Under the pieces are notes generated by a model. That model did not search any database. It was not told where the DNA came from and saw nothing but the letters and a program-made list of their open reading frames with translations. From Necropsobacter rosorum (GTDB lineage: Bacteria; Pseudomonadota; Gammaproteobacteria; Enterobacterales; Pasteurellaceae), in the NCBI GenBank assembly GCA_000751835.1, contig CCMQ01000006.1, forward strand, positions 1-64,000: 64,000 nt of DNA. Direction: 5' to 3'. Shown piece by piece: positions 1 to 64,000 of this stretch. How positions within the stretch are numbered: the stretch's first letter is position 1; every line of letters starts with the position of its first letter. The position numbers and the translations under genes are program-made.

Positions 1-20
1 TGACTGACTGACTGACTGAC
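1..20. repeat. Tetranucleotide microsatellite (TGAC)5, truncated by the window
   Basis: Five perfect TGAC units are visible and the tract may continue to the left. It lies in the first codons of the minus-strand frame starting at position 30. A unit length not divisible by three means gain or loss of one unit shifts the frame. Confidence 0.9.
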
Positions 21-30
21 GTTGATTCAT
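1..30 (-). CDS. Start of a phase-variable gene running off the left edge (partial)
   Basis: On the minus strand an ATG at 30-28 opens a frame reading MNQRQSVSQS to the window edge. Its Shine-Dalgarno AAGG (complement of 39-42) lies 8 bases upstream of the start. From the fourth codon the frame consists of GTCA repeats. A tetranucleotide tract directly after a start codon is the classic layout of Haemophilus contingency genes (lic loci, type III mod, haemoglobin receptors), in which slippage switches translation on and off. The product cannot be identified from ten codons. The repeat unit, cyclically AGTC, is the unit known from H. influenzae type III mod, but that is only a hint. Confidence 0.6.
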   Translation of the reverse strand, partial: MNQRQSVSQS

Positions 31-428
31 TTTCTATACCTTAATTATTAGAAAGACTTAACAATTTTGTTATTTTATATTGCTTTATTTTACTTGACCA
101 GTATGTGTGAATATTAATCTTGAACTATAGAAAAATTGTTGCTTGCAGTTCTAGAAAATAATATTTATATGTTTGTGTAATGGTAAATTCATATGGAAAA
201 TATTTTGAAATTTAACCCAGTAAGAACAGAGAGCATTATTATCAGTTTTTATCGATTTTGGGGTCTTAATATAATCATTTATGCGACATCATATAGTCTG
301 TTTTTTTACAGTCAAAATGTTCTAACTTCCTCTGCGGACAAACGAAATCTCACTTGCAACTTAGGGCTAAAAATCATATCCTAACGGCAATTTTTCCATT
401 CTATTTCAGGTCGTATTAGGTCGTGATT

Positions 429-3038
429 ATGCTCGCTAAAGCTAAATACAGAAAAGATTATAAAACCCCCGATTTTACCGTTACCGATATTTTTCTTGAT
501 TTCCAACTTGACCCACAAAAAACCGTCGTCACCGCGACCAGCCGATACCAACGTTTAAACCCGAATGCCGAGACATTGCGTTTGGACGGGCATGGTTTTC
601 AGTTTGCGTCGGTTCGCTTAAACGGCAAAACCTTTAAAGATTACCAACAAAACAGCGAAAGTCTGGTGTTAAATTTAAGCGCGATTGACGCGGAAAAATT
701 CGAACTGGAAGTCATCACCAATCTGGTGCCGGCGGAAAACACCTCGCTGCAAGGGCTGTATCAGTCGGGCGAGGCGCTGTGTACCCAATGCGAAGCGGAA
801 GGATTCCGTCAAATCACCTATATGCTGGATCGACCGGATGTATTGGCGCGTTATACTACCAGAATCACCGCCGACAAAAAGCAATATCCTTATCTGCTGT
901 CCAACGGCAACCGGGTGGACGGCGGCGAAACCGAAGACGGGCGGCATTGGGTGGAATGGCATGATCCTTTCCCTAAACCCAGTTACCTGTTCGCGCTGGT
1001 GGCGGGCGATTTCGATTTACTGCAAGACCGTTTTATCACGAAAAGCGGCCGGGAAGTGGCGCTGGAGCTTTATGTGGATCGCGGTAATCTGAACCGTGCC
1101 GGCTGGGCGATGCAGAGCCTGAAAAAGGCGATGAAATGGGACGAGCAGCGCTTTGATCTGGAATATGATTTGGATATTTATATGATCGTGGCGGTGGATT
1201 TCTTCAACATGGGCGCAATGGAAAATAAAGGATTGAATATTTTCAATGCCAAATATGTGCTGGCGAATCCGCAAACCGCGACGGATGATGATTATCTGGC
1301 GATCGAAAGCGTTATCGCACACGAATATTTCCATAACTGGACGGGAAACCGGGTCACTTGCCGTGACTGGTTTCAGTTAAGCCTGAAAGAAGGGCTGACC
1401 GTGTTCCGCGATCAGGAATTTTCTTCCGATACCGGTTCAAGAGCGGTTAACCGGATTAATAACGTGAAATTTTTACGCACTGCACAGTTCGCCGAAGACG
1501 CCGGCCCGATGTCCCATCCGATCCGGCCGGAAAAAGTGATCGAAATGAATAATTTCTATACCATGACGGTTTATGAAAAAGGGGCGGAAGTGATTCGGAT
1601 GATGCATACCTTGCTGGGGGAAAAAGGCTTTCAGGCGGGGATGAAACGGTATATTGCGGAAAATGACGGCAAGGCCGCCACCTGCGAAGATTTCGTTTCA
1701 GCCATGGAACAGGCTTCCGGCGTGGATTTAACCCAATTCCGGCGCTGGTACAGTCAGTCCGGCACGCCGGAGCTGACGGTGAGTGACAGTTATGATGAAA
1801 AACAGCACATTTATCGTTTGCACGTTTCGCAAATGACACCGCCGACCGCGGATCAAATGGATAAAGTGAATCTGCATATTCCGCTGAAAATCGCATTATA
1901 TGATGAAAGCGGCATTGCTCAGACGCTACAGCACGATGGGCAGGTGGTCAGCGATGTGCTGGATGTGGTGCATAAAGATCAGACCTTTGAATTCCACAAT
2001 ATTTATACCCGTCCGGTGCCGGCGTTATTATGCGATTTTTCCGCGCCGGTAAAACTGGATTATGATTACAGCACCAAGCAGCTGATTACCTTGCTGAAAT
2101 TTGCGAAAAATGATTTTGTGCGCTGGGATGCGGTACAAATGCTGTTCAATGCGGAGTTACGTCGTAACTTATCCCGCTATCAGCAAGGTGAGGCACTGGA
2201 TTTTTCAGCGGAAATTTTAACCGCACTTTATCAGGTTCTGGCGCAGTATCAGACTAACCCGGCGTTGACCTGTCTGATTTTAACCCTGCCGAAAGAAACG
2301 GAATTTGCCGAATTGTTTAAAGTGATCGATCCGGACGGTATCAGCGCGGTACGCGATTTTATGCAGCGTACCATCGCGGATAATCTGAAAGAATTATTGC
2401 TGAGAACCTACAATCAGATTCGGCTGGAAGATTATCGCGTCGAGCAGCAGGATATTGCCTTGCGCGGGCTGCGGAATCTGTGCCTGAATTATCTGGCTTA
2501 CACTTCGGTGGGCAATAATCTGGTGCATAAACATTATTCGTATGCCGATAATATGACCGATTGCCTCGCAGCGCTGAACGCCGCCACTCAGGCACAGCTG
2601 GGCTGTCGGGATAATTTGCTGGCCGATTTTGAGCAAAAATGGCAGCAGGACGGGTTGGTTATGGATAAATGGTTCGCATTACAGGCGACCCGCCCCGACG
2701 AACATAACTTATCCCATGTCGTGCAGCTGATGGATCATCCGAGTTTTAATTTTAACAATCCTAACCGGGTACGCGCGCTGATCGGCAGCTTTGTCGCTCA
2801 GAATCTGAAAGCGTTTCATGCCACCGACGGTTCGGGTTATCGCTTTTTAACCGATATTCTGATCCGTCTGAACGAGAAAAATCCGCAGGTGGCTTCGCGT
2901 CTGGTAGAACCGCTGATTCGTTTCGCGCGCTATGACGCGCAACGGCAGACTCTGATGAAACGGGCATTGGAACGGTTAAGCGAAGTGGAAAATCTGTCTA
3001 AAGATTTATATGAGAAAATAGAAAAAGCGCTGCGATAA
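429..3038 (+). CDS. pepN: Aminopeptidase N (M1 family zinc metallopeptidase)
   Basis: Cytoplasmic broad-specificity aminopeptidase of 869 residues, close to the E. coli length of 870. The M1 exopeptidase motif GAMEN is at residues 262-266. The zinc site HEYFH starts near residue 298, with the third ligand Glu in the following LKEGL segment. I place the start at the ATG at 429 rather than the in-frame GTG at 423, because AGG at 418-420 is 8 bases upstream and the protein then opens like E. coli PepN (MLAKAKYRKDY). It is monocistronic and followed by an inverted-USS hairpin before pyrD. Identification is secure. Confidence 0.97.
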   Translation: MLAKAKYRKDYKTPDFTVTDIFLDFQLDPQKTVVTATSRYQRLNPNAETLRLDGHGFQFASVRLNGKTFKDYQQNSESLVLNLSAIDAEKFELEVITNLVPAENTSLQGLYQSGEALCTQCEAEGFRQITYMLDRPDVLARYTTRITADKKQYPYLLSNGNRVDGGETEDGRHWVEWHDPFPKPSYLFALVAGDFDLLQDRFITKSGREVALELYVDRGNLNRAGWAMQSLKKAMKWDEQRFDLEYDLDIYMIVAVDFFNMGAMENKGLNIFNAKYVLANPQTATDDDYLAIESVIAHEYFHNWTGNRVTCRDWFQLSLKEGLTVFRDQEFSSDTGSRAVNRINNVKFLRTAQFAEDAGPMSHPIRPEKVIEMNNFYTMTVYEKGAEVIRMMHTLLGEKGFQAGMKRYIAENDGKAATCEDFVSAMEQASGVDLTQFRRWYSQSGTPELTVSDSYDEKQHIYRLHVSQMTPPTADQMDKVNLHIPLKIALYDESGIAQTLQHDGQVVSDVLDVVHKDQTFEFHNIYTRPVPALLCDFSAPVKLDYDYSTKQLITLLKFAKNDFVRWDAVQMLFNAELRRNLSRYQQGEALDFSAEILTALYQVLAQYQTNPALTCLILTLPKETEFAELFKVIDPDGISAVRDFMQRTIADNLKELLLRTYNQIRLEDYRVEQQDIALRGLRNLCLNYLAYTSVGNNLVHKHYSYADNMTDCLAALNAATQAQLGCRDNLLADFEQKWQQDGLVMDKWFALQATRPDEHNLSHVVQLMDHPSFNFNNPNRVRALIGSFVAQNLKAFHATDGSGYRFLTDILIRLNEKNPQVASRLVEPLIRFARYDAQRQTLMKRALERLSEVENLSKDLYEKIEKALR

Positions 3039-3070
3039 TCCGTCAGCGGCGCTGAGGATATTCTTCCCGA

Positions 3071-3097
3071 AAAGTGCGCGAAAATCGACCGCACTTT
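3071..3097 (+). terminator. Hairpin of opposed USS-like sequences after pepN
   Basis: AAAGTGCG (3071-3078) pairs with CGCACTTT (3090-3097). The right arm contains an exact USS core (3088-3096); the left arm deviates in its last two bases. Placement 33 bases after the pepN stop fits termination, although there is no long T-run. Confidence 0.55.
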
Positions 3098-3159
3098 ACA
3101 ATGACATACTGCGGCGGACGTGATGTTCGCCCTTATTATCCTACGAGAGACAAACAACC

Positions 3160-4179
3160 ATGTATTCATTAATCAGAAAAGCGATTTTTTCCCTGGATGC
3201 GGAAAATGCCCACGATTTAACCATTCAGTTGCTGAAAATCGCCGGCAATTCACCGTTAAAACCCTTGCTTAAAGCGGCTTTGGCCTGTCCGAAAGGAAAC
3301 GAAAAAACGGTGATGGGCGTTCGGTTCAGCAATCCTATCGGTTTAGCCGCAGGCGCCGATAAAAACGCAGAAGCGATCGACGGTTTCGGTGCGATGGGAT
3401 TCGGCTTTATTGAAGTCGGTACGGTCACGCCGTTGGCACAGGACGGAAACCCGAAGCCGCGCCAGTTTCGTTTGCCTGATGCGGAAGGCATTATCAACCG
3501 TAACGGGTTTAATAACAAAGGTATCGATTATGTGGTGGAAAACGTCAAAAGCGCCAAATATCGCGGCGTGATCGGGATCAATATCGGCAAGAATAAAGCG
3601 ACCCCGATCGAAAACGGCAAAGACGATTATATTTATTGTCTGAATAAAGCCTACAATTACGCCGGATATATTACGGTCAATATTTCCTCGCCGAATACGC
3701 CGGATCTGCGCCGCTTGCAATACGGCGACGCCTTTGAGGATTTGCTGCAAAGCCTTAAAGCCCGGCAGAAGATTCTGGCGGAGCAATATAATAAATATGT
3801 CCCGATTGCGGTTAAAATCGCACCGGATTTAAACGAAGCGGAATTAGTGCAAATCGCCGACAGTCTACGGCGCCATGCCATCGACGGTGTGATCGCCACC
3901 AATACCACCGTTTCCCGTGATACCGTCTCCGGCCTGAAAAATGCCGAACAAAGCGGCGGCCTGAGCGGAAAACCGCTGCAACATAAAAGCACGGCAATCA
4001 TCGCGCGCTTATATCAGGAACTTAAAGGCGACATCCCGATTATCGGCAGCGGCGGTATTGACGGCGTACAGAACGCACAGGAAAAAATCAACGCCGGCGC
4101 AGAATTATTACAAGTCTATTCCGGCCTGATCTACCACGGCCCGGCCCTGATAAAAGAGTTGGTTTTAGCGATTAAATAG
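3160..4179 (+). CDS. pyrD: Dihydroorotate dehydrogenase (quinone), class 2
   Basis: Membrane-associated FMN enzyme that oxidises dihydroorotate to orotate in pyrimidine synthesis and passes electrons to quinone. It has 339 residues against 336 in E. coli. The N-terminal helix ([20 protein letters not shown]) is the quinone and membrane docking segment of class 2 enzymes. The segments [24 protein letters not shown] and [11 protein letters not shown] are typical FMN and substrate contacts, and the C-terminal IGSGGIDG binds the FMN phosphate. GAGAGAC precedes the ATG. The gene stands alone and ends at a clear terminator. Confidence 0.97.
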
Positions 4180-4231
4180 CATTGTTGTGCCAAGTGCAAA
4201 CGCCACTTTTTGATATATCATCATTTAATAT

Positions 4232-4265
4232 CCCCATAAGACCGGATGGTGTTATGGGGGTTTTT
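4232..4265 (+). terminator. Rho-independent terminator after pyrD
   Basis: CCCCATAA (4232-4239) pairs with TTATGGGG (4252-4259) and is followed by a T-run at 4261-4265. The AT-rich stretch from 4266 to 4468 contains no gene and holds the regulatory region of the next operon. Confidence 0.85.
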
Positions 4266-4399
4266 ATAGTTATATTATAACCGTAATATCTAAATTCCTT
4301 TATTTATAATAAGTTATTTTATTTGTTGGAAAAATACGACTGCATCCAACACCTTTACTCTAATATTTCTTCTATTTTTCTTAAAATCGAACCTGAATG

Positions 4400-4416
4400 T
4401 TCGTTTTATATACGAA
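4400..4416. promoter_or_regulatory. Candidate DeoR-family operator
   Basis: TTCGT (4400-4404) and ACGAA (4412-4416) form a perfect inverted repeat 52 bases upstream of the regulator start. TTTCG-type half sites are common in operators of DeoR regulators. The position, directly in front of a gene encoding a DeoR HTH, suggests autoregulation. This is an inference from position and motif. Confidence 0.45.
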
Positions 4417-4468
4417 AACGATTCTTATATCACATTCTTATTTATTTAACATCGGTAGAATCCTTACT

Positions 4469-5674
4469 ATGCAGAATTTAACTCAGAATGAACGTCAGTT
4501 GTTTATTTTAAAACTTTTAGCTAATGAAGATATTTTTTTGTCCGCACAACGGTTAGCTGAAAAGTTTAATGTTTCTCCGAAAACAATTCGCCAGGATATT
4601 AGAAAATTAAGTAGTCTTGGTTTAGTTTCTCGCGTTCATGGCGGAATCAGAAAGAGAGAAGGTGTAAATTTAAGTTTCCAGGATATTCAATCTGCTTTTG
4701 CAGAAAGGCTAGATGAAACTTTATTCAGTTTGCATTTAGAAACTATGAATCAAAATATATTAACTAAAAATAAAATCTTAATTTTTGGTGCATTTAATAT
4801 TGATATTCTTATTAAACTTACAGAGTTTCCCAAACCGAGAGATACCATATTAAGTAAGGAAACTGATTATATGATGGGAGGAAAAGGGTTTAATCAGGCT
4901 CAAGCCATATGTGCGAATAATACGGCTGTAACTTATGTCACTAAAATCGGTAGGGATCATTTTTATCGGTATGTGAAAAACTATTTAAGCTCTCGTAAAA
5001 ATATGAAAAGTATTATTTTTGAATCAGAAGAATTTTCGACGGGTATGGCTGTTGTTTTAGTTCGTGAGGACGGTGAAAAAGAAATTATTGTTAATCCCGG
5101 TGCAAATCAAAAAATCAAAAAAGAAGATATCTTTTCTATCAGTGATGAGATCTTGCAGGCAGAATTTATTTCATTACAGATGGAAAACAATTTAGATGCG
5201 ACAATTACTTTAATGAGTCTCGCACATCAATTGCAACGAAAAATTGTTCTTGATCCGACGCCTTTTGTACCGGAGATCCTTGACTTTTTATCAATGGTTT
5301 ATTTGTTGATTCCCAATATCAGTCAGGCTGAAAAGATTACGGGTATAACCATTAAGGATGATACGGATGCGATATCGGCAGTTCAGATGATACATAAAAT
5401 GGGAGTTGAAAATATCGTCTTGACGTTGGGAGAAAAAGGCGCGATTGCCTCAACAAAAGAACGCTATCAAAGATTTAGCTCTTATAAGGCAATCGTTGTA
5501 GATAAATCGGGTATTGGTGATGGCTTTAATGGCGCATTACTTTCTCGTTTAGTTGCCGGTGATGATTTGTTTACCGCGACTGATTATGCCTGTGCTTATG
5601 CATCGTTATGCATTGAACGATTCGGCGCTTCAAGTATGCCGAACGGAGAATTAGTTAAGATAAGAATGAAATAG
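4469..5674 (+). CDS. DeoR-type HTH fused to PfkB-family sugar kinase
   Basis: A 401-residue two-domain protein. Residues about 5-60 form a DeoR winged HTH (LAEKFNVSPKTIRQDIRKL, then the usual VHGG turn). Residues about 100-395 are a ribokinase/PfkB fold with signature 1 GGKGFNQAQA and signature 2 DKSGIGDGFNG, which keeps the GxGD anion hole and the catalytic Asp. The kinase half therefore looks active, not just a sensor. An upstream in-frame ATG at 4397 overlaps the candidate operator and has no ribosome site, so I use the ATG at 4469. The gene leads the operon and probably both regulates it and phosphorylates a ligand. HTH-kinase fusions such as E. coli YeiI are a precedent; the substrate is unknown. 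Confidence 0.85.
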   Translation: MQNLTQNERQLFILKLLANEDIFLSAQRLAEKFNVSPKTIRQDIRKLSSLGLVSRVHGGIRKREGVNLSFQDIQSAFAERLDETLFSLHLETMNQNILTKNKILIFGAFNIDILIKLTEFPKPRDTILSKETDYMMGGKGFNQAQAICANNTAVTYVTKIGRDHFYRYVKNYLSSRKNMKSIIFESEEFSTGMAVVLVREDGEKEIIVNPGANQKIKKEDIFSISDEILQAEFISLQMENNLDATITLMSLAHQLQRKIVLDPTPFVPEILDFLSMVYLLIPNISQAEKITGITIKDDTDAISAVQMIHKMGVENIVLTLGEKGAIASTKERYQRFSSYKAIVVDKSGIGDGFNGALLSRLVAGDDLFTATDYACAYASLCIERFGASSMPNGELVKIRMK

Positions 5675-5722
5675 GCTAGGTCATGTGCTTAGTTTTTTAT
5701 AATCCACTCAATGAGGTGAAAG

Positions 5723-6673
5723 ATGAAAAAGTTATTTGCTAAAACACTAATTGTAATTTCCGTCTTCTTTTCAATTAATACATTGGCGGCTTATCCCGAA
5801 AAACCGATTACGATTATTGTGCCTTGGGGAGCCGGAGGAAATACAGATACGGTGGCTCGTCTGGTTGCTAAAGGGCTACAGGAAGAACTTAATGTTAATG
5901 TCAATGTGGTTAATCGTACCGGCGGTAGCGGAGTCGTTGGACATAATGCGATTAAACAGGCTAAACCTGATGGGTACACTTTAGGGATTACCACGGTGGA
6001 AATTGCTATGATGCATCACCAGAAAATGACGGATTTGAGCTATCAGGATTATACGCCGATTGCACGTTTAGCCGTGATATCCGGAGGGATACAGGTTGCA
6101 AAAGACTCTCCTTACAATGATGTTAACGCATTACTTGTTGCTATCAAAGATAATCCGGGAAAATTGAAAGCATCTGGTAGCGGATTAAATTCTATCTGGC
6201 ATTTGAATCTATTAGGTATTTTAAAAAGCGCAGGACTGGCCGAAAACAGTGTGAAATTTGTACCCTCCCAAGGGGCGAGTGCAGCTTTGCAGGAACTCGT
6301 CTCCGGTGGGATTGATTTTGTAACTTCATCGCCGGGAGAAGCGCAAAGTATGACCAATGCCGGAATGGTTAAGCATTTAGCGATTGTTAGCGCAGAGAAA
6401 AGCGCATTATATCCTGATATTCCTGTTTATCAGGAAGTGACGCCCTATAAATGGACATTAAATGCTTGGAATGTATTATCCGCACCGAAAAATCTGCCGG
6501 ATGATATTCGGAAGATATTAACCAAAGCGATGGAAAAAGTTTATTCGAATGGCGAACTACAAAAATTTGCCAGCAAGCAGGGATTTGAAGTCAGCGCTTT
6601 ATATGATCAAGACTTAGAAAAATTTATGATGGATGAAGATGAAAAATTCGGTAAATTGATTCTAGCCCAATAA
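5723..6673 (+). CDS. tctC: TctC/Bug-family periplasmic solute-binding protein
   Basis: A 316-residue extracytoplasmic receptor of a tripartite tricarboxylate-type transporter. A signal peptide covers about residues 1-22 (MKKLFAK start, hydrophobic core, cleavage near LAA-YP). It is followed by the family's YPEKPITIIVPWGAGGNTD opening, whose loop binds the ligand carboxylate. GAGGTGA lies just upstream of the ATG. It sits 48 bases after the regulator gene and begins the transporter block. Bug proteins bind many carboxylates, so citrate cannot be assumed. The aldolase and kinase genes downstream suggest a hydroxylated organic acid. Confidence 0.9.
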   Translation: MKKLFAKTLIVISVFFSINTLAAYPEKPITIIVPWGAGGNTDTVARLVAKGLQEELNVNVNVVNRTGGSGVVGHNAIKQAKPDGYTLGITTVEIAMMHHQKMTDLSYQDYTPIARLAVISGGIQVAKDSPYNDVNALLVAIKDNPGKLKASGSGLNSIWHLNLLGILKSAGLAENSVKFVPSQGASAALQELVSGGIDFVTSSPGEAQSMTNAGMVKHLAIVSAEKSALYPDIPVYQEVTPYKWTLNAWNVLSAPKNLPDDIRKILTKAMEKVYSNGELQKFASKQGFEVSALYDQDLEKFMMDEDEKFGKLILAQ

Positions 6674-6686
6674 CGAACTGGAGAAT

Positions 6687-6710
6687 GGCTCTCTTAACGG
6701 GAGCCGTTAA
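6687..6710 (+). promoter_or_regulatory. Two overlapping, mutually exclusive hairpins between tctC and tctB
   Basis: GGCTC (6687-6691) can pair with GAGCC (6701-6705). Alternatively TTAACGG (6694-6700) pairs perfectly with CCGTTAA (6704-6710) around a GAG loop. The two stems share bases and cannot form together. Intercistronic stems after binding-protein genes commonly protect or attenuate the message so that receptor is made in excess over the membrane subunits. Confidence 0.5.
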
Positions 6711-6716
6711 TATATT

Positions 6717-7163
6717 ATGGTCAGATTAATCATGCCCTTTATTTTATGTATATTCGGTTTAGTCATTTCTATTTACAGTTATAGTACCTATGGGGATTTT
6801 AATAGTTATGGCGCGGCGTTTTATCCGACAGTCATTGGTGGTTTGGTATTCTTTTTTTCTCTGGTTGATTTCGTAATGGAAATAAAAATGAAAGAACAGT
6901 ATATCTTTCAGCGCTTTAATTTATTACGAGATGGTAAAACCATTTTATTAATGTGTGGTCTTGTATTTTTTTACATTTTTTGTGTCGAGTATCTAGGTTT
7001 TATTTTAACCGCTTCAATTATTTTAATTGTCTGGACATTACCGCTATTAAAAACAGGTAAAATTCTAACCGCACTTTTTCTGATTATTCTTTCTGTCGGT
7101 ATTTATTATTTATTTGCCCATATTCTTTTAGTCAACCTGCCGAGTAGTATGTTCTTTAGATAG
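6717..7163 (+). CDS. tctB: TctB-family small transporter membrane subunit
   Basis: A 148-residue integral membrane protein with four hydrophobic segments at about residues 5-20, 35-55, 73-98 and 103-142. It has the TctB hallmark of a first helix followed by a YGAAFYPTVIGG-like loop. It carries one exact USS core (7068-7076), so this operon has been exposed to Pasteurellaceae sequence evolution rather than arriving very recently. The stop codon TAG (7161-7163) overlaps the Shine-Dalgarno of tctA, which implies coupled expression. Confidence 0.88.
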   Translation: MVRLIMPFILCIFGLVISIYSYSTYGDFNSYGAAFYPTVIGGLVFFFSLVDFVMEIKMKEQYIFQRFNLLRDGKTILLMCGLVFFYIFCVEYLGFILTASIILIVWTLPLLKTGKILTALFLIILSVGIYYLFAHILLVNLPSSMFFR

Positions 7164-7171
7164 GAGGTGAT

Positions 7172-8674
7172 ATGGATATTTTAATAAACGCATTGGCATT
7201 TATCGATCTCAATGCACTTATTTCTGTGGTTATTGCCGGTTTGTTCGGGCTATTTGTCGGTTCTATTCCGGGACTTACCGCAACAATGGCAGTGGCTTTA
7301 ATGGTGCCTTTTACTTTCTTTATGGAACCGATTCCCGCTTTAGCATTAATGATTTCGGTAGGCGCATCATCTATTTATGCGGGAGATATTCCCGGTGCAC
7401 TGTTGAGAATTCCTGGGACACCGGCATCTGCCGCTTATGTAGAAGATAGTTATTTACTGGTCAAACAGGGCAAGGTTAACCGTGTATTGGGATTAGGTCT
7501 TGCCAGTTCGGTTATCGGCGGAGTGATTGGGACGATTATTTTAGCTGCCGCCGCACCGAATTTAGCCAGATTCGCACTAAAATTTAGCTCTTTTGAATAT
7601 ATGTGGCTTTCATTGTTAGGTTTAAGCTGCGCTACTTTAATTTCCAGTAAATTTATTATCAAAAGTTTGTTAACGTTGTTATTTGGCATTTTAATTTCTA
7701 CGATTGGCTTTGATGAGTTTACAGGGCAAGCCCGGTTCACCTTCGGTTTAGTTTCTTTATATGAAGGTATGAGCTTCATTCCTGCAATGATTGGTTTATT
7801 CGCTATCTCCGGCGCCATAGAATATTATGCAAACCGGCATAAAACGATACAAATTAAAACATCTGATGAACTTATTCACAAAGGCTCTTTGAATATTTTT
7901 AACGGACTGGGCAATACGTTATTTAAACGTAAATTCGGTATTTTACGCAGTAGTGTGATAGGTACGTTAATCGGCGCTTTACCGGGGGCTGGTGCAGATA
8001 TTGCCGCTTGGATTTCCTATGCCGTCTCGAAAAAAACGTCTCGGCATCCCGAGATGTACGGTAAAGGTGCGGAAGACGCTATTATAGATGCGTCCAGCAG
8101 TAACAATGCCAGTCTTGCCGGTAGTTGGATCCCATCGTTAGTATTTGGTATTCCGGGTGATTCTGCAGCAGCAATTATTATTGGGGTATTGTATATGAAA
8201 GATATGCAACCCGGCCCATCGCTCTTTTTATTTCAACCGGAAAAACTGTACGCAGTATTTATAATTTTTCTGATTGCCAACTTAGCTCTTATTCCTTTAG
8301 CGCTCATTGTCGTCAATTTTCTGAAAAAAATTATTCAGATTAATAAAGATATTCTTTATCCGATTATTATTATTTTCAGTATAGTTGGTGCTTACGCAAT
8401 TAATAATTCTTTAGAATCTATAGTTGTAATGTTAATAATGGGAATTATCGGATATATCCTACAAAAAAATGGTTATCCGATTTCGCCAATTATTTTAGGG
8501 ATGATTTTAGGACCAATGCTGGAAAGAAATTTATTAGCTTCTCTGACGAAATCTGACGGTAATTTGATTGCTTTTGTAGAAAGACCCGTATCTGCCGTCT
8601 TGGCTTGCTTTTTTCTACTTGTAATGGCATTGCAGGTGAGAGGCATAATCAAAAACTTTACAGAAAGTCATTAA
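7172..8674 (+). CDS. tctA: TctA-family large transporter membrane subunit
   Basis: A 500-residue polytopic permease of the tripartite tricarboxylate transporter family, usual length. It shows the repeated family motifs GLFVGSIPGLTATMAVAL near the N-terminus and GTLIGALPGAGADIAAW in the second half, matching the inverted-repeat fold. The translation signal AGGAGGTGA (7162-7170) overlaps the end of tctB. Together with the receptor and TctB it forms a secondary, cation-driven high-affinity importer in the inner membrane. The substrate is not evident from the sequence. Confidence 0.92.
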   Translation: MDILINALAFIDLNALISVVIAGLFGLFVGSIPGLTATMAVALMVPFTFFMEPIPALALMISVGASSIYAGDIPGALLRIPGTPASAAYVEDSYLLVKQGKVNRVLGLGLASSVIGGVIGTIILAAAAPNLARFALKFSSFEYMWLSLLGLSCATLISSKFIIKSLLTLLFGILISTIGFDEFTGQARFTFGLVSLYEGMSFIPAMIGLFAISGAIEYYANRHKTIQIKTSDELIHKGSLNIFNGLGNTLFKRKFGILRSSVIGTLIGALPGAGADIAAWISYAVSKKTSRHPEMYGKGAEDAIIDASSSNNASLAGSWIPSLVFGIPGDSAAAIIIGVLYMKDMQPGPSLFLFQPEKLYAVFIIFLIANLALIPLALIVVNFLKKIIQINKDILYPIIIIFSIVGAYAINNSLESIVVMLIMGIIGYILQKNGYPISPIILGMILGPMLERNLLASLTKSDGNLIAFVERPVSAVLACFFLLVMALQVRGIIKNFTESH

Positions 8675-8737
8675 ATACAGATTCTGTGTACCAATAAAGT
8701 AGATTATTCAATGTATTACAACAGCAAGGAGAATATT

Positions 8738-9646
8738 ATGAACAAATTATACGGTATCGTTATTCCAATGATTACCCCATTAACAAATGATGATGATATT
8801 GATGTTTTTTCACTAGAAAAGTTAACGGATTATTGTATTGGTAATGGCTTGCATTGCCTTTATCCCTGTGGCACCACTGGTGAAATGATGTATTTATCCG
8901 TAAAAGAACGAAAACTTATCGCTGAAGTTGTCGTGAAAAAAGCGGCCGGTCGTGTACCGGTATTTGTTCATGTCGGTGCATGGAATCAAATGGATACCAT
9001 TGAATTGGCTCGACATGCTGTGGCTATTGGTGCTGATGGAATAGGCGTTGTTACACCTGCCTTTTATACGTTAACCGACAGAGGATTAATTGATTATTTT
9101 ATGGCTGTGGCAAACAGTGTTCCGGAAAATTTTCCAGTATATTTATATGGTATTAAACAAAATGCGGTGAATGATATTAATAAATATATTTGTGAGAAAG
9201 TCGCCTATCAATGCAAAAATGTTATCGGGGCAAAGTATAGTTTTCCTGATATGACAAGAATACAAGAGCTGATGACAGTGCAAAACGGTACTTTCGACGT
9301 GCTTGTTGGATCAGATCATATGTTGACCGCCACATATTCAATGGGAAGTAAAGGCACTGTTTCAGGTAATGCCATGTGTATTAAAGAACATTATACGGCG
9401 CTGTGGAATGCATTGATAAGCGGAGATTACCCTCTGGCAGCTCGAATTCAAAAACGAACTAATATATTAAATAGTATTATGATGAGCACAGGAAAAAATA
9501 TTGCGGCTTATAAAGTTTTGCTTCAACGGGAAGGTATTATCCGGACTACAAAAATGCGCCGTCCGATGGAGGACTTAACGGCGGAACAAATAAAAGGGCT
9601 GTTAACGGAAATGGATAAACAAGATTTTAAAACTGTTCGGCTATAA
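8738..9646 (+). CDS. DHDPS/N-acetylneuraminate lyase family aldolase
   Basis: A 302-residue TIM-barrel class I aldolase. It keeps the family motif GTTGE (in YPCGTTGEMMYLS), the catalytic Tyr in VYLYGIKQN and the Schiff-base Lys in NVIGAKYSFPD. The residues after Lys and the YGIKQN loop differ from true dihydrodipicolinate synthase (YNxPxRT; IKEAT/SGD), so lysine biosynthesis is unlikely. The start is the ATG at 8738 because AAGGAG sits at 8726-8731; an upstream ATG at 8711 has no ribosome site. Known family members release or condense pyruvate. Beside an acid importer and a DhaK/DhaL kinase it probably cleaves a 2-keto acid to pyruvate plus a small aldehyde or ketone. Confidence 0.85.
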   Translation: MNKLYGIVIPMITPLTNDDDIDVFSLEKLTDYCIGNGLHCLYPCGTTGEMMYLSVKERKLIAEVVVKKAAGRVPVFVHVGAWNQMDTIELARHAVAIGADGIGVVTPAFYTLTDRGLIDYFMAVANSVPENFPVYLYGIKQNAVNDINKYICEKVAYQCKNVIGAKYSFPDMTRIQELMTVQNGTFDVLVGSDHMLTATYSMGSKGTVSGNAMCIKEHYTALWNALISGDYPLAARIQKRTNILNSIMMSTGKNIAAYKVLLQREGIIRTTKMRRPMEDLTAEQIKGLLTEMDKQDFKTVRL

Positions 9647-9663
9647 ATTTATAGGGGGCGATA

Positions 9664-10656
9664 ATGAAAAAAATAATTAATCATACAGATCAATATACTG
9701 ATGATATGCTAAAGGGAATTTATGCTGTTCATCAGGATAAAGTCAAATATGTGGCGAACGATTTAAGATGTTATTGCACACGGCAAAAACTACCAGGTAA
9801 AGTGGCTATCGTCACCGGAGGTGGCAATGGGCATTTACCGCTATTTTTAGGTTATGTAGGGGACGGCATGTTAGATGGCTGTGGAGTCGGCGATGTTTTT
9901 CAATCTCCATCGGGGAAACAGATTTATCAGATTACCAAGGAAGTAGAAAGTGGAGCGGGTGTTCTCTATCTATATGGAAATTATACCGGCGATATTATGA
10001 TTTTTGAGGATGCCGCGGAACGTTGTGCAATGGCTGGAATTGAAACGCGTAGTATTGTCGGCACGGATGATGTAAACAGCAGTATGGATGTGAATGTACG
10101 TCGTGGGGTTGCCGGAATATTTTTTATGTATAAGGCCGCCGGCGCTAAAGCCAGAGCAATGGGAAGTTTAGATGAGGTGTTTAGAGCGGCGCAAAAAGCG
10201 AAAGACAATACACGTACTGTAGGATTTGCCTTATCTCCCTGTATTATCCCGGAAAAAGGTGTACCGAATTTTACTTTGGCAGAAGATGAAATGTCGATGG
10301 GAATGGGGATCCACGGGGAACCGGGAATTTGGAACGGGCCACTTAAAACTGCCGATGAGATCGCTCGGGAAAGTCTCGATACAATTCTGAAAGATATGCC
10401 TTGCCGACCGGAAACGGAAGTGGCTTTGTTAATTAACGGATTAGGCAGTACACCTTTAGATGAGCTGTACATTCTTGCCAATAACGCGATTTCTTATTTG
10501 AATAATAAAAATATTCGGGTATATCGTAGCTGGATAGGCGAATTTGCTACTAGTATGGAAATGGCCGGTGCTTCAATATCTCTTTGCCGGGTAGATAGCG
10601 AATTGAAAAGCTGGTTTGATGAGCCGGTTTGTACTCCTTTTTATACGCAGAATTAA
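9664..10656 (+). CDS. dhaK: Dihydroxyacetone kinase subunit DhaK
   Basis: A 330-residue substrate-binding subunit. The residues known from E. coli DhaK are present: His57 in GGGNGHLP (normally GGGSGHEP), Asp in NYTGD, and His217 in GIHGEPG, which holds the ketone or aldehyde covalently as a hemiaminal. The loop around His57 differs from strict dihydroxyacetone kinases (SGHEP becomes NGHLP), so the true substrate may be a related 3- or 4-carbon carbonyl compound. It follows the aldolase by 17 bases and precedes dhaL by 22, clearly in one operon. No PTS subunit DhaM is nearby. Confidence 0.88.
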   Translation: MKKIINHTDQYTDDMLKGIYAVHQDKVKYVANDLRCYCTRQKLPGKVAIVTGGGNGHLPLFLGYVGDGMLDGCGVGDVFQSPSGKQIYQITKEVESGAGVLYLYGNYTGDIMIFEDAAERCAMAGIETRSIVGTDDVNSSMDVNVRRGVAGIFFMYKAAGAKARAMGSLDEVFRAAQKAKDNTRTVGFALSPCIIPEKGVPNFTLAEDEMSMGMGIHGEPGIWNGPLKTADEIARESLDTILKDMPCRPETEVALLINGLGSTPLDELYILANNAISYLNNKNIRVYRSWIGEFATSMEMAGASISLCRVDSELKSWFDEPVCTPFYTQN

Positions 10657-10678
10657 TTATCTGCAAGGTAGGTAAATC

Positions 10679-11323
10679 ATGGAGAAAATTACAATAGAGC
10701 AGCTTCCGCAATTGTTTGAAGCAATAGCGGATCAATTTGCGAAAAATGCAGATATATTGTGTCAAATGGATAGCAGAATGGGGGATGGTGATTTAGGACT
10801 TACCATGAAAAAGGGCTTTGGTGGGCTGCCGGCAATTTTCCGACGTATCAATGAAACGGATTTGGCTAAAAAGATCCAGTACGCGGGCATAGAATTGACT
10901 GATTTAGTCCCTTCGACGATGGGAATGCTTATGGGGACCGGTATTTCTTACGCAGGTAAAGCACTGTCAGGAAAAACGGAGTTAGATGCGCAAAGCATCC
11001 CATTATTTTTACATGGATTTTGTGAAGGAATTATAAAAAGAGGAAAATGTCATCGGGGCGATCGTACAGTGTTAGATAGTCTCGGACAAGCTGCCGATGA
11101 GTCAAAGAAATATATATCGGAAAAGCTGGGAGCATCGTTAAAAGAAGTCTGTTTAGCCGCATTAGAGGGTGCTAAAAAAGGCGTTGAGGCGACTAAAACA
11201 ATGAAACCTAAATTTGGCAAGGCAGCAGTATATGCAAATATTGCTGAAGGGATTGCCGATCAAGGTGCTGTAGCCGGACTTGTAATGATACAGGGAATCA
11301 CTGATTATGTTTTAATGAATTAA
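10679..11323 (+). CDS. dhaL: Dihydroxyacetone kinase subunit DhaL (nucleotide-binding)
   Basis: A 214-residue all-helical nucleotide-binding subunit. The three Mg-binding aspartates are present in MDSRMGDGDLG. The His that usually follows (DGDHG) is Leu. The phosphate loop appears as MGTGISYAG and the later KCHRGDRTVLD corresponds to the KAxxGDKTMLD helix. With no DhaM in the operon it probably uses ATP rather than a PTS phosphoryl donor, like the ATP-dependent members of the family. AAGGTAGG lies ahead of the ATG. It is the last gene before a strong terminator. Confidence 0.85.
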   Translation: MEKITIEQLPQLFEAIADQFAKNADILCQMDSRMGDGDLGLTMKKGFGGLPAIFRRINETDLAKKIQYAGIELTDLVPSTMGMLMGTGISYAGKALSGKTELDAQSIPLFLHGFCEGIIKRGKCHRGDRTVLDSLGQAADESKKYISEKLGASLKEVCLAALEGAKKGVEATKTMKPKFGKAAVYANIAEGIADQGAVAGLVMIQGITDYVLMN

Positions 11324-11370
11324 TATTTAAATTAAGCCATTTGTATTCGAAATAATGGACGAAAAAATAT

Positions 11371-11409
11371 ATACCTTTATCAATACGTTAAATTGATAAA
11401 GGTATTTTT
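11371..11409 (+). terminator. Strong Rho-independent terminator ending the accessory operon
   Basis: A perfect 14-bp stem (11371-11384 with 11392-11405), a 7-base loop and a T-run to 11409, located 48 bases after the dhaL stop. The remaining bases to rnm (11518) hold one USS core at 11491-11499 and nothing else recognisable. Confidence 0.93.
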
Positions 11410-11518
11410 ACAATAGCCATTTGAACCAATTGTTAAAATATTGTATAAAGAATGGCGAGTGAAAAATTATTAGAAATTTGCAATAAACCAACCGCACTTT
11501 AATTTTCAGAGAGTATAA

Positions 11519-12349
11519 ATGGCGAGAATTTATGATTTGCATTGTCACAGTAACGCGTCGGACGGGGTGTTGACGCCGAGGCAGGTAGTGTTGCGGGCGG
11601 TCGAGCAGGGCGTGGCGGTGTTGGCGTTGACGGATCACGATACCACGGCGGGATTGGCGCCGGCGCGTGCGCAGGCGGCTTTATCGGGGCTGGAATTAAT
11701 CAGTGGGGTTGAGATTTCCACCGTTTGGGAAAACCGGGTGATTCATATTGTCGGGCTGCATTTTGATGAAACCCATGCAAAAATGACCGCACTTTTGGCC
11801 GAACAGGCGGAGAAACGCTATCAGCGAGCCGTTGAGATCGGCAATAAACTGGCGAAAGCCGGTGTGGCTGATGCGTTTGCGCAGGCACGAAAACTCACCG
11901 ACGGGGAGGTAACCCGCGCTCATTATGCCCGTTATCTGGTGCAAATCGGTAAAGTGGCCAATGAGGGACAGGCATTTAAACGTTATCTCGGCCAAGGCAA
12001 ATCCGCCTATGTGAAGGCGCAATGGGCCAGTATTCCAGAGGCCGTGGCGGTGATTCATCAGGCCGGCGGGCTGGCAGTGCTGGCTCATCCGCTGCGTTAT
12101 ACTTTAACGGCCAAATGGATTAAAAAATTAATTGCCGAGTTCAAACAATGGGGCGGCGATGGCATAGAAACGGCGGGATGCGGACAGCGTGACGATCAAC
12201 GTCAGTTATTGGCTCGTTGGGCAACGGAATATGGCCTGCAAAGTTCCGTCGGCTCGGATTTTCATTATCCCTGTAGCTGGGTGGAGCTGGGCAGATCATT
12301 GCAATTGTCTGCCGAGTGCACGCCGATTTGGCAAAGCTGGGAAAAATAA
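11519..12349 (+). CDS. rnm: RNase AM (PHP-domain 5'-3' exoribonuclease, YciV/TrpH family)
   Basis: A 276-residue PHP-domain metallo-phosphoesterase. Its N-terminal metal motif DLHCHS (His8, His10) and LTDHDT, with a later LAHPLR and C-terminal GSDFHYP, are the standard PHP metal ligands. The E. coli homologue YciV is a 5'-3' exonuclease that trims the 5' ends of rRNAs and degrades short oligonucleotides. AGAGAG precedes the ATG. The gene is convergent with the LysR gene and shares an inverted-USS terminator with it. Confidence 0.88.
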   Translation: MARIYDLHCHSNASDGVLTPRQVVLRAVEQGVAVLALTDHDTTAGLAPARAQAALSGLELISGVEISTVWENRVIHIVGLHFDETHAKMTALLAEQAEKRYQRAVEIGNKLAKAGVADAFAQARKLTDGEVTRAHYARYLVQIGKVANEGQAFKRYLGQGKSAYVKAQWASIPEAVAVIHQAGGLAVLAHPLRYTLTAKWIKKLIAEFKQWGGDGIETAGCGQRDDQRQLLARWATEYGLQSSVGSDFHYPCSWVELGRSLQLSAECTPIWQSWEK

Positions 12350-12385
12350 CGCGGTCAGGCTTTTGTTTGTGAGGCTGCGAAAGTG

Positions 12386-12414
12386 GAAAGTGCGGTGGTT
12401 TTGACCGCACTTTC
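12386..12414. terminator. Inverted-USS bidirectional terminator (rnm / LysR)
   Basis: GAAAGTGCGGT (12386-12396) and ACCGCACTTTC (12404-12414) form an 11-bp stem made of two opposed uptake sequences, between the converging ends of rnm and the LysR gene. Confidence 0.75.
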
Positions 12415-12433
12415 GCTGGATTGAGCAGGCAGT

Positions 12434-13327
12434 TTATTGATCAGCGCAGAGAGGTAATCCGCTGATAAAGTCAATAAACGCTCTGACTTTGGCGGCCAGA
12501 TGACGGCGGTGCGGATAAACGATATGCAGATCCAACTGTTGCTGGCGGTAGTCGGACAGAATTTCGACCAGCTGTCCGGATTGTAATTCTTGCTCAATAA
12601 AAAAGCGCGGCGAATTGATAATTCCCAGCCCTGATTTCGCCAGTTCGGCGAGGGTTAATCCGTTATTACAAATCAGTTTGGAGCGCATTTTTATCCGCTG
12701 AATGCGGTTTCCGTCGGTAAACTCCCAGTAAATCTGATTGCCGGTCGCTTTATACAGCAAACAGTCATGGCATTCCAGATCCTGCGGGGTTTGCGGAATA
12801 CCGTGCTGCGCCAGATAGTCCGGCGAGGCCACAAAGTGCATGGTGGCGGTGGCGATTTTTTTTGCCACCAGCGAACTGTCCTGCAGATAGCCGATACGCA
12901 GGGCGAGATCAAATCCTTCGGAGACTAAATCGACCATGCGGTCGTTAAATTCAATTTCCATATGCAGATTCGGATGCGCTTTGATAAATGACGGCAGATT
13001 CGGGGCGATAAAACGCAAACCGAAATCGCGCGGGATGGAAATGGTCAGGTTGCCCTGCAAAGTGGTGGCCAGATTGCTGATACTGGCTTCCGCATCTTCC
13101 AACTCAGCCAGAATGGGCTGACAGCGTCGGTAATACATCAGGCCGGCTTCTGTCGGTACGATTTTGCGGGTCGTGCGTTGCAGTAAACGAGTTTTGAGCT
13201 GTTCTTCCAGTTGGGAAACCAGTTTGCTCGCCATGGCGACGGACATATTTTGTTGCGCCGCGGCCTGGGTAAAACTTTGCATTTCAATCACTTTGCAGAA
13301 TACGGAAATTGCATTCAGTTTGTCCAT
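12434..13327 (-). CDS. LysR-family transcriptional regulator
   Basis: A 297-residue LysR regulator. The N-terminal winged HTH (about residues 4-60; TQAAAQQNMSVAMASKLVSQLE) is followed by a periplasmic-binding-protein-like effector domain of normal length, of the DsdC/AaeR-like small group by appearance. It is divergent from topA with about 110 bp between them, but it is too short and too dissimilar to be CysB, the usual topA neighbour in E. coli. The target genes and ligand cannot be read from the sequence. An AAGG signal precedes the ATG. Confidence 0.9.
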   Translation of the reverse strand: MDKLNAISVFCKVIEMQSFTQAAAQQNMSVAMASKLVSQLEEQLKTRLLQRTTRKIVPTEAGLMYYRRCQPILAELEDAEASISNLATTLQGNLTISIPRDFGLRFIAPNLPSFIKAHPNLHMEIEFNDRMVDLVSEGFDLALRIGYLQDSSLVAKKIATATMHFVASPDYLAQHGIPQTPQDLECHDCLLYKATGNQIYWEFTDGNRIQRIKMRSKLICNNGLTLAELAKSGLGIINSPRFFIEQELQSGQLVEILSDYRQQQLDLHIVYPHRRHLAAKVRAFIDFISGLPLCADQ

Positions 13328-13436
13328 TTATATGCCTTTTATATGTCTTTTTTTAAAAAATGGTTGACCTAACCACAGATAGTCAGCAATATATCGGCAA
13401 TTTTACACAAAATAAAACAAATTAGGTAAATAAAAG

Positions 13437-16043
13437 ATGAGTAAATCCTTGGTTATTGTGGAGTCGCCGGCAAAGGCGAAAACCATTAATAAATATTTAG
13501 GGAGTGATTATGTGGTGAAATCCAGCGTCGGGCATATCCGCGATTTACCCACCGTCGGCAGCAGCAACGGCGAAAAAGCCAAACCGGTTTCTACCAAAGG
13601 ATTAAGCGCGCAGGAAAAACAGAAAATCAAGCAGGAAAAAGAACGTAATGCGCTGGTCAAACGGATGGGGATCGACCCTTATCATGACTGGGCGGCGAAT
13701 TATCAGATTCTGCCGGGCAAGGAAAAGGTGGTGTCCGAGTTAAAATCGCTGGCCAAAAAAGCGGATCATATTTATCTGGCGACCGATTTGGATAGAGAAG
13801 GGGAGGCGATTGCCTGGCATTTGCGTGAGGTTATCGGCGGTGATGAGGCGCGCTTTAGCCGCGTGGTGTTTAATGAAATCACCAAAAATGCCATTAAACA
13901 GGCGTTTGACAAACCGGAACACCTGAATCTGGATCGGGTGAATGCGCAGCAGACGCGGCGTTTTCTCGATCGGGTTGTGGGATTTATGGTATCGCCGTTA
14001 TTATGGAAAAAAGTGGCGCGCGGATTATCCGCCGGCCGTGTGCAGTCGGTGGCGGTAAAACTGCTGGTGGAGCGGGAGCGTGAAATCAAAGCGTTTAAAC
14101 CGCAGGAATACTGGGAAGTGGATGTGTTGGCCGACACCGCGCAGCAGGCGACGATTCGCCTTGATGTGACGGAGTTTGAAGGGAAGAAATTCGAACCGAA
14201 AAATGCGCAACAGGCGAAAAGTGCGGTGGATTTTTTACAACAATCCGCTTACCGGGTCACGGATCTGGACACCAAACCTACCGGTTCCAAACCGCGTGCG
14301 CCTTTTATTACCTCTACGCTACAGCAAACGGCCAGCACCCGGCTGGGTTTCGGGGTGAAGAAAACCATGATGCTGGCACAGCGGTTATATGAAGCGGGCT
14401 ATATCACTTATATGCGTACCGACAGTACCAATTTAAGTCAGGATGCGTTAGGCATGGCACGCGATTATATCGGCAAACATTTCGGTCAGCCGTATTTACC
14501 GGCAAAACCGAATTTTTATTCCAGCAAGGATAATGCACAGGAAGCGCACGAAGCCATTCGCCCGTCCGATGTCAATATCAACGCGGACGATCTGAACGGC
14601 ATGGATAAAGACGCGGTGCGTTTGTATGATTTGATCTGGCGTCAGTTCGTCGCCTGCCAAATGCCGGCGGCGCAATATGACAGCACCACTCTGACGGTCT
14701 CGGCGGGCGATTATGTGCTGAAAGCTAAAGGGCGGATTCTGCGTTTTGACGGCTGGACCAAAGTGCTGCCGCAAATGGGTAAAAGCGCGGAAGATCAGGT
14801 ACTGCCGGATGTGCGCGTGGGGGATACGCTGGCGTTAAACGAAGTGATTGCGCAGCAAAACTTTACCAAACCGCCGGCGCGTTTTACTGAAGCGGCATTG
14901 GTTAAAGAGCTGGAAAAACGCGGTATCGGCCGGCCTTCCACTTATGCGTCCATTATTTCCACCATTCAGGAGCGCGGTTATGTGCGTACGGAAAACCGTC
15001 GTTTTTATGCGGAAAAAATGGGTGAAATTGTCACAGATCGCCTGGATCAATCCTTTGCCGAGCTGATGAATTATGATTTTACCGCGAATATGGAAGATGT
15101 GCTGGATCAGATCGCGAAAGGAAAAAAAGAATGGAAAGCGGAACTGAACCATTTCTTCCGCGATTTTTCGCAACAACTGAGCAAAGCGGAGCTGGACGAA
15201 CAGGCGGGCGGCATGAAACCGAACAGCTTAGTGCTGACGGATATCGATTGTCCGACCTGCGGACGTAAAATGGCGATTCGCACCGCCAGCACCGGGGTAT
15301 TTTTAGGTTGCTCGGGTTATGCGCTGCTGCCGAAAGAACGCTGTAAAACCACCATTAACCTGATTCCTGAAGCGGAATTGCTGAATGTGTTGGATGATGC
15401 CTCGGAAACCAAAGCATTAATGGAACGGAAGCGTTGTCCGAAATGCGGTACGGCGATGGACAGCTATCTTATCGACGCCCACCGCAAACTGCATATTTGC
15501 GGCAATAACCCGAATTGTGACGGCTATGTGGTGGAGCAGGGCGAATACAAAATTAAAGGCTATGACGGTCCGATTGTGGAATGCGACAAATGCGGTGCGG
15601 ACATGCACTTAAAGCTCGGCCGTTTCGGCAAATATATGGCTTGCACCCAGTGTGACAACACCCGTAAAATTCTGAAAAACGGTGATGTCGCCCCGCCGAA
15701 AGAAGAGCCGGTGCATTTCCCGGAACTGAAATGTGAAAAATCCGATGCTTATTTTGTTTTGCGTGACGGTGCCAGCGGCGTCTTTATGTCGGCGCATAAT
15801 TTCCCGAAATCACGCGAAACCCGTCCGGCAAAAGTCGCCGAACTGGCATTATATCGTGACCGTTTGCCGGAAAAACTGCGTTATCTGGCGGATGCGCCGC
15901 AGCAGGACAGCGAAGGAAACGCCGCGATTATTCGCTACAGCCGTAAAGAAAAACGGCAATATGTCACCTCGGAAAAAAACGGCAAGGCGACGAAATGGCT
16001 GGTGGATTATATCGACGGTCAATGGGTTGAACGGGCGAAATAG
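13437..16043 (+). CDS. topA: DNA topoisomerase I
   Basis: An 868-residue type IA topoisomerase that relaxes negative supercoils. The Toprim domain is at the N-terminus ([21 protein letters not shown]). The catalytic Tyr is in [10 protein letters not shown] at about residue 325. Three C-terminal cysteine-rich zinc-ribbon modules start at CPTCGRK, CPKCGTA and CDKCGAD, as in E. coli (865 residues), followed by a basic tail. It is transcribed alone and faces uspE, with a perfect 16-bp stem terminator between them. Confidence 0.97.
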
Positions 16044-16058
16044 CCCGTAGCAAACAAA

Positions 16059-16098
16059 AAAGTGCGGTCAAAAATTTTTATTTTTTTGACCGCACTTT
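16059..16098. terminator. Inverted-USS bidirectional terminator (topA / uspE)
   Basis: A perfect 16-bp stem pairs 16059-16074 with 16083-16098. Each arm contains an exact USS core, and A/T runs flank both sides, so it can serve both topA and uspE. Confidence 0.9.
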
Positions 16099-16118
16099 GT
16101 CTGTTTATCGCAGCGAAT

Positions 16119-17045
16119 TTATTCTTTTTCGCTCGGTTTAATCGCCAGTAAGTTACAATTCAGTTTGCTGATTACATGTTCTGCGGTGTTGCCTAAAAAA
16201 GCGGCGGACAGACCGGTTCGTCCGATCGTGCCCAACACTACCATTTCCGCGCCGATTTCTTTCGCTACGGCAGGAATGACATCTTCCGGGAAGCCTTCAC
16301 GGACATGCGTGTGATCTTCATCGATGCCGAATTGCTGGCGCAGTGCTTTCATGTTGATCAGATGCTGACCGCGGATGCTGTTGTTATATTCGGCGGTGTT
16401 GAATTCCGGTAAATCAATGGCCATATTAATCGGTGTCGGCGGGTAGGCGGTGACCAGATGTACGTTGCCGCGTTCTAAAATATCGGCCAGATCAATGCCT
16501 AAAGCGACTAATTCGTCGTTGAAAATGCTGTGATAATCTTCATCGTCGGATACGTTGACCGCAACCAGAATACGGCGCTGATGTTTCCAGTCGCCGTCTT
16601 TAACAATCATAATCGGTGCCGGACATTTGCGCAGCAACTGCCAGTCCATCGGGGTGAAAATCAGGGAGGTAATGCTTTCTTCTTCCTGTGTGTATTTCAC
16701 CACTAAATCATAATGTTGCCGCTCCACTTCTGCCGTGATGGCTTCCGCTTCGTTGCTGTTCCATACCACGGTGGAATGAAATTCAATTTCCGGATCGGCA
16801 TATTTTTCCAGATAAGGCTGCACCGCTTTATGCCGTTGCTCGATAACGCCGCGGTGCATGCTTTCACGCTCTTCGGCGGACAACAGCGCGGACATTTCAT
16901 AAGAAAGATCGTAAACCGCCATAAAGGTCGTAATTTTTACCTTTGTTTCGCTTTTTTGCTCTTTAACCAAACGCACCGCGCGGGCGAGCGCATATTGTTT
17001 TTCATTTTCAGGATTCAGTACAACAAGAATATTTGTAAACTTCAT
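16119..17045 (-). CDS. uspE: Universal stress protein E
   Basis: A 308-residue tandem universal stress protein. Two Usp domains (about residues 1-150 and 155-305) each begin with a hydrophobic strand (NILVVLNP; RILVAVNVS). The second keeps the nucleotide-binding GTIGRTG...GN pattern. The start is the ATG at 17045: GGAGG lies 5 bases ahead, and the in-frame upstream codons overlap that signal. It sits directly downstream of fnr on the same strand, the conserved fnr-uspE arrangement of gammaproteobacteria. Confidence 0.95.
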   Translation of the reverse strand: MKFTNILVVLNPENEKQYALARAVRLVKEQKSETKVKITTFMAVYDLSYEMSALLSAEERESMHRGVIEQRHKAVQPYLEKYADPEIEFHSTVVWNSNEAEAITAEVERQHYDLVVKYTQEEESITSLIFTPMDWQLLRKCPAPIMIVKDGDWKHQRRILVAVNVSDDEDYHSIFNDELVALGIDLADILERGNVHLVTAYPPTPINMAIDLPEFNTAEYNNSIRGQHLINMKALRQQFGIDEDHTHVREGFPEDVIPAVAKEIGAEMVVLGTIGRTGLSAAFLGNTAEHVISKLNCNLLAIKPSEKE

Positions 17046-17189
17046 AACAACCTCCATGCTATGCTCTAGTGGCTATAGAATAGAAAAGATTCGTTGAAAT
17101 AACAAGAAGAGTTTTTGAAAAAAGTGAGCCGACGCAACAAATCACATTGCATCTAATATTGCATCGGCGCGGAAGGGGATTTTTCTGAA

Positions 17190-17963
17190 TTAACTGATCA
17201 TCTGAATGCGCGATTTGGTGGCGCCGGCCAGCTCGGAAAGTTCCGCCATATTGTTGATGGTGATATATTTTCCCTGCACCGATAACATCCCGATTTTCTG
17301 GAAGCGCCCGAGCAGGCGGCTGATGGTTTCAACGGTGAGTCCAAGGTAATTGCCGATATCGCCGCGGGTCATGGTTAAGCGGAATTCACGGGCGGAAAAA
17401 CCTCGGGCGGAGTAGCGGCGGGATAAATTATAAATAAATGCGGCAAGGCGTTCTTCGGCATTCATTTTAGACAGCAACAGAATCATTTCCTGATCGCTTT
17501 TGATTTCATTGCTCATCAGCCGCATGATTTGCTGGCGTAATTTCGGCATTTTGCCGGACAGATCGTCTAAAATATCAAAAGGGATTTCGCAGACCATCGC
17601 GGTTTCCAGCGCCTGCGCAAAGCTGGGATGCTGCATATTGATAATGGCGTCAAAACCGACCAAATCGCCGGGAAGATGAAAAGAGGTGATTTGTTCTTCG
17701 CCGGTTTCGCTGATAGTGTAGGATTTAATTGTGCCGGAACGGATAGCATACAGGGAGGTTAATTCGTCACCGGCCTGAAATAACACTTGCGCTTTTTGGA
17801 TCGGTTTTTTACGCTCAATAATATTATCAAGCTGATCCAATTCATGTTCGTTTAAGGTAAAAGGAATACAAAGCTGGCTGATACTGCAATCTTGACAGTG
17901 AATCGCGCAACCGCCGGATTGAACCCGGCGCCCGATTTTAGGTTCGCTGGCTAAAATTTTCAT
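17190..17963 (-). CDS. fnr: Fumarate and nitrate reduction regulator FNR
   Basis: A 257-residue oxygen-sensing CRP/FNR regulator that switches on anaerobic respiration genes. The [4Fe-4S] cysteines are Cys23, Cys26 and Cys32 in the N-terminal cluster (with a non-ligand Cys19) and Cys125 in the sensor domain, matching E. coli positions with a shift of 3. The C-terminal HTH has the FNR recognition helix ([13 protein letters not shown]). An FNR-like box about 50 bp upstream (18010-18023) suggests autoregulation, as known in E. coli. Confidence 0.98.
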
Positions 17964-18009
17964 CTAATCCTCAATAACGTGATAAAGCAAAAAAGAAATC
18001 GTGGTAAAA

Positions 18010-18023
18010 TTGATCTAACTCAA
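18010..18023. promoter_or_regulatory. FNR-box-like palindrome between fnr and the small membrane protein gene
   Basis: TTGATCTAACTCAA matches 9 of the 10 conserved positions of the FNR consensus TTGAT-N4-ATCAA. It is about 50 bp upstream of fnr and 70 bp upstream of the divergent small gene, so it could act on either. Confidence 0.6.
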
Positions 18024-18092
18024 TAAATAATAGCATTAAATCGAAAAATTAAGAAGATTTAAATAGTTAAAAATATGTTAAGGATGTAAGAA

Positions 18093-18239
18093 ATGGCGGC
18101 GGAAAAACTGACCAAAAAGCGTGTGATGCAAATTTTGCTGATGTTGTGTATTTTGCTGGCGGCGTTTACTTATAAAACCTGTCATTACGAAAAACCGCCG
18201 CAAAGTGCGGTGGAAAATCAGCAGGTTTCCGATAACTAA
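18093..18239 (+). CDS. Small single-pass membrane protein (48 aa)
   Basis: The ATG at 18093 is preceded by AAGGA (about 7-10 bases upstream). The frame encodes 48 residues: a short basic N-terminus (MAAEKLTKKR), one hydrophobic helix at about residues 12-26 (QILLMLCILLAAF), then a polar tail rich in Pro, Gln and Asn. An exact USS core lies inside the coding sequence. A GC-rich hairpin follows the stop directly. The basic side precedes the helix, so the tail is probably periplasmic. It is divergent from fnr across an FNR-like box. I do not recognise a family. Confidence 0.7.
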   Translation: MAAEKLTKKRVMQILLMLCILLAAFTYKTCHYEKPPQSAVENQQVSDN

Positions 18240-18264
18240 AACGCCGGTAATTATTCCGGCGTTT
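18239..18264 (+). terminator. Hairpin after the 48-residue membrane protein gene
   Basis: AAACGCCGG (18239-18247) pairs with CCGGCGTTT (18256-18264), overlapping the end of the stop codon. The T-run is short. Confidence 0.7.
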
Positions 18265-18293
18265 GGGGTTATACCAAGCTGATTTCAGCGCAA

Positions 18294-18791
18294 TTAACCG
18301 GCGGTCGCTAAACCGGCCAGATCTTTGTCTACCAAGAACAGGCCTTTTCCGTCATCGCCGAGCAGATTCAGTTTATCCAGAATGGCGCTGAATAATTTTT
18401 CTTCTTCATGCTGTTCCGCCACATACCATTGCAGGAAATTAAAGGCGGAAAAATCTTTTTCTTCAAAGGTTTTGCCCACCAGTTCATTAATTTTGCCGGT
18501 GATTAATTTCTCATGCTGATACGTCAGTTCCATCACCTGTTTCAGCGATGAAAAATCATGCGGCGGCGCTTTAATTTCGCCGATCACCGGCAGCGCGCCG
18601 GTTTCGTTCAGGTAAGTGAACAATTTACGCATATGCTGCATTTCTTCCGCCGCGTGCGCGGATAAAAACTGCGCCGCACCTTTAAAGCCTTGTTTTTCGC
18701 ACCATGCGCTCATTTGCAAATATAAATTGGAAGAATAAAATTCCAGATTCATTTGATCGTTTAATAAGTTAATTACATTTTCCGATAACAT
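18294..18791 (-). CDS. ftnB: Non-haem ferritin (second of a tandem pair)
   Basis: A 165-residue ferritin that oxidises and stores iron in a 24-subunit cytoplasmic shell. Ferroxidase ligands are visible in NLEFYSSN (Glu), AEEMQHM (Glu and His) and [10 protein letters not shown] (Glu). AGGAGA lies 6 bases before the ATG. It follows the other ferritin by 14 bases on the same strand, so they form an operon, the tandem pair typical of Haemophilus. The two proteins are clearly paralogous but diverged, suggesting mixed-subunit shells or different roles. Confidence 0.92.
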
Positions 18792-18805
18792 TGTCTTTCT
18801 CCTAA

Positions 18806-19291
18806 TTATAAAGTGGCTAAATCACGGTCAATATAGTAAAGGGAGCGACCGTCTTCGCCGACCAGGTTGAATTTATCGAGGATGCTGCTGAATAATTTCT
18901 CTTCTTCGTGCTGTTCCGCCACATACCATTGCAGAAAGTTAAAGGTGGAGTAGTCGTTATGCGCGAACGTGACTTCCACCAGTTCATTAATTTTGGCGGT
19001 CACGAATTTTTCATGTTGCAGAATAATTTCAAACACTTCTCTCAGCGATTGGTAATCATTTTTTGGCGCCTCAATTTTGCCCAGCAGCGGTAAACCGCCG
19101 GTTTCGCTGATATAAGTAAATAATTTTTGCATATGCGCCATTTCTTCATCGGCATGGCGCAATAAAAATGCCGCCGCACCTTCATAACCGTGAGCATCGC
19201 ACCAAGCACTCATTTGTAAATAAATATTGGACGAATAAAATTCCAGATTAATTTGTTCGTTCAGTTTTTCGGTAATCGCATGGTTTAACAT
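18806..19291 (-). CDS. ftnA: Non-haem ferritin (first of a tandem pair)
   Basis: A 161-residue ferritin, first gene of the ferritin operon. The ferroxidase residues are in [15 protein letters not shown] and [10 protein letters not shown]. The start is the ATG at 19291, with AAGGAG 6 bases upstream; in-frame upstream codons lie before that signal and are not used. It opens [13 protein letters not shown]. The AT-rich 190 bases upstream must hold the promoter; I see no convincing Fur box there. Confidence 0.93.
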
Positions 19292-19480
19292 CACATACTC
19301 CTTTTTTGCTAAATTGATCACAGCGGGTTAAGTGTAACCGCTTTTTTACATATTGCAAGCGATATTTTTAAATAAGTTGTTCATTTTAAAGGATATTTTT
19401 AATAAAAATTATTATTATTTAACAAATAAAGATACGAATAATTAACAACATGTATTACGCCGGAAACGCCATTAAAACTC

Positions 19481-19520
19481 ACCGCACTTCAGTTTGTTAC
19501 GCGGCTTGCAAAAGTGCGGT
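19481..19520 (-). terminator. Inverted-USS hairpin after kdsC
   Basis: ACCGCACTT (19481-19489) and AAGTGCGGT (19512-19520) are exact opposed uptake cores just downstream of the kdsC stop on the minus strand. Confidence 0.6.
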
Positions 19521-19536
19521 CGGTTTTTTCGGCGTT

Positions 19537-20085
19537 TTATTGTGCCATGTTTTCTACGGTTTTCAGAAAGCCCTGCGCGGTGGCATAAACATCGGTTTTG
19601 CCCTGCGCGCGTAAAATCAGATCCGACATTTCCCGAAAGGCGCCCTTGCCGCCGTGGCGTTCAAGCACATGATCGGCGCAATCCCGCACATAATCCATGG
19701 CATCACCGACGGCAAACGCCAGTCCGCACACGGCAAAAGCGGGCAGATCCACGCTGTCGTCACCAATATAGGCGGTGTGTTCCGCCGCAACGCCCGCCTG
19801 TTTCATCAGTTCAAAACAGGCGCTTTCTTTTTCCAGTTTGCCGAGCAGAAACAGGCGAATGCCGAGATCATTGAGGCGTTTGCGTAAAATCGCCGAATCG
19901 CGCCCGGACAGCACGGCGACCTGTACGCCGTTTTCCATTAACATACGGATACCCAAACCATCGCGCACATGAAAACTTTTTAATGCCTCGCCGTTGGCGT
20001 CATAATGCAGTAATCCGTCGGTCAATACGCCGTCCACATCGGTAATCACCAGTTTGATTTTCTGTAATTTTTCATTGTTAATCAT
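19537..20085 (-). CDS. kdsC: 3-deoxy-D-manno-octulosonate 8-phosphate phosphatase
   Basis: A 182-residue HAD-superfamily phosphatase (C0 type, no cap) that dephosphorylates Kdo-8-phosphate in lipopolysaccharide core synthesis. HAD motifs are DVDGVLTDG at the N-terminus, SGRDS in the middle and GDDSVDLP later. I start at the ATG at 20085, 4 bases after the kdsD stop. The upstream in-frame TTG would overlap kdsD and is unlikely. It forms an operon with kdsD; the usual next gene, lptC, does not follow. Confidence 0.95.
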   Translation of the reverse strand: MINNEKLQKIKLVITDVDGVLTDGLLHYDANGEALKSFHVRDGLGIRMLMENGVQVAVLSGRDSAILRKRLNDLGIRLFLLGKLEKESACFELMKQAGVAAEHTAYIGDDSVDLPAFAVCGLAFAVGDAMDYVRDCADHVLERHGGKGAFREMSDLILRAQGKTDVYATAQGFLKTVENMAQ

Positions 20086-20089
20086 ATCG

Positions 20090-21025
20090 TTAGCTCGAGA
20101 ATTCAATTAAACCGACAACCTGATTATCATCATCCACCGCAACCAGAGAATGAATTTTATGCGCTTTCATAAACTGTTCCGCTTCCGCCAGATAAGTATT
20201 GTAGTTAATGATCTTCGGATTGGAGGTCATCAGGTTCTGTGCCGTTTTGTTGAGGGTTTGCGCACCATTGGCGGTCAGGGCACGGCGAATATCGCCGTCG
20301 GTAATAATGCCTTTCAGCACGTTATTTTCCATGACCAGCGCCACGCCCATACGGCCTTCATTCATAATCGTCAGGCAATCGGTAAAGCCGGTTGCCGGCT
20401 GAACGATGGGCAAACGGGTCTGCATTTGATCTTTCACCCGGCATAACAGGCGACGCCCCAGACTGCCGCCCGGATGGAACTTCGCAAAATCGGCGGGACG
20501 AAAGTTGCGCGCGGTGATTAATGATACCGCCAGCGCATCGCCCAAGGCGAGGGTAATCAATGCGGAGGTGGTCGGGGCAAGGTTATTCGGGCAGACTTCG
20601 CGTTCTACCGTAATATCCAGCACATAATCTGCGTGGGAGGCCAGCGTGGAATGCTTATTACTGGTTAATGCAATGATTTTATTGCCGAAATTTTTCAGAC
20701 TTGGGATCAGTTTATTGACATCATCGGTTTCGCCGCTGTAAGAAATCAGCATCACGATATCAATCGGTTTCAGCATACCTAAATCGCCGTGAAAGGCTTC
20801 CGTCGGGTGTAAAAAGAAACTCGGCGTGCCGGTGGAGGCGAAGGTGGCGACCATTTTCTTGCCGATTAAGCCGGATTTGCCGATTCCGCCGACGACTAAG
20901 CGTCCTTTGCAGTGCAAAATAAGCTCCACCACCTCATTAAAACTGCTGTCCAGATTGCGGCTTAGTTGAGCCAGCGCATGCTCTTCAACACGCAGCGTAT
21001 CGCGTGCGATTTGTAAGTAATCCAT
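20090..21025 (-). CDS. kdsD: D-arabinose 5-phosphate isomerase
   Basis: A 311-residue enzyme that converts ribulose 5-phosphate to arabinose 5-phosphate, the first committed precursor of Kdo. It has an N-terminal SIS domain (VVGGIGKSGLIGKKM; ISYSGETDD) followed by two CBS domains from about residue 200 to the end. A conserved active-site His lies in FKFHPGGSLG-like sequence (AKFHPGGSLG here). AAGGA precedes the ATG. It is translationally close to kdsC, with 4 bases between stop and start. Confidence 0.96.
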   Translation of the reverse strand: MDYLQIARDTLRVEEHALAQLSRNLDSSFNEVVELILHCKGRLVVGGIGKSGLIGKKMVATFASTGTPSFFLHPTEAFHGDLGMLKPIDIVMLISYSGETDDVNKLIPSLKNFGNKIIALTSNKHSTLASHADYVLDITVEREVCPNNLAPTTSALITLALGDALAVSLITARNFRPADFAKFHPGGSLGRRLLCRVKDQMQTRLPIVQPATGFTDCLTIMNEGRMGVALVMENNVLKGIITDGDIRRALTANGAQTLNKTAQNLMTSNPKIINYNTYLAEAEQFMKAHKIHSLVAVDDDNQVVGLIEFSS

Positions 21026-21116
21026 AGTCTGATCCTTAATGAAAAAAGTGCGCTCATTTTAACCCATGTTAAGATTTAACTCTATATTTTCTATCGGATT
21101 TACGTTATACTGCGCG

Positions 21117-21515
<399 letters not shown>

Positions 21516-21527
21516 TTTATTCCTAAC

Positions 21528-21560
21528 AAAGCCTTTCGACTGCCGGTCGGAAGGCTTTTT
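21528..21560 (+). terminator. Terminator after rnpB
   Basis: A 13-bp imperfect stem (21528-21540 with 21546-21558) ends in a T-run. It also lies just beyond the 3' end of the converging dld gene. Confidence 0.85.
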
Positions 21561-21568
21561 TACGGCGA

Positions 21569-23260
21569 TTATGCCCAGTGTTTTCGCTTAGAGGTTTGAC
21601 CGATGCCCGGATTAAAACTATTGGTCGGATCCAGCGTTTGATAAAATTTGCGCAGCTCAGGCTTGGCCTGGTACAAATGCCCCACATTATGTTCCGCCGG
21701 ATATTGCGCGCCGCGGCGGTCCAGCAGCGCCAGCATTTCATGTTCCACCGCCGTGCAGTCATAGCCTTTTTTCACGATATAATCCTGATGAAAAACATGG
21801 CACATAAAATGGCCGTAATAGAGTTTGTGGCTGAGTTTATGTTCGATTTCCGGCGGCAGCGTTTCGAACCAGTCCTGATCGTTACGACGTAACGCAACAT
21901 CGAGCGCAACAATGTCTTCAACGGTTTTTTCATGTACGGCGCGATAGCGTACGGCCGCCGAGGCGACGGCGAAGCGGTGCAGCATCGCCGCCTGCGTTTC
22001 TTGCGCGTCGCATTGAAAATAAGCGCCCTTTTGAGGATCGGAAAAATAGTGCTGCAAATAAGTTTTCGCTTCCTGCACGCCGCTGCCGCCCATTTTGATA
22101 ATCAAATGATGTTCATATTGATGACGGTATCGCCGCAACCGCTGCGGTAAATGTTGCGGCAACAATTTGGACAGCCCCTGCATCAGTTTATCGCTGAAAT
22201 CGCGGGGCAGAAAACGCAGCTTTTTGGCGATACGATCCGTTTTGGCTTTCAGCGCAAAGAGTTTCGGTAAGCGGTGGGTGCCGAATTTTTTGATCACCCA
22301 GAAGGTGTCTTTGCCGTATTTTGCCGCCATATCAAACGCATCGCGGTGAATATATTCACCGGAAATCGGCAGTTGTTCGAAATGAGCCAGCATATGACGG
22401 CGAATATCGTTTAATACCTCGGTGTGATTGGTGCCGAGATAAAAAACTGCGGTGTTATTTTCCAGCGGAAAGGTATCCAGACGTACGGCGAAAACCGCCA
22501 GCTTTCCCGCACAGCCGGACGCTTCATAGTGTCGCGCCGGATCCGCATTAAAGCGCGCAGGCGTATCTTCATCAACCTGACGGACGTGCTGGCAGTAAGC
22601 ATGGTCGTGGCCTTTACCGCAATTTTGCATAATATCGGCGGGCTGATAGCGCTGATTTTCCAGATTGCGCAATATCTCTTCCGGTTCGTCGCCGAGCTCA
22701 ATGCCTAAATGATTATGCAATTCCAGTTCGCCCCTATCGTTGAGTTGGGCATACAGCGCCATTTCCGTATAAGCCGGGCCGCGCTGAACCAGTGCGCCGC
22801 CGGAATTATTACAAATGCCGCCGATTACGGAGGCGCCGATACAGGAAGAGCCGATCACCGAGTGCGGTTCTCGCCCGTAGGATTTCAGCTGAATTTCCAG
22901 CTCATTTAATGTGGAACCGGGCAGGCAAACCGCCTGTTCGGCACGGTTGATCAATTGAATGCCATCAATCCGCATGGCATTAATAATCACGATATCCCGT
23001 TCATAATCATTACCGTTGGGCGTTGAACCGCCGGTCAGCCCGGTATTGGCGGCCTGTGTAATGATGATCGCATCGGCGGCGACACAGGCTTTTAAGGTTT
23101 GCCAGAATTCCACCAGCGTGGCAGGGCGGACGACGGCGACGGCATTGCCCGTTCCGAAACGGTAACCGCTGCGATAAGGCTCGGTTTTAGCGGGGTCGGT
23201 AATGATATGTCGAGAACCGACAATCCGGGTAAGCGTGGTGATCAGTTGTTGTGTTGTCAT
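21569..23260 (-). CDS. dld: Quinone-dependent D-lactate dehydrogenase
   Basis: A 563-residue peripheral membrane flavoenzyme (E. coli 571) that oxidises D-lactate to pyruvate and passes electrons to quinone. The FAD-binding PCMH domain is N-terminal (TQAANTGLTGGSTPNGND; GSSCIGASVIGGICNNSGG), followed by the Dld-specific membrane-binding domain. AAGGA precedes the ATG. It is monocistronic, with matP about 100 bp upstream on the same strand. Confidence 0.96.
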   Translation of the reverse strand: MTTQQLITTLTRIVGSRHIITDPAKTEPYRSGYRFGTGNAVAVVRPATLVEFWQTLKACVAADAIIITQAANTGLTGGSTPNGNDYERDIVIINAMRIDGIQLINRAEQAVCLPGSTLNELEIQLKSYGREPHSVIGSSCIGASVIGGICNNSGGALVQRGPAYTEMALYAQLNDRGELELHNHLGIELGDEPEEILRNLENQRYQPADIMQNCGKGHDHAYCQHVRQVDEDTPARFNADPARHYEASGCAGKLAVFAVRLDTFPLENNTAVFYLGTNHTEVLNDIRRHMLAHFEQLPISGEYIHRDAFDMAAKYGKDTFWVIKKFGTHRLPKLFALKAKTDRIAKKLRFLPRDFSDKLMQGLSKLLPQHLPQRLRRYRHQYEHHLIIKMGGSGVQEAKTYLQHYFSDPQKGAYFQCDAQETQAAMLHRFAVASAAVRYRAVHEKTVEDIVALDVALRRNDQDWFETLPPEIEHKLSHKLYYGHFMCHVFHQDYIVKKGYDCTAVEHEMLALLDRRGAQYPAEHNVGHLYQAKPELRKFYQTLDPTNSFNPGIGQTSKRKHWA

Positions 23261-23365
23261 TATTGATAATCCTTAATTTACAAATTTTAACAATATTATA
23301 ACAACACAAACCAAAAGAGGGCGAAAAAGCCGGTAAAACTGTGAAGCAGTTAACAAAATTTTTAT

Positions 23366-23812
23366 TTATTTGAGTAAATCTTTCAATCCCGCTTTCATGG
23401 CGGACATCTGATTTTCATACAGCGCTTTGCTTTCCCGCTCATCAATCATATAAGTAATGGTCTCCGATAAGGTCATTTTCATTTTGCGCGAATATTTTGA
23501 TAATCTCAGCCAGACCGAATATTCCAGATCAATGGATTTTTTTCTGGTGGATTGTTTTTCCGCGTTGAAAAAGCGTTTGCGTCTGGCGCGGATTGCCTGA
23601 TCCAGTTTGACGGTTAAATCGGGTGACAAATGGTTTTTTATCCATTGCTCGATTTGTGCGGGGTAATTCTGCGCGGCGGACAGCTGTGAGACGATATCAT
23701 CGCGTAAACTGCGTTCTTCATAGCGGGTAATATTTTCCCCTTCGCGCTGTTTTTTCATAAGATACAGCCATTTCCAATGCGCTTCCTGATTTTCTAATTT
23801 CTGATATTTCAT
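23366..23812 (-). CDS. matP: Macrodomain Ter protein MatP
   Basis: A 148-residue DNA-binding protein that organises the replication terminus region by binding matS sites and bridging to the divisome. It opens MKYQKLENQEAHWKW and has the signature TRKKSIDLEYSVW of the ribbon-helix-helix domain, ending in a coiled-coil tail. E. coli MatP has 150 residues. Its place beside ycbZ and fabA is the conserved enterobacterial arrangement, here with matP divergent from ycbZ. Confidence 0.96.
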   Translation of the reverse strand: MKYQKLENQEAHWKWLYLMKKQREGENITRYEERSLRDDIVSQLSAAQNYPAQIEQWIKNHLSPDLTVKLDQAIRARRKRFFNAEKQSTRKKSIDLEYSVWLRLSKYSRKMKMTLSETITYMIDERESKALYENQMSAMKAGLKDLLK

Positions 23813-23956
23813 AATTTTTTATCCGTTGAAGTGACATTGTAACCTTGCCATAATATACGCGTTTCCCCCCGCTTTTGCCAGTAAATTTTAAGTCTATTTA
23901 GTTGTGCGGAAATGTGCGATAATGCGCGTTCCGATAATAACAACCAGAGAATAGCT

Positions 23957-25735
23957 GTGACTTTGTCTTCTTTATCTAATCAGCGTTTAGCCTGGCAGGC
24001 GCTGCGTCCCGAACTGAGCGTTGACCATATTGGTGACCGACCCGTTGATTTTTTTGCCCTGCAACCGCGTGCCGCATCGGCAATTGACCAATTCTTACAA
24101 AATTCCGACCGCACTTTACTGGTGCTGAAAGCCGATGATCAAAGCCATTATGCGCTGTTGCTGGAAGAGTACATTCGCGCCCGGCAACCGGCCGAGCTGC
24201 CGCTTTCCGGCGTGCGTTATACGGTGGAGCAGGGAGACAGCTTTTCTTTCCCGACCGTGCATGTGGAAGCGGCACAAAGCCGTCACGATAATTTTGCCTC
24301 CCGGCAATCGGTGGCAAGCGCGTTATATTTTGATCAAACCCGCCTGTTCGGCGCGGTACGGGTACATCCCGGTTCGCAGGATATTCAGCTTACTCCCGGA
24401 TTGGTACATCAGCTAAATAACGGCGTGCTGATTTTAAGTCTGTCCGCCTTATTGGCGCAATTTGATGTGTGGGCGCGCCTGAAACGGATGTTAACGGCAA
24501 AAACCTTCGACTGGTATGCGCTGCATCCGTATAAGCCCCTGCCGTGCGAGATTCCGGGTTGTCCTTTAAACCTGAAAGTGATTTTGCTGGGCGATCGCAG
24601 CGAGCTGGCCGCTTTGGATGAGCTGGATGAAACCTTATATTCCCTGGCCGATTATGCGGAAATCGACAGTTATTTTTCGCTGCAAGCGGCCGAGCAGCAG
24701 CAACAGTGGGCGGATTATGTCGTGCATTATGCGCGGCAAAATCGTTTGGCGCCACCGACCCTTGACGGCTTGCAAGCACTTTACCGGCTTTTGGTGCGGG
24801 ACAGCGAAGACCGTTATTTAATCAATATTTCACCTTTAAGGTTAAAAAATATCCTGACCGACACCGCCGTATTAACGCAAAAAAATGAATTAAGTGCGGT
24901 GGATTTTGCGCAATATTTCAAGCAAAAATCCGAGCAGCAGGGCTTTTTGCGTGAACAGACCTACGCCGATATTCTGCATGAGCAGGTTTATGTGGCGACG
25001 GAGGGCGAAATTGTCGGCCAGATTAACGGCTTATCGGTGATCGAATATCCCGGCACGCCGTTATCTTTCGGCGAGCCGTCCCGTATCAGCTGTATCGTGC
25101 AGTTCGGCGACGGGGAAGTGGTGGATGTGGAACGCAAAAACGAACTGGCGGGCAATATTCACGGCAAAGGCATTATGATTGCGGAAGTCTGTCTGGCCAA
25201 TATTCTGGATTTTCCGTCGCAGCTGCCGTTTTCCGCCTCCATTGTGTTTGAACAATCTTACAGCGAAATCGACGGCGACAGCGCTTCGCTTGCCAGTTTC
25301 TGCGTGCTGGTCAGCGCGCTGGCGAATCTGCCGTTGCCGCAGTCTATCGCCATTACCGGCGCCATTGATCAGTTTGGTCTGGTGCATTCCGTCGGCGGCG
25401 TGAACGATAAAATCGAGGGCTTTTTTACCCTCTGCCAACGCCGCGGGCTGACCGGCAGTCAGGGCGTGATTATTCCGTCCACGGTGGTCAACCAGCTCAG
25501 TTTATCGGCGCCGGTAATCAGTGCGGTCAAAAACGGCCGGTTTTCGGTCTGGATTGTGGATGATGTGTTTCAGGCCTGCGAGATTTTGTTTCAGCGTCAT
25601 TTATCCGAACAAGCGGATTATCTCTACACCGAAGAAAATCTGCCGTTATCCCGCCTGATCAGTCAGCGGATAGAGCAGCGTGCGGAACAACAGCAACGCG
25701 CCCGCCTGTGGGATATATTATTCCGTAAACGGTAA
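23957..25735 (+). CDS. ycbZ: Lon-related ATP-independent protease YcbZ
   Basis: A 592-residue Lon-like protein (E. coli YcbZ 586) with a degenerate N-terminal ATPase-like region and an intact C-terminal Lon protease domain. The catalytic Ser is in GDSAS and the Lys in GGVNDKIEGF. I choose the GTG at 23957 because AGAGA lies 6 bases upstream and the length then matches the family. An upstream ATG at 23912 in the same frame lacks a ribosome site. It lies directly before fabA, as in E. coli. Confidence 0.9.
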   Translation: MTLSSLSNQRLAWQALRPELSVDHIGDRPVDFFALQPRAASAIDQFLQNSDRTLLVLKADDQSHYALLLEEYIRARQPAELPLSGVRYTVEQGDSFSFPTVHVEAAQSRHDNFASRQSVASALYFDQTRLFGAVRVHPGSQDIQLTPGLVHQLNNGVLILSLSALLAQFDVWARLKRMLTAKTFDWYALHPYKPLPCEIPGCPLNLKVILLGDRSELAALDELDETLYSLADYAEIDSYFSLQAAEQQQQWADYVVHYARQNRLAPPTLDGLQALYRLLVRDSEDRYLINISPLRLKNILTDTAVLTQKNELSAVDFAQYFKQKSEQQGFLREQTYADILHEQVYVATEGEIVGQINGLSVIEYPGTPLSFGEPSRISCIVQFGDGEVVDVERKNELAGNIHGKGIMIAEVCLANILDFPSQLPFSASIVFEQSYSEIDGDSASLASFCVLVSALANLPLPQSIAITGAIDQFGLVHSVGGVNDKIEGFFTLCQRRGLTGSQGVIIPSTVVNQLSLSAPVISAVKNGRFSVWIVDDVFQACEILFQRHLSEQADYLYTEENLPLSRLISQRIEQRAEQQQRARLWDILFRKR

Positions 25736-25750
25736 TCCATTTACATGAAC

Positions 25751-25778
25751 AAAACGGCTGATATTCACGCCGTTTTTT
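25751..25778 (+). terminator. Terminator after ycbZ
   Basis: AAAACGGC (25751-25758) pairs with GCCGTTTT (25769-25776) and runs into Ts. Confidence 0.85.
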
Positions 25779-25791
25779 TATTGCCAACGAT

Positions 25792-25820
25792 AAACCACCT
25801 TATATGCCGGTGGTTTTTTT
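25792..25820 (+). terminator. Second, tandem terminator after ycbZ
   Basis: AAACCACC (25792-25799) pairs with GGTGGTTT (25809-25816) followed by Ts. Two consecutive terminators isolate fabA from ycbZ transcription. Confidence 0.85.
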
Positions 25821-25860
25821 ATTGGCGCTGCAAAACGGGGATAACTGATCCGATAAGTTA

Positions 25861-25878
25861 AGCGAACATGTGTTAGCT
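25861..25878. promoter_or_regulatory. FabR-like operator upstream of fabA
   Basis: AGCGAACATGTGTTAGCT is an 18-bp near-palindrome resembling the FabR box described before enterobacterial fabA and fabB. It lies just upstream of a TACAAT -10 (25903-25908), where a repressor would block polymerase. This would tie fabA expression to the unsaturated acyl pool. Confidence 0.65.
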
Positions 25879-25960
25879 GTTTTAAAATTCGAATAATCCT
25901 GTTACAATGCAGAAGTTATAATTAATATAGCGTTATCCATAATCAGGAGAATTAAAAATA

Positions 25961-26491
25961 ATGAACAGTTGTACACCAAATAAGAAAAGCAGTTACAGCT
26001 ATGAAGATCTGTTAGCCTCAGGGCGCGGAGAATTATTTGGCGCGGAAGGCCCTCAATTACCGGCACCGACAATGCTGATGATGGATCGCGTGGTTGAAAT
26101 GAATGAAGACGGTGGGGCTTTCCATAAAGGCTATATTGAAGCGGAACTGGATATTCGTCCCGATTTGCCGTTTTTCGGTTGTCATTTTATCGGTGATCCG
26201 GTGATGCCGGGCTGTTTGGGGCTGGATGCCATGTGGCAGCTGGTCGGTTTTTTCCTCGGCTGGGTCGGCGGTAAAGGCAAAGGCCGGGCGCTCGGCGTCG
26301 GCGAGGTAAAATTTACCGGACAGATTTTACCAACGGCGAAAAAAGTCGTTTACCGCATTAATATGAAACGGGTAATTAACCGTAAATTAGTGATGGGCAT
26401 GGCCGACGGCGAAGTGGAAGTGGACGGCCGCGTTATTTATACCGCAACAGATTTAAAAGTCGGTCTGTTTCAGGATACTTCGGCATTCTGA
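25961..26491 (+). CDS. fabA: 3-hydroxydecanoyl-ACP dehydratase/isomerase FabA
   Basis: A 176-residue hot-dog-fold enzyme that introduces the cis double bond in anaerobic unsaturated fatty acid synthesis. The catalytic His is in [17 protein letters not shown] and the Asp in [13 protein letters not shown] lies upstream of the ATG. It has its own promoter with a FabR-like operator and ends in a terminator shared with ybaK. Confidence 0.97.
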
Positions 26492-26522
26492 CGCCATTTT
26501 AATGACATCAAGACAGATTTTT

Positions 26523-26564
26523 GGCTCAAGCTTCGTTTTCCCTTTGTTGCTTGAGCCCTTTTTT
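26523..26564. terminator. Terminator between fabA and ybaK
   Basis: GGCTCAAGC (26523-26531) pairs with GCTTGAGCC (26549-26557) and is followed by a T-run for fabA. The converging ybaK gene ends 13 bases further on. Confidence 0.85.
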
Positions 26565-26576
26565 GTGCGCGGCTTT

Positions 26577-27050
26577 TCAGTCGACAATATCCGCAAAGCC
26601 GGCATTCAGCAGCGCAGCCAAATCCTGCGGCGCCAACTCCACGCTTAACCCGCGTTTTCCGCCCGAAACATAAATGCGTTCGAACTCAAGTGCGGTCTGT
26701 TCTATCACTGTTTTTAACCGTTTCTTCTGGCCCAGCGGGCTGATACCGCCGACCAGATAACCGGTAGTTTTCTGGGCGAATTCTTTATCCGCCATTTCCA
26801 CTTTTTTTACGCCGACGGCTTTTGCCGCTTTTTTCAGATTAAGCATATTGGCGGTCGGTAATACAAAACAGGCCAGTTTTTTCTGATCACCGTTTTCTGC
26901 CACCAATAAGGTTTTAAAGGATTGTGCCGGCGCAATGCCCAGTTTTTCCGCCGCTTCATCACCGAAATGCGTGTTAGTCGGATCATGTTCGTAACTATGT
27001 AATATAAAAGGAATTTTATGTTTTTTTAATAAATCGATTGCCGGTGTCAT
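26577..27050 (-). CDS. ybaK: Cys-tRNA(Pro)/Cys-tRNA(Cys) deacylase YbaK
   Basis: A 157-residue trans-editing enzyme that hydrolyses Cys mischarged on tRNA-Pro. It opens [15 protein letters not shown], contains the family segment QSFKTLLV with the essential Lys and the later [14 protein letters not shown]. The length matches the H. influenzae protein HI1434, the structural prototype. It is divergent from usg with about 70 bp between them. Confidence 0.95.
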
Positions 27051-27123
27051 TTTCTTTTCTCACGATTATTCTGTAAAATACGCCGGTTATTTTACGCCGA
27101 TTATCAATAGGATGGGAGAACAA

Positions 27124-28086
27124 ATGTTAAATATTGCCATTGCGGCCGAATTTGAATTAAGTGAAAAAATCGCGCAGGCATTAGAACAAAGCGCGTTGGC
27201 GATCAGCCGTTTGGCGGTGATTGAGATTTATCCGTTCAGCGAAGAGCAGGGCATTCGTTTTAATAATAAGGCAGTGGCGCAAATTGCTCCGCAGGAAGCG
27301 GATTGGGCCGCATTTCATTATGTCTTTTTTGCCGCTCGGATCGAACAGGCGGCAATCTTGGCCGAGGCGGCGCAGGCAGGTTGTATCGTGATCGATTTAC
27401 TGGGCGTTTGCGCCTCTCTGCCGGATGTGCCGCTTATCGTGCCGACCCTTAACGAAGCACAATTGGTGGAGTTGCGACAACGTAACATTGTCGCTCTGCC
27501 GGATCCGCAGGTTACTCAGGCCGCACTGGCATTGGCGCCGTTGATGCAAACGGTGCTGTTAAAGCAGGTGACGATCACCTCATTATTACCGGCCTCTTAC
27601 CGGGATGCGGAAACCGTAAGCAAACTGGCCGGGCAGACCGCGCAGTTACTGAACGGTATTCCTCTTGATGAAGAACAGCCGCGTCTGGCATTCGATACCT
27701 TTCCGCTTGCCACCGCCGATTTATCGGCTCAGATGCAGCGCCTGTTTCCGCAAGCGGATAATGTAATTTTCCATTCCGTTCAGGTGCCGGTGTTTTACGG
27801 AATCGGCCAATATATCACCGCACTTTCCGATTACGAATTTGACCGCGCGCAATACATTTCGGGCTGGCAGCAGGCGGAATTGCTGCAATATCACCCGGAA
27901 AATATCGTCACGCCGGTCATTAATGGCGAACACGAAAGCGGCGAAGACAACGTACAATTGCATATCAGTGCGGTTGATCAGCTGGAAAACGGCGTTCGAT
28001 TCTGGACGGTTGCCGACGAACAACGCTTTAACTTAGCCCGAATGGCGGTAAAACTGGCGGAGGCCATTTATCGCGAAGGTTATTAA
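27124..28086 (+). CDS. usg: USG-1 protein (aspartate-semialdehyde dehydrogenase paralogue)
   Basis: A 320-residue protein with the overall fold of aspartate-semialdehyde dehydrogenase: an N-terminal Rossmann half, then a dimerisation domain (SYRDAETVSKLAGQTAQLLN). The catalytic NCT motif of the true dehydrogenase is not visible, so it is probably not an active dehydrogenase. I start at the ATG at 27124, with GGGAG 5 bases upstream; the ATG at 27112 would overlap that signal. It is known as Usg in enterobacteria and its function is unresolved. Confidence 0.85.
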   Translation: MLNIAIAAEFELSEKIAQALEQSALAISRLAVIEIYPFSEEQGIRFNNKAVAQIAPQEADWAAFHYVFFAARIEQAAILAEAAQAGCIVIDLLGVCASLPDVPLIVPTLNEAQLVELRQRNIVALPDPQVTQAALALAPLMQTVLLKQVTITSLLPASYRDAETVSKLAGQTAQLLNGIPLDEEQPRLAFDTFPLATADLSAQMQRLFPQADNVIFHSVQVPVFYGIGQYITALSDYEFDRAQYISGWQQAELLQYHPENIVTPVINGEHESGEDNVQLHISAVDQLENGVRFWTVADEQRFNLARMAVKLAEAIYREGY

Positions 28087-28263
28087 TGTTTACCTTGCGG
28101 ACAGCGGCGGCCGGAGAGGCTGCCGTTGGGCGGATTTATCGCGTTTAACAAAAACAGATCGCAGATTCGGCTTTCTTTTGCTAAAATCAGCAGGAAAAAC
28201 ACCCTTCTTCTAAGAATTGTTTTTCATCTTTTTTCTCAATCAGTCTGGATTATGGATTAAAAA

Positions 28264-29574
28264 ATGGAAAATCAATCTTTTCTACACACATTATTTAAAT
28301 TAAATCAGCACAACACGACGACAAAAACCGAGATTATCGCGGGTATTACCACCTTTTTCACCATGGTTTATATCGTTTTCGTCAATCCGTCGGTGTTAGG
28401 GGATGCGGGAATGGATAAACAGGTTGTGTTTGTCACCACCTGCCTGATTGCCGCATTCGGCACCATTGCCATGGGGCTTTTCAGTAATTTGCCGATTGCG
28501 CTGGCGCCGGCAATGGGATTAAACGCGTTCTTTGCTTATGTGGTGGTCGGCAAATTAGGTTATTCCTGGCAGGTCGGCATGGGCGCCATTTTCTGGGGCT
28601 CCGTCGGTCTGCTGTTGCTGACCGTTTTTCAAATCCGGTATTGGTTAATGGCATCCATTCCGCTCAGCCTGCGGGTGGGAATCGGCGCGGGAATCGGTTT
28701 TTTTATTTCCCTGATCGGGTTTAAAAATATGGGGTTAGTGGTGGCGAATCCGGCCACCTTAGTGGCGCTGGGCGAGCTACATAATCCGCAGGTTTTAATG
28801 GGCATTTTGGGCTTTTTTATTATTGTGGTACTGGCGGCGCGCAATATTTATTCCGGCGTGCTGATTTCAATTGCGCTGGTCACGGTATTGGCATTGCTCT
28901 TTGATGACAGCGTAGTATTCAACGGGATTATTTCTATGCCGCCGAGTCTGGAACCGGTAGTCGGGAAAGTGGATATTGCCGGCGCGCTGGATACGGCGTT
29001 GCTGGGGATTATTTTTTCTTTTCTTTTGGTGAATCTGTTTGATTCTTCCGGCACCTTGCTGGGCGTAACCGACAAAGCCGGCATCAGCGATGCGAAGGGG
29101 CGTTTCCCGAAAATGAAACAGGCGCTGTATGTGGACAGTATCAGCGCAGTGACCGGCTCTTATATCGGTACCTCGGCAATCAGTACTTATATTGAAAGCG
29201 GTGCGGGCGTTTCCGTCGGTGGACGTACCGGTATGACCGCCGTGGTGGTCGGTTTATTATTCCTGCTAACGATTTTCTTTTCGCCGCTGGCAAGTTTAGT
29301 GCCGCCTTATGCGACCGCCGGCGCTTTGGTTTATGTCGGTATTTTGATGGCATCCAGTTTAATCCGCGTGCAATGGGACGATCTGACGGAAGCCACACCG
29401 GCCTTTATTACCGCGGCGATGATGCCGTTTACCTATTCCATTACCGAAGGCATTGCATTCGGCTTTATCAGCTATTGCGTGATGAAGGTTGGCACCGGCC
29501 GCTGGAAAGAGGTCAATGCGCCGGTCTGGGTCGTTGCGCTGCTGTTTATTGCAAAATTCGTATGGGTCGGTTAA
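28264..29574 (+). CDS. AzgA-type purine base permease (adenine permease-like)
   Basis: A 436-residue NCS2/AzgA-family proton symporter with about 13-14 membrane segments. It carries the family signatures FTMVYIVFVNP near residue 35, LAPAMGLNAFFAY near 80, NLFDSSGTLLGVTDKAG near 260 and TSAISTYIESGAGVSVGGRTG near 300. It is closest in appearance to the E. coli adenine permeases AdeP/AdeQ rather than the guanine-hypoxanthine carriers. The 177 bases upstream show no PurR box or riboswitch that I can recognise. Confidence 0.9.
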   Translation: MENQSFLHTLFKLNQHNTTTKTEIIAGITTFFTMVYIVFVNPSVLGDAGMDKQVVFVTTCLIAAFGTIAMGLFSNLPIALAPAMGLNAFFAYVVVGKLGYSWQVGMGAIFWGSVGLLLLTVFQIRYWLMASIPLSLRVGIGAGIGFFISLIGFKNMGLVVANPATLVALGELHNPQVLMGILGFFIIVVLAARNIYSGVLISIALVTVLALLFDDSVVFNGIISMPPSLEPVVGKVDIAGALDTALLGIIFSFLLVNLFDSSGTLLGVTDKAGISDAKGRFPKMKQALYVDSISAVTGSYIGTSAISTYIESGAGVSVGGRTGMTAVVVGLLFLLTIFFSPLASLVPPYATAGALVYVGILMASSLIRVQWDDLTEATPAFITAAMMPFTYSITEGIAFGFISYCVMKVGTGRWKEVNAPVWVVALLFIAKFVWVG

Positions 29575-29583
29575 ATTAACACG

Positions 29584-29608
29584 GACGGGTATTACAGCCC
29601 GTCTTTCT
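29584..29608 (+). terminator. Terminator after the purine permease gene
   Basis: GACGGG (29584-29589) pairs with CCCGTC (29598-29603) and a T-rich tail follows. Confidence 0.65.
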
Positions 29609-29639
29609 CTTTTACCAATATATAACTAGGGTAGTTTAT

Positions 29640-29996
29640 ATGCAAAAAATCGTATTTATCGTTCATGCCGCGCCGTACGGCAATGAACGTTTTTTCAGTG
29701 CACTGCGTCTGGCGCTACAGATCCAGGAGCAGCACAAAAGTGCGGTGGAAATTAAGCTATTTTTAATGTCGGATGCGGTAACCGGCGGGTTAGCCGGACA
29801 GCAGCCGGCCGAAGGTTATCATTTGCAGCAAATGCTTGAAATTCTGACCGCACAGGGCGCGGCGGTGAAATTATGTAAAACCTGTACCAATGCCCGCGGC
29901 ATTACCGAACTGCCGTTAGCGGCGGGGGTGGAAATCGGCACCTTGGCGGAGCTGGCCGACTGGACGGTGGCGGCCGATAAAGTGCTGAATTTTTAA
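29640..29996 (+). CDS. ychN: DsrE-family protein YchN
   Basis: A 118-residue DsrE/DsrF-like protein matching E. coli YchN along its whole length: MQKIVFIVHAAPYGNE, the loop FLMSDAVTGGL, and the conserved Cys in LCKTCTNARGI. E. coli YchN forms a hexamer and is related to sulfur-relay proteins; its function is not established. It is followed by a GC-rich hairpin (30001-30020) without a T-run. Confidence 0.93.
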   Translation: MQKIVFIVHAAPYGNERFFSALRLALQIQEQHKSAVEIKLFLMSDAVTGGLAGQQPAEGYHLQQMLEILTAQGAAVKLCKTCTNARGITELPLAAGVEIGTLAELADWTVAADKVLNF

Positions 29997-30095
29997 CTGG
30001 CGGGACGGGCGAGCGTCCCGTCCGTGAGCGAAAAACTTAACCTCTTGATATTATTGGTGAGCAGAGGCACCGACCCATTCCAATAGTGATAAATT

Positions 30096-33000
30096 ATGAA
30101 TCAATCCGAACCGCTGAATCCTGTTACCGTTCCGCTTAACCGCGTTAGCCTGATTGAAGCCTCCGCCGGCACCGGAAAAACTCATACTATGGCCTCGTTG
30201 TACCTGCGTTTGCTGCTGCAAGCGGGGGAGAATAATTTTGCCCGCCCGTTGAGCGTCGAACAGATTCTGGTGGTGACCTTTACCGACATGGCCACAGAGG
30301 AGTTGCGCGAACGTATCCGAGCGCGGATTCATCAGGCCAGACAGCAGTTTATACGCTATCGGGAAACACAGGATAAAGGCATTTTCGACGATGATTTTTT
30401 ATCGAATCTGATCGATCATATTGACGATATTGAGGCGGCAATTCACCGTCTGACACTGGCGGAACAGAATATGGATTTGGCGGCGGTTTATACCATTCAC
30501 GGTTTTTGCCGCCGCATTTTAATGCAGTACGCATTCAATTCGGGGATTCATTTTAATCTGGATTTGGTTACCGATGAAAGCGAGCTGCTGCAGCGTATGG
30601 TCAATACATTCTGGCGCGAACAATTTTATCCGCAGCCGGTGAATATCACCGAATTTATCCGACAGCAATTCGGTTCACCGGATAATTTAATCAAAAAGAT
30701 CCGCACTTATATGACCGGGGATGCACTGACGGCGGAAATCAGTCGGCCGGATTTACTGCAAATACCGTTGGCGACATTTTTCGCCGAACATTTAGCTCCG
30801 CAGCTGGCCGGTATCGAACAGTTTAAACGGCAATGGCTGGCGCAGGAGGAGACCGTCCGTCATTTGCTGGAAGACAATAAAGCGCGTATTAAAGGGTATC
30901 GTGACGATTATCTGCGTTCACGTTTGCGCGATATTCGCCGCTGGGCGGAAAATCCGGCGGAAATCGATTTGCCGGAAAAACTGACTAAATATTTTACCCA
31001 AGCGGCGATTGACGCTGGGCTGAAAAACGGCGGAACATTATCTCATCCGCTGTTTCAGCAGGTACAACAGCTTGTCGAACAGACCATGCCTTGCGCCGCG
31101 CTGAACAGTGCGATTATTTTATATCATTGCCTGCGCGATGTACGGCAAAAACTGATCGATTATAAACGGCATCATAATCAGAAAGGTTTTGACGATTTAC
31201 TGCGGTTGGTGCGCGATGCGCTCTGCGCTCCGCAGGGCGGGGAACTGGCGCAGCTTGTCCGTTATCAGTATCCTTTTGCGATGATCGACGAATTTCAGGA
31301 TACGGATGCGCAGCAATATCAAATCTTCTCCCGTGTCTATATTCAGGATCAGCCGCCGCATACCGGCTTTATTATGATCGGTGATCCCAAACAGTCCATT
31401 TATAAATTCCGCGGCGCCGATATTTTCACTTATTTAACTGCCGCCCAGCAGGCGAACAGCCGTTTTACGTTGGAATATAACTGGCGTTCGGGACAGAATC
31501 TGATCGATTGTGTCAACGGCATATTCGATTTTTCAGCGGCACCACCGTTTTTATTTGACAATATTCGTTTTTTACCGGTGAAAGCGGGCAGAGCAACGGC
31601 GCCTTTTCAGTTAAACGGCGCCGTCGAACCGGCGTTAAGAGTGTATGTTACCCAGCACGGTGATCGTGCGGCGCTTGCCCGCGCCTGTGCGGTGTCGGTC
31701 TGGCACTGGCTGCGAAGTGCGGTGCAAAATCAAGCCGTTATTGAAGATCGTCCGTTGCTGGCGAAAAATATCGCGGTGCTGGTGAAAAACCGCTATGAAG
31801 CGGATCTGGTGAAAAATGCGTTGCAACAATTGGGCGTGGCCTCTGTGTATCTGTCCGATAAAAGCAATGTTTTCGACAGCCTAACGGCGCGGGATATGGC
31901 GTTGATTCTGACGGCCTGTTTAAATCCGTTAAACGAACGGGCGGTGTTAAACGCCGTCGCCACCGGGCTGTTCGGTTTAACCAGTGCTGAAATTTATCAC
32001 CTCAGACAAGACGAAACCCAGTGGGAAAATACTGTGGAGCAGTTTGTGGCTTACCGGCAGATATGGCACAAACAAGGCGTGTTGGTGATGCTGCATAAAA
32101 TCCTGCTTGACCGCCGCTTCAGCGAACGCTTATTGGCCAGTGCGGGCGGCGAGCGGATTGTGACGGATTTTCTGCATTTGGCGGAATTATTGCAGCAGGC
32201 AAGCCGTTTGAACGAAACCGAAGCGGCGTTGCTGCGTTGGTTTGAGAAACAGATTCAGGGCACGGAACGCTTGCAGGAGATTATTCGTCTGGAAAGCGAG
32301 CGGGAGTTGGTGAAAATCGTTACCATTCATAAATCCAAAGGGCTGGCCTATGATTTGGTCTGGTTGCCTTTTATCGCCATGCCGGCAAAAGAAAGCACCA
32401 AAAGAGCCGACCTACAGGCTATCCACACTTATTATTGTCCATCACGGCAGCAGGTTTTATGGGATTTGGAAGGCCGACATCAGGATGCGGTGATTAAAGA
32501 AAATCTGGCGGAAGAAATGCGCCTGCTGTATGTGGCGCTGACCCGCGCCAAATATCAGGTGGTAATGGCGCTGCCGGCCGATTTTGAAGGCAAATGGAAC
32601 AGTTTGCTGTATGCCCTGAGCGAAGGCGAAATCGGTCAGCACTTAACCTTTAAAACACCGCAGTATCAGGCACAGGCGCTTATCGAACGGTTGCAGCAGA
32701 AAGTCGGCGCGCATAACATTTTGCTACAGGATGCCGCAACGCTGGTCGCAGGCGATCCATTAACGCAGCCGGCAGAAAGCGAAGCGTTGTCAGCCGCCGA
32801 GTTCAGCGGACACATCGAATATAACTGGCAGGTAACCAGTTTCAGTGATATGGCGCAGAAACACGATTATCTCAGCACGCGGTGCGAGCAGGATAATACG
32901 ATGCAAAGTGCGGTGGAAATTTTGCCGGTTTTTGATTCGGCCAGAGATTATGATTTTACGCCGCCCGCGCCGGAAGATACGATGGAAACGCTGCACAGCG

Positions 33001-33737
33001 AAGAATCGCCGCATATTGCGGACGATTATCCGCCGGGCTATTCGCCTTTTACCTTTCCGCACGGCGCTCGGGTGGGAACGGAGTTGCACCGTTATCTGGA
33101 AAATGCGGAGTTCAGCCAGCCGCCCGGTGATGAGCAGCTGGCTAAATTGTGCCGCAATTTACAACTGGATGAGCCTTGGGCTGCTCCGTTGCGGCAGTGG
33201 CTGAGCGCAATTGTGCATACGCCGTTGCCGATAGAGGGGCAGGCGCTGAATCTGGCGAAAATTGACCGCCGCGAGCGTGTAAAAGAAATGCCGTTTTATC
33301 TGAAATTAACGCACGATTTTAATGTCGGCGCCTTTAACCGGGCATTAAAGCAATATCACCATTTGCCTTATCAGCCGTTAATTTTCAACCGCATTAAAGG
33401 CATGCTGCGCGGTTTTATTGATCTGGTGTTCCGGCATGACGGCAAATATTATTTGATGGATTATAAATCAAACTGGCTGGGCGCCGGCGCGCAGTATTAC
33501 GGCGCGGAAAATTTACAGCAGGCAATGCTGATCCATCATTACGACTGGCAGTATCTGCTTTACAGCGTGGCGCTGCACCGTTATCTCGGACAACGCAAGG
33601 CGGATTATGATTACACGCGGCATTTCGGCGGGGTAATTTATACTTTTCTGCGCGGGATGAACGGTAAAGACGCCACCGGCGTGTATTTCGATAAACCGGA
33701 TCGGCGTTTAATCGAGGAATTGGAGACATTATTTTAA
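30096..33737 (+). CDS. recB: Exodeoxyribonuclease V subunit RecB
   Basis: A 1213-residue subunit (E. coli 1180) with 3'-5' helicase and nuclease activity for double-strand break repair and degradation of linear DNA. The UvrD-like Walker A ASAGTGKTH lies near residue 25. Helicase motifs include MIDEFQDTDAQQY and GDPKQSIYKFRGAD. The C-terminal nuclease has the catalytic D-Y-K at residues 1122-1124 (LMDYKSNW). The stop overlaps the recD start by one base. recC is not in this window, as in Haemophilus, where it is separate. Confidence 0.97.
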   Translation: MNQSEPLNPVTVPLNRVSLIEASAGTGKTHTMASLYLRLLLQAGENNFARPLSVEQILVVTFTDMATEELRERIRARIHQARQQFIRYRETQDKGIFDDDFLSNLIDHIDDIEAAIHRLTLAEQNMDLAAVYTIHGFCRRILMQYAFNSGIHFNLDLVTDESELLQRMVNTFWREQFYPQPVNITEFIRQQFGSPDNLIKKIRTYMTGDALTAEISRPDLLQIPLATFFAEHLAPQLAGIEQFKRQWLAQEETVRHLLEDNKARIKGYRDDYLRSRLRDIRRWAENPAEIDLPEKLTKYFTQAAIDAGLKNGGTLSHPLFQQVQQLVEQTMPCAALNSAIILYHCLRDVRQKLIDYKRHHNQKGFDDLLRLVRDALCAPQGGELAQLVRYQYPFAMIDEFQDTDAQQYQIFSRVYIQDQPPHTGFIMIGDPKQSIYKFRGADIFTYLTAAQQANSRFTLEYNWRSGQNLIDCVNGIFDFSAAPPFLFDNIRFLPVKAGRATAPFQLNGAVEPALRVYVTQHGDRAALARACAVSVWHWLRSAVQNQAVIEDRPLLAKNIAVLVKNRYEADLVKNALQQLGVASVYLSDKSNVFDSLTARDMALILTACLNPLNERAVLNAVATGLFGLTSAEIYHLRQDETQWENTVEQFVAYRQIWHKQGVLVMLHKILLDRRFSERLLASAGGERIVTDFLHLAELLQQASRLNETEAALLRWFEKQIQGTERLQEIIRLESERELVKIVTIHKSKGLAYDLVWLPFIAMPAKESTKRADLQAIHTYYCPSRQQVLWDLEGRHQDAVIKENLAEEMRLLYVALTRAKYQVVMALPADFEGKWNSLLYALSEGEIGQHLTFKTPQYQAQALIERLQQKVGAHNILLQDAATLVAGDPLTQPAESEALSAAEFSGHIEYNWQVTSFSDMAQKHDYLSTRCEQDNTMQSAVEILPVFDSARDYDFTPPAPEDTMETLHSEESPHIADDYPPGYSPFTFPHGARVGTELHRYLENAEFSQPPGDEQLAKLCRNLQLDEPWAAPLRQWLSAIVHTPLPIEGQALNLAKIDRRERVKEMPFYLKLTHDFNVGAFNRALKQYHHLPYQPLIFNRIKGMLRGFIDLVFRHDGKYYLMDYKSNWLGAGAQYYGAENLQQAMLIHHYDWQYLLYSVALHRYLGQRKADYDYTRHFGGVIYTFLRGMNGKDATGVYFDKPDRRLIEELETLF

Positions 33738-35758
33738 TGCTGGCGCTTCTACACCAATTAAAACAAAAAGCCTTAATTAGTGCGGGCGATTATTATTTCG
33801 CCCGGTTCATTGCCGATAAACAGCAACCCTTTGCGTATCCGCCGGCGCTACAGAATCTGGCCGTGTTGCTGGCGGCGTTATGCAATTTCAATTATCAGCA
33901 GGGGCATACCTGTTTGCTGCTGGACGACAGCCTTAACCACAATCTGTTTTCCCTGCCTTACGGCGAGCGCCATTTTCTCGGTCAGATACGACAAAAAATC
34001 GATCAGCTGCCCGTCAGCCGCTGGCAGAATGCGTTGGCGGAACATATTGCATTCAGCCATCATCCGACAGAAAAACACGCGCCGCTGGTGTTTCAATATA
34101 ACGCCTTATATTTTTACCGTATCTGGCAGGATGAATACCGTGTCGCGCAATATCTGGCAAGTGCGGTGAAAAATCGCGCTGAAACGCCCTTCGACAGTTC
34201 GGCGATGACACGCATTTTAGCCCGCTATTTCCCGCCGGAAAAAGACGACACACCGAACTGGCAGAAAATTGCGGTTGCCGTTGCGCTGCGCCAGCAGTTT
34301 TGCCTGATTACCGGCGGCCCCGGCACCGGAAAAACCACCACGGTTTCGCGGATATTGCTGGTCTTACAGGAACTGAACCACTACCGGTTGCGCATTAAAC
34401 TGGCCGCCCCGACGGGCAAAGCCGCCGCCCGCCTGACCGAGAGTATCGGGCAATCGCTGCGGCAGCTATCTCAATTTGTCTCCGTGACGCCCGAGCCGGC
34501 ATTGCTGGCATCCATACCGCAACAGGCGGAAACCATACACCGCTTACTGGGCGTGCGTCCGTTCAGCGAGAAACCGCGTTACCATAGCCAGCATCCGTTG
34601 CCGATTGATGTGTTAGTGGTGGATGAAGCCTCCATGATCGATTTATCCTTAATGGCGAAACTGCTGCAGGCGTTGACACCGCAAACCAGATTGATTTTAC
34701 TCGGCGATAAGGATCAGCTGGCCTCGGTGGAGGCGGGCGCCATTCTGGGCGAATTGGGTAAATTTATCGGACAGGGATACAGCGCGGCGCTGACGCAATA
34801 TTTAGCGCAAACTGCCGGGCAACATCTTAGCACCGCCGGCGCAGGAAACCCGATTCGCGATTGTCTGTGCAATCTGGTCGTCAGTCGTCGTTTCGGCACT
34901 AAACCTTATATCGGTTATTTGGCCGAGGCCGTAAACCAAGCGCAGGCGGCGCGCAGCTGGGCGTTATTTGCCGAACATTGTGATGTTGTCACAAATACGG
35001 CGCGGCAAATTGAACTGATTGATTTCGATGACTCGTTAACAGAGCGTTCGCCGCAACGTCCTCTTGCCGCGTATTACAAAACCTACACGGCGGAAATCGT
35101 ACGAAGTGCGGTGCAAAATTACGCCGAATATTTACGCGAAATTAGACAGATGGCCTTAGAGCGGCAAATGCTGAGCGCCGAACATTTGGCTTACATTTTC
35201 CGGCTGTTTAATAAAGTGCGTTATCTGACCGCACTTCGGGTCGGCGAATTCGGCAGCGAAATGCTAAATCAATATATTGCCGAGGGGCTGCGGCAAAAAG
35301 GCTGGCTGAGCTTTAATCACAGCCGGGAATGGTATGTGGGCAAACCGATTCTGATCACGCAGAATGATGCCAATGTAGGGCTGTTTAACGGCGATATCGG
35401 GTTATATCTGGTAACGCTGGATAAAAACGGCGAAGCCAAAGGGCGCTTTTGGTTTGAGAACGGCCACAGCGAACTGCCAAGCCGTATTCCAGCACATGAG
35501 CCGGCATTTGTGATGACGGTGCATAAATCGCAGGGTTCGGAATTTGAGCATACCTTGTTGGTTCTGCCGCCGGAACCGAATCCGGTATTGTCCAAAGAAC
35601 TGGTGTATACCGGCATTACCCGCGCAAAAGAGAAAATTACCGTCTTTGCCAACAGGCTGAGCTGGGACTATGCCGTAAGCACCCAGACCAAACGGCAAAG
35701 CGGGTTAGGGCATGTGTTAGAGGCTATGTTGGGGGAAAATAATGATGAAACAGAGTAA
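33737..35758 (+). CDS. recD: Exodeoxyribonuclease V subunit RecD
   Basis: A 673-residue SF1B helicase, 5'-3' motor of RecBCD (E. coli 608, so about 65 residues longer). The Walker A is [12 protein letters not shown] near residue 195, the DEAD-type box is [10 protein letters not shown], and the C-terminal motif [13 protein letters not shown] couples ATP to DNA. Its ATG overlaps the recB stop, so the two are co-translated. Its 3' end overlaps cobB by 17 bases. The DNA carries several USS cores, consistent with a long-resident gene. Confidence 0.96.
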
Positions 35759-36467
35759 AATTGTTATTCTGACCGGCGCGGGAATTTCCGCCGAGTCGGG
35801 TATCCGAACGTTTCGTGCATCAGACGGATTGTGGGAACAACATCGGATTGAAGATGTTGCGACGCCGGAGGGATTCCGGCGCGATCCGCAATTGGTTCAG
35901 CGTTTTTATAACGCCCGTCGCCGCGCATTGTTCGATCCCGCCGTGCAACCGAATCCCGCCCATATCGCCTTAGCCAAACTGGAAGAACAACTGGGCGACA
36001 ATCTGTTATTGGTTACACAAAATGTGGATAACCTGCACGAACGGGCCGGTTCGAAAAATATTATCCACATGCACGGCGAATTGCTGAAAGTGCGTTGTAC
36101 CCGTTCGGGACGGATTTATGACCGGCATAACGATGTGACCGAGCAGGACCGTTGTATGTGCTGTCAACCGCCGCAGCCGTTACGCCCGCATATCGTGTGG
36201 TTCGGTGAAATGCCGTTGGAAATGGACAGCATTTACACCGCACTTGAAAAGGCGGATTATTTTATCGCCATCGGCACATCGGGTAACGTTTATCCGGCGG
36301 CGGGATTTGTGGATGCGGTGCCGCACCGATGTCAAACCGTCGAACTGAATCTGGAACCCAGTCTGGTCGGTTCGAAATTCAAACAAACACAATACGGCAG
36401 AGCCAGTGAAATCGTGCCGAAGTTCGTGCAAAAACTGACGGAACATTTATCCCGTTCGTCAGGTTAA
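35742..36467 (+). CDS. cobB: NAD-dependent protein deacylase (sirtuin class III, CobB)
   Basis: A 241-residue sirtuin that removes acetyl and probably succinyl groups from lysines using NAD. Motifs are [28 protein letters not shown], the catalytic His in HMHGEL and [12 protein letters not shown]. The class III pocket residues Tyr and Arg are in FYNARRR, which favours acyl chains with a carboxylate. A C...CMCC set supplies the structural zinc ligands. It overlaps the recD 3' end, so it is in the recBD operon. Confidence 0.95.
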
Positions 36468-36549
36468 TCACCGCGTTTCAGCCGGTGCGGTTTGAACTGA
36501 CAGGCGGTTTCAGCGGCCAAATGATATTCAATATTTTCAGGAGACAGTT

Positions 36550-37146
36550 ATGACAAAATGGGACGAACGCTATCAAACCGAAGAATATATTTTCGGTACC
36601 CAGCCGAATGAGTTTATTGCCCGCATCCGCCCTTATCTGCCGGCTTGCGGGCGGGCGCTGGATCTGGCGACGGGGGAGGGGCGCAACGGCATATTTCTGG
36701 CCCGGCACGGACTGGAAACCGAAGGCGTGGATATGTCCGAGGTCGGCTTGGCAAAGGCACGAAAACTGGCGCAGCAGTATCATGTGCCTTTTACCACAAG
36801 ATTGGCGGACATTGCCCAAATGCCGATGCCCAAGCAGCATTATGCGGTGATAAGTTTGGTCTTTTGTCATTTTATGGAACCCGAGCGCACCCGCATTATG
36901 CAGCGCATCGTAAACGCATTGCAACCGGGCGGTTTATTTGCCGGAGTGTTTTATCACCCGGAGCAGATCCGTTTCGGCACCGGCGGGCCGAGTAATGTCG
37001 AGATGCTGGGTACATTGCCGGCAATGCAGCAGGCGTTATCCGGTTTGGATTGGCTGATCGCCGAGCACAGTCAGCGCGAGATGAACGAAGGAAACCGTCA
37101 TATCGGGCCGAGCTCGGTCATCTGTCTGCTGGGACGTAAACCCTGA
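36550..37146 (+). CDS. SAM-dependent class I methyltransferase (TehB-like)
   Basis: A 198-residue small methyltransferase. It opens MTKWDERYQTEEYIFG, has the SAM-binding motif I ALDLATGEGRNG, then the acidic motif II VDMSEVGL. It resembles TehB-type small-molecule methyltransferases. GGAG lies before the ATG. It follows cobB by about 80 bases and may share its transcript. The physiological substrate is unknown. Confidence 0.85.
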   Translation: MTKWDERYQTEEYIFGTQPNEFIARIRPYLPACGRALDLATGEGRNGIFLARHGLETEGVDMSEVGLAKARKLAQQYHVPFTTRLADIAQMPMPKQHYAVISLVFCHFMEPERTRIMQRIVNALQPGGLFAGVFYHPEQIRFGTGGPSNVEMLGTLPAMQQALSGLDWLIAEHSQREMNEGNRHIGPSSVICLLGRKP

Positions 37147-37205
37147 GTCGGCTGTCGAAAATCAACAAGTGCGGTCGAAATTTGTCTTGTTTTATAGATA
37201 AATGA

Positions 37206-37234
37206 TTGGCTTTCGGTGTAAATTTTTGTATAAT
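37206..37234 (+). promoter_or_regulatory. Sigma-70 promoter of rplM-rpsI
   Basis: TTGGCT (37206-37211), a 17-base spacer and a perfect TATAAT (37229-37234). The predicted start near 37241 leaves about 130 bases of untranslated leader. Confidence 0.8.
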
Positions 37235-37240
37235 CGCCCG

Positions 37241-37800
<560 letters not shown>

Positions 37801-37816
37801 TCACGGGGTTAGGAAA

Positions 37817-38209
37817 ATGGCAGAGAATCAAAACTACGGCACAGGTCGCCGCAAAAGCTCTTCAGCTCGTGTATTTATCAAACCGGGCAGTGGTAAAATC
37901 ACTATCAACCAACGTGAATTAGATGTATATTTCGGCCGTGAAACTTCACGCATGATTGTACGTCAGCCGTTAGAATTGGTTGAATTGACAGATAAATTAG
38001 ACCTCTACATCACTGTAAAAGGTGGCGGTATTTCAGGTCAAGCGGGTGCAATCCGCCACGGTATCACTCGTGCATTAATCGAATATGATGAAACGTTACG
38101 TCCGGCATTACGCGCAGCAGGTTTCGTGACCCGCGATGCTCGTCGTGTTGAACGTAAAAAAGTGGGTTTACACAAAGCGCGTCGTCGCCCGCAGTATTCC
38201 AAACGTTAA
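37817..38209 (+). CDS. rpsI: 30S ribosomal protein S9
   Basis: A 130-residue ribosomal protein, normal length. It opens [20 protein letters not shown] and ends in the conserved basic tail RRPQYSKR, which reaches the decoding centre tRNA. AGGA precedes the ATG. It is co-transcribed with rplM and ends at a strong terminator. Confidence 0.98.
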
Positions 38210-38231
38210 TTTTTTCGTTTCTATTCGCAAG

Positions 38232-38264
38232 TTGCAAGTCCTTTTGGGGCTTGCAATTTTTTTT
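38232..38264 (+). terminator. Terminator after rpsI
   Basis: TTGCAAG (38232-38238) pairs with CTTGCAA (38250-38256), followed by a run of about ten Ts. Confidence 0.92.
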
Positions 38265-38365
38265 GCCTAAAGAAAATTTTTGGGGGATTTCTTGGAAATC
38301 CCTATTCGGTTTGTGGTAAAATGGACGCCCTTTTTATGAATTACCCAAGGTCGTCGGAGGAATAG

Positions 38366-39004
38366 ATGACAAGCGCTGCAAATAAACGTTCAATAATGAC
38401 TCTTTTTTCTGATAAAACAGATATTTACTGCCATCAGGTGCGTATCGTACTGGCGGAGAAAGGAGTTGCTTATGACACGGAAATTGTAGATCCGCAGGCA
38501 TTATCGGAAGACTTAATGGAATTAAATCCTTATGGCACACTACCGACGCTGGTTGACCGTGATCTTGTTCTGTTTAACTCCCGTATTATTATGGAATATC
38601 TTGATGAGCGCTTTCCACATCCGCCGTTAATGCCGGTATATCCCGTGGCGCGCGGTAAAAGCCGTTTGTTAATGATGCGTATCGAACAGGATTGGTACCC
38701 TGTATTAGTGAAAGCGGAAAACGGTTCCGATGCGGAACGTGCGACAGCATTAAAACAATTAAAAGAAGAAATTTTAGCCATTGCGCCGATTTTTAACCAA
38801 ACCGCTTATTTTATGAGCGAGGAGTTCAGTCTGGTCGATTGCTATATTGCGCCGCTGTTATGGCGTATGCAGCAATTAGGCGTAGAATTCACCGGCGCCG
38901 GCAGCAAAGCGGTGAAAGCTTATATCGAACGGGTTTCTCAACGCGATTCGTTTTTACAATCGGTCGGCGAATCCGCACCGAAAAATTTAATGGATGAGAA
39001 ATAA
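38366..39004 (+). CDS. sspA: Stringent starvation protein A
   Basis: A 212-residue glutathione-S-transferase-fold protein that binds RNA polymerase and alters transcription in stationary phase and acid stress. The N-terminal thioredoxin-like domain includes MTLFSDKTDIYCHQVRIVLAEK and the surface PHPPLMPVYP loop typical of SspA. GGAGGA precedes the ATG. It lies after rpsI and is followed by sspB, the conserved order. Confidence 0.95.
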   Translation: MTSAANKRSIMTLFSDKTDIYCHQVRIVLAEKGVAYDTEIVDPQALSEDLMELNPYGTLPTLVDRDLVLFNSRIIMEYLDERFPHPPLMPVYPVARGKSRLLMMRIEQDWYPVLVKAENGSDAERATALKQLKEEILAIAPIFNQTAYFMSEEFSLVDCYIAPLLWRMQQLGVEFTGAGSKAVKAYIERVSQRDSFLQSVGESAPKNLMDEK

Positions 39005-39018
39005 AGACAGGTTAAGCA

Positions 39019-39474
39019 ATGGAATATCAATCGTCGCCGAAACGTCCTTATTTATTGAGAGCCTATTATGACTGGCTGGTGGACAATGAATTTACGCCTT
39101 ATTTGGTGGTGGATGCCACTTATTTCGGTGTCAAAGTGCCGGTCGAATATGTCAAAGACGGTCAAATCGTGTTGAATTTGTCGGCTAACGCCACCGGAAA
39201 TTTGCAGCTTACCAATGATTTTATTCAATTTAATGCGCGTTTTCGCGGCATTCCGCAGGATATTTATATTCCGATGGGCGCTGCGCTGGCCATTTATGCC
39301 CGTGAAAACGGTGACGGCGTCATGTTTGAGCCGGAAGCGGCTTATACTGAAGCGGATATTGCAGTGACGTCCGATCAACCTGCGGATTTTTCCGAAGCGG
39401 TGGATAAGCCCGATACCGCGGCAAAACCGAAAGCTGACAAGCAACGAGCCTCTCATCTGAGAATTGTTAAATAG
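39019..39474 (+). CDS. sspB: ClpXP adaptor SspB
   Basis: A 151-residue adaptor that delivers ssrA-tagged proteins to ClpXP. The folded substrate-binding domain covers about residues 1-115. An acidic, flexible linker follows, ending in the ClpX-binding tail SHLRIVK. It starts 14 bases after sspA. The matching tag source, tmRNA, is encoded at 44051-44417 in this window. Confidence 0.95.
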   Translation: MEYQSSPKRPYLLRAYYDWLVDNEFTPYLVVDATYFGVKVPVEYVKDGQIVLNLSANATGNLQLTNDFIQFNARFRGIPQDIYIPMGAALAIYARENGDGVMFEPEAAYTEADIAVTSDQPADFSEAVDKPDTAAKPKADKQRASHLRIVK

Positions 39475-39538
39475 AAATTCTTATTAAATTTGAACCGCAC
39501 TTTGGCAGTGTCATAACGCGCGGATAACAGACAAAAAG

Positions 39539-39559
39539 CGGGCGGATATTTTCCGCCCG
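39539..39559. terminator. Bidirectional terminator (sspB / asnS)
   Basis: CGGGCGGA (39539-39546) pairs with TCCGCCCG (39552-39559). A run of five As on the plus strand before the stem gives the T-run for asnS on the minus strand. Confidence 0.8.
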
Positions 39560-39570
39560 TGATATTTTTA

Positions 39571-40974
39571 TCAGAAATTCGCGTTGCGCGGTGCGCGCGG
39601 GAATGGAATGACGTCACGGATATTCTGCAATCCGGTCACATAGACAATTAAGCGTTCGAAACCGAGACCAAAACCGGAATGCGGCACGGTGCCGTAACGG
39701 CGAAGATCGCGATACCACCAGTAATCTTGCGGATTGAGCCCCATTTCGGCCATACGTTTATCCAGCACGTCCAAACGCTCTTCACGTTGCGAACCGCCGA
39801 TAATTTCGCCGATACCCGGCGCTAAAACGTCCATGGCGGCCACGGTTTTACCGTCATCATTTAAACGCATATAGAAGGCTTTAATATCTTTCGGATAATT
39901 TTTCACCACAACCGGAGATTTAAAATGTTCTTCCGCAAGATAGCGTTCATGTTCGGAGGAAAGATCAATGCCCCAAGCCACCGGAAATTCAAATTTTTTG
40001 CCCGATTTTAATAACACGTCGATGGCGTCGGTATAATCGATTTGTGCGAAATCGGCATGAATAAAGTTTTCCAAACGGGAAATAACATCCTTATCTACAT
40101 GTTTTTCGAAAAATTTCAGATCATCCTGACGTTCGTTCAGAACCGCGCGGAATACATATTTCAACATTGCTTCCGCTAATTTCGCATTATCATTCAAATC
40201 GGCAAACGCGACTTCCGGTTCAACCATCCAGAATTCCGCCAAATGGCGGGTAGTGTTTGAATTTTCTGCCCGGAAGGTCGGGCCGAAGGTATAGATTTTG
40301 CTTAATGCGCAGGCATAGGTTTCGCCATTAAGCTGTCCGGATACCGTCAGAAAGGATTCTTTACCGAAAAAATCTTGCGAAAAATCCACCGCACCTTGGG
40401 CATTACGCGGTAAATTTTCTAAATCCAGGGTGGAAACACGGAACATTTCGCCGGCGCCTTCCGTATCGGATGCGGTGATTAACGGCGTGGCGACCCAGTA
40501 AAAGCCCTGTTCGTGGAAAAAACGGTGGATAGCCTGCGCCAGACAATGACGAACGCGGGCTACGGCGCCAATGATATTGGTGCGCGGACGCAGATGCGCC
40601 ACTTCGCGCAAATATTCAATACTGTGGCGTTTTGCCGCCATCGGATAGGTTTCCGGATCATCAACCCAGCCGCAGACTTCGACATGTTCGGCTTGCAGTT
40701 CAACCGCCTGTCCCTGTGCCGGTGATGCCGCAACGGTGCCGGTAACCACCACGGAGCAACCGGTGGTTAAGCGCAGAATTTCACTGTCGTAATTGGCAAT
40801 ATCCTTGTTGACGATAACCTGAATCGGATCAAAGCAAGAACCGTCATAAACAGCCAGAAAAGAAAGCCCGGCTTTGGAATCGCGCCGGGTACGCACCCAA
40901 CCGCGCACCGTTACACTGTCGCCAATGGCGACTTTTCCCTGCAATACATCAACAATTGATGCAATTTTTGTCAT
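39571..40974 (-). CDS. asnS: Asparaginyl-tRNA synthetase
   Basis: A 467-residue class IIb synthetase, close to the E. coli length of 466. The N-terminal OB-fold anticodon-binding domain ([16 protein letters not shown]) is followed by the catalytic core with motif 2 ([21 protein letters not shown] region) and motif 3 (GFGLGFERL). GAGGTTG precedes the ATG. It is monocistronic and convergent with sspB. Confidence 0.97.
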
Positions 40975-41163
40975 ATCAACCTCAGATTAAATAATTTCGA
41001 ATAAAAACGCGCTTAGTTTACCGCAAGTTAGTCAATTTACCAAAATGAATTCATTTTTTGTTTTTGTGACTTGGTACACATAATTGGAGTAAAAATCTTG
41101 TTTTTAAAAGCCTAACTGGTATAAATGAAATAATTTTATTATATGAATTAAATCGAGCATTCT

Positions 41164-42384
41164 ATGACCAAGGTAAGAAGAGAAGATAAATTACCGTTAA
41201 AATTAAAACAACTCGGCAAAATTTACCGTTTAATTGAACAGTTTGAAGAAATTTCACGCATTGATTTATCGAAATTATCCCGTTTAGCCCCGGCCACGAT
41301 TACGGCATTAACCCGTAAGCTGATAGAAGAAAAGTTAATCATCGAAAGAGCGGTGCGAAATACCGAAAGTCGGGGACGTCCAGCGGTGGGATTATGCGTT
41401 TCGCCGTTTTACTGGCAATCCTTATGCGCCATTTTGTTTGAAGATCATTTCAATATTCTTTTATACGGATTAGACGGCTCGTTACTACAGCAAACGGATT
41501 ATCCCCTGACCGACGCGGATTTAATCCGGCTGGATCAGGTATTGGTTCGCTGTCTGCAACAGTTTACGCAGCAAATTAAACCGCAATTAAATCACCCGAT
41601 CACCTTTTCTATTGCCGTGGTCGGTGAACTGGATCGAAGCACCAATAAACTACGTCGACTGGGACAAACCAAACTGGAACTGGATTTAAAAGCCTTATTT
41701 GAACCGCACTTTAATATTCCGGTTCTGGTGACTGAATATTTTCAGGACTGGCTGTTGGCGGAAGGAACATTAGGCAGCGTAATCGGCTGTGATAATGTCC
41801 TGTTTCTGCAATTAGACGATGTCATTAATCTTAATGTTCTGTCGCAGGGGCGGATTTTGTATGATAAGTCGCGCATGAATATCGACCGAATGATTGTGCC
41901 GCCGCTGAGTAAGCTGCAGGATGAATTAAATCCGGATTTGCCGGCGCTTGCTCGCTATCAGGCTTGCAACCAAATTACGCATCGTGCGATTTATCAATTG
42001 GTGGATCGGTTTTACCCTGAAAACGGTTTGCCTGACAATGCGGAAAAAATTCACTTTTTATGCCAAAAGGCGCAGCAGGGCGAGCAGCCGGCACGCGATA
42101 TTTTAACTCATATTGCCGATGCGCTGGCTTATTTGCTGATGAATCTGGTCAATCTGTTTGCGTCTAAAAAAATTATGCTCAGCACCAGTTTATTGGCGGC
42201 CAAAGAGATTTTTCTACCGCGTCTGAACGCACGTTTGGCCGATTATCTCAAACCTTACCAGCGCAAATCCGAAGTGATCGTCAGTCAATACGACTGGAAA
42301 AGCCCAATTGTGATTACCGCCGCCGTTAAACAAGGTATTTATGACGGCAGTCTGCTGGCGCATTTAATTAAAGATCAGCGATAA
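41164..42384 (+). CDS. ROK-family regulator at the mlc locus, lacking the zinc motif
   Basis: A 406-residue protein with an N-terminal winged HTH very like E. coli Mlc (VYRLIDQ-type start here [17 protein letters not shown], then [13 protein letters not shown] and RGRPAVGL). The C-terminal ROK half aligns in position, but the usual GHxxxxxxGxxCxCGxxGCxE zinc-binding segment is absent; the equivalent stretch reads [17 protein letters not shown] with no cysteines. It is directly before bioD, as dgsA/mlc is beside ynfK (bioD2) in E. coli, so it is the positional Mlc homologue. Loss of the zinc site suggests changed ligand or partner recognition. Confidence 0.8.
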
Positions 42385-42470
42385 AATGCATTAAATCTTG
42401 TGTTAGCTCAATATCTGTAATTGAAAATTACTTTAGAATCCCTCCGAATAACATAACAAGAGGAAGGATA

Positions 42471-43199
42471 ATGAGTAGCTTTTTTGTCACCGGTACTGAT
42501 ACCAACGTCGGTAAAACCATTTCCAGCCGTGCGATTATTCAGGCATTACAGCAGGAGGGTATTCAGATTGTCGGTTACAAACCTGTTGCCTGCGGTCAGG
42601 ATGATCCGGTATATACGGAAATACAAAGCGTATCCGAAAGTGATTATGGCTCAGAAAACAATCCCGATGTGCTGACGCTGATGTCATCCACCCGCCAAGA
42701 GGTCGGTTATCGGGATATAAACAGTTACAGTTTTGAACATACCATGCCGATGTTATCGGCAGAAAGCGAACGAATTGATATCGCTAAGATTAACGCGGAC
42801 TTGGATCGTCTGACCGGCACTTATCAGTCGGTTCTGGTTGAAGGTGCGTTTGGCTGGATGACGCCGATAAATAAAGATTACACCTTTGCCGATTGGGCCA
42901 AAAGCCGAAAGATGCCGGTTGTTTTGGTGGTCGGAATAAAAGAAGGCTGTATTAATCATTCGCTATTAACCGTACAATCGATACAGCAGTCAGGGCTGCC
43001 TCTGGTCGGCTGGATTGCCAATCGGATTAATCCGGGTTTAGGGCATTATGCCGAAATTATCGATATGCTGACGGCAAAAATCGATGCGCCGTTATTAGGA
43101 AAGATTCCCTATGTGCATAAGCCGGAAACTCAGGCATTAGGGCAATATATTACCGATATCGAACGGCTGACTTATATGCAAACCGAGTGGGTAAAATAG
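42471..43199 (+). CDS. bioD: Dethiobiotin synthetase
   Basis: A 242-residue ATP-dependent enzyme that closes the ureido ring of dethiobiotin with CO2. The P-loop GTDTNVGKT lies at residues 8-16. Lys in YKPVACG and the [10 protein letters not shown] segment are active-site elements; the usual sequence is VEGAGGW. AGGAAGGA precedes the ATG. By its place beside the Mlc-like gene it corresponds to E. coli bioD2/ynfK rather than the bio operon copy. Confidence 0.93.
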
Positions 43200-43215
43200 C
43201 CGTTTTTATTGTCTG

Positions 43216-43250
43216 AAAGCCCGTTAACGCCATTGGTTTAACGGGCTTTT
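43216..43250 (+). terminator. Terminator after bioD
   Basis: A 12-bp stem (43216-43227 with 43238-43249) ending in Ts. The following bases to 43535 are AT-rich and carry no gene that I can see; they must contain the promoter of the lipoprotein gene. Confidence 0.85.
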
Positions 43251-43535
43251 GTCGTCTGATTCTCTTTGTTTAAGCTATATTTCGGTTAAAAATCGAACAT
43301 GTTTTCGTGGCGGTAAAGATTTACATAGTCTAACATTTTATTTACAGAAAAATTTATTCTTAATAGATTCAGTCAGTTAATCTCTGATTTTGCATTACTT
43401 TGCTGATGATGCCAGAGATTTTCAGCCGGAAAATGCAAAATAAAAGTTCCCTTTCAAAAAAAATTGTTACACAATAGCAACCAGCGCAAACCGAGTTTGT
43501 GCATTATGATGATTTAATCAATTATAGGAGTAATG

Positions 43536-43934
43536 ATGAAAAAATCACTATTAGCAGCATTAGTATTAGGTGCGACATTAACAGTAACCGGTTGTTTCGA
43601 CAAGAAAGATGACGCTTCTCAGCAGGTTGAACAAGCGAAAGAAAGCGTATCCGAAGCTAAAGAAGCCGTTTCTCAGGCTGCGGCAGATGTTAAAGACGCG
43701 ACTGTAGCGAAAGCGGAAGAAGCTAAAGATGCGGTGATGGACAAAGCTGCCGAAATGAAAGATGCAATGTCGGATAAAGCCTCTGAAGTTAAAGACGCAA
43801 TGTCAGATAAAGCGGAAGAAGTGAAAGACAGCGCACAAGAAATGAAAGATGCCGCCGCAGAAAAAGCGGAAGAAGTTAAAGACGCTGCTGACGAAAAAGC
43901 AGCTGAAGTTAAAGATGCAGTGAAATCCGAATAA
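43536..43934 (+). CDS. Lipoprotein with 11-residue amphipathic helical repeats
   Basis: A 132-residue protein. The lipoprotein signal is MKKSLLAALVLGATLTVTGC, with Cys20 as lipidation site. The mature part is almost entirely Ala, Lys, Glu and Asp in 11-residue units of the pattern DKAxEVKDAMS, repeated about seven times, like LEA or apolipoprotein helices. I use the ATG at 43536 (AGGAG 5 bases upstream) rather than the one at 43533. It probably forms a long amphipathic helix in the periplasm, at a membrane or bound to the cell wall. Stress protection is a guess from the repeat type. Confidence 0.8.
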   Translation: MKKSLLAALVLGATLTVTGCFDKKDDASQQVEQAKESVSEAKEAVSQAAADVKDATVAKAEEAKDAVMDKAAEMKDAMSDKASEVKDAMSDKAEEVKDSAQEMKDAAAEKAEEVKDAADEKAAEVKDAVKSE

Positions 43935-43959
43935 TTTTTATCCTTAACTGTAAAATAGC

Positions 43960-43988
43960 AAGCCGGAATCCGTATTTCCGGCTTTTTT
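43960..43988 (+). terminator. Terminator after the lipoprotein gene
   Basis: AAGCCGGAA (43960-43968) pairs with TTCCGGCTT (43976-43984) and runs into Ts. Confidence 0.9.
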
Positions 43989-44010
43989 CTTGAATCACAC
44001 ATTATTTATT

Positions 44011-44038
44011 TTGTATTTCATTCGATTTTTGTTAGAAT
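44011..44038 (+). promoter_or_regulatory. Promoter of ssrA
   Basis: TTGTAT (44011-44016), a 16-base spacer and TAGAAT (44033-44038) lie just upstream of the mature tmRNA 5' end. Confidence 0.55.
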
Positions 44039-44050
44039 TAAGCCGATTTT

Positions 44051-44417
44051 GGGGCTGATTCTGGATTCGACGGGATTAGCGAAGCCCAAGGTGCACGTCG
44101 AGGTGCGGTAGGCCTCGTAAATAAACCGCAAAAAAATAGTCGCAAACGACGAACAATACGCTTTAGCAGCTTAATAACCTGCTCATCGCCTTCTCTCCCC
44201 AGCTTCCGCTCGTAAGACGGGGATCAAGAGGAGTCAAATTCAAACGAGATCGCGTGGAAGCCGCAGCTATAGGATCGAAGCGCTAAATTGAAGATAGCTA
44301 GTTTATTCTTCGCGTGTCTGTCCGCAGGGGATAAATGAAATCAAAGACCAGACTAAACGTGTAGGACTGAAGGTAGAGTAATTTCGGACGGGGGTTCAAC
44401 TCCCCCCAGCTCCACCA
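44051..44417 (+). ncRNA. ssrA: Transfer-messenger RNA (tmRNA)
   Basis: A 367-base tmRNA that rescues stalled ribosomes. The 5' end GGGGCTGATTCTGGATTCGAC pairs with the 3' acceptor side ...CCCCAGCTCCACCA, and a T-arm GGGGTTCAACTCCCC lies near the 3' end. The resume frame at 44142-44174 encodes ANDEQYALAA followed by TAA; with the tRNA-borne Ala the tag is AANDEQYALAA. Its LAA end is the ClpX signal and the N-terminal part is the SspB site. The SspB adaptor is encoded at 39019-39474. Confidence 0.98.
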
Positions 44418-44430
44418 CTTATAAAAAAAT

Positions 44431-44480
44431 TTGCACCCTAAAGTGCGGTTGATTTTTCGATCGATTTTAGGGTGCAATTT
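44431..44480. terminator. Bidirectional terminator (ssrA / putP) containing a USS
   Basis: A 12-bp stem TTGCACCCTAAA (44431-44442) with TTTAGGGTGCAA (44466-44477). T-runs occur on both strands, and the left side runs into a USS core at 44441-44449. Confidence 0.85.
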
Positions 44481-44493
44481 TATTCACCGGCAA

Positions 44494-45999
44494 TTAAGCC
44501 CGGCTTCTGCGGTTAAATTCTGCCAGTGCCTGATCAAATTTTTCGGCAACCTGCGTATTCACCGGCGCAAAAACAGAAGAGGTGATAGTGATAAACGAAC
44601 AGACTAAAAAGCCCGGGATAATTTCATATAATTTGGCTAAATCGTCCCAACCCCAATATTGCATTAGCGGGCTCCAGATGACAACTGTCAGCGCACCGGA
44701 AAGCATACCCCAAAGCGCCGCTTTGGAACTGATGTTACGGTTGAATAGCGATAAAATCACTACCGGGCCGAATGCCGCGCCGAAGCCCGCCCAGGCATAA
44801 GAAACCAGACTCATTACTTTAGAATTCGGATCCTGTGCAATACACATTGCGATCACGGCAATCACCAACACCATAAGCCGGCCGACCCAGACCAGCTCCA
44901 GACTGGATGCCGTTTTACGGAAAAAGCCTTTATAAAAATCTTCCGTAATCGCTGCGGAACACATCAGCAACTGCGCAGAAAGGGTACTCATAATCGCCGC
45001 CAGAATCGCGGATAACACGATGCCAACAATCCACGGATTAAACATCTGTTTCGACAACTCAATAAAGACGGATTCCGCATTATCCAGCGCGATATTACCG
45101 GCGGTAAAGTAAGCGAGACCGAAATAGCCGACCGCAACGGCGCCGCCCAGACATAAAAACATCCAGCCGATACCGATTCGACGGGCTTTCACTAAAGACT
45201 GTACGGAATCGGCCGCCATAAAGCGCGCCAGAATATGCGGCTGACCGAAATATCCTAATCCCCAGGCTAATGCGGAAACAACGCCGATACCGGAAACGTT
45301 ATGCAGCCAGTTGGAATAGGGGATCTGAGTCAGGGCGGATTTATTTTCCAGCGCCTGGCTGATTTCTTCCCAGCTCAGATTAAGCAACACCATGACCGGC
45401 GCGAGCAATAACGCGAAGATCATTAATGTTGCCTGAATGGTATCACTCCAGGAAACCGCTAAATAACCGCCGATAAAGGTATAAATAATGGTCGCCAGCG
45501 CACCGAACCAAAGTGCGGTGGAATAATCCAGCCCCAGCAGGCTTTGGAATAATTTGGCACCGGCAACCACCCCGGATGCGCAATAAATGGTAAAGAAAAA
45601 CAGGATAATGGCCGAAGAAATAATTTTCAGCGCTTTCTTTTGGCGCGGAAAACGTTGCGCGAAAAATTCCGGCAAGGTCAGCGCATTAGCATAATTTTCG
45701 GTGAATATGCGCAGCCGACCCGCAACCACGCGATAATTCATATACGCCCCGATAGTTAATCCAATGGCAATCCAAGCCTTCGACAAACCGGCAAGAAAAA
45801 TCGCCCCCGGTAAGCCCATCAGCAACCAGCCTGACATATCCGACGCGCCCGCCGACATGGCGGTGACAAAACTGCCCATTTTTCGTCCGCCGAGAATGTA
45901 ATCGTCAAAATTATTGGTTGAGCGATAGGCATAAATCCCGATCCCCAGAATAATAATCAGGTAAAGGCCGAAAGTGATATATATTTGATTATTCTGCAT
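44494..45999 (-). CDS. putP: Sodium/proline symporter
   Basis: A 501-residue SSS-family transporter with 13 predicted membrane segments, matching E. coli PutP in length (502). Typical segments are GGRKMGSFVTAMSAGASDMSGWLLMGLPG in two parts and the sodium-site helix SAILAAIMSTLSAQLL. AAGGAG precedes the ATG. It lies 20 bases downstream of putA on the same strand, so uptake and breakdown of proline are expressed together; in E. coli these two genes are divergent. Confidence 0.95.
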   Translation of the reverse strand: MQNNQIYITFGLYLIIILGIGIYAYRSTNNFDDYILGGRKMGSFVTAMSAGASDMSGWLLMGLPGAIFLAGLSKAWIAIGLTIGAYMNYRVVAGRLRIFTENYANALTLPEFFAQRFPRQKKALKIISSAIILFFFTIYCASGVVAGAKLFQSLLGLDYSTALWFGALATIIYTFIGGYLAVSWSDTIQATLMIFALLLAPVMVLLNLSWEEISQALENKSALTQIPYSNWLHNVSGIGVVSALAWGLGYFGQPHILARFMAADSVQSLVKARRIGIGWMFLCLGGAVAVGYFGLAYFTAGNIALDNAESVFIELSKQMFNPWIVGIVLSAILAAIMSTLSAQLLMCSAAITEDFYKGFFRKTASSLELVWVGRLMVLVIAVIAMCIAQDPNSKVMSLVSYAWAGFGAAFGPVVILSLFNRNISSKAALWGMLSGALTVVIWSPLMQYWGWDDLAKLYEIIPGFLVCSFITITSSVFAPVNTQVAEKFDQALAEFNRRSRA

Positions 46000-46019
46000 A
46001 AAATGCTCCTTAGTTCGTC

Positions 46020-49000
46020 TTATTGTTCCTGCGCTGCCATTAAGGAGGCATTTCCGCCCGCCGCCGTGGTGTTTTCACTGCGTGAAAATTCGTCATACAG
46101 CGGAATAATATCCTGAGTATCACGCCAGTCATAACATTTGAAAATCGCACGGCAATGTTGGGCATACCATAACCGCTGATCTTTACTTAGTGCGGTTAAA
46201 AATACGCCTTTTTGGCAATCTTTAAAATCCGCAGAAACACGGATTCCGTTTAACGCGTCGCGTTTTGCCAACGGATGTTCCGGCTGTAACAAGACGGTAA
46301 AGCCGTGCGCAAGCAGTTTTTGCGCCGCTTTTTCAGCCTGCATTTCATCACCGTTTAAAATAGCCACTTCGCAAGGTAAATAGGCCAGCGTATTTTCCTC
46401 ACCGGTAATGCTGTCCAGTACGGGTTTTGCGCTTAATAAGGTTTGCCCATCACCAAACCGGCTGTGATATTGCGTAGTTTTGGTTAAGCGCTGTAAATAA
46501 AATTCACCGCCGGCTTTCGGCCCGGTGCCGGATAAACCGTGGCCGCCAAAAGGCTGTACGCCGACCACCGCACCGACAATATTACGGTTAACATAGAAAT
46601 TACCGCAGTTCAGGTGATTTTCCACAAAGTCGATTTGTTTGCGGATACGGCTGTGGCAACCGCCGGTCAAGGCGTAACCTTTGGCGTTAACGGCGGCCAA
46701 TGTGGCGCCTAATTCATCTTTACGATAGGTAATGATGTGCAGAATCGGGCCGAATACTTCGCGCGTTAATTGATCCAGATTATCCAGCCAATATGCGGCG
46801 GGCGCTACATAATGTCCTGAAGCCGGCGTGTCCAGTTCAACATAACGGCGGGCAATCTGCCGCATTAAGGCTTTATGATTGTCCAGATTTTCTTTCGCTT
46901 CGTTATCGATAACCGGGCCGACGTCGGTCGCCAGCAATGCCGGATTGCCTACGGTCAGCTCTTGCATGGCTTCGGTAATCATCGTATAGAGTTTGTCCGC
47001 AACGTCTTCCTGCAATAACAAAATCCGCAATGCGGAGCAACGCTGGCCGGCGGAATCAAATGCCGAACTCAGTACATCGGCGGTGACTTGCTCGGATAAC
47101 GCGGAAGAATCCACGACCAAAACATTTTGCCCGCCGGTTTCGGCAATCAGAACCGGATCGTGATCGGCTTGCGCCAGCTGTTGATTAATTGATTTGGCCA
47201 CTTCCGTCGAACCGGTAAAGACCACCGCATCAAAAGGATAAGCGACCAATCCCGCACCGATATCGCCGGCGCCCAGCACCAGCTGCAGGGCAGAGCGGGG
47301 CAGTCCGGCCTGATAAAACAGATTGACCGCCGCAAAGGCGATTAATGAAGTTTGCTCCGCCGGTTTTGCCACCACCGCATTGCCGGCCGCCAGTGAGGCG
47401 GCAATTTGCCCGGTAAAAATCGCCAGCGGGAAATTCCACGGCGAAATACAAAGTGCGGTTCCGCGCGGCGGGGCGGCTTGTTTATCGTTTTCCAACTGCT
47501 CGATTTGCTGACTGTAATAACGTAAAAAATCCACCGCTTCACGCAATTCCGCGATGGCATTCGGTAAGGTTTTTCCGGCTTCCAGCACGGCTAATTTCAT
47601 TAATAACGCGTAATTGGCCTCGTATAAATCCGCGGTTTTGCGCAAAATCGTCGCTTTTTCCACCGCACTTTTCTGCGGCCAGTCGCTGCTTTTCGCCATG
47701 GAAAAGACGGTTTCTAAATGCGCTTTATGAAAGAAGGAAACCTGTCCCACCTCGTGCTGTAAATCCGCCGGATTGATAACCGAGTGCGGGGCGGCGTGGC
47801 AATTCTCATCGGCAAACGCCACCAGTGATTTGGCATCATGAATCTCCGCCTGATTAAATGCCTGTTCCAGTTGTTCCAGCGTCAGCTCGTTGGTTAAATC
47901 AAAGCCGGCGGAATTTTGGCGGTCGCTAAATAATGCCAGCGGATGACGCACCGCTTTGTTACTGTGGCCTTGCGATTCGGTATAGCGTTTCCATGGCGGC
48001 GTAACCAATTGTTCGGCAGGAATGGTTTCATCCACTAATTGATGAACGAAAGAGGAATTGGCGCCGTTTTCCAATAAACGGCGAACTAAGTAGGCGAGTA
48101 GGGTTTCATGGGTACCTACCGGGGCATAAACGCGCACCAGACGATCAAAATTTTCTTTCCCCGTGATATTGTCATACAGCGTTTCGCCCATTCCGTGTAA
48201 ACATTGAAATTCATATTGTTTATCCTGACCGAGTTCATAAACCGTACACAGGGTTTGCACGTTATGCGTGGCGAATTGCGGATAAATCACATCCTGCGCT
48301 TCCAGCAGTTTTTTTGCGCAGGCAATATACGCAATATCGGAATGATTTTTTCTGGTATAGAGCGGGAAGCCGTCTAAACCGTCGGTCTGCGCCCATTTAA
48401 TTTCACTGTCCCAATAAGCGCCTTTCACCAACCGAATCATCAGATACGCCTGTTTTTCTCTGGCCAACGCAATTAAGTAATCAATGACCTTCGGGCAGCG
48501 CTTGGAATAAGCCTGCACCACATATCCGATTCCGCGATAACCTTTCAGTTCCGGTTCGTCCAACAGTTTTTCGACCAAATCTAAAGAAAGTTCGAGGCGA
48601 TTGGCCTCTTCGGCGTCAATATTGACGCTGATGTCGTATTCTTTCGCCGTAATAAAGAGCTGCTTCAGCTTAGGATAAAGCTCGTCCATTACCCGATCAT
48701 ACTGCGCCCGGCTGTAACGCGGGTGAATAGCGGATAATTTTACCGACACACTGTTTGAACGATAAATATCGCGTTCTTTCGATTCATTGCCGACCACGGC
48801 GATTGCCTGCAGATAATCCTGAAAATAGCGTTGCGCATCGGCTTTTGTCATCGCAGCTTCGCCAAGCATATCAAAGGAGTAGGCATAACCTTTGGCGATA
48901 CGTTTTTGCACCCGTTTCAATGCACTGCCGATATCCGTGCCGGTTACAAACTGTTCACCCAGAATTTTCATGGTGCGTACCATGGCAAGACGCATAACCG

Positions 49001-49478
49001 GTGCCGACAGGCGGGCAAAACTGCGGGTCAGCGCATTCGATAGGTCATTTTCATCAAACGTCTGGCTGACTTTTTTGCCGAGTAAAAGCCCATATCCCGC
49101 GGCATTAATAAAGAGGGAAGCGGACTTACCGATATGAGATTTCCAATCGCCTTCCTTCAGTTTGTCATGAATTAACTCATCACGCGTTTGATTATCCGGA
49201 ATGCGCAGCAAAGCCTCAGCCAGACACATTAAGGCAATGCCCTCATCATCGCCCAATGAAAATTCCTGCATCAGGGCATCTACACCGTATTGATTTTTCT
49301 TGATTTTGCGCACTTTATTGATCAGCGTCACCGCATTGTTATGGATGCGAGCCTCCTGTTCCGGTGTAAAATCAATGGATTGCTGTAAGGCATCAACGGC
49401 GGTTTTTTCATCGAGACGATAGTAAGCGGTAATATCTCTACGGAGTTTGCTATATTGCTTTGACAGTTTAAATTTCAT
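46020..49478 (-). CDS. putA: Bifunctional proline dehydrogenase / P5C dehydrogenase without DNA-binding domain
   Basis: An 1152-residue enzyme that converts proline to glutamate with FAD and NAD. The proline dehydrogenase barrel covers about residues 80-500 (RLVKGAYWDSEIKWAQ; FATHN). The aldehyde dehydrogenase half includes PWNFPLAIFTG, the Glu in AETGGQN and catalytic Cys814 in SAGQRCSALR, followed by a short C-terminal domain. E. coli PutA has 1320 residues with an N-terminal ribbon-helix-helix repressor; this one lacks that part and cannot autoregulate in the same way. GAGG lies 8 bases before the ATG. Confidence 0.95.
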   Translation of the reverse strand: MKFKLSKQYSKLRRDITAYYRLDEKTAVDALQQSIDFTPEQEARIHNNAVTLINKVRKIKKNQYGVDALMQEFSLGDDEGIALMCLAEALLRIPDNQTRDELIHDKLKEGDWKSHIGKSASLFINAAGYGLLLGKKVSQTFDENDLSNALTRSFARLSAPVMRLAMVRTMKILGEQFVTGTDIGSALKRVQKRIAKGYAYSFDMLGEAAMTKADAQRYFQDYLQAIAVVGNESKERDIYRSNSVSVKLSAIHPRYSRAQYDRVMDELYPKLKQLFITAKEYDISVNIDAEEANRLELSLDLVEKLLDEPELKGYRGIGYVVQAYSKRCPKVIDYLIALAREKQAYLMIRLVKGAYWDSEIKWAQTDGLDGFPLYTRKNHSDIAYIACAKKLLEAQDVIYPQFATHNVQTLCTVYELGQDKQYEFQCLHGMGETLYDNITGKENFDRLVRVYAPVGTHETLLAYLVRRLLENGANSSFVHQLVDETIPAEQLVTPPWKRYTESQGHSNKAVRHPLALFSDRQNSAGFDLTNELTLEQLEQAFNQAEIHDAKSLVAFADENCHAAPHSVINPADLQHEVGQVSFFHKAHLETVFSMAKSSDWPQKSAVEKATILRKTADLYEANYALLMKLAVLEAGKTLPNAIAELREAVDFLRYYSQQIEQLENDKQAAPPRGTALCISPWNFPLAIFTGQIAASLAAGNAVVAKPAEQTSLIAFAAVNLFYQAGLPRSALQLVLGAGDIGAGLVAYPFDAVVFTGSTEVAKSINQQLAQADHDPVLIAETGGQNVLVVDSSALSEQVTADVLSSAFDSAGQRCSALRILLLQEDVADKLYTMITEAMQELTVGNPALLATDVGPVIDNEAKENLDNHKALMRQIARRYVELDTPASGHYVAPAAYWLDNLDQLTREVFGPILHIITYRKDELGATLAAVNAKGYALTGGCHSRIRKQIDFVENHLNCGNFYVNRNIVGAVVGVQPFGGHGLSGTGPKAGGEFYLQRLTKTTQYHSRFGDGQTLLSAKPVLDSITGEENTLAYLPCEVAILNGDEMQAEKAAQKLLAHGFTVLLQPEHPLAKRDALNGIRVSADFKDCQKGVFLTALSKDQRLWYAQHCRAIFKCYDWRDTQDIIPLYDEFSRSENTTAAGGNASLMAAQEQ

Positions 49479-49603
49479 GGCATAGTCCTCAATGTAAAAG
49501 GGTTGTTAAAATTTAGCAATCAATATGTTGCAAGTAAATAACCAGCTTTTGCTTTTGTGATAATACTCACAATTTTCAAATGGACTCTCCGGGAGGAGGT
49601 TAA

Positions 49604-49616
49604 GTGACAATGTCAC
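49604..49616. promoter_or_regulatory. Palindromic operator-like site, copy 1
   Basis: GTGACAATGTCAC, a 13-bp palindrome around a 3-base centre, about 130 bp upstream of putA. A second copy differing only in the centre base lies at 50351-50363. Confidence 0.5.
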
Positions 49617-49630
49617 TAAAATATTATTGA
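49610..49630 (+). other. Orphan translation start: strong Shine-Dalgarno and six-codon frame
   Basis: A consensus ribosome site AGGAGGT (49594-49600) stands 9 bases before ATG, which opens the frame MSLKYY and then TGA. An inverted-USS hairpin starts 3 bases later. It looks like a leader peptide with attenuator or the scar of a deleted gene. Confidence 0.45.
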
Positions 49631-49632
49631 AA

Positions 49633-49680
49633 AAGTGCGGTCAGAAAATTCACTATTTTCAACCGCACTTGAGATGTTAT
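49633..49680 (+). terminator. Inverted-USS hairpin with no gene upstream
   Basis: AAGTGCGGT (49633-49641) and ACCGCACTT (49672-49680) with further pairing of AGAAAAT and ATTTTC. Elsewhere in the window such structures sit at gene ends; here only the six-codon frame precedes it. Confidence 0.6.
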
Positions 49681-50348
49681 TTCGATCGGCGTTCCAAAAT
49701 AAAAATGCTTACCGGTTTACAATCATTTCTCCAATCAATGAGAATTTAATCTAAAGAAGAAATACGCTTAATCCATATCAGATTTTACGCCGCATTATTA
49801 TTAATATCGCCAATCCGGAAAATTCTAACTACATATCGTTCCTATAGTGAATAAATATTATTTACATAACCTTTACATTGTTATTGATCATTGCATAAAC
49901 CATAAAATAACCGCGTGACGGCGCGTCTTTGAATGCGATTTTGTCTAGCTTAACCAGTAAAAGTGACCTGTGCATAACCTTGTGATTTTCTTAATCCGTA
50001 GTTTCTGCTCACCTCATCACTAATTTCGCATAATGTATATTATGTTAAATAACATATAAAATAATGTCACATGGGTAAATGGATTTTCTAAGCCTACCCT
50101 AAAACGGCATTGATACTGAAAAATAATGATTTTGTTATGTTGATTTCTGTGCGGTTTTTTATTTCATTTAATCTGAATTTTTAGAAAACATAATTGATGC
50201 ACAAAAGCTAATTGGGAAATGGCAATTTAATGCCGGTCATGCGGGTTTATTTTTGGCAACGCTACGTAAAATCTGACAATTAACCAAGAATTAAACGCCG
50301 GATTTTAAATTTGAAACATATTCTCGGCATGACTTTAATTTCTTATAG

Positions 50349-50365
50349 TTGTGACGATGTCACAA
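50349..50365. promoter_or_regulatory. Palindromic operator-like site, copy 2
   Basis: TTGTGACGATGTCACAA, a 17-bp palindrome sharing GTGAC-RAT-GTCAC with copy 1. It lies about 300 bp upstream of the BCCT gene and 95 bp before a TATAAT. The spacing between TGTGA and TCACA is 5, not the 6 of a CRP site. Confidence 0.5.
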
Positions 50366-50650
50366 TGTCTGAATAGGAATCTCCCTATCCGTAATCATGA
50401 ACCCAATAAGATCGAAGTCTTATCATCGAAAAGAATAAAAATTTTAATAACTTTATGTTATAATGCCGCGCTTTTTTCGAAATTATACCTGTAATTTCTT
50501 TCCATTCATCCATCATGGATGCTCAATCATACTAAGATAAGGTATTTGCATTAATATCATATCTTATTGATTATTAAGTTTTTCTTTTAAGATAAATTGT
50601 TGTGCCGACTTCGCGTTGCAAGTTCTGCACTATGTAATGATTCCGGCATA

Positions 50651-52711
50651 ATGATTATCGATAAATATAGGAGTATGAACGTTTTGTTTTTTTCAAAACT
50701 TATTCAGCAAAAATCGTCATTTAATCCGTTTGTCATCAGTATTACGGTGATGCTCGTCGTTTTACTGGTGCTGGCGACATTACTGTTACCGCAGCAAACC
50801 GCATGGCTATTAGACTGGGCAAAATCAGGTATCTTTACTAATTTCAGCTGGTTTTACATTCTGGTTTTTTCGGTGTTTCTTTGTTTTTTGCTGATCCTGT
50901 CTATCAGTAGCCTCGGCAATATTAAATTAGGTGCTGACGAAGAAGAACCCGAATTTTCATTTCCCTCCTGGGTGGCGATGTTGTTTGCCGCCGGCATGGG
51001 GGTCGGTTTGATGTTTTTCGGCGTTGCCGAACCGTTGATTCATTCCTTCTCTTCAATTACAACCGGTGATATGGAACATAAACAGCAGGAAGCCCTTTTG
51101 CACACCTTCTTTCACTGGGGTATGCACGCCTGGGCGGTGTATGCCGTGATTGCGTTATCACTCGCCTATTTCGGTTTCCGCTATAAACTGCCGTTAGCAT
51201 TGCGCTCATGCTTTTATCCGTTGTTAAAAGAACGGATTAACGGCAAAATCGGCGATGTAATTGATATTATGGCGCTTATCGCCACCCTGTTCGGGATTAT
51301 CACCACGCTGGGGTTCGGCGCAACACAGCTAGGCGCCGGGTTGGAACAGCTCGGTTGGTTAAATCACAGTGATTTTTCGATTCAGGTAGGCATTATTCTT
51401 GTGGTTATGACGCTGGCCATCATGTCGGCTATTTCCGGCGTGGGCAAAGGGGTTAAAATGTTAAGCGAAATCAATCTGACCTTGGCTATCGGTCTGATGC
51501 TGTTCGTTTTATTTACCGGCCCGACGCTGCATTTATTTGCCACATTCAGTGACAACTTGGGCACTTATTTGAGCAATCTGATTGAACTCAGCTTTAAAAC
51601 CTATGCTTACGAGTCAGAAAACACCGGTTGGTTTACCGGCTGGACGATTTTATATTGGGCATGGTGGTGTTCATGGGCGCCGTTTGTCGGCTTGTTTATC
51701 GCCCGAATTTCACGCGGACGGACTATCCGCGAGTTTATTTTCGGCGTGCTGGCGGTACCCAGTTTATTCTGTGTGTTGTGGTTCACGATTTTTGGTAACA
51801 GCGCGCTATGGTTGGACATCAACGTGGCCGACGGTATGTTACATGAAATGACCTCCACGCCGGAAAAATTATTATTCAAGTTTCTGGAATTCTTACCATT
51901 ACCGACGCTGACCGGCATTGTTGCGCTGCTGGTTATCTCGCTGTTTTTTATTACCTCGGCGGATTCGGGGATTTATGTCTTAAATAATATGGCTTCCCGC
52001 GATAAAAGTTTGGTTGCGCCGCGCTGGCAGGCCGCAAGCTGGGGCATCCTGATCGCCATTGTTGCGATCGTCTTGCTGAAAGCCGGCGGTTTGGCCACGC
52101 TGCAAACAATGACGCTGATTGTGGCACTGCCCTTTGCGGTTTTAATGCTGATTATGTGTTTCAGTTTATGGAAGGGGTTGTCGATTGATAAGAAATATTT
52201 TGAAACTCAGATCACACCGACCAGCATCTTCTGGAACAGCGATACCTGGAAAGCCCGTTTAGGTCAAATGCTGAATCAGACGCAGGAAAAAGACATTTTA
52301 AAATTCCTCAAACACATTGCCTTACCGGCTATGCGTGAGCTGCGTCAGGAGTTGATCGGCGTGCATAATCTGAATGTTGATGTCGTTCCCTATCTTGAGG
52401 CGGAAGAACCTTGCGTTGAAATTATCATCAAAAAAGAATCAATGCGGGATTTTATGTACGGCATTAAATCCGTGGGTCATGAAGTCTCCGAACAATTGAT
52501 TGATGATGATCATCTGCCACATATTCGGCACACGATGACCTATCAGCCGATCACTTATTTCTTTGACGGCAGAACCGGTTACGATGTGCAGTATATGACC
52601 CGCAACGAACTGATCGCCGATATTCTGACCCAATACGAACGTTATCTCAGTCTGCTGGATGATGTGGGACAGGAATTAATGGCGCACGAACAAACCGAAT
52701 TAGCCGAATAA
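50651..52711 (+). CDS. betT: BCCT-family betaine/choline/carnitine transporter (BetT-like)
   Basis: A polytopic symporter of about 680 residues with 12 membrane segments. The BCCT signature with the aromatic cluster is GWTILYWAWWCSWAPFVG, followed by ARISRGRTIREF. A roughly 170-residue cytoplasmic tail after the last helix is typical of BetT-type choline carriers and their osmotic regulation. The start is uncertain: ATG at 50651 has no clear ribosome site, while ATG at 50675 has AGGAG only one base away. No choline-oxidation genes are nearby, so the solute may be stored rather than oxidised. Confidence 0.85.
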   Translation: MIIDKYRSMNVLFFSKLIQQKSSFNPFVISITVMLVVLLVLATLLLPQQTAWLLDWAKSGIFTNFSWFYILVFSVFLCFLLILSISSLGNIKLGADEEEPEFSFPSWVAMLFAAGMGVGLMFFGVAEPLIHSFSSITTGDMEHKQQEALLHTFFHWGMHAWAVYAVIALSLAYFGFRYKLPLALRSCFYPLLKERINGKIGDVIDIMALIATLFGIITTLGFGATQLGAGLEQLGWLNHSDFSIQVGIILVVMTLAIMSAISGVGKGVKMLSEINLTLAIGLMLFVLFTGPTLHLFATFSDNLGTYLSNLIELSFKTYAYESENTGWFTGWTILYWAWWCSWAPFVGLFIARISRGRTIREFIFGVLAVPSLFCVLWFTIFGNSALWLDINVADGMLHEMTSTPEKLLFKFLEFLPLPTLTGIVALLVISLFFITSADSGIYVLNNMASRDKSLVAPRWQAASWGILIAIVAIVLLKAGGLATLQTMTLIVALPFAVLMLIMCFSLWKGLSIDKKYFETQITPTSIFWNSDTWKARLGQMLNQTQEKDILKFLKHIALPAMRELRQELIGVHNLNVDVVPYLEAEEPCVEIIIKKESMRDFMYGIKSVGHEVSEQLIDDDHLPHIRHTMTYQPITYFFDGRTGYDVQYMTRNELIADILTQYERYLSLLDDVGQELMAHEQTELAE

Positions 52712-52720
52712 CCAATAACG

Positions 52721-52750
52721 AAACGGTGGATACGAGTTCACCGTTTTTTT
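52721..52750 (+). terminator. Terminator after the BCCT gene
   Basis: AAACGGTG (52721-52728) pairs with CACCGTTT (52739-52746) and continues into Ts. Confidence 0.88.
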
Positions 52751-52786
52751 ATACTTTGCTTTATGTCACGGCGGTGTAGCGCGTAA

Positions 52787-52803
52787 AAAAACGTCGCGTT
52801 TTT
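52787..52803 (-). terminator. Terminator after sbcB
   Basis: AAAAACG (52787-52793) pairs with CGTTTTT (52797-52803). On the minus strand this gives a short stem followed by Ts. An ACCGCA/TGCGGT stem carrying a USS core lies between it and the gene (52806-52822). Confidence 0.65.
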
Positions 52804-52829
52804 ATACCGCACTTTTTGCGGTGGCCTGT

Positions 52830-54254
52830 TTAACCCAGCAATCTGACGCCATAGTCATAAACTTGCTGCAACAATGCCAGTTTTTCGGGCTGATCGGCAT
52901 GCTCCTCTGCCAGACGCTGCAAACTTTGCTGAAATTCCACCGCACTTTTTTCCAGTTTCTGACGGCGATATTTATCCCATTTCACCTGCTCTGCCCGGGT
53001 TAAGGTTTTATAAAAATGTCTGGCGCGGTAATGGAACAGCAATTCGCCGATGCGCGGATCCTGAAAGGTGAGACCGCAGTCGGCTAATTTTTCCGGCGGC
53101 AGATCGCGCAAAATCGCCATATTATTTTTATCGTTATAGTTAAAAAAACCGTTATAAAGCGCCGTTTCTACGTTATCGCTCGGTTCGAATGCGCGCTCAT
53201 CGCTAAAAATCGCCATCACTTTTTCGCGAATGGTGGTTGAGGCGCGCAGTTTTTTCAGGTTCTCCAGACAATGCTCCCGGTCGATACCTAAACGGGTGGC
53301 GGTTTGCGGCAGCAGTGTTTTGGCCGGCGCGATAATCGGACATTTATTGATATGCACGAGTTTTAACGGTACCGGCGGCACGCCGCGCGCTTCCAGTTCA
53401 CTTTTCTTGGTGTATAAATTTTGTTGTAATTCGACCGCACTTTTGCTCAGCAGATCGTCAATGTTACTGTCCAAATCACAGACAATTACCGCATTCTGAT
53501 TGGTCGGATGCCATGCCAGCGGGGCGATCCAAGTGGTGTTGCCGCGATAATTGCCCAGCATGCCGGACACATGCACCAACGGCGTCATTTCTGCGGTATT
53601 AATCAGCGCTTCAATGGCTTTCTTGCCGCGATTTTCAAAAAAATACTGATAAAGTTTCGGCTGTTTCTGCTTGATAAGTTTCGCCATTTCAATCGTGGCG
53701 TACACATCTGCCATCGCATCGTGCGCGTTGCTGTGTTCAATGCCGTTGGCGCGGGTTAAATTTTCCAGCCGAAAAGACGGCATGCCATCCTCATCCGCTG
53801 GCCAGTTAATGCCCTCCGGACGCAGCGCATAACAGGCGCGCACCACATCCAGCAAATCCCAGCGGGAATTGCCGTTTTTCCAGCTGTATTCATAAGGATC
53901 GATAAAATTGCGATAAAACGTATAACGGGTCATTTCATCGTCATAGCGAATATTATTAAACCCCATCACGCAGGTATTCGGCCGGCTGAATTCCTGCGCA
54001 ATCCGCGCGGCAAACTCCGGTTCCGGCAGCCCCTTTTCATTGCATTGCTGCGGAGTAATGCCGGTAACCAGCACCGCTTCCGGCGCCGGCAGATAATCAT
54101 TGGTTTGTTTACAATACAACATCACCGGCTCGCCGATAATATTAAACTCAATATCGGTGCGAATACCGGCAAACTGTGCCGGACGATCGGTGGCCGGGTT
54201 TATACCGAAACTCTCGTAGTCGTAAATAAAAAATGAAAAATCATTGTGTGTCAT
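52830..54254 (-). CDS. sbcB: Exodeoxyribonuclease I
   Basis: A 474-residue DEDDh 3'-5' single-strand exonuclease (E. coli 475) used in recombination and mismatch repair. The first acidic motif is YDYESFGINPATDRPAQF (Asp, Glu), the second is in MGFNNIRYDDEM, and the last His and Asp are in EHSNAHDAMADVYAT. It is followed 11 bases upstream on the same strand by the EamA transporter gene, so the two may share a transcript. Confidence 0.96.
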   Translation of the reverse strand: MTHNDFSFFIYDYESFGINPATDRPAQFAGIRTDIEFNIIGEPVMLYCKQTNDYLPAPEAVLVTGITPQQCNEKGLPEPEFAARIAQEFSRPNTCVMGFNNIRYDDEMTRYTFYRNFIDPYEYSWKNGNSRWDLLDVVRACYALRPEGINWPADEDGMPSFRLENLTRANGIEHSNAHDAMADVYATIEMAKLIKQKQPKLYQYFFENRGKKAIEALINTAEMTPLVHVSGMLGNYRGNTTWIAPLAWHPTNQNAVIVCDLDSNIDDLLSKSAVELQQNLYTKKSELEARGVPPVPLKLVHINKCPIIAPAKTLLPQTATRLGIDREHCLENLKKLRASTTIREKVMAIFSDERAFEPSDNVETALYNGFFNYNDKNNMAILRDLPPEKLADCGLTFQDPRIGELLFHYRARHFYKTLTRAEQVKWDKYRRQKLEKSAVEFQQSLQRLAEEHADQPEKLALLQQVYDYGVRLLG

Positions 54255-54265
54255 GACAATTTGCC

Positions 54266-55141
54266 CTAAGCCAGAATAGCATCCAAATAGAATAAGCAGA
54301 TAATTGACGAAACGCCCAGAATAAGCCCTACTCCATTGATTTTGCCGATTTTTTCTTTAAATACGAACGCGCCGACCAAGGTTCCCAGACAGATCACACC
54401 GACATTCATCCCGGCAAAAACCAGCGTCGGGTTTTGATTAAAACTCTGATGCGCCTTAATATAAAACAGAATATTCATGAAATTTAACCCGCCCAGCACC
54501 ATTCCGCCGATCAGGCTTGGGGTTGTCCAGTGCGTTCGTTTCAGCAGTAAATAAATAAACATCACGCAGGCCGCAAGCACAAAGGCGATAAATAATGTGG
54601 TCGGAAACGCGCCGCCCATTTTCGCCGTTTGTTTAAACAGAATATCAATCACGCCATAACCCAGCCAGACCAGAATCAGGCTGATAACGCCCTTTGTCGT
54701 GCTGCCGGACATGGTTTGCGTCGGTTTGGAAATCAGGCAAAACAGCGCAGAAAACGCCAGCACAACACCGATTAAGCGCGCTTGACTGAGCTGCTCACCA
54801 AAAATCAAAAAGGCCGCCAGAATCGGCAGAAACAAAGATAATCGCTGTGCAGCGTCGGAACGGACAATGCCGGCAAACTCCACCGCTTTCGACATAATAA
54901 TGAATACCGACGGCAGCAAAATCCCCAGCGCGAGAAAAATCGGCGCATGTTCGCTCCGTATAATAAATTGACTTAATCCCATGCCGTTAAAATCAGGCCG
55001 CAGCAGATAATACGCCAATGCAAGCGCCACAATATAATTAAACGCAATTGCCTGTTCGATCACAATATTTGTTTTACGCGCCACTTTTAACAACACGGAC
55101 ACCGCAACACTGCAAAGCACCGCAAAAATGAGATAGTGCAT
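54266..55141 (-). CDS. EamA/DMT-superfamily transporter
   Basis: A 291-residue membrane protein with ten hydrophobic helices in two five-helix halves, the drug/metabolite transporter fold. A conserved Pro and acidic residue lie in the helix pair boundaries (ILAAFLIFGEQLS; GAFVFKEKIG), typical of EamA proteins. The substrate is unknown. It precedes sbcB with 11 bases between. Its start region is duplicated in inverted form about 90 bases upstream. Confidence 0.85.
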   Translation of the reverse strand: MHYLIFAVLCSVAVSVLLKVARKTNIVIEQAIAFNYIVALALAYYLLRPDFNGMGLSQFIIRSEHAPIFLALGILLPSVFIIMSKAVEFAGIVRSDAAQRLSLFLPILAAFLIFGEQLSQARLIGVVLAFSALFCLISKPTQTMSGSTTKGVISLILVWLGYGVIDILFKQTAKMGGAFPTTLFIAFVLAACVMFIYLLLKRTHWTTPSLIGGMVLGGLNFMNILFYIKAHQSFNQNPTLVFAGMNVGVICLGTLVGAFVFKEKIGKINGVGLILGVSSIICLFYLDAILA

Positions 55142-55243
55142 GAATAATCCTTTTTATAAGACGTTATCTATTTCACAAGCCATTACCATAACGGCCGCAC
55201 TTTTATATTATGGTTGTGAAATATATAGCAATGCACTATCTCA
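55130..55243. repeat. Imperfect inverted repeat spanning the EamA gene start
   Basis: GAGATAGTGCAT (55130-55141, the start codon and first codons of the gene on the minus strand) recurs as ATGCACTATCTC at 55231-55242. Inside, TATCTATTTCACAA (55165-55178) faces TTGTGAAATATATA (55214-55227, one mismatch), and ACCATAA (55185-55191) faces TTATGGT (55208-55214). The order is symmetric, with different spacer lengths. Confidence 0.75.
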
Positions 55244-55559
55244 CTGCAAGATCAATAAGAAAGAAAAACCATGCGATGAGTGCCAAAACATAACCAAGCA
55301 GATTGCTGTAATGCCTTTTTCACGGATACGGCAACGCCGAACGGGCATGCGCTGCACGTTATAACGCGCCGTTTTCGCCCGTTATCCCAGCCGGCGTTAA
55401 TCGGTCGGCCAACGGTTGGCCGGAAATTTTGACGGCAAACGCCTCATTATGCAATCGAGGCATAAAAGTGCGGTGCAATTTTAAGTAATATCTTAATACA
55501 ATTGGCCCCGTTTCCTTTATAATAATCCGAATTGTCATCGCTCAATCAGGAGAATAAAG
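55244..55559. other. Gene-free stretch upstream of the nitroreductase gene
   Basis: About 315 bases without a credible reading frame. The first half is AT-rich and the second GC-richer. A perfect hairpin CGGCCAA-CGG-TTGGCCG lies at 55406-55422, followed by a weak T-rich segment, and an exact USS core lies near 55468. The nitroreductase promoter should be in the last 60 bases. Confidence 0.6.
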
Positions 55560-56222
55560 ATGAGCCAAATCACCAAACAGCAAGTGCTGGACGGCTTTCA
55601 TTTCCGTGCCGCAACCCGTAAATATGATCCGCATAAAAAAGTCAGTAAAGACGATTTTCAATATATTCTGGAACTTGCCCGTTTATCGCCGAGTTCAGTC
55701 GGCTCCGAACCTTGGAAATTTCTGGTAGTGCAAAATCCGGCAATCCGCGCCAAAATCAAAGAAGTTGGCTGGGGGATTGCAACACAAATTGATGATGCCA
55801 GCTATTTAGTCGTGATTTTAGCCAAGAAAAACGCGCGTTATGATTCCGCCTATTTCCGTAACGCGCTGGAAAAACGCGGCCTGACTGAAGAACAGATCAA
55901 CAAAGCCGTTTCACGTTATCAGTCTTTTCAGACTGATGATATGAAACTGCTGGAAAGCGAGCGCGCCCTCTTTGACTGGACATCCAAACAAACCTATATC
56001 GCACTGGCGAATATGATGACCGGCGCTGCGCTTATCGGCATCGACAGCTGCCCGGTAGAGGGTTTTAATTATGCGGAAGTCAACCGCATTCTGGCTGAAG
56101 CCGGCGCTTTCGACCCGGCTGAATGGGGCGTTTCCGTAATGGTGACCTTCGGTTATCGCGCCAAAGAAATCAAAACTAAATACCGCAAACCGATTGACGA
56201 AATCGTCGAATGGATTGAATAA
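55560..56222 (+). CDS. NAD(P)H-dependent nitroreductase (NfsB-like)
   Basis: A 220-residue FMN flavoprotein of the NfsB/FRase I group. It has the N-terminal FRAATRKYDPHKKVS, FMN-phosphate contacts around RLSPSSVGSEPWKF, and the C-terminal GIDSCPVEGFNYAEV and VSVMVTFGYRAKE segments. It reduces nitroaromatics and quinones in vitro in this family; the physiological substrate is not known. AGGAG lies before the ATG. It stands alone, directly before the remnant of a drug-efflux gene. Confidence 0.92.
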   Translation: MSQITKQQVLDGFHFRAATRKYDPHKKVSKDDFQYILELARLSPSSVGSEPWKFLVVQNPAIRAKIKEVGWGIATQIDDASYLVVILAKKNARYDSAYFRNALEKRGLTEEQINKAVSRYQSFQTDDMKLLESERALFDWTSKQTYIALANMMTGAALIGIDSCPVEGFNYAEVNRILAEAGAFDPAEWGVSVMVTFGYRAKEIKTKYRKPIDEIVEWIE

Positions 56223-56224
56223 GC

Positions 56225-56320
56225 GGTGAGCATTGGATTTTACTCGGTAGCACGATCGGAATCGGATTAATTATCGCCGGCGTGCTGGTGATCAACCTGT
56301 TTTCCGCCGGTTCTCATTGA
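56225..56320 (+). pseudogene. 3' remnant of an SMR (EmrE-type) multidrug efflux gene
   Basis: A 31-codon open stretch ends in TGA and encodes GEHWILLGSTIGIGLIIAG then VLVINLFSAGSH. This matches the last membrane helix and tail of EmrE-type proteins (pattern G-x3-L-I-x-AGVLIINL and a final SxxH). There is no start codon, and the frame is closed by a TGA just inside the nitroreductase 3' end. The rest of the gene (about 80 codons) is missing, probably lost by a deletion that joined it to the nitroreductase gene. Confidence 0.65.
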
Positions 56321-56377
56321 TACAAAAAGTGCGGTGTTTTTTCTGAAAATTTTTCATTTTCCCACCGCACTTTTGTA
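56321..56377 (+). terminator. Inverted-USS terminator after the SMR remnant
   Basis: TACAAAAAGTGCGGTG (56321-56336) pairs with CACCGCACTTTTGTA (56363-56377), one bulge. It ends the nitroreductase transcript, and probably ended the lost efflux gene. Confidence 0.75.
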
Positions 56378-56459
56378 TGTTAGTTTCTTTTAATTCAAAA
56401 ATGGACGTTTCTATTTTTAAGGTTTCCATTAAATACGAGCAAATTAAAAATAGTTGACA

Positions 56460-59400
56460 TTATGAAATATCTCCTCCTACCCCTTTAAATTTCTCGACAA
56501 ATGCTGCGATTTTTTGAAAAATGCTTTGTTTCTTAGTAAGATACTGTGGATTCAGCGGACTCATTTTAGGTAGTGCCTCATTCAAATCCGTGCCGTTTTC
56601 GCTGGCATATTCACGTTTTAACGAAACATTAATATAACGTTTAGCCGCTTCTGTTTTTAAATTTTCCGAAGCAATAAGTTCATTAGCTTCTTTCTGTTGC
56701 TCGGCTTGAGCAAATTTAAAAAACGCTTCAATGATACTTGTCTTATCGGCAATAGCATCTAAATCTGTTTGATGAATAAAATCGATAATTAAACTTTCTT
56801 TGGCACGATTTCCCAAACTTGAGCGGATAATTGAACGAATTTCTTCAACCAATGACGCTTTATCTTTGGTTTTTTTATTGTGTTCAAAAATTAGCTCTAA
56901 AATATAATCCAGATTGATTTCTTGAGATTTCAATAGATCCACCTCAAAAATCACATCATCCCAATCAATGGTTGATTTTCCCTTTTCTTCGACATCTTTT
57001 TGCCGACGCAGCCAATCACGAATATCATTATAAGTAGAACGGTAGTTTTGAATATCCCGTTCGCTAGGCACATTAATTTTTTGCATTTCGACAATAGCTT
57101 CATCGCTAAGATAATATTTTTCTTTAAATGCCTGAAGTGATTGTTCATCGCTTGTATCAACGGATTGAAATGCTTGTAAAGCGGAAAATTCATCATAATT
57201 TTGTAAAATGTTTTCAACGCGTAGATATTCACCGAATAATTTAACAAAGTCTTTTTTATCTTTTTCTGTCTCAATTTCAGTCGGATCAGGAAAGCGATCA
57301 CTGAGTTCGGTAATGACGTCTAAATAGCCGCGGCGATCGGTATAGCCTTCCATATATTCTTGATAGCTTTTTTCCAGTACCACATTACGCGTATTGGCGT
57401 TTCCAAAAAGCGTAATGGCATCAATGGTATTTTGCTCCAAGTCGCGGAAAGTCACGATATTGCCAAAAGTTTTGGTAGCATTATAAATTCGATTGGTACG
57501 GGAAAAGGCTTGAATTAACCCGTGATAACGTAGGTTTTTATCGACAAACAAGGTGTTTAATTTCGGCGCATCAAACCCGGTTAAAAACATGCCGACAACA
57601 ATAAGCAGGTCAATTTCTTTATTTTTGACCCGTTTTGCTAAATCTCGATAGTAGTTTTGGAAGGATTTTCCATCCACATCATAGTTGGTTGCAAAATACT
57701 TATTGTAGTCATCAATGGCCGATTTTAAGAATTCTTTAGCGCTCGAATTCATGGCTTCCACTTCAAAACTTTCATCGGCAATATCGCCTACTGCGTCTTG
57801 TTCTTCATTGGCGGCAAAAGAAAAGATGGTGGCAATTTTAAGCGGATTTTCTACCGCACTTTGTTGCTTTTTAAATGCTTCATAATAAAACTTTGCCGCC
57901 TCTACGCTACTCACCGCAAACATCGCATTAAAACCTTGATTACCGGCGTTGAAACGATGTGTCTTTTGTTTGAAATTGTTCAAGATATATTGAGTGATTT
58001 CTTCAATGCGTTTGGGCTGTAGAAAAGCCGCTTTTTGCTCAAGTGCGGTCAGTTTTTCAAGATTTTTTTCCGTTTCGATGGTTTTAAATTGCGGACGAAC
58101 ATCGTTGTAATCCACTTTAAATTTGAGTACTTTTTCATCACGAATGGCATCGGTGATAATGTAGGAATGTAGTTGAATACCAAAAACACTCTCTGTGGTT
58201 TCAGCACCTAATGCGTTGCCTTTACGGATGAGTTTTCCATCAACAATATCATCGCCAAAAATTGGCGTGCCGGTAAAACCAAATTGGTAGAATTTTTTAA
58301 ATTTTTTCTTTAAGTTTTTTTGCGCTTCACCGAATTGCGAACGATGGCATTCATCAAAAATAAAGACTACCTGTTTATCATAAATCGGTAACTTATCTTC
58401 TGATTTCATTAGGTTATTGAGTTTTTGAATGGTGGTAACAATAATTTTGTTATCCTCTTTTTCAATGTTGCGTTTTAACCCCGCCGTACTTTCCGAGCCA
58501 TTGACGCTGTCAGGTGAAAAGCGCTGATATTCTTTTATGGTTTGATAGTCCAGATCTTTACGATCCACCACAAAAAACACTTTATCAATAAAGTCTAGCC
58601 CCGTTGCAAGGCGCGCTGCTTTAAAACTGGTTAAAGTTTTGCCCGAACCTGTGGTGTGCCAAATATAGCCACCGCTTTTTTGATTACTCCAGTTTTTAGA
58701 TTGATAAGAACTGTTAATTTTCCACAAAATCCGTTCGGTTGCGGCGATTTGATAAGGGCGCATAATCAAAAGTGTATCGGTGGTATCAAACACGCAATAA
58801 TTGATCAGAATATTTAATAGGGTATTTTTTTGGAAAAATGTCGCCGTAAAATCCTTTAAATCACGAATAGCGGTATTTTTTGCCGTTGCCCAATTCATTG
58901 TGAAATCATAGCTATTTTTATCGCGTTTGGTGGTATTGGCAAAATAGCGGGTATCTGTACCGTTGGAAATAACAAAAATTTGAATATATTTAAAAAGAGA
59001 ATTGTCTTTATTAAAACTTTCTTTGCTATAGCGGTGAATTTGGTTAAAGGCTTCCCGAATTGCCACACCGCGTTTTTTTAATTCAATATGCACAAGCGGC
59101 AAGCCATTCACCAACACCGTTACATCATAGCGATTATCATAATTTCCGGTCTGCTCAAATTGATTAATCACTTGTAATTTATTATTGGCAATATTTTTCT
59201 TATCCAGCAAATAAATATTTTGAATTCGCCCGTTATCAAAGACAAAATCATAAATATAATCATCATGAATCTTGCGGGTTTTCTCGATGAGGTTATCGGC
59301 AGGTTTATCCAAATATTCTTCTAAAAAGCGCGTCCATTCGGCATTTGAAAAGATAACATGGTTCAGCGTTTGCAACTGATTACGCAGATTTATCAGTAAT

Positions 59401-59579
59401 TTTTCGTGGTTATTGATTTCAGGTAAATACTGATAACCCTGACCTTGTAAATCGCGGATAAATTCACGTTCTAAACTATCTTCCGTCTGATAACCAGCCC
59501 GTGACTCTTCCACGCATTTGGTATATTGATCCAGAACGATAAAATTATTGGATTCGGCGATGGTTTTGTATTGGGTCAT
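56460..59579 (-). CDS. hsdR: Type I restriction enzyme R subunit (type IC, EcoR124I-like)
   Basis: A 1039-residue motor and endonuclease subunit, very close in length and sequence to EcoR124I HsdR (1038). The PD-(D/E)xK nuclease is N-terminal, with the catalytic segment IELKKRG near residue 170. The SF2 translocase has Walker A TTGSGKT, DECH box in [10 protein letters not shown] and the motif [12 protein letters not shown]. It opens [14 protein letters not shown] like the EcoR124I protein. AAGGA precedes the ATG by 6 bases. It is the last gene of the operon. Exact USS cores occur inside, so it is not a brand-new arrival. Confidence 0.97.
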
Positions 59580-59595
59580 TAGTGTTCCTTAATTA

Positions 59596-59796
59596 TTAAT
59601 TCTTTTGCTTTTTCAGATCTTTTTGCCATTTTTCTAAAATTTGTAAATCTTCACTATCAGCCTGTATGCGTTTTTGCTGTTTTCTAGCTTGATCAAATAA
59701 GGCATATTGTTTTTGGGTAACAGTTTCCATTTGTTTCACAGTTCGGGTTCCATTGCCGATGAGCAACGGAAAACCATTAAATTCAATTAAATTAAA
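59596..59796 (-). pseudogene. Cut-off C-terminal part of rhuM
   Basis: Downstream of the rhuM TAA and in the same frame, 66 codons remain open up to a double stop. They begin FNLIEFNGFPLLIGNG and continue with a Lys/Gln-rich helix (QYALFDQARKQQKRIQ). This is the usual tail of RhuM proteins. Only the 5-bp repeat tract with its in-frame TAA separates it from the body, so the intact protein would be about 330 residues. Confidence 0.75.
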
Positions 59797-59809
59797 TTAA
59801 ATTAAATTA
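59785..59809. repeat. Pentanucleotide microsatellite (AATTA)5 in rhuM
   Basis: Five tandem AATTA units (TTTAA-type on the coding strand). They place an in-frame TAA at codon 271 of rhuM. With a single unit the frame would read through NVDNLI to EFNGFP; any copy number of two or more gives the same stop. Confidence 0.92.
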
Positions 59810-60609
59810 TCTACATTATTACGCCAGAAATTTAATGTCAGATCTTGACGGTTTTTAACACGTAATTCGGCACTTTCTAAAAAGATCATCACTAGACGAT
59901 TCAAAGAATCTAATTCATCATGAGTTAAATAGTTTTTAGCGGTAATAATATCACCTTTACGTACAACAGCACCTTTCCAAGAGGTGAGACCCATATTAGG
60001 TAATTCGGCATTGGCACGCTTACAAATGAGTTCCGCGGCGGTTTGTTGTGTAATGGCATAGATCAACTTATTTTGTGTTTCGGCAAAAAACATTTGAGTG
60101 ACTTTATCTGTTTTATCGTAGTCACTGGATAATTTAAATAATTCCCGTACTTTTTGATAAAACCGTAATTCACTGGCTCGAATTTCACGAATTTGTTCCA
60201 GTAATTTATCAAAATGATCAAATCGGCCTTGCGGGTTTTTCAATCGTTCTTTATCTAATAGAAAACCTTTATCTAGATAAGTACGTAATTGGGTATTCGC
60301 CCAGCGACGAAACTGCACACCACGTGGGCTACGCACACGAAAGCCGATTGCCAGAATCATATCAAGGGAATAATGTTTTACTTGATATTGTTTACCATCT
60401 TGGGCAGTTATCAAGTAATCCTTGATAACTGAATTTTTGTCTAGTTCATTGTCTTCTAATATATTTTTTATATGAAAGGCTATATTTTGTACAGAGGTGT
60501 CAAAAAGTTCGGCAAGCTGATTTTGGGTCAACCAAGCCTCATTTTCGACAACTAATAAAGCAACGTGAGATTTGCCGTCATCGGTGTTATAGATGATTAA
60601 ATCATTCAT
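59797..60609 (-). CDS. rhuM: RhuM-family protein, truncated by a repeat-borne stop
   Basis: A 270-residue product of a family of about 330 residues. It shows the RhuM pattern: an N-terminal HTH-like region (WLTQNQLAELFDTSVQNIAFHIKNI), the segment IGFRVRSPRGVQFRRWA and HELIC-type AELICKRANAELPNMGLTSW. The start is the ATG at 60609, 4 bases after the prrC stop. Function is unknown; the family was named in a Salmonella pathogenicity island and is often found in restriction and defence loci. The C-terminal 60-odd residues are cut off by the TTTAA repeat. Confidence 0.85.
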   Translation of the reverse strand: MNDLIIYNTDDGKSHVALLVVENEAWLTQNQLAELFDTSVQNIAFHIKNILEDNELDKNSVIKDYLITAQDGKQYQVKHYSLDMILAIGFRVRSPRGVQFRRWANTQLRTYLDKGFLLDKERLKNPQGRFDHFDKLLEQIREIRASELRFYQKVRELFKLSSDYDKTDKVTQMFFAETQNKLIYAITQQTAAELICKRANAELPNMGLTSWKGAVVRKGDIITAKNYLTHDELDSLNRLVMIFLESAELRVKNRQDLTLNFWRNNVDNLI

Positions 60610-60613
60610 ATTT

Positions 60614-61753
60614 TTACTCTGCTGTATTATCAATTTGTGGTTCTTCAATATTTTCCTCTATATAGAAACCATAATTCTTAATTAGATGTTCAAGTAAATA
60701 TTTAACAATATTTTTTTCAGCATCTGTAGGTTCAGCGATCACCTCATTCGACAAAGTAGAGTGGCTGGTAAAATTAATAATACGAGTGTAATAGTTTTGT
60801 TTGGCATCATCATTAGGCAACAAATTTGACCAACCAGAGTAACCAAGGAAACCAGCTGTTTTTTCATATAAATTGCGCAACAGCATAAAATGGTATTTTT
60901 GTATATCCTTGGCCTCAATATCTTCCAATAGTTTTTTCAGAAAGAGATGATAAGAGAAGCTCTTGTTAGAATCGCCTTTTTTCTCTTTAAGTTCAAATGT
61001 GTTGTCTTCGTTTTTTCTTAAAATAAACCCCGATTTTACTCCCAGCTCATTATATAATACGTTATAAAATAAAGGATTATGTGTTGTGATAACAAATCTA
61101 ATATCTGAGCTTTCCTTGACTAGTGCAGCTAAATCAATAGCCAATTGAATAAGATGATTTTCATCTAACGAACTTACTGGATCATCAATAAAAACATATT
61201 TAAGTTCATCAAATTCATTGGTAGAGCGTTCACTAGGCTCTGGGATATTTAATTCTGCAACAACTTGTTCAATGAACGTATGAAAAATGCTCCAGATAAA
61301 ATTGCTTTCTTCACCCTTTGACAGTTTTATATTTTCTTCGGGCGTATCATCGCCACGCGCAAAACTAAATGTAATTTGATTATTTTCAATATCGAATTTA
61401 GGCATAAGTTTTTCATCACAATAATGATGAAATTTGCTAATTACCTTATCTTCATCACCCTGATCTTTAATCAACCAACTGATGAAAGAATTAGGTTGAA
61501 TCTTTAATTTCAGGTCAGTGTCATTAAGAAGATCATTATCCCAATAGAATAAATCCTCGGTAAATGCATTGAAATAAAGTATTTTTCTTCGTGTTAGCTC
61601 TTCTTCATTGTCATGATTTTCTTTAGGTGCGATAAGATTCTTAAAGGCTTTTGATAAGCGGGTTTTTCCGCTACCATTAAAGGCGTAAATCAGATTAACC
61701 TTTTTCTTGGAATCTCTTAACTGTTCTGCAATTTCATCTAAACTTTTACTCAT
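60614..61753 (-). CDS. prrC: PrrC-like anticodon nuclease (ABC ATPase, latent tRNA-cleaving)
   Basis: A 379-residue protein, close to E. coli PrrC (396) and far shorter than RloC, with no zinc-hook. The N-terminal ABC-type ATPase has Walker A FNGSGKT (residues 25-31), signature LSKGEES, Walker B with D-loop VFIDDPVSSLD and switch His in TTHNP. The C-terminal part has Arg293-x3-Glu297 and His331, matching PrrC's catalytic Arg320, Glu324, His356 in order and near-identical spacing. It sits between hsdS and hsdR exactly as prrC does in EcoprrI. PrrC is held inactive by the restriction complex and released by a phage anti-restriction peptide to cut tRNA-Lys. Confidence 0.85.
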   Translation of the reverse strand: MSKSLDEIAEQLRDSKKKVNLIYAFNGSGKTRLSKAFKNLIAPKENHDNEEELTRRKILYFNAFTEDLFYWDNDLLNDTDLKLKIQPNSFISWLIKDQGDEDKVISKFHHYCDEKLMPKFDIENNQITFSFARGDDTPEENIKLSKGEESNFIWSIFHTFIEQVVAELNIPEPSERSTNEFDELKYVFIDDPVSSLDENHLIQLAIDLAALVKESSDIRFVITTHNPLFYNVLYNELGVKSGFILRKNEDNTFELKEKKGDSNKSFSYHLFLKKLLEDIEAKDIQKYHFMLLRNLYEKTAGFLGYSGWSNLLPNDDAKQNYYTRIINFTSHSTLSNEVIAEPTDAEKNIVKYLLEHLIKNYGFYIEENIEEPQIDNTAE

Positions 61754-61760
61754 ATTATTC

Positions 61761-62930
61761 TCAGCCAGGGAAATTCAATAACAATTCTCTGTAATACTCA
61801 TATCGCTTTTGGCTTTGTTCAATCGCCAAAGGCAAGCCTTCGGTAATGGAATTGGTCAAGGTTTCAAATTTATCTAAAATTGAAGCGATACGGTGCTGCT
61901 CCTTAGGATTAGTAGGAAGCGGAAATCTATATTGTAAAATTGCTGACTTACTACCTCGAGGCATTTTAGCACCTTTAGCGTGTTGCGTATTGTATTCAAA
62001 GAATCGGTCATCGGCTAATATATGATATAGATAACGCGGATTTATCATTGAGCTTGTTGGGTGAATAACTAATACATCTCCGTTTGTTCCACCAGTACAG
62101 TCAGCTTGCCAAATTTTCTTCAAATAAGGTCGTATATTTCCAATTAAAATATCGTTTGGAAGATATTCGGTAAGATTTCCTTCAGTTGGAACGTAATTTG
62201 ATTTTGTTTTCCCTGCTTTATTTTGTAAAAGATTGTCTACACCAACATAGTTATTTTCATTAAGATTTTTAGCTTTAATTCTTGCTTTGGAGTATTCGGA
62301 AATTGAATCCAAACTTTCCCACTCAAACCCAGCCTTCCCAAGTTCTTCTTCGCTCAATAATTTATCACGATAGTATTGATACTGTTTTCTGCGTAGTATA
62401 AGCTCGCTGGTAAGCTCGCTGGTAAGCTCGCTGGTAAGCGCTGTCAATGCGTCCAAAATTCGCACGATTTCGGTTTGGACGGGAAGTGGGGGGATAGGGA
62501 TTAATTTATTTGTATAATTTGAAATCCACTGACGTTTATGATCACCATCTACTTGATTGTTAGGTAATGTATTTAACCAATAGTAAATATATTTTAATAA
62601 AGCTATATTTTCATCTTTTGATGTAATCATTTTCATTGCTGATGACTTGGCTTTAAAATCAAAATCTACCCATTTATTAGCTGTAGTAAAATCATCAAAA
62701 ATAATTACTGGTGATTTAGATGCTAAGTATATGCCTTCTTTTTCATCAGTATATCCCAGAATAAAGGTTTTTCCTGCGGTTAATACAGGTGTAGGAAAGT
62801 GATCACTATATACTGTGGAATTAACGAGATATTTGGTTGGCTGTTCATAATCAGCAATGTTACCCAAAGGTTCCCATTTAACCTCAGCCCCATCCAATAA
62901 TTTATCTAAAAAAGTGCGGTTGTTTTTCAT
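61761..62930 (-). CDS. hsdS: Type I restriction specificity subunit (type IC)
   Basis: A 389-residue DNA-recognition subunit with two target-recognition domains (about residues 10-150 and 200-350), each followed by a conserved helical spacer. The central spacer contains three tandem TSEL units (LTALTSELTSELTSEL), the place where EcoR124I and EcoR124II carry two or three TAEL units that fix the spacer length of the DNA target. The second spacer ends in QKRYEYYRELLL. The start at 62930 uses GAGGGG in the end of hsdM. The first codons overlap an exact USS core (62912-62920). Confidence 0.95.
   Translation of the reverse strand: MKNNRTFLDKLLDGAEVKWEPLGNIADYEQPTKYLVNSTVYSDHFPTPVLTAGKTFILGYTDEKEGIYLASKSPVIIFDDFTTANKWVDFDFKAKSSAMKMITSKDENIALLKYIYYWLNTLPNNQVDGDHKRQWISNYTNKLIPIPPLPVQTEIVRILDALTALTSELTSELTSELILRRKQYQYYRDKLLSEEELGKAGFEWESLDSISEYSKARIKAKNLNENNYVGVDNLLQNKAGKTKSNYVPTEGNLTEYLPNDILIGNIRPYLKKIWQADCTGGTNGDVLVIHPTSSMINPRYLYHILADDRFFEYNTQHAKGAKMPRGSKSAILQYRFPLPTNPKEQHRIASILDKFETLTNSITEGLPLAIEQSQKRYEYYRELLLNFPG
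62400..62435. repeat. Three 12-bp tandem repeats in hsdS (TSEL)
   Basis: AAGCTCGCTGGT occurs three times without change (62400-62411, 62412-62423, 62424-62435) and encodes TSEL on the minus strand; a degenerate fourth unit follows. The unit is divisible by three, so slippage changes protein spacer length but not frame. Confidence 0.97.
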
Positions 62931-62939
62931 GATGTTTTT

Positions 62940-64000
62940 TTACCCCTCAATCTCCGACACAATTTTATCAATCTCGGCACGCAAACGATCAATATTGGCG
63001 ACAGTTTTGCGAATATCTTCGTTTAATTGGTCAATATCAATGAGTTCTCGGGTGTCTTCTGGTTCTACATAAGAACTTACTGAAAGATTGTAATTATTTT
63101 CATCATTGGCGATTTCATCATTGCTAACAGATTTTGCCAAATGGGGCACGTCTTCTTTATCGGCGAACAGTTTTAGGATTTGTTCAATATGTTCGTCTTC
63201 TAGAATGTTGTTATTGGTGGCAGATTTAAACAAACCACTGGCATCAATAAATTGTGTTTGAGTGTCGGTTTTATGTTTGGAAAGCACCAAAATATTCACC
63301 GCAATGCTGGTGCCGAAAAATAAATTCGGCGCTAGGGCAATAACGGTTTCCACAAAATTGTTGTCGACTAAGTATTGACGAATTTTTTGCTCAGCGCCGC
63401 CACGATAAAAAATTCCCGGGAAGGAAACGATAGCCGCTCTGCCTTTTGCCGAAAGATAACTTAATGCGTGCAAAATAAAAGCAAAATCCGCTTTCGATTT
63501 TGGCGCGAGCACGCCCGCCGGCGCAAAACGTTCGTCGTTGATCAGTGTCGGGTCGTCTGAGCCAATCCATTTCACCGAATAAGGCGGGTTAGAAACGATG
63601 GCATCAAAAGGCTTATCATCACCAAACTGTGGTTTAAGCAAGGTGTTGCCTAAGGCAATATCAAACTTGTCGTAGTTAATGTTATGCAAAAACATATTCA
63701 TACGCGCAAGGTTATAGGTGGTGTGATTAATTTCCTGCCCGAAAAAGCCGTCTTCAATAATATGCTCATCAAATTGTTTTTTGGCTTGTAGAAGCAAGGA
63801 TCCCGAACCTGCTGCGGGGTCGTAGATTTTATTTACTTTGTCTTGCCCGTGTAAGGCAAGTTTGGCAATAAGTTTTGAGACGCTTTGTGGGGTAAAAAAT
63901 TCACCGCCTGACTTGCCGGCATTGGCGGCATAATTAGAAATTAAGAATTCGTACGCATCGCCGAATAAATCAATGTGATTGTCTTCAAATTTACCAAAAT
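62940..64000 (-). CDS. hsdM: Type I restriction DNA methyltransferase M subunit (partial)
   Basis: The C-terminal 352 residues of the modification subunit; the 5' end lies beyond the right edge. The frame is open without interruption to position 64000. The SAM-binding motif is [10 protein letters not shown] and the adenine-methylation motif is NPPY in [11 protein letters not shown] helical C-terminal tail ([21 protein letters not shown]) contacts HsdS. The stop is 9 bases before the hsdS ATG, so hsdM begins the operon. Confidence 0.96.

Follow-up and report, generated by a model that had tools for sequence, protein, structure and literature searches.

An intact PrrC-family anticodon nuclease gene in a type IC restriction–modification operon of very probable horizontal origin

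PrrC anticodon nucleases encoded within type IC restriction–modification (R-M) operons have been in print since the 1990s (PMC3014915, PMC3874165). In the E. coli PrrC/EcoprrI system (prrABCD), the nuclease gene follows hsdS, and its product combines an ABC ATPase with an R-x3-E-xn-H domain and carries an Asp, D287, described as the wobble-base contact for tRNA-Lys (PMC3014915). Orthologues in the type IC loci of Haemophilus influenzae and Streptococcus mutans are mentioned in PMC2610378, which gives a PrrC size range of 341–416 aa and reports, as unpublished results, that both are active anticodon nucleases. PrrC170 of Klebsiella quasipneumoniae accompanies a type I R-M system in the order HsdR, HsdS, PrrC, HsdM; it is 35% identical to EcoPrrC and is reported to arrest growth, to target tRNA-Lys and to protect against T1 and T7 (PMC11555353). 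Neighbourhoods that bring together PrrC-like, R-M and RhuM genes were proposed as a multi-level defence in 2013 (Anantharaman et al. 2013, PMC3710099). RloC likewise has an ABC ATPase and the Arg-x3-Glu...His anticodon nuclease triad, and is described as a protein of 658–897 aa with a zinc-hook/coiled-coil insert splitting the ATPase, seldom found in type I loci (PMC2610378).

Here, we analyzed a DNA stretch of 64,000 nucleotides (the window), at whose right end five genes lie on the minus strand in the transcriptional order hsdM-hsdS-prrC-rhuM-hsdR (Table 1). The hsd genes and rhuM were identified with Pfam and NCBIfam (HsdS and RhuM by Pfam only), and hsdM, hsdS and hsdR are each full-length open reading frames (ORFs). 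The prrC ATG is found 7 nt past the hsdS stop codon and the rhuM start 4 nt past that of prrC, and given these short gaps the operon genes are likely co-transcribed. A scan of the operon for internal promoters and terminators revealed no excess of either (16 promoter-like matches against a shuffle mean of 19.5, and 3 terminator-like matches against 4.7). The locus shares with E. coli PrrC/EcoprrI the type IC operon, the position of the nuclease gene after hsdS, the two-domain protein and a D287 counterpart, and differs from it in the insertion of rhuM between prrC and hsdR. The initial annotation had placed the gene between hsdS and hsdR as in E. coli; the intact ORF is indeed present in that position, on the minus strand, but the exact prrABCD order does not hold, as rhuM intervenes before hsdR. 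By description, the locus is also like those of H. influenzae and S. mutans (PMC2610378), resembles that of PrrC170 in pairing PrrC with type I R-M genes while differing from it in gene order (PMC11555353), and contains the gene set noted by Anantharaman et al. (PMC3710099), with rhuM interrupted.

Table 1. Coordinates of the operon genes and of the features within them.
Feature	Position	Strand	Description	Evidence
prrC-type anticodon nuclease gene	60614..61753	(-)	379 aa; ABC ATPase ~1-273, C-terminal nuclease domain ~280-365	PADLOC PrrC; Pfam AAA_13 55 bits; AF2 model
hsdS, type I specificity subunit	61761..62930	(-)	389 aa	Pfam Methylase_S 70.8 bits; PADLOC Specificity_I 302 bits
hsdM	62940..64000	(-)	truncated at window edge; whole gene (L033) codes for 515 aa and extends to 64487 of contig	TIGR00497 456 bits
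rhuM (Pfam Virulence_RhuM)	59596..60609	(-)	270-codon frame starting at ATG, closed by premature in-frame stop (59797-59799); remnant of usual C terminus beyond it	Pfam 308.7 bits; PADLOC PDC-S05; full-length relatives
hsdR, type IC motor/nuclease subunit (EcoR124_C)	56460..59579	(-)	1039 aa	TIGR00348 664 bits; Pfam EcoR124_C 240.8 bits
D261 codon, counterpart of E. coli D287	60971..60973	(-)	D in 78/82 rows	
Catalytic triad codons	60761..60877	(-)	R293 60877-60875, E297 60865-60863, H331 60763-60761	alignment
Tandem repeat of 5-bp unit ATTAA (6.8 copies, 93% match)	59776..59809	(-)	holds early stop of rhuM	TRF
12-bp repeat in hsdS, 3.4 copies, perfect	62399..62439	(-)	coding TSEL x3; TSELTSELTSEL at residue 166	TRF

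The prrC product matched the PADLOC PrrC model PDLC02360 with 456 bits (E 1.9e-137; residues 3–373 on model positions 19–356 of 372), 408 bits ahead of the second-best PADLOC model (48 bits), and its length lies within the published PrrC range. It is 57% identical, over a 395-column alignment, to a 396-aa 'anticodon nuclease' encoded in an hsdM-hsdS-prrC-hsdR operon on an E. coli plasmid. This homologue, whose R320, E324, H356 and D287 agree exactly with the published residue numbering of E. coli PrrC (PMC2610378, PMC3014915), stands in for the E. coli prototype as our alignment reference; compared with it, the window protein is without a 16-residue stretch before the P-loop and has an E-to-H spacing of 33 instead of 31. 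A scan of 84,980 species genomes retrieved at least 591 pattern matches and at least 542 confirmed relatives, the best 80 of which were aligned with the window and E. coli proteins to give 82 rows (the split gene of L060 being represented by its larger piece). In these rows, R293-x3-E297-x33-H331 aligned with R320-E324-H356 and all three residues were kept in 82 of 82, while the ABC-ATPase motif residues G27, K30, T31, K146, G147, E148, D190, D191 and H225 were each conserved in 79–82. The ABC ATPase motifs and the Arg-x3-Glu...His triad of the initial annotation were thereby confirmed, the triad at the very residue numbers given there and with no misalignment against PrrC in the full alignment. 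Judged from its sequence, the gene encodes an intact PrrC-family protein. Relatives were also found in 113 of 72,556 plasmid records, and a tblastn search of 50,697 phage records for PrrC gave no match at E 1e-5.

Among the best 80 of at least 542 relatives, an hsdR ORF was found downstream of prrC in all 80 loci, hsdS in 78 and hsdM in 77; four of the five missing hsdS or hsdM genes fall at contig ends, the exception being hsdS of L126. In the same 80 loci, rhuM was found near prrC in 20 and between prrC and hsdR, as in the window, in 8. Of 140 genomes from the family of the window, 21 matched PrrC strongly and a further 9 weakly, and an hsdR homologue was present in all 20 of the 21 strong loci that were fetched (G111, with the same score as G112, was left out). 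Two of the best 80, L059 and L060, appear to be the same records as the family loci L039 and L050. In three family loci (L038, L042 and L043), PrrC is around 36% identical to that of the window, hsdR comes first and hsdM follows prrC, an order resembling that of PrrC170. Another group (L047, L048, L049, L051, L052 and the split L046) encodes PrrC proteins of 452–556 aa, exceeding the published range, and in L046-L049, L051 and L052 a long insert separates the wobble-contact region from the nuclease triad.

The residues of the wobble-contact region and the tRNA genes of the host bear on the target of the nuclease. The window protein retains both D261 and N263; across the 82 rows (the best 80 of at least 542 relatives, the window and E. 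coli), the D287 column otherwise holds Gly (3 of 82) or Ser (1 of 82). The host genome carries three tandem tRNA-Lys(UUU) genes, whose loop is CTTTTAA, and after them a single tRNA-Lys(CUU) gene; the anticodon loop of E. coli tRNA-Lys is identical to that of the UUU genes. With D261 kept, the anticodon loop conserved and three tRNA-Lys(UUU) genes present, there is a clear prediction that the window PrrC would act on tRNA-Lys(UUU); the tRNA target, given as not known in the initial annotation, can in this way be predicted from D261 and the host loop. This prediction is supported by PrrC170, which has no more than 35% identity with EcoPrrC yet retains tRNA-Lys as its target and protects against both T1 and T7 (PMC11555353).

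A PrrC-like protein whose target has drifted from tRNA-Lys(UUU), or broadened, would be in line with K259, found where E. coli has Y285 beside the D287 motif, and with the anticodon stem of the host, which differs from that of E. coli (a search of the host genome for a 16-nt string of the E. coli anticodon arm gave no exact match, the loop being identical and the stem different). It would also be in line with the loss of the D287 counterpart in close family relatives, which have Ser (L059, L039) or Gly (L060, L040, L041, L050) in its place. However, Lys is the commonest residue at position 259 (31 of 82 rows), the window protein itself has kept the Asp and Asn of the motif, the loop matches that of E. 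coli, and the distant PrrC170 has kept tRNA-Lys as its target; we therefore consider drift or broadening improbable and retain tRNA-Lys(UUU) as the predicted target. Two of the four rows without the wobble-contact Asp come from the family (L059 with Ser, L060 with Gly), and these four rows suggest that PrrC specificity in the window's clade may drift, the proteins with Gly or Ser for Asp287 being candidates for altered specificity. The same replacement, by Gly or Ser, occurs in L128 and L136. We also considered whether tRNA-Lys(CUU) provides a built-in escape from PrrC, and rejected this: among the 140 genomes of the family, exact matches to the CUU pattern were present in 8 of 21 PrrC bearers (PrrC E <= 2.9e-97) and in 39 of 119 others, the 9 weak-match genomes being included in the latter, and there was thus no association. 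The tRNA-Lys(CUU) gene was confirmed with ARAGORN in the host's own genome only.

Compared with the family relatives L039, L040 and L041, prrC has a dN of 0.065-0.10 and a dS of 0.67-0.96 (dN/dS ~0.1), and with dN so far below dS the substitution pattern indicates that the protein is under strong constraint. That the window prrC is a decayed or non-functional remnant might be suspected from the broken frame of the adjacent rhuM and from the split prrC ORFs of the family relatives L046 and L050, but this is highly unlikely in view of its open frame of 379 codons, its intact triad and its dN/dS, as well as the full-length hsdM, hsdS and hsdR ORFs on either side.

In contrast to its intact neighbour prrC, the window rhuM looks broken. 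Its match covers positions 1–214 of the 252 of the Virulence_RhuM profile and so falls short of full length, whereas full-length rhuM genes are found in the relatives L039, L040 and L050. Before the stop, dN is 0.011-0.044 and dS 0.17-1.3; after it, dN is 0.054-0.16 and dS 0.27-1.3, still constrained but more loosely, a pattern in keeping with a gene whose end varies more and which was interrupted recently. Since rhuM is interrupted here and deleted in L041, in both cases beside an intact prrC, it appears to be dispensable while prrC is retained. The rhuM region pattern gave an exact match in 8 of the 140 family genomes, four of which (G018, G067, G074 and G079) have no PrrC match, so that this rhuM also occurs without prrC.

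The repeat expansion at the rhuM stop, seen in a single assembly, could possibly represent a switch or simple loss, or it may be an assembly error. A slip-strand switch at the ATTAA tract would move the operon between two layers (restriction and PrrC) and three layers (with RhuM added), and if real would create a heterogeneous suicide defence within one clone. We regard such a switch as improbable. Among the 8 exact-pattern copies in the family, the expansion is restricted to that of the window, and its absence from the 7 others speaks against a shared switch. No paper mentioning both RhuM and phase variation was found among the literature matches listed.

Structural prediction gave a model (AlphaFold, AF2; mean pLDDT 79.6, pTM 0.71) with a Rad50/SMC-like ATPase head at around residues 1-273 (best row a Rad50 head, Z 12.2, rmsd 3.9 Å over 215 residues) and a helical C-terminal part in which R293 and E297 share one helix and residues 332-338, directly after H331, are of low confidence. 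A Foldseek search retrieved Rad50/SMC heads and, lower down, PtuA chains; no HEPN chain was among the matches listed, at least a fifth of which span residues 1-273 only; this absence is not evidence against a HEPN fold. Searches for a solved structure of a close relative gave no match up to E 10 by sequence and three weak matches by profile (best E 0.043). These PtuA chains and weak PADLOC matches to the PDC-S06 and AriA models might suggest that the protein is not a PrrC but is RloC-like, or an ABC-ATPase defence protein of a generic (PtuA/AriA-like) kind. This reading can be practically discounted, because the PrrC model leads by hundreds of bits, the gene is linked to hsdR, as are the 80 relatives with the best scores (of at least 542), and the protein, which aligns throughout with PrrC proteins of comparable size, is at 379 aa far shorter than RloC as described in PMC2610378.

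The type IC nature of the operon, as annotated initially, is borne out by HsdR, which is of the EcoR124 type, and by a TAEL-like four-residue repeat, here TSEL, between the recognition domains of HsdS. Type IC enzymes are reported to alter the spacing within their recognition sequence through gain or loss of TAEL units, EcoPrrI being said to have three (PMC3874165), and the three TSEL units of the window HsdS are the counterpart of this spacing repeat. With a loose pattern, at least two tandem TAEL-like units were detected in 86 of the 106 hsdS ORFs of the fetched loci, a count that includes fragments and the window's own locus. Family loci in which this pattern found TSEL have two or three copies, a difference predicted to shift recognition spacing. 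Elsewhere in the window, two arrays of 33-bp tandem repeats (~4.5 and ~2.6 copies) occupy 43680-43918, immediately ahead of the tmRNA gene (44051).

The operon is part of an AT-rich insertion (55172-64522) that adjoins mukFEB and is missing from this site in the sister species G100 and G101, where the sequences flanking 55172 and 64522 (the eamA side and the mukB side) stand 82 bp apart. Between 56 and 64 kb, each of the eight 1-kb bins has a GC content of 33-41%, compared with 44% or more in 42 of the 56 preceding bins; other low-GC bins of the window are at 4-10 kb and 50 kb. No close hsdR was found in either sister species; G100 gave none, and the best match in G101 reached E 7.4e-27 with 30% identity. 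A simple empty-site account is ruled out by a nitroreductase gene, which is inside the inserted stretch here and across the muk genes from that site in G100 and G101; its displacement indicates that a local rearrangement accompanied the insertion.

We thus conclude with high confidence that the gene encodes a PrrC-family anticodon nuclease in a horizontally acquired type IC R-M operon. By analogy with the E. coli system, the window PrrC would bind the HsdRMS complex and be kept silent by it, an anti-restriction factor would release it from this silencing, and the freed enzyme would cleave tRNA-Lys and so bring about phage exclusion. The gene would in that case be a back-up defence against phages of a well-described kind. 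As type IC PrrC genes and PrrC/R-M/RhuM sets have already been published, it is a sound but ordinary new copy. What it adds is an intact, testable PrrC, probably from the Pasteurellaceae, a family that includes H. influenzae, with an expected target, tRNA-Lys, fixed by residue and tRNA evidence, together with relatives without the wobble-contact Asp that would make it possible to test how specificity depends on this residue. In other respects, it bears out a defence architecture that had been described before.
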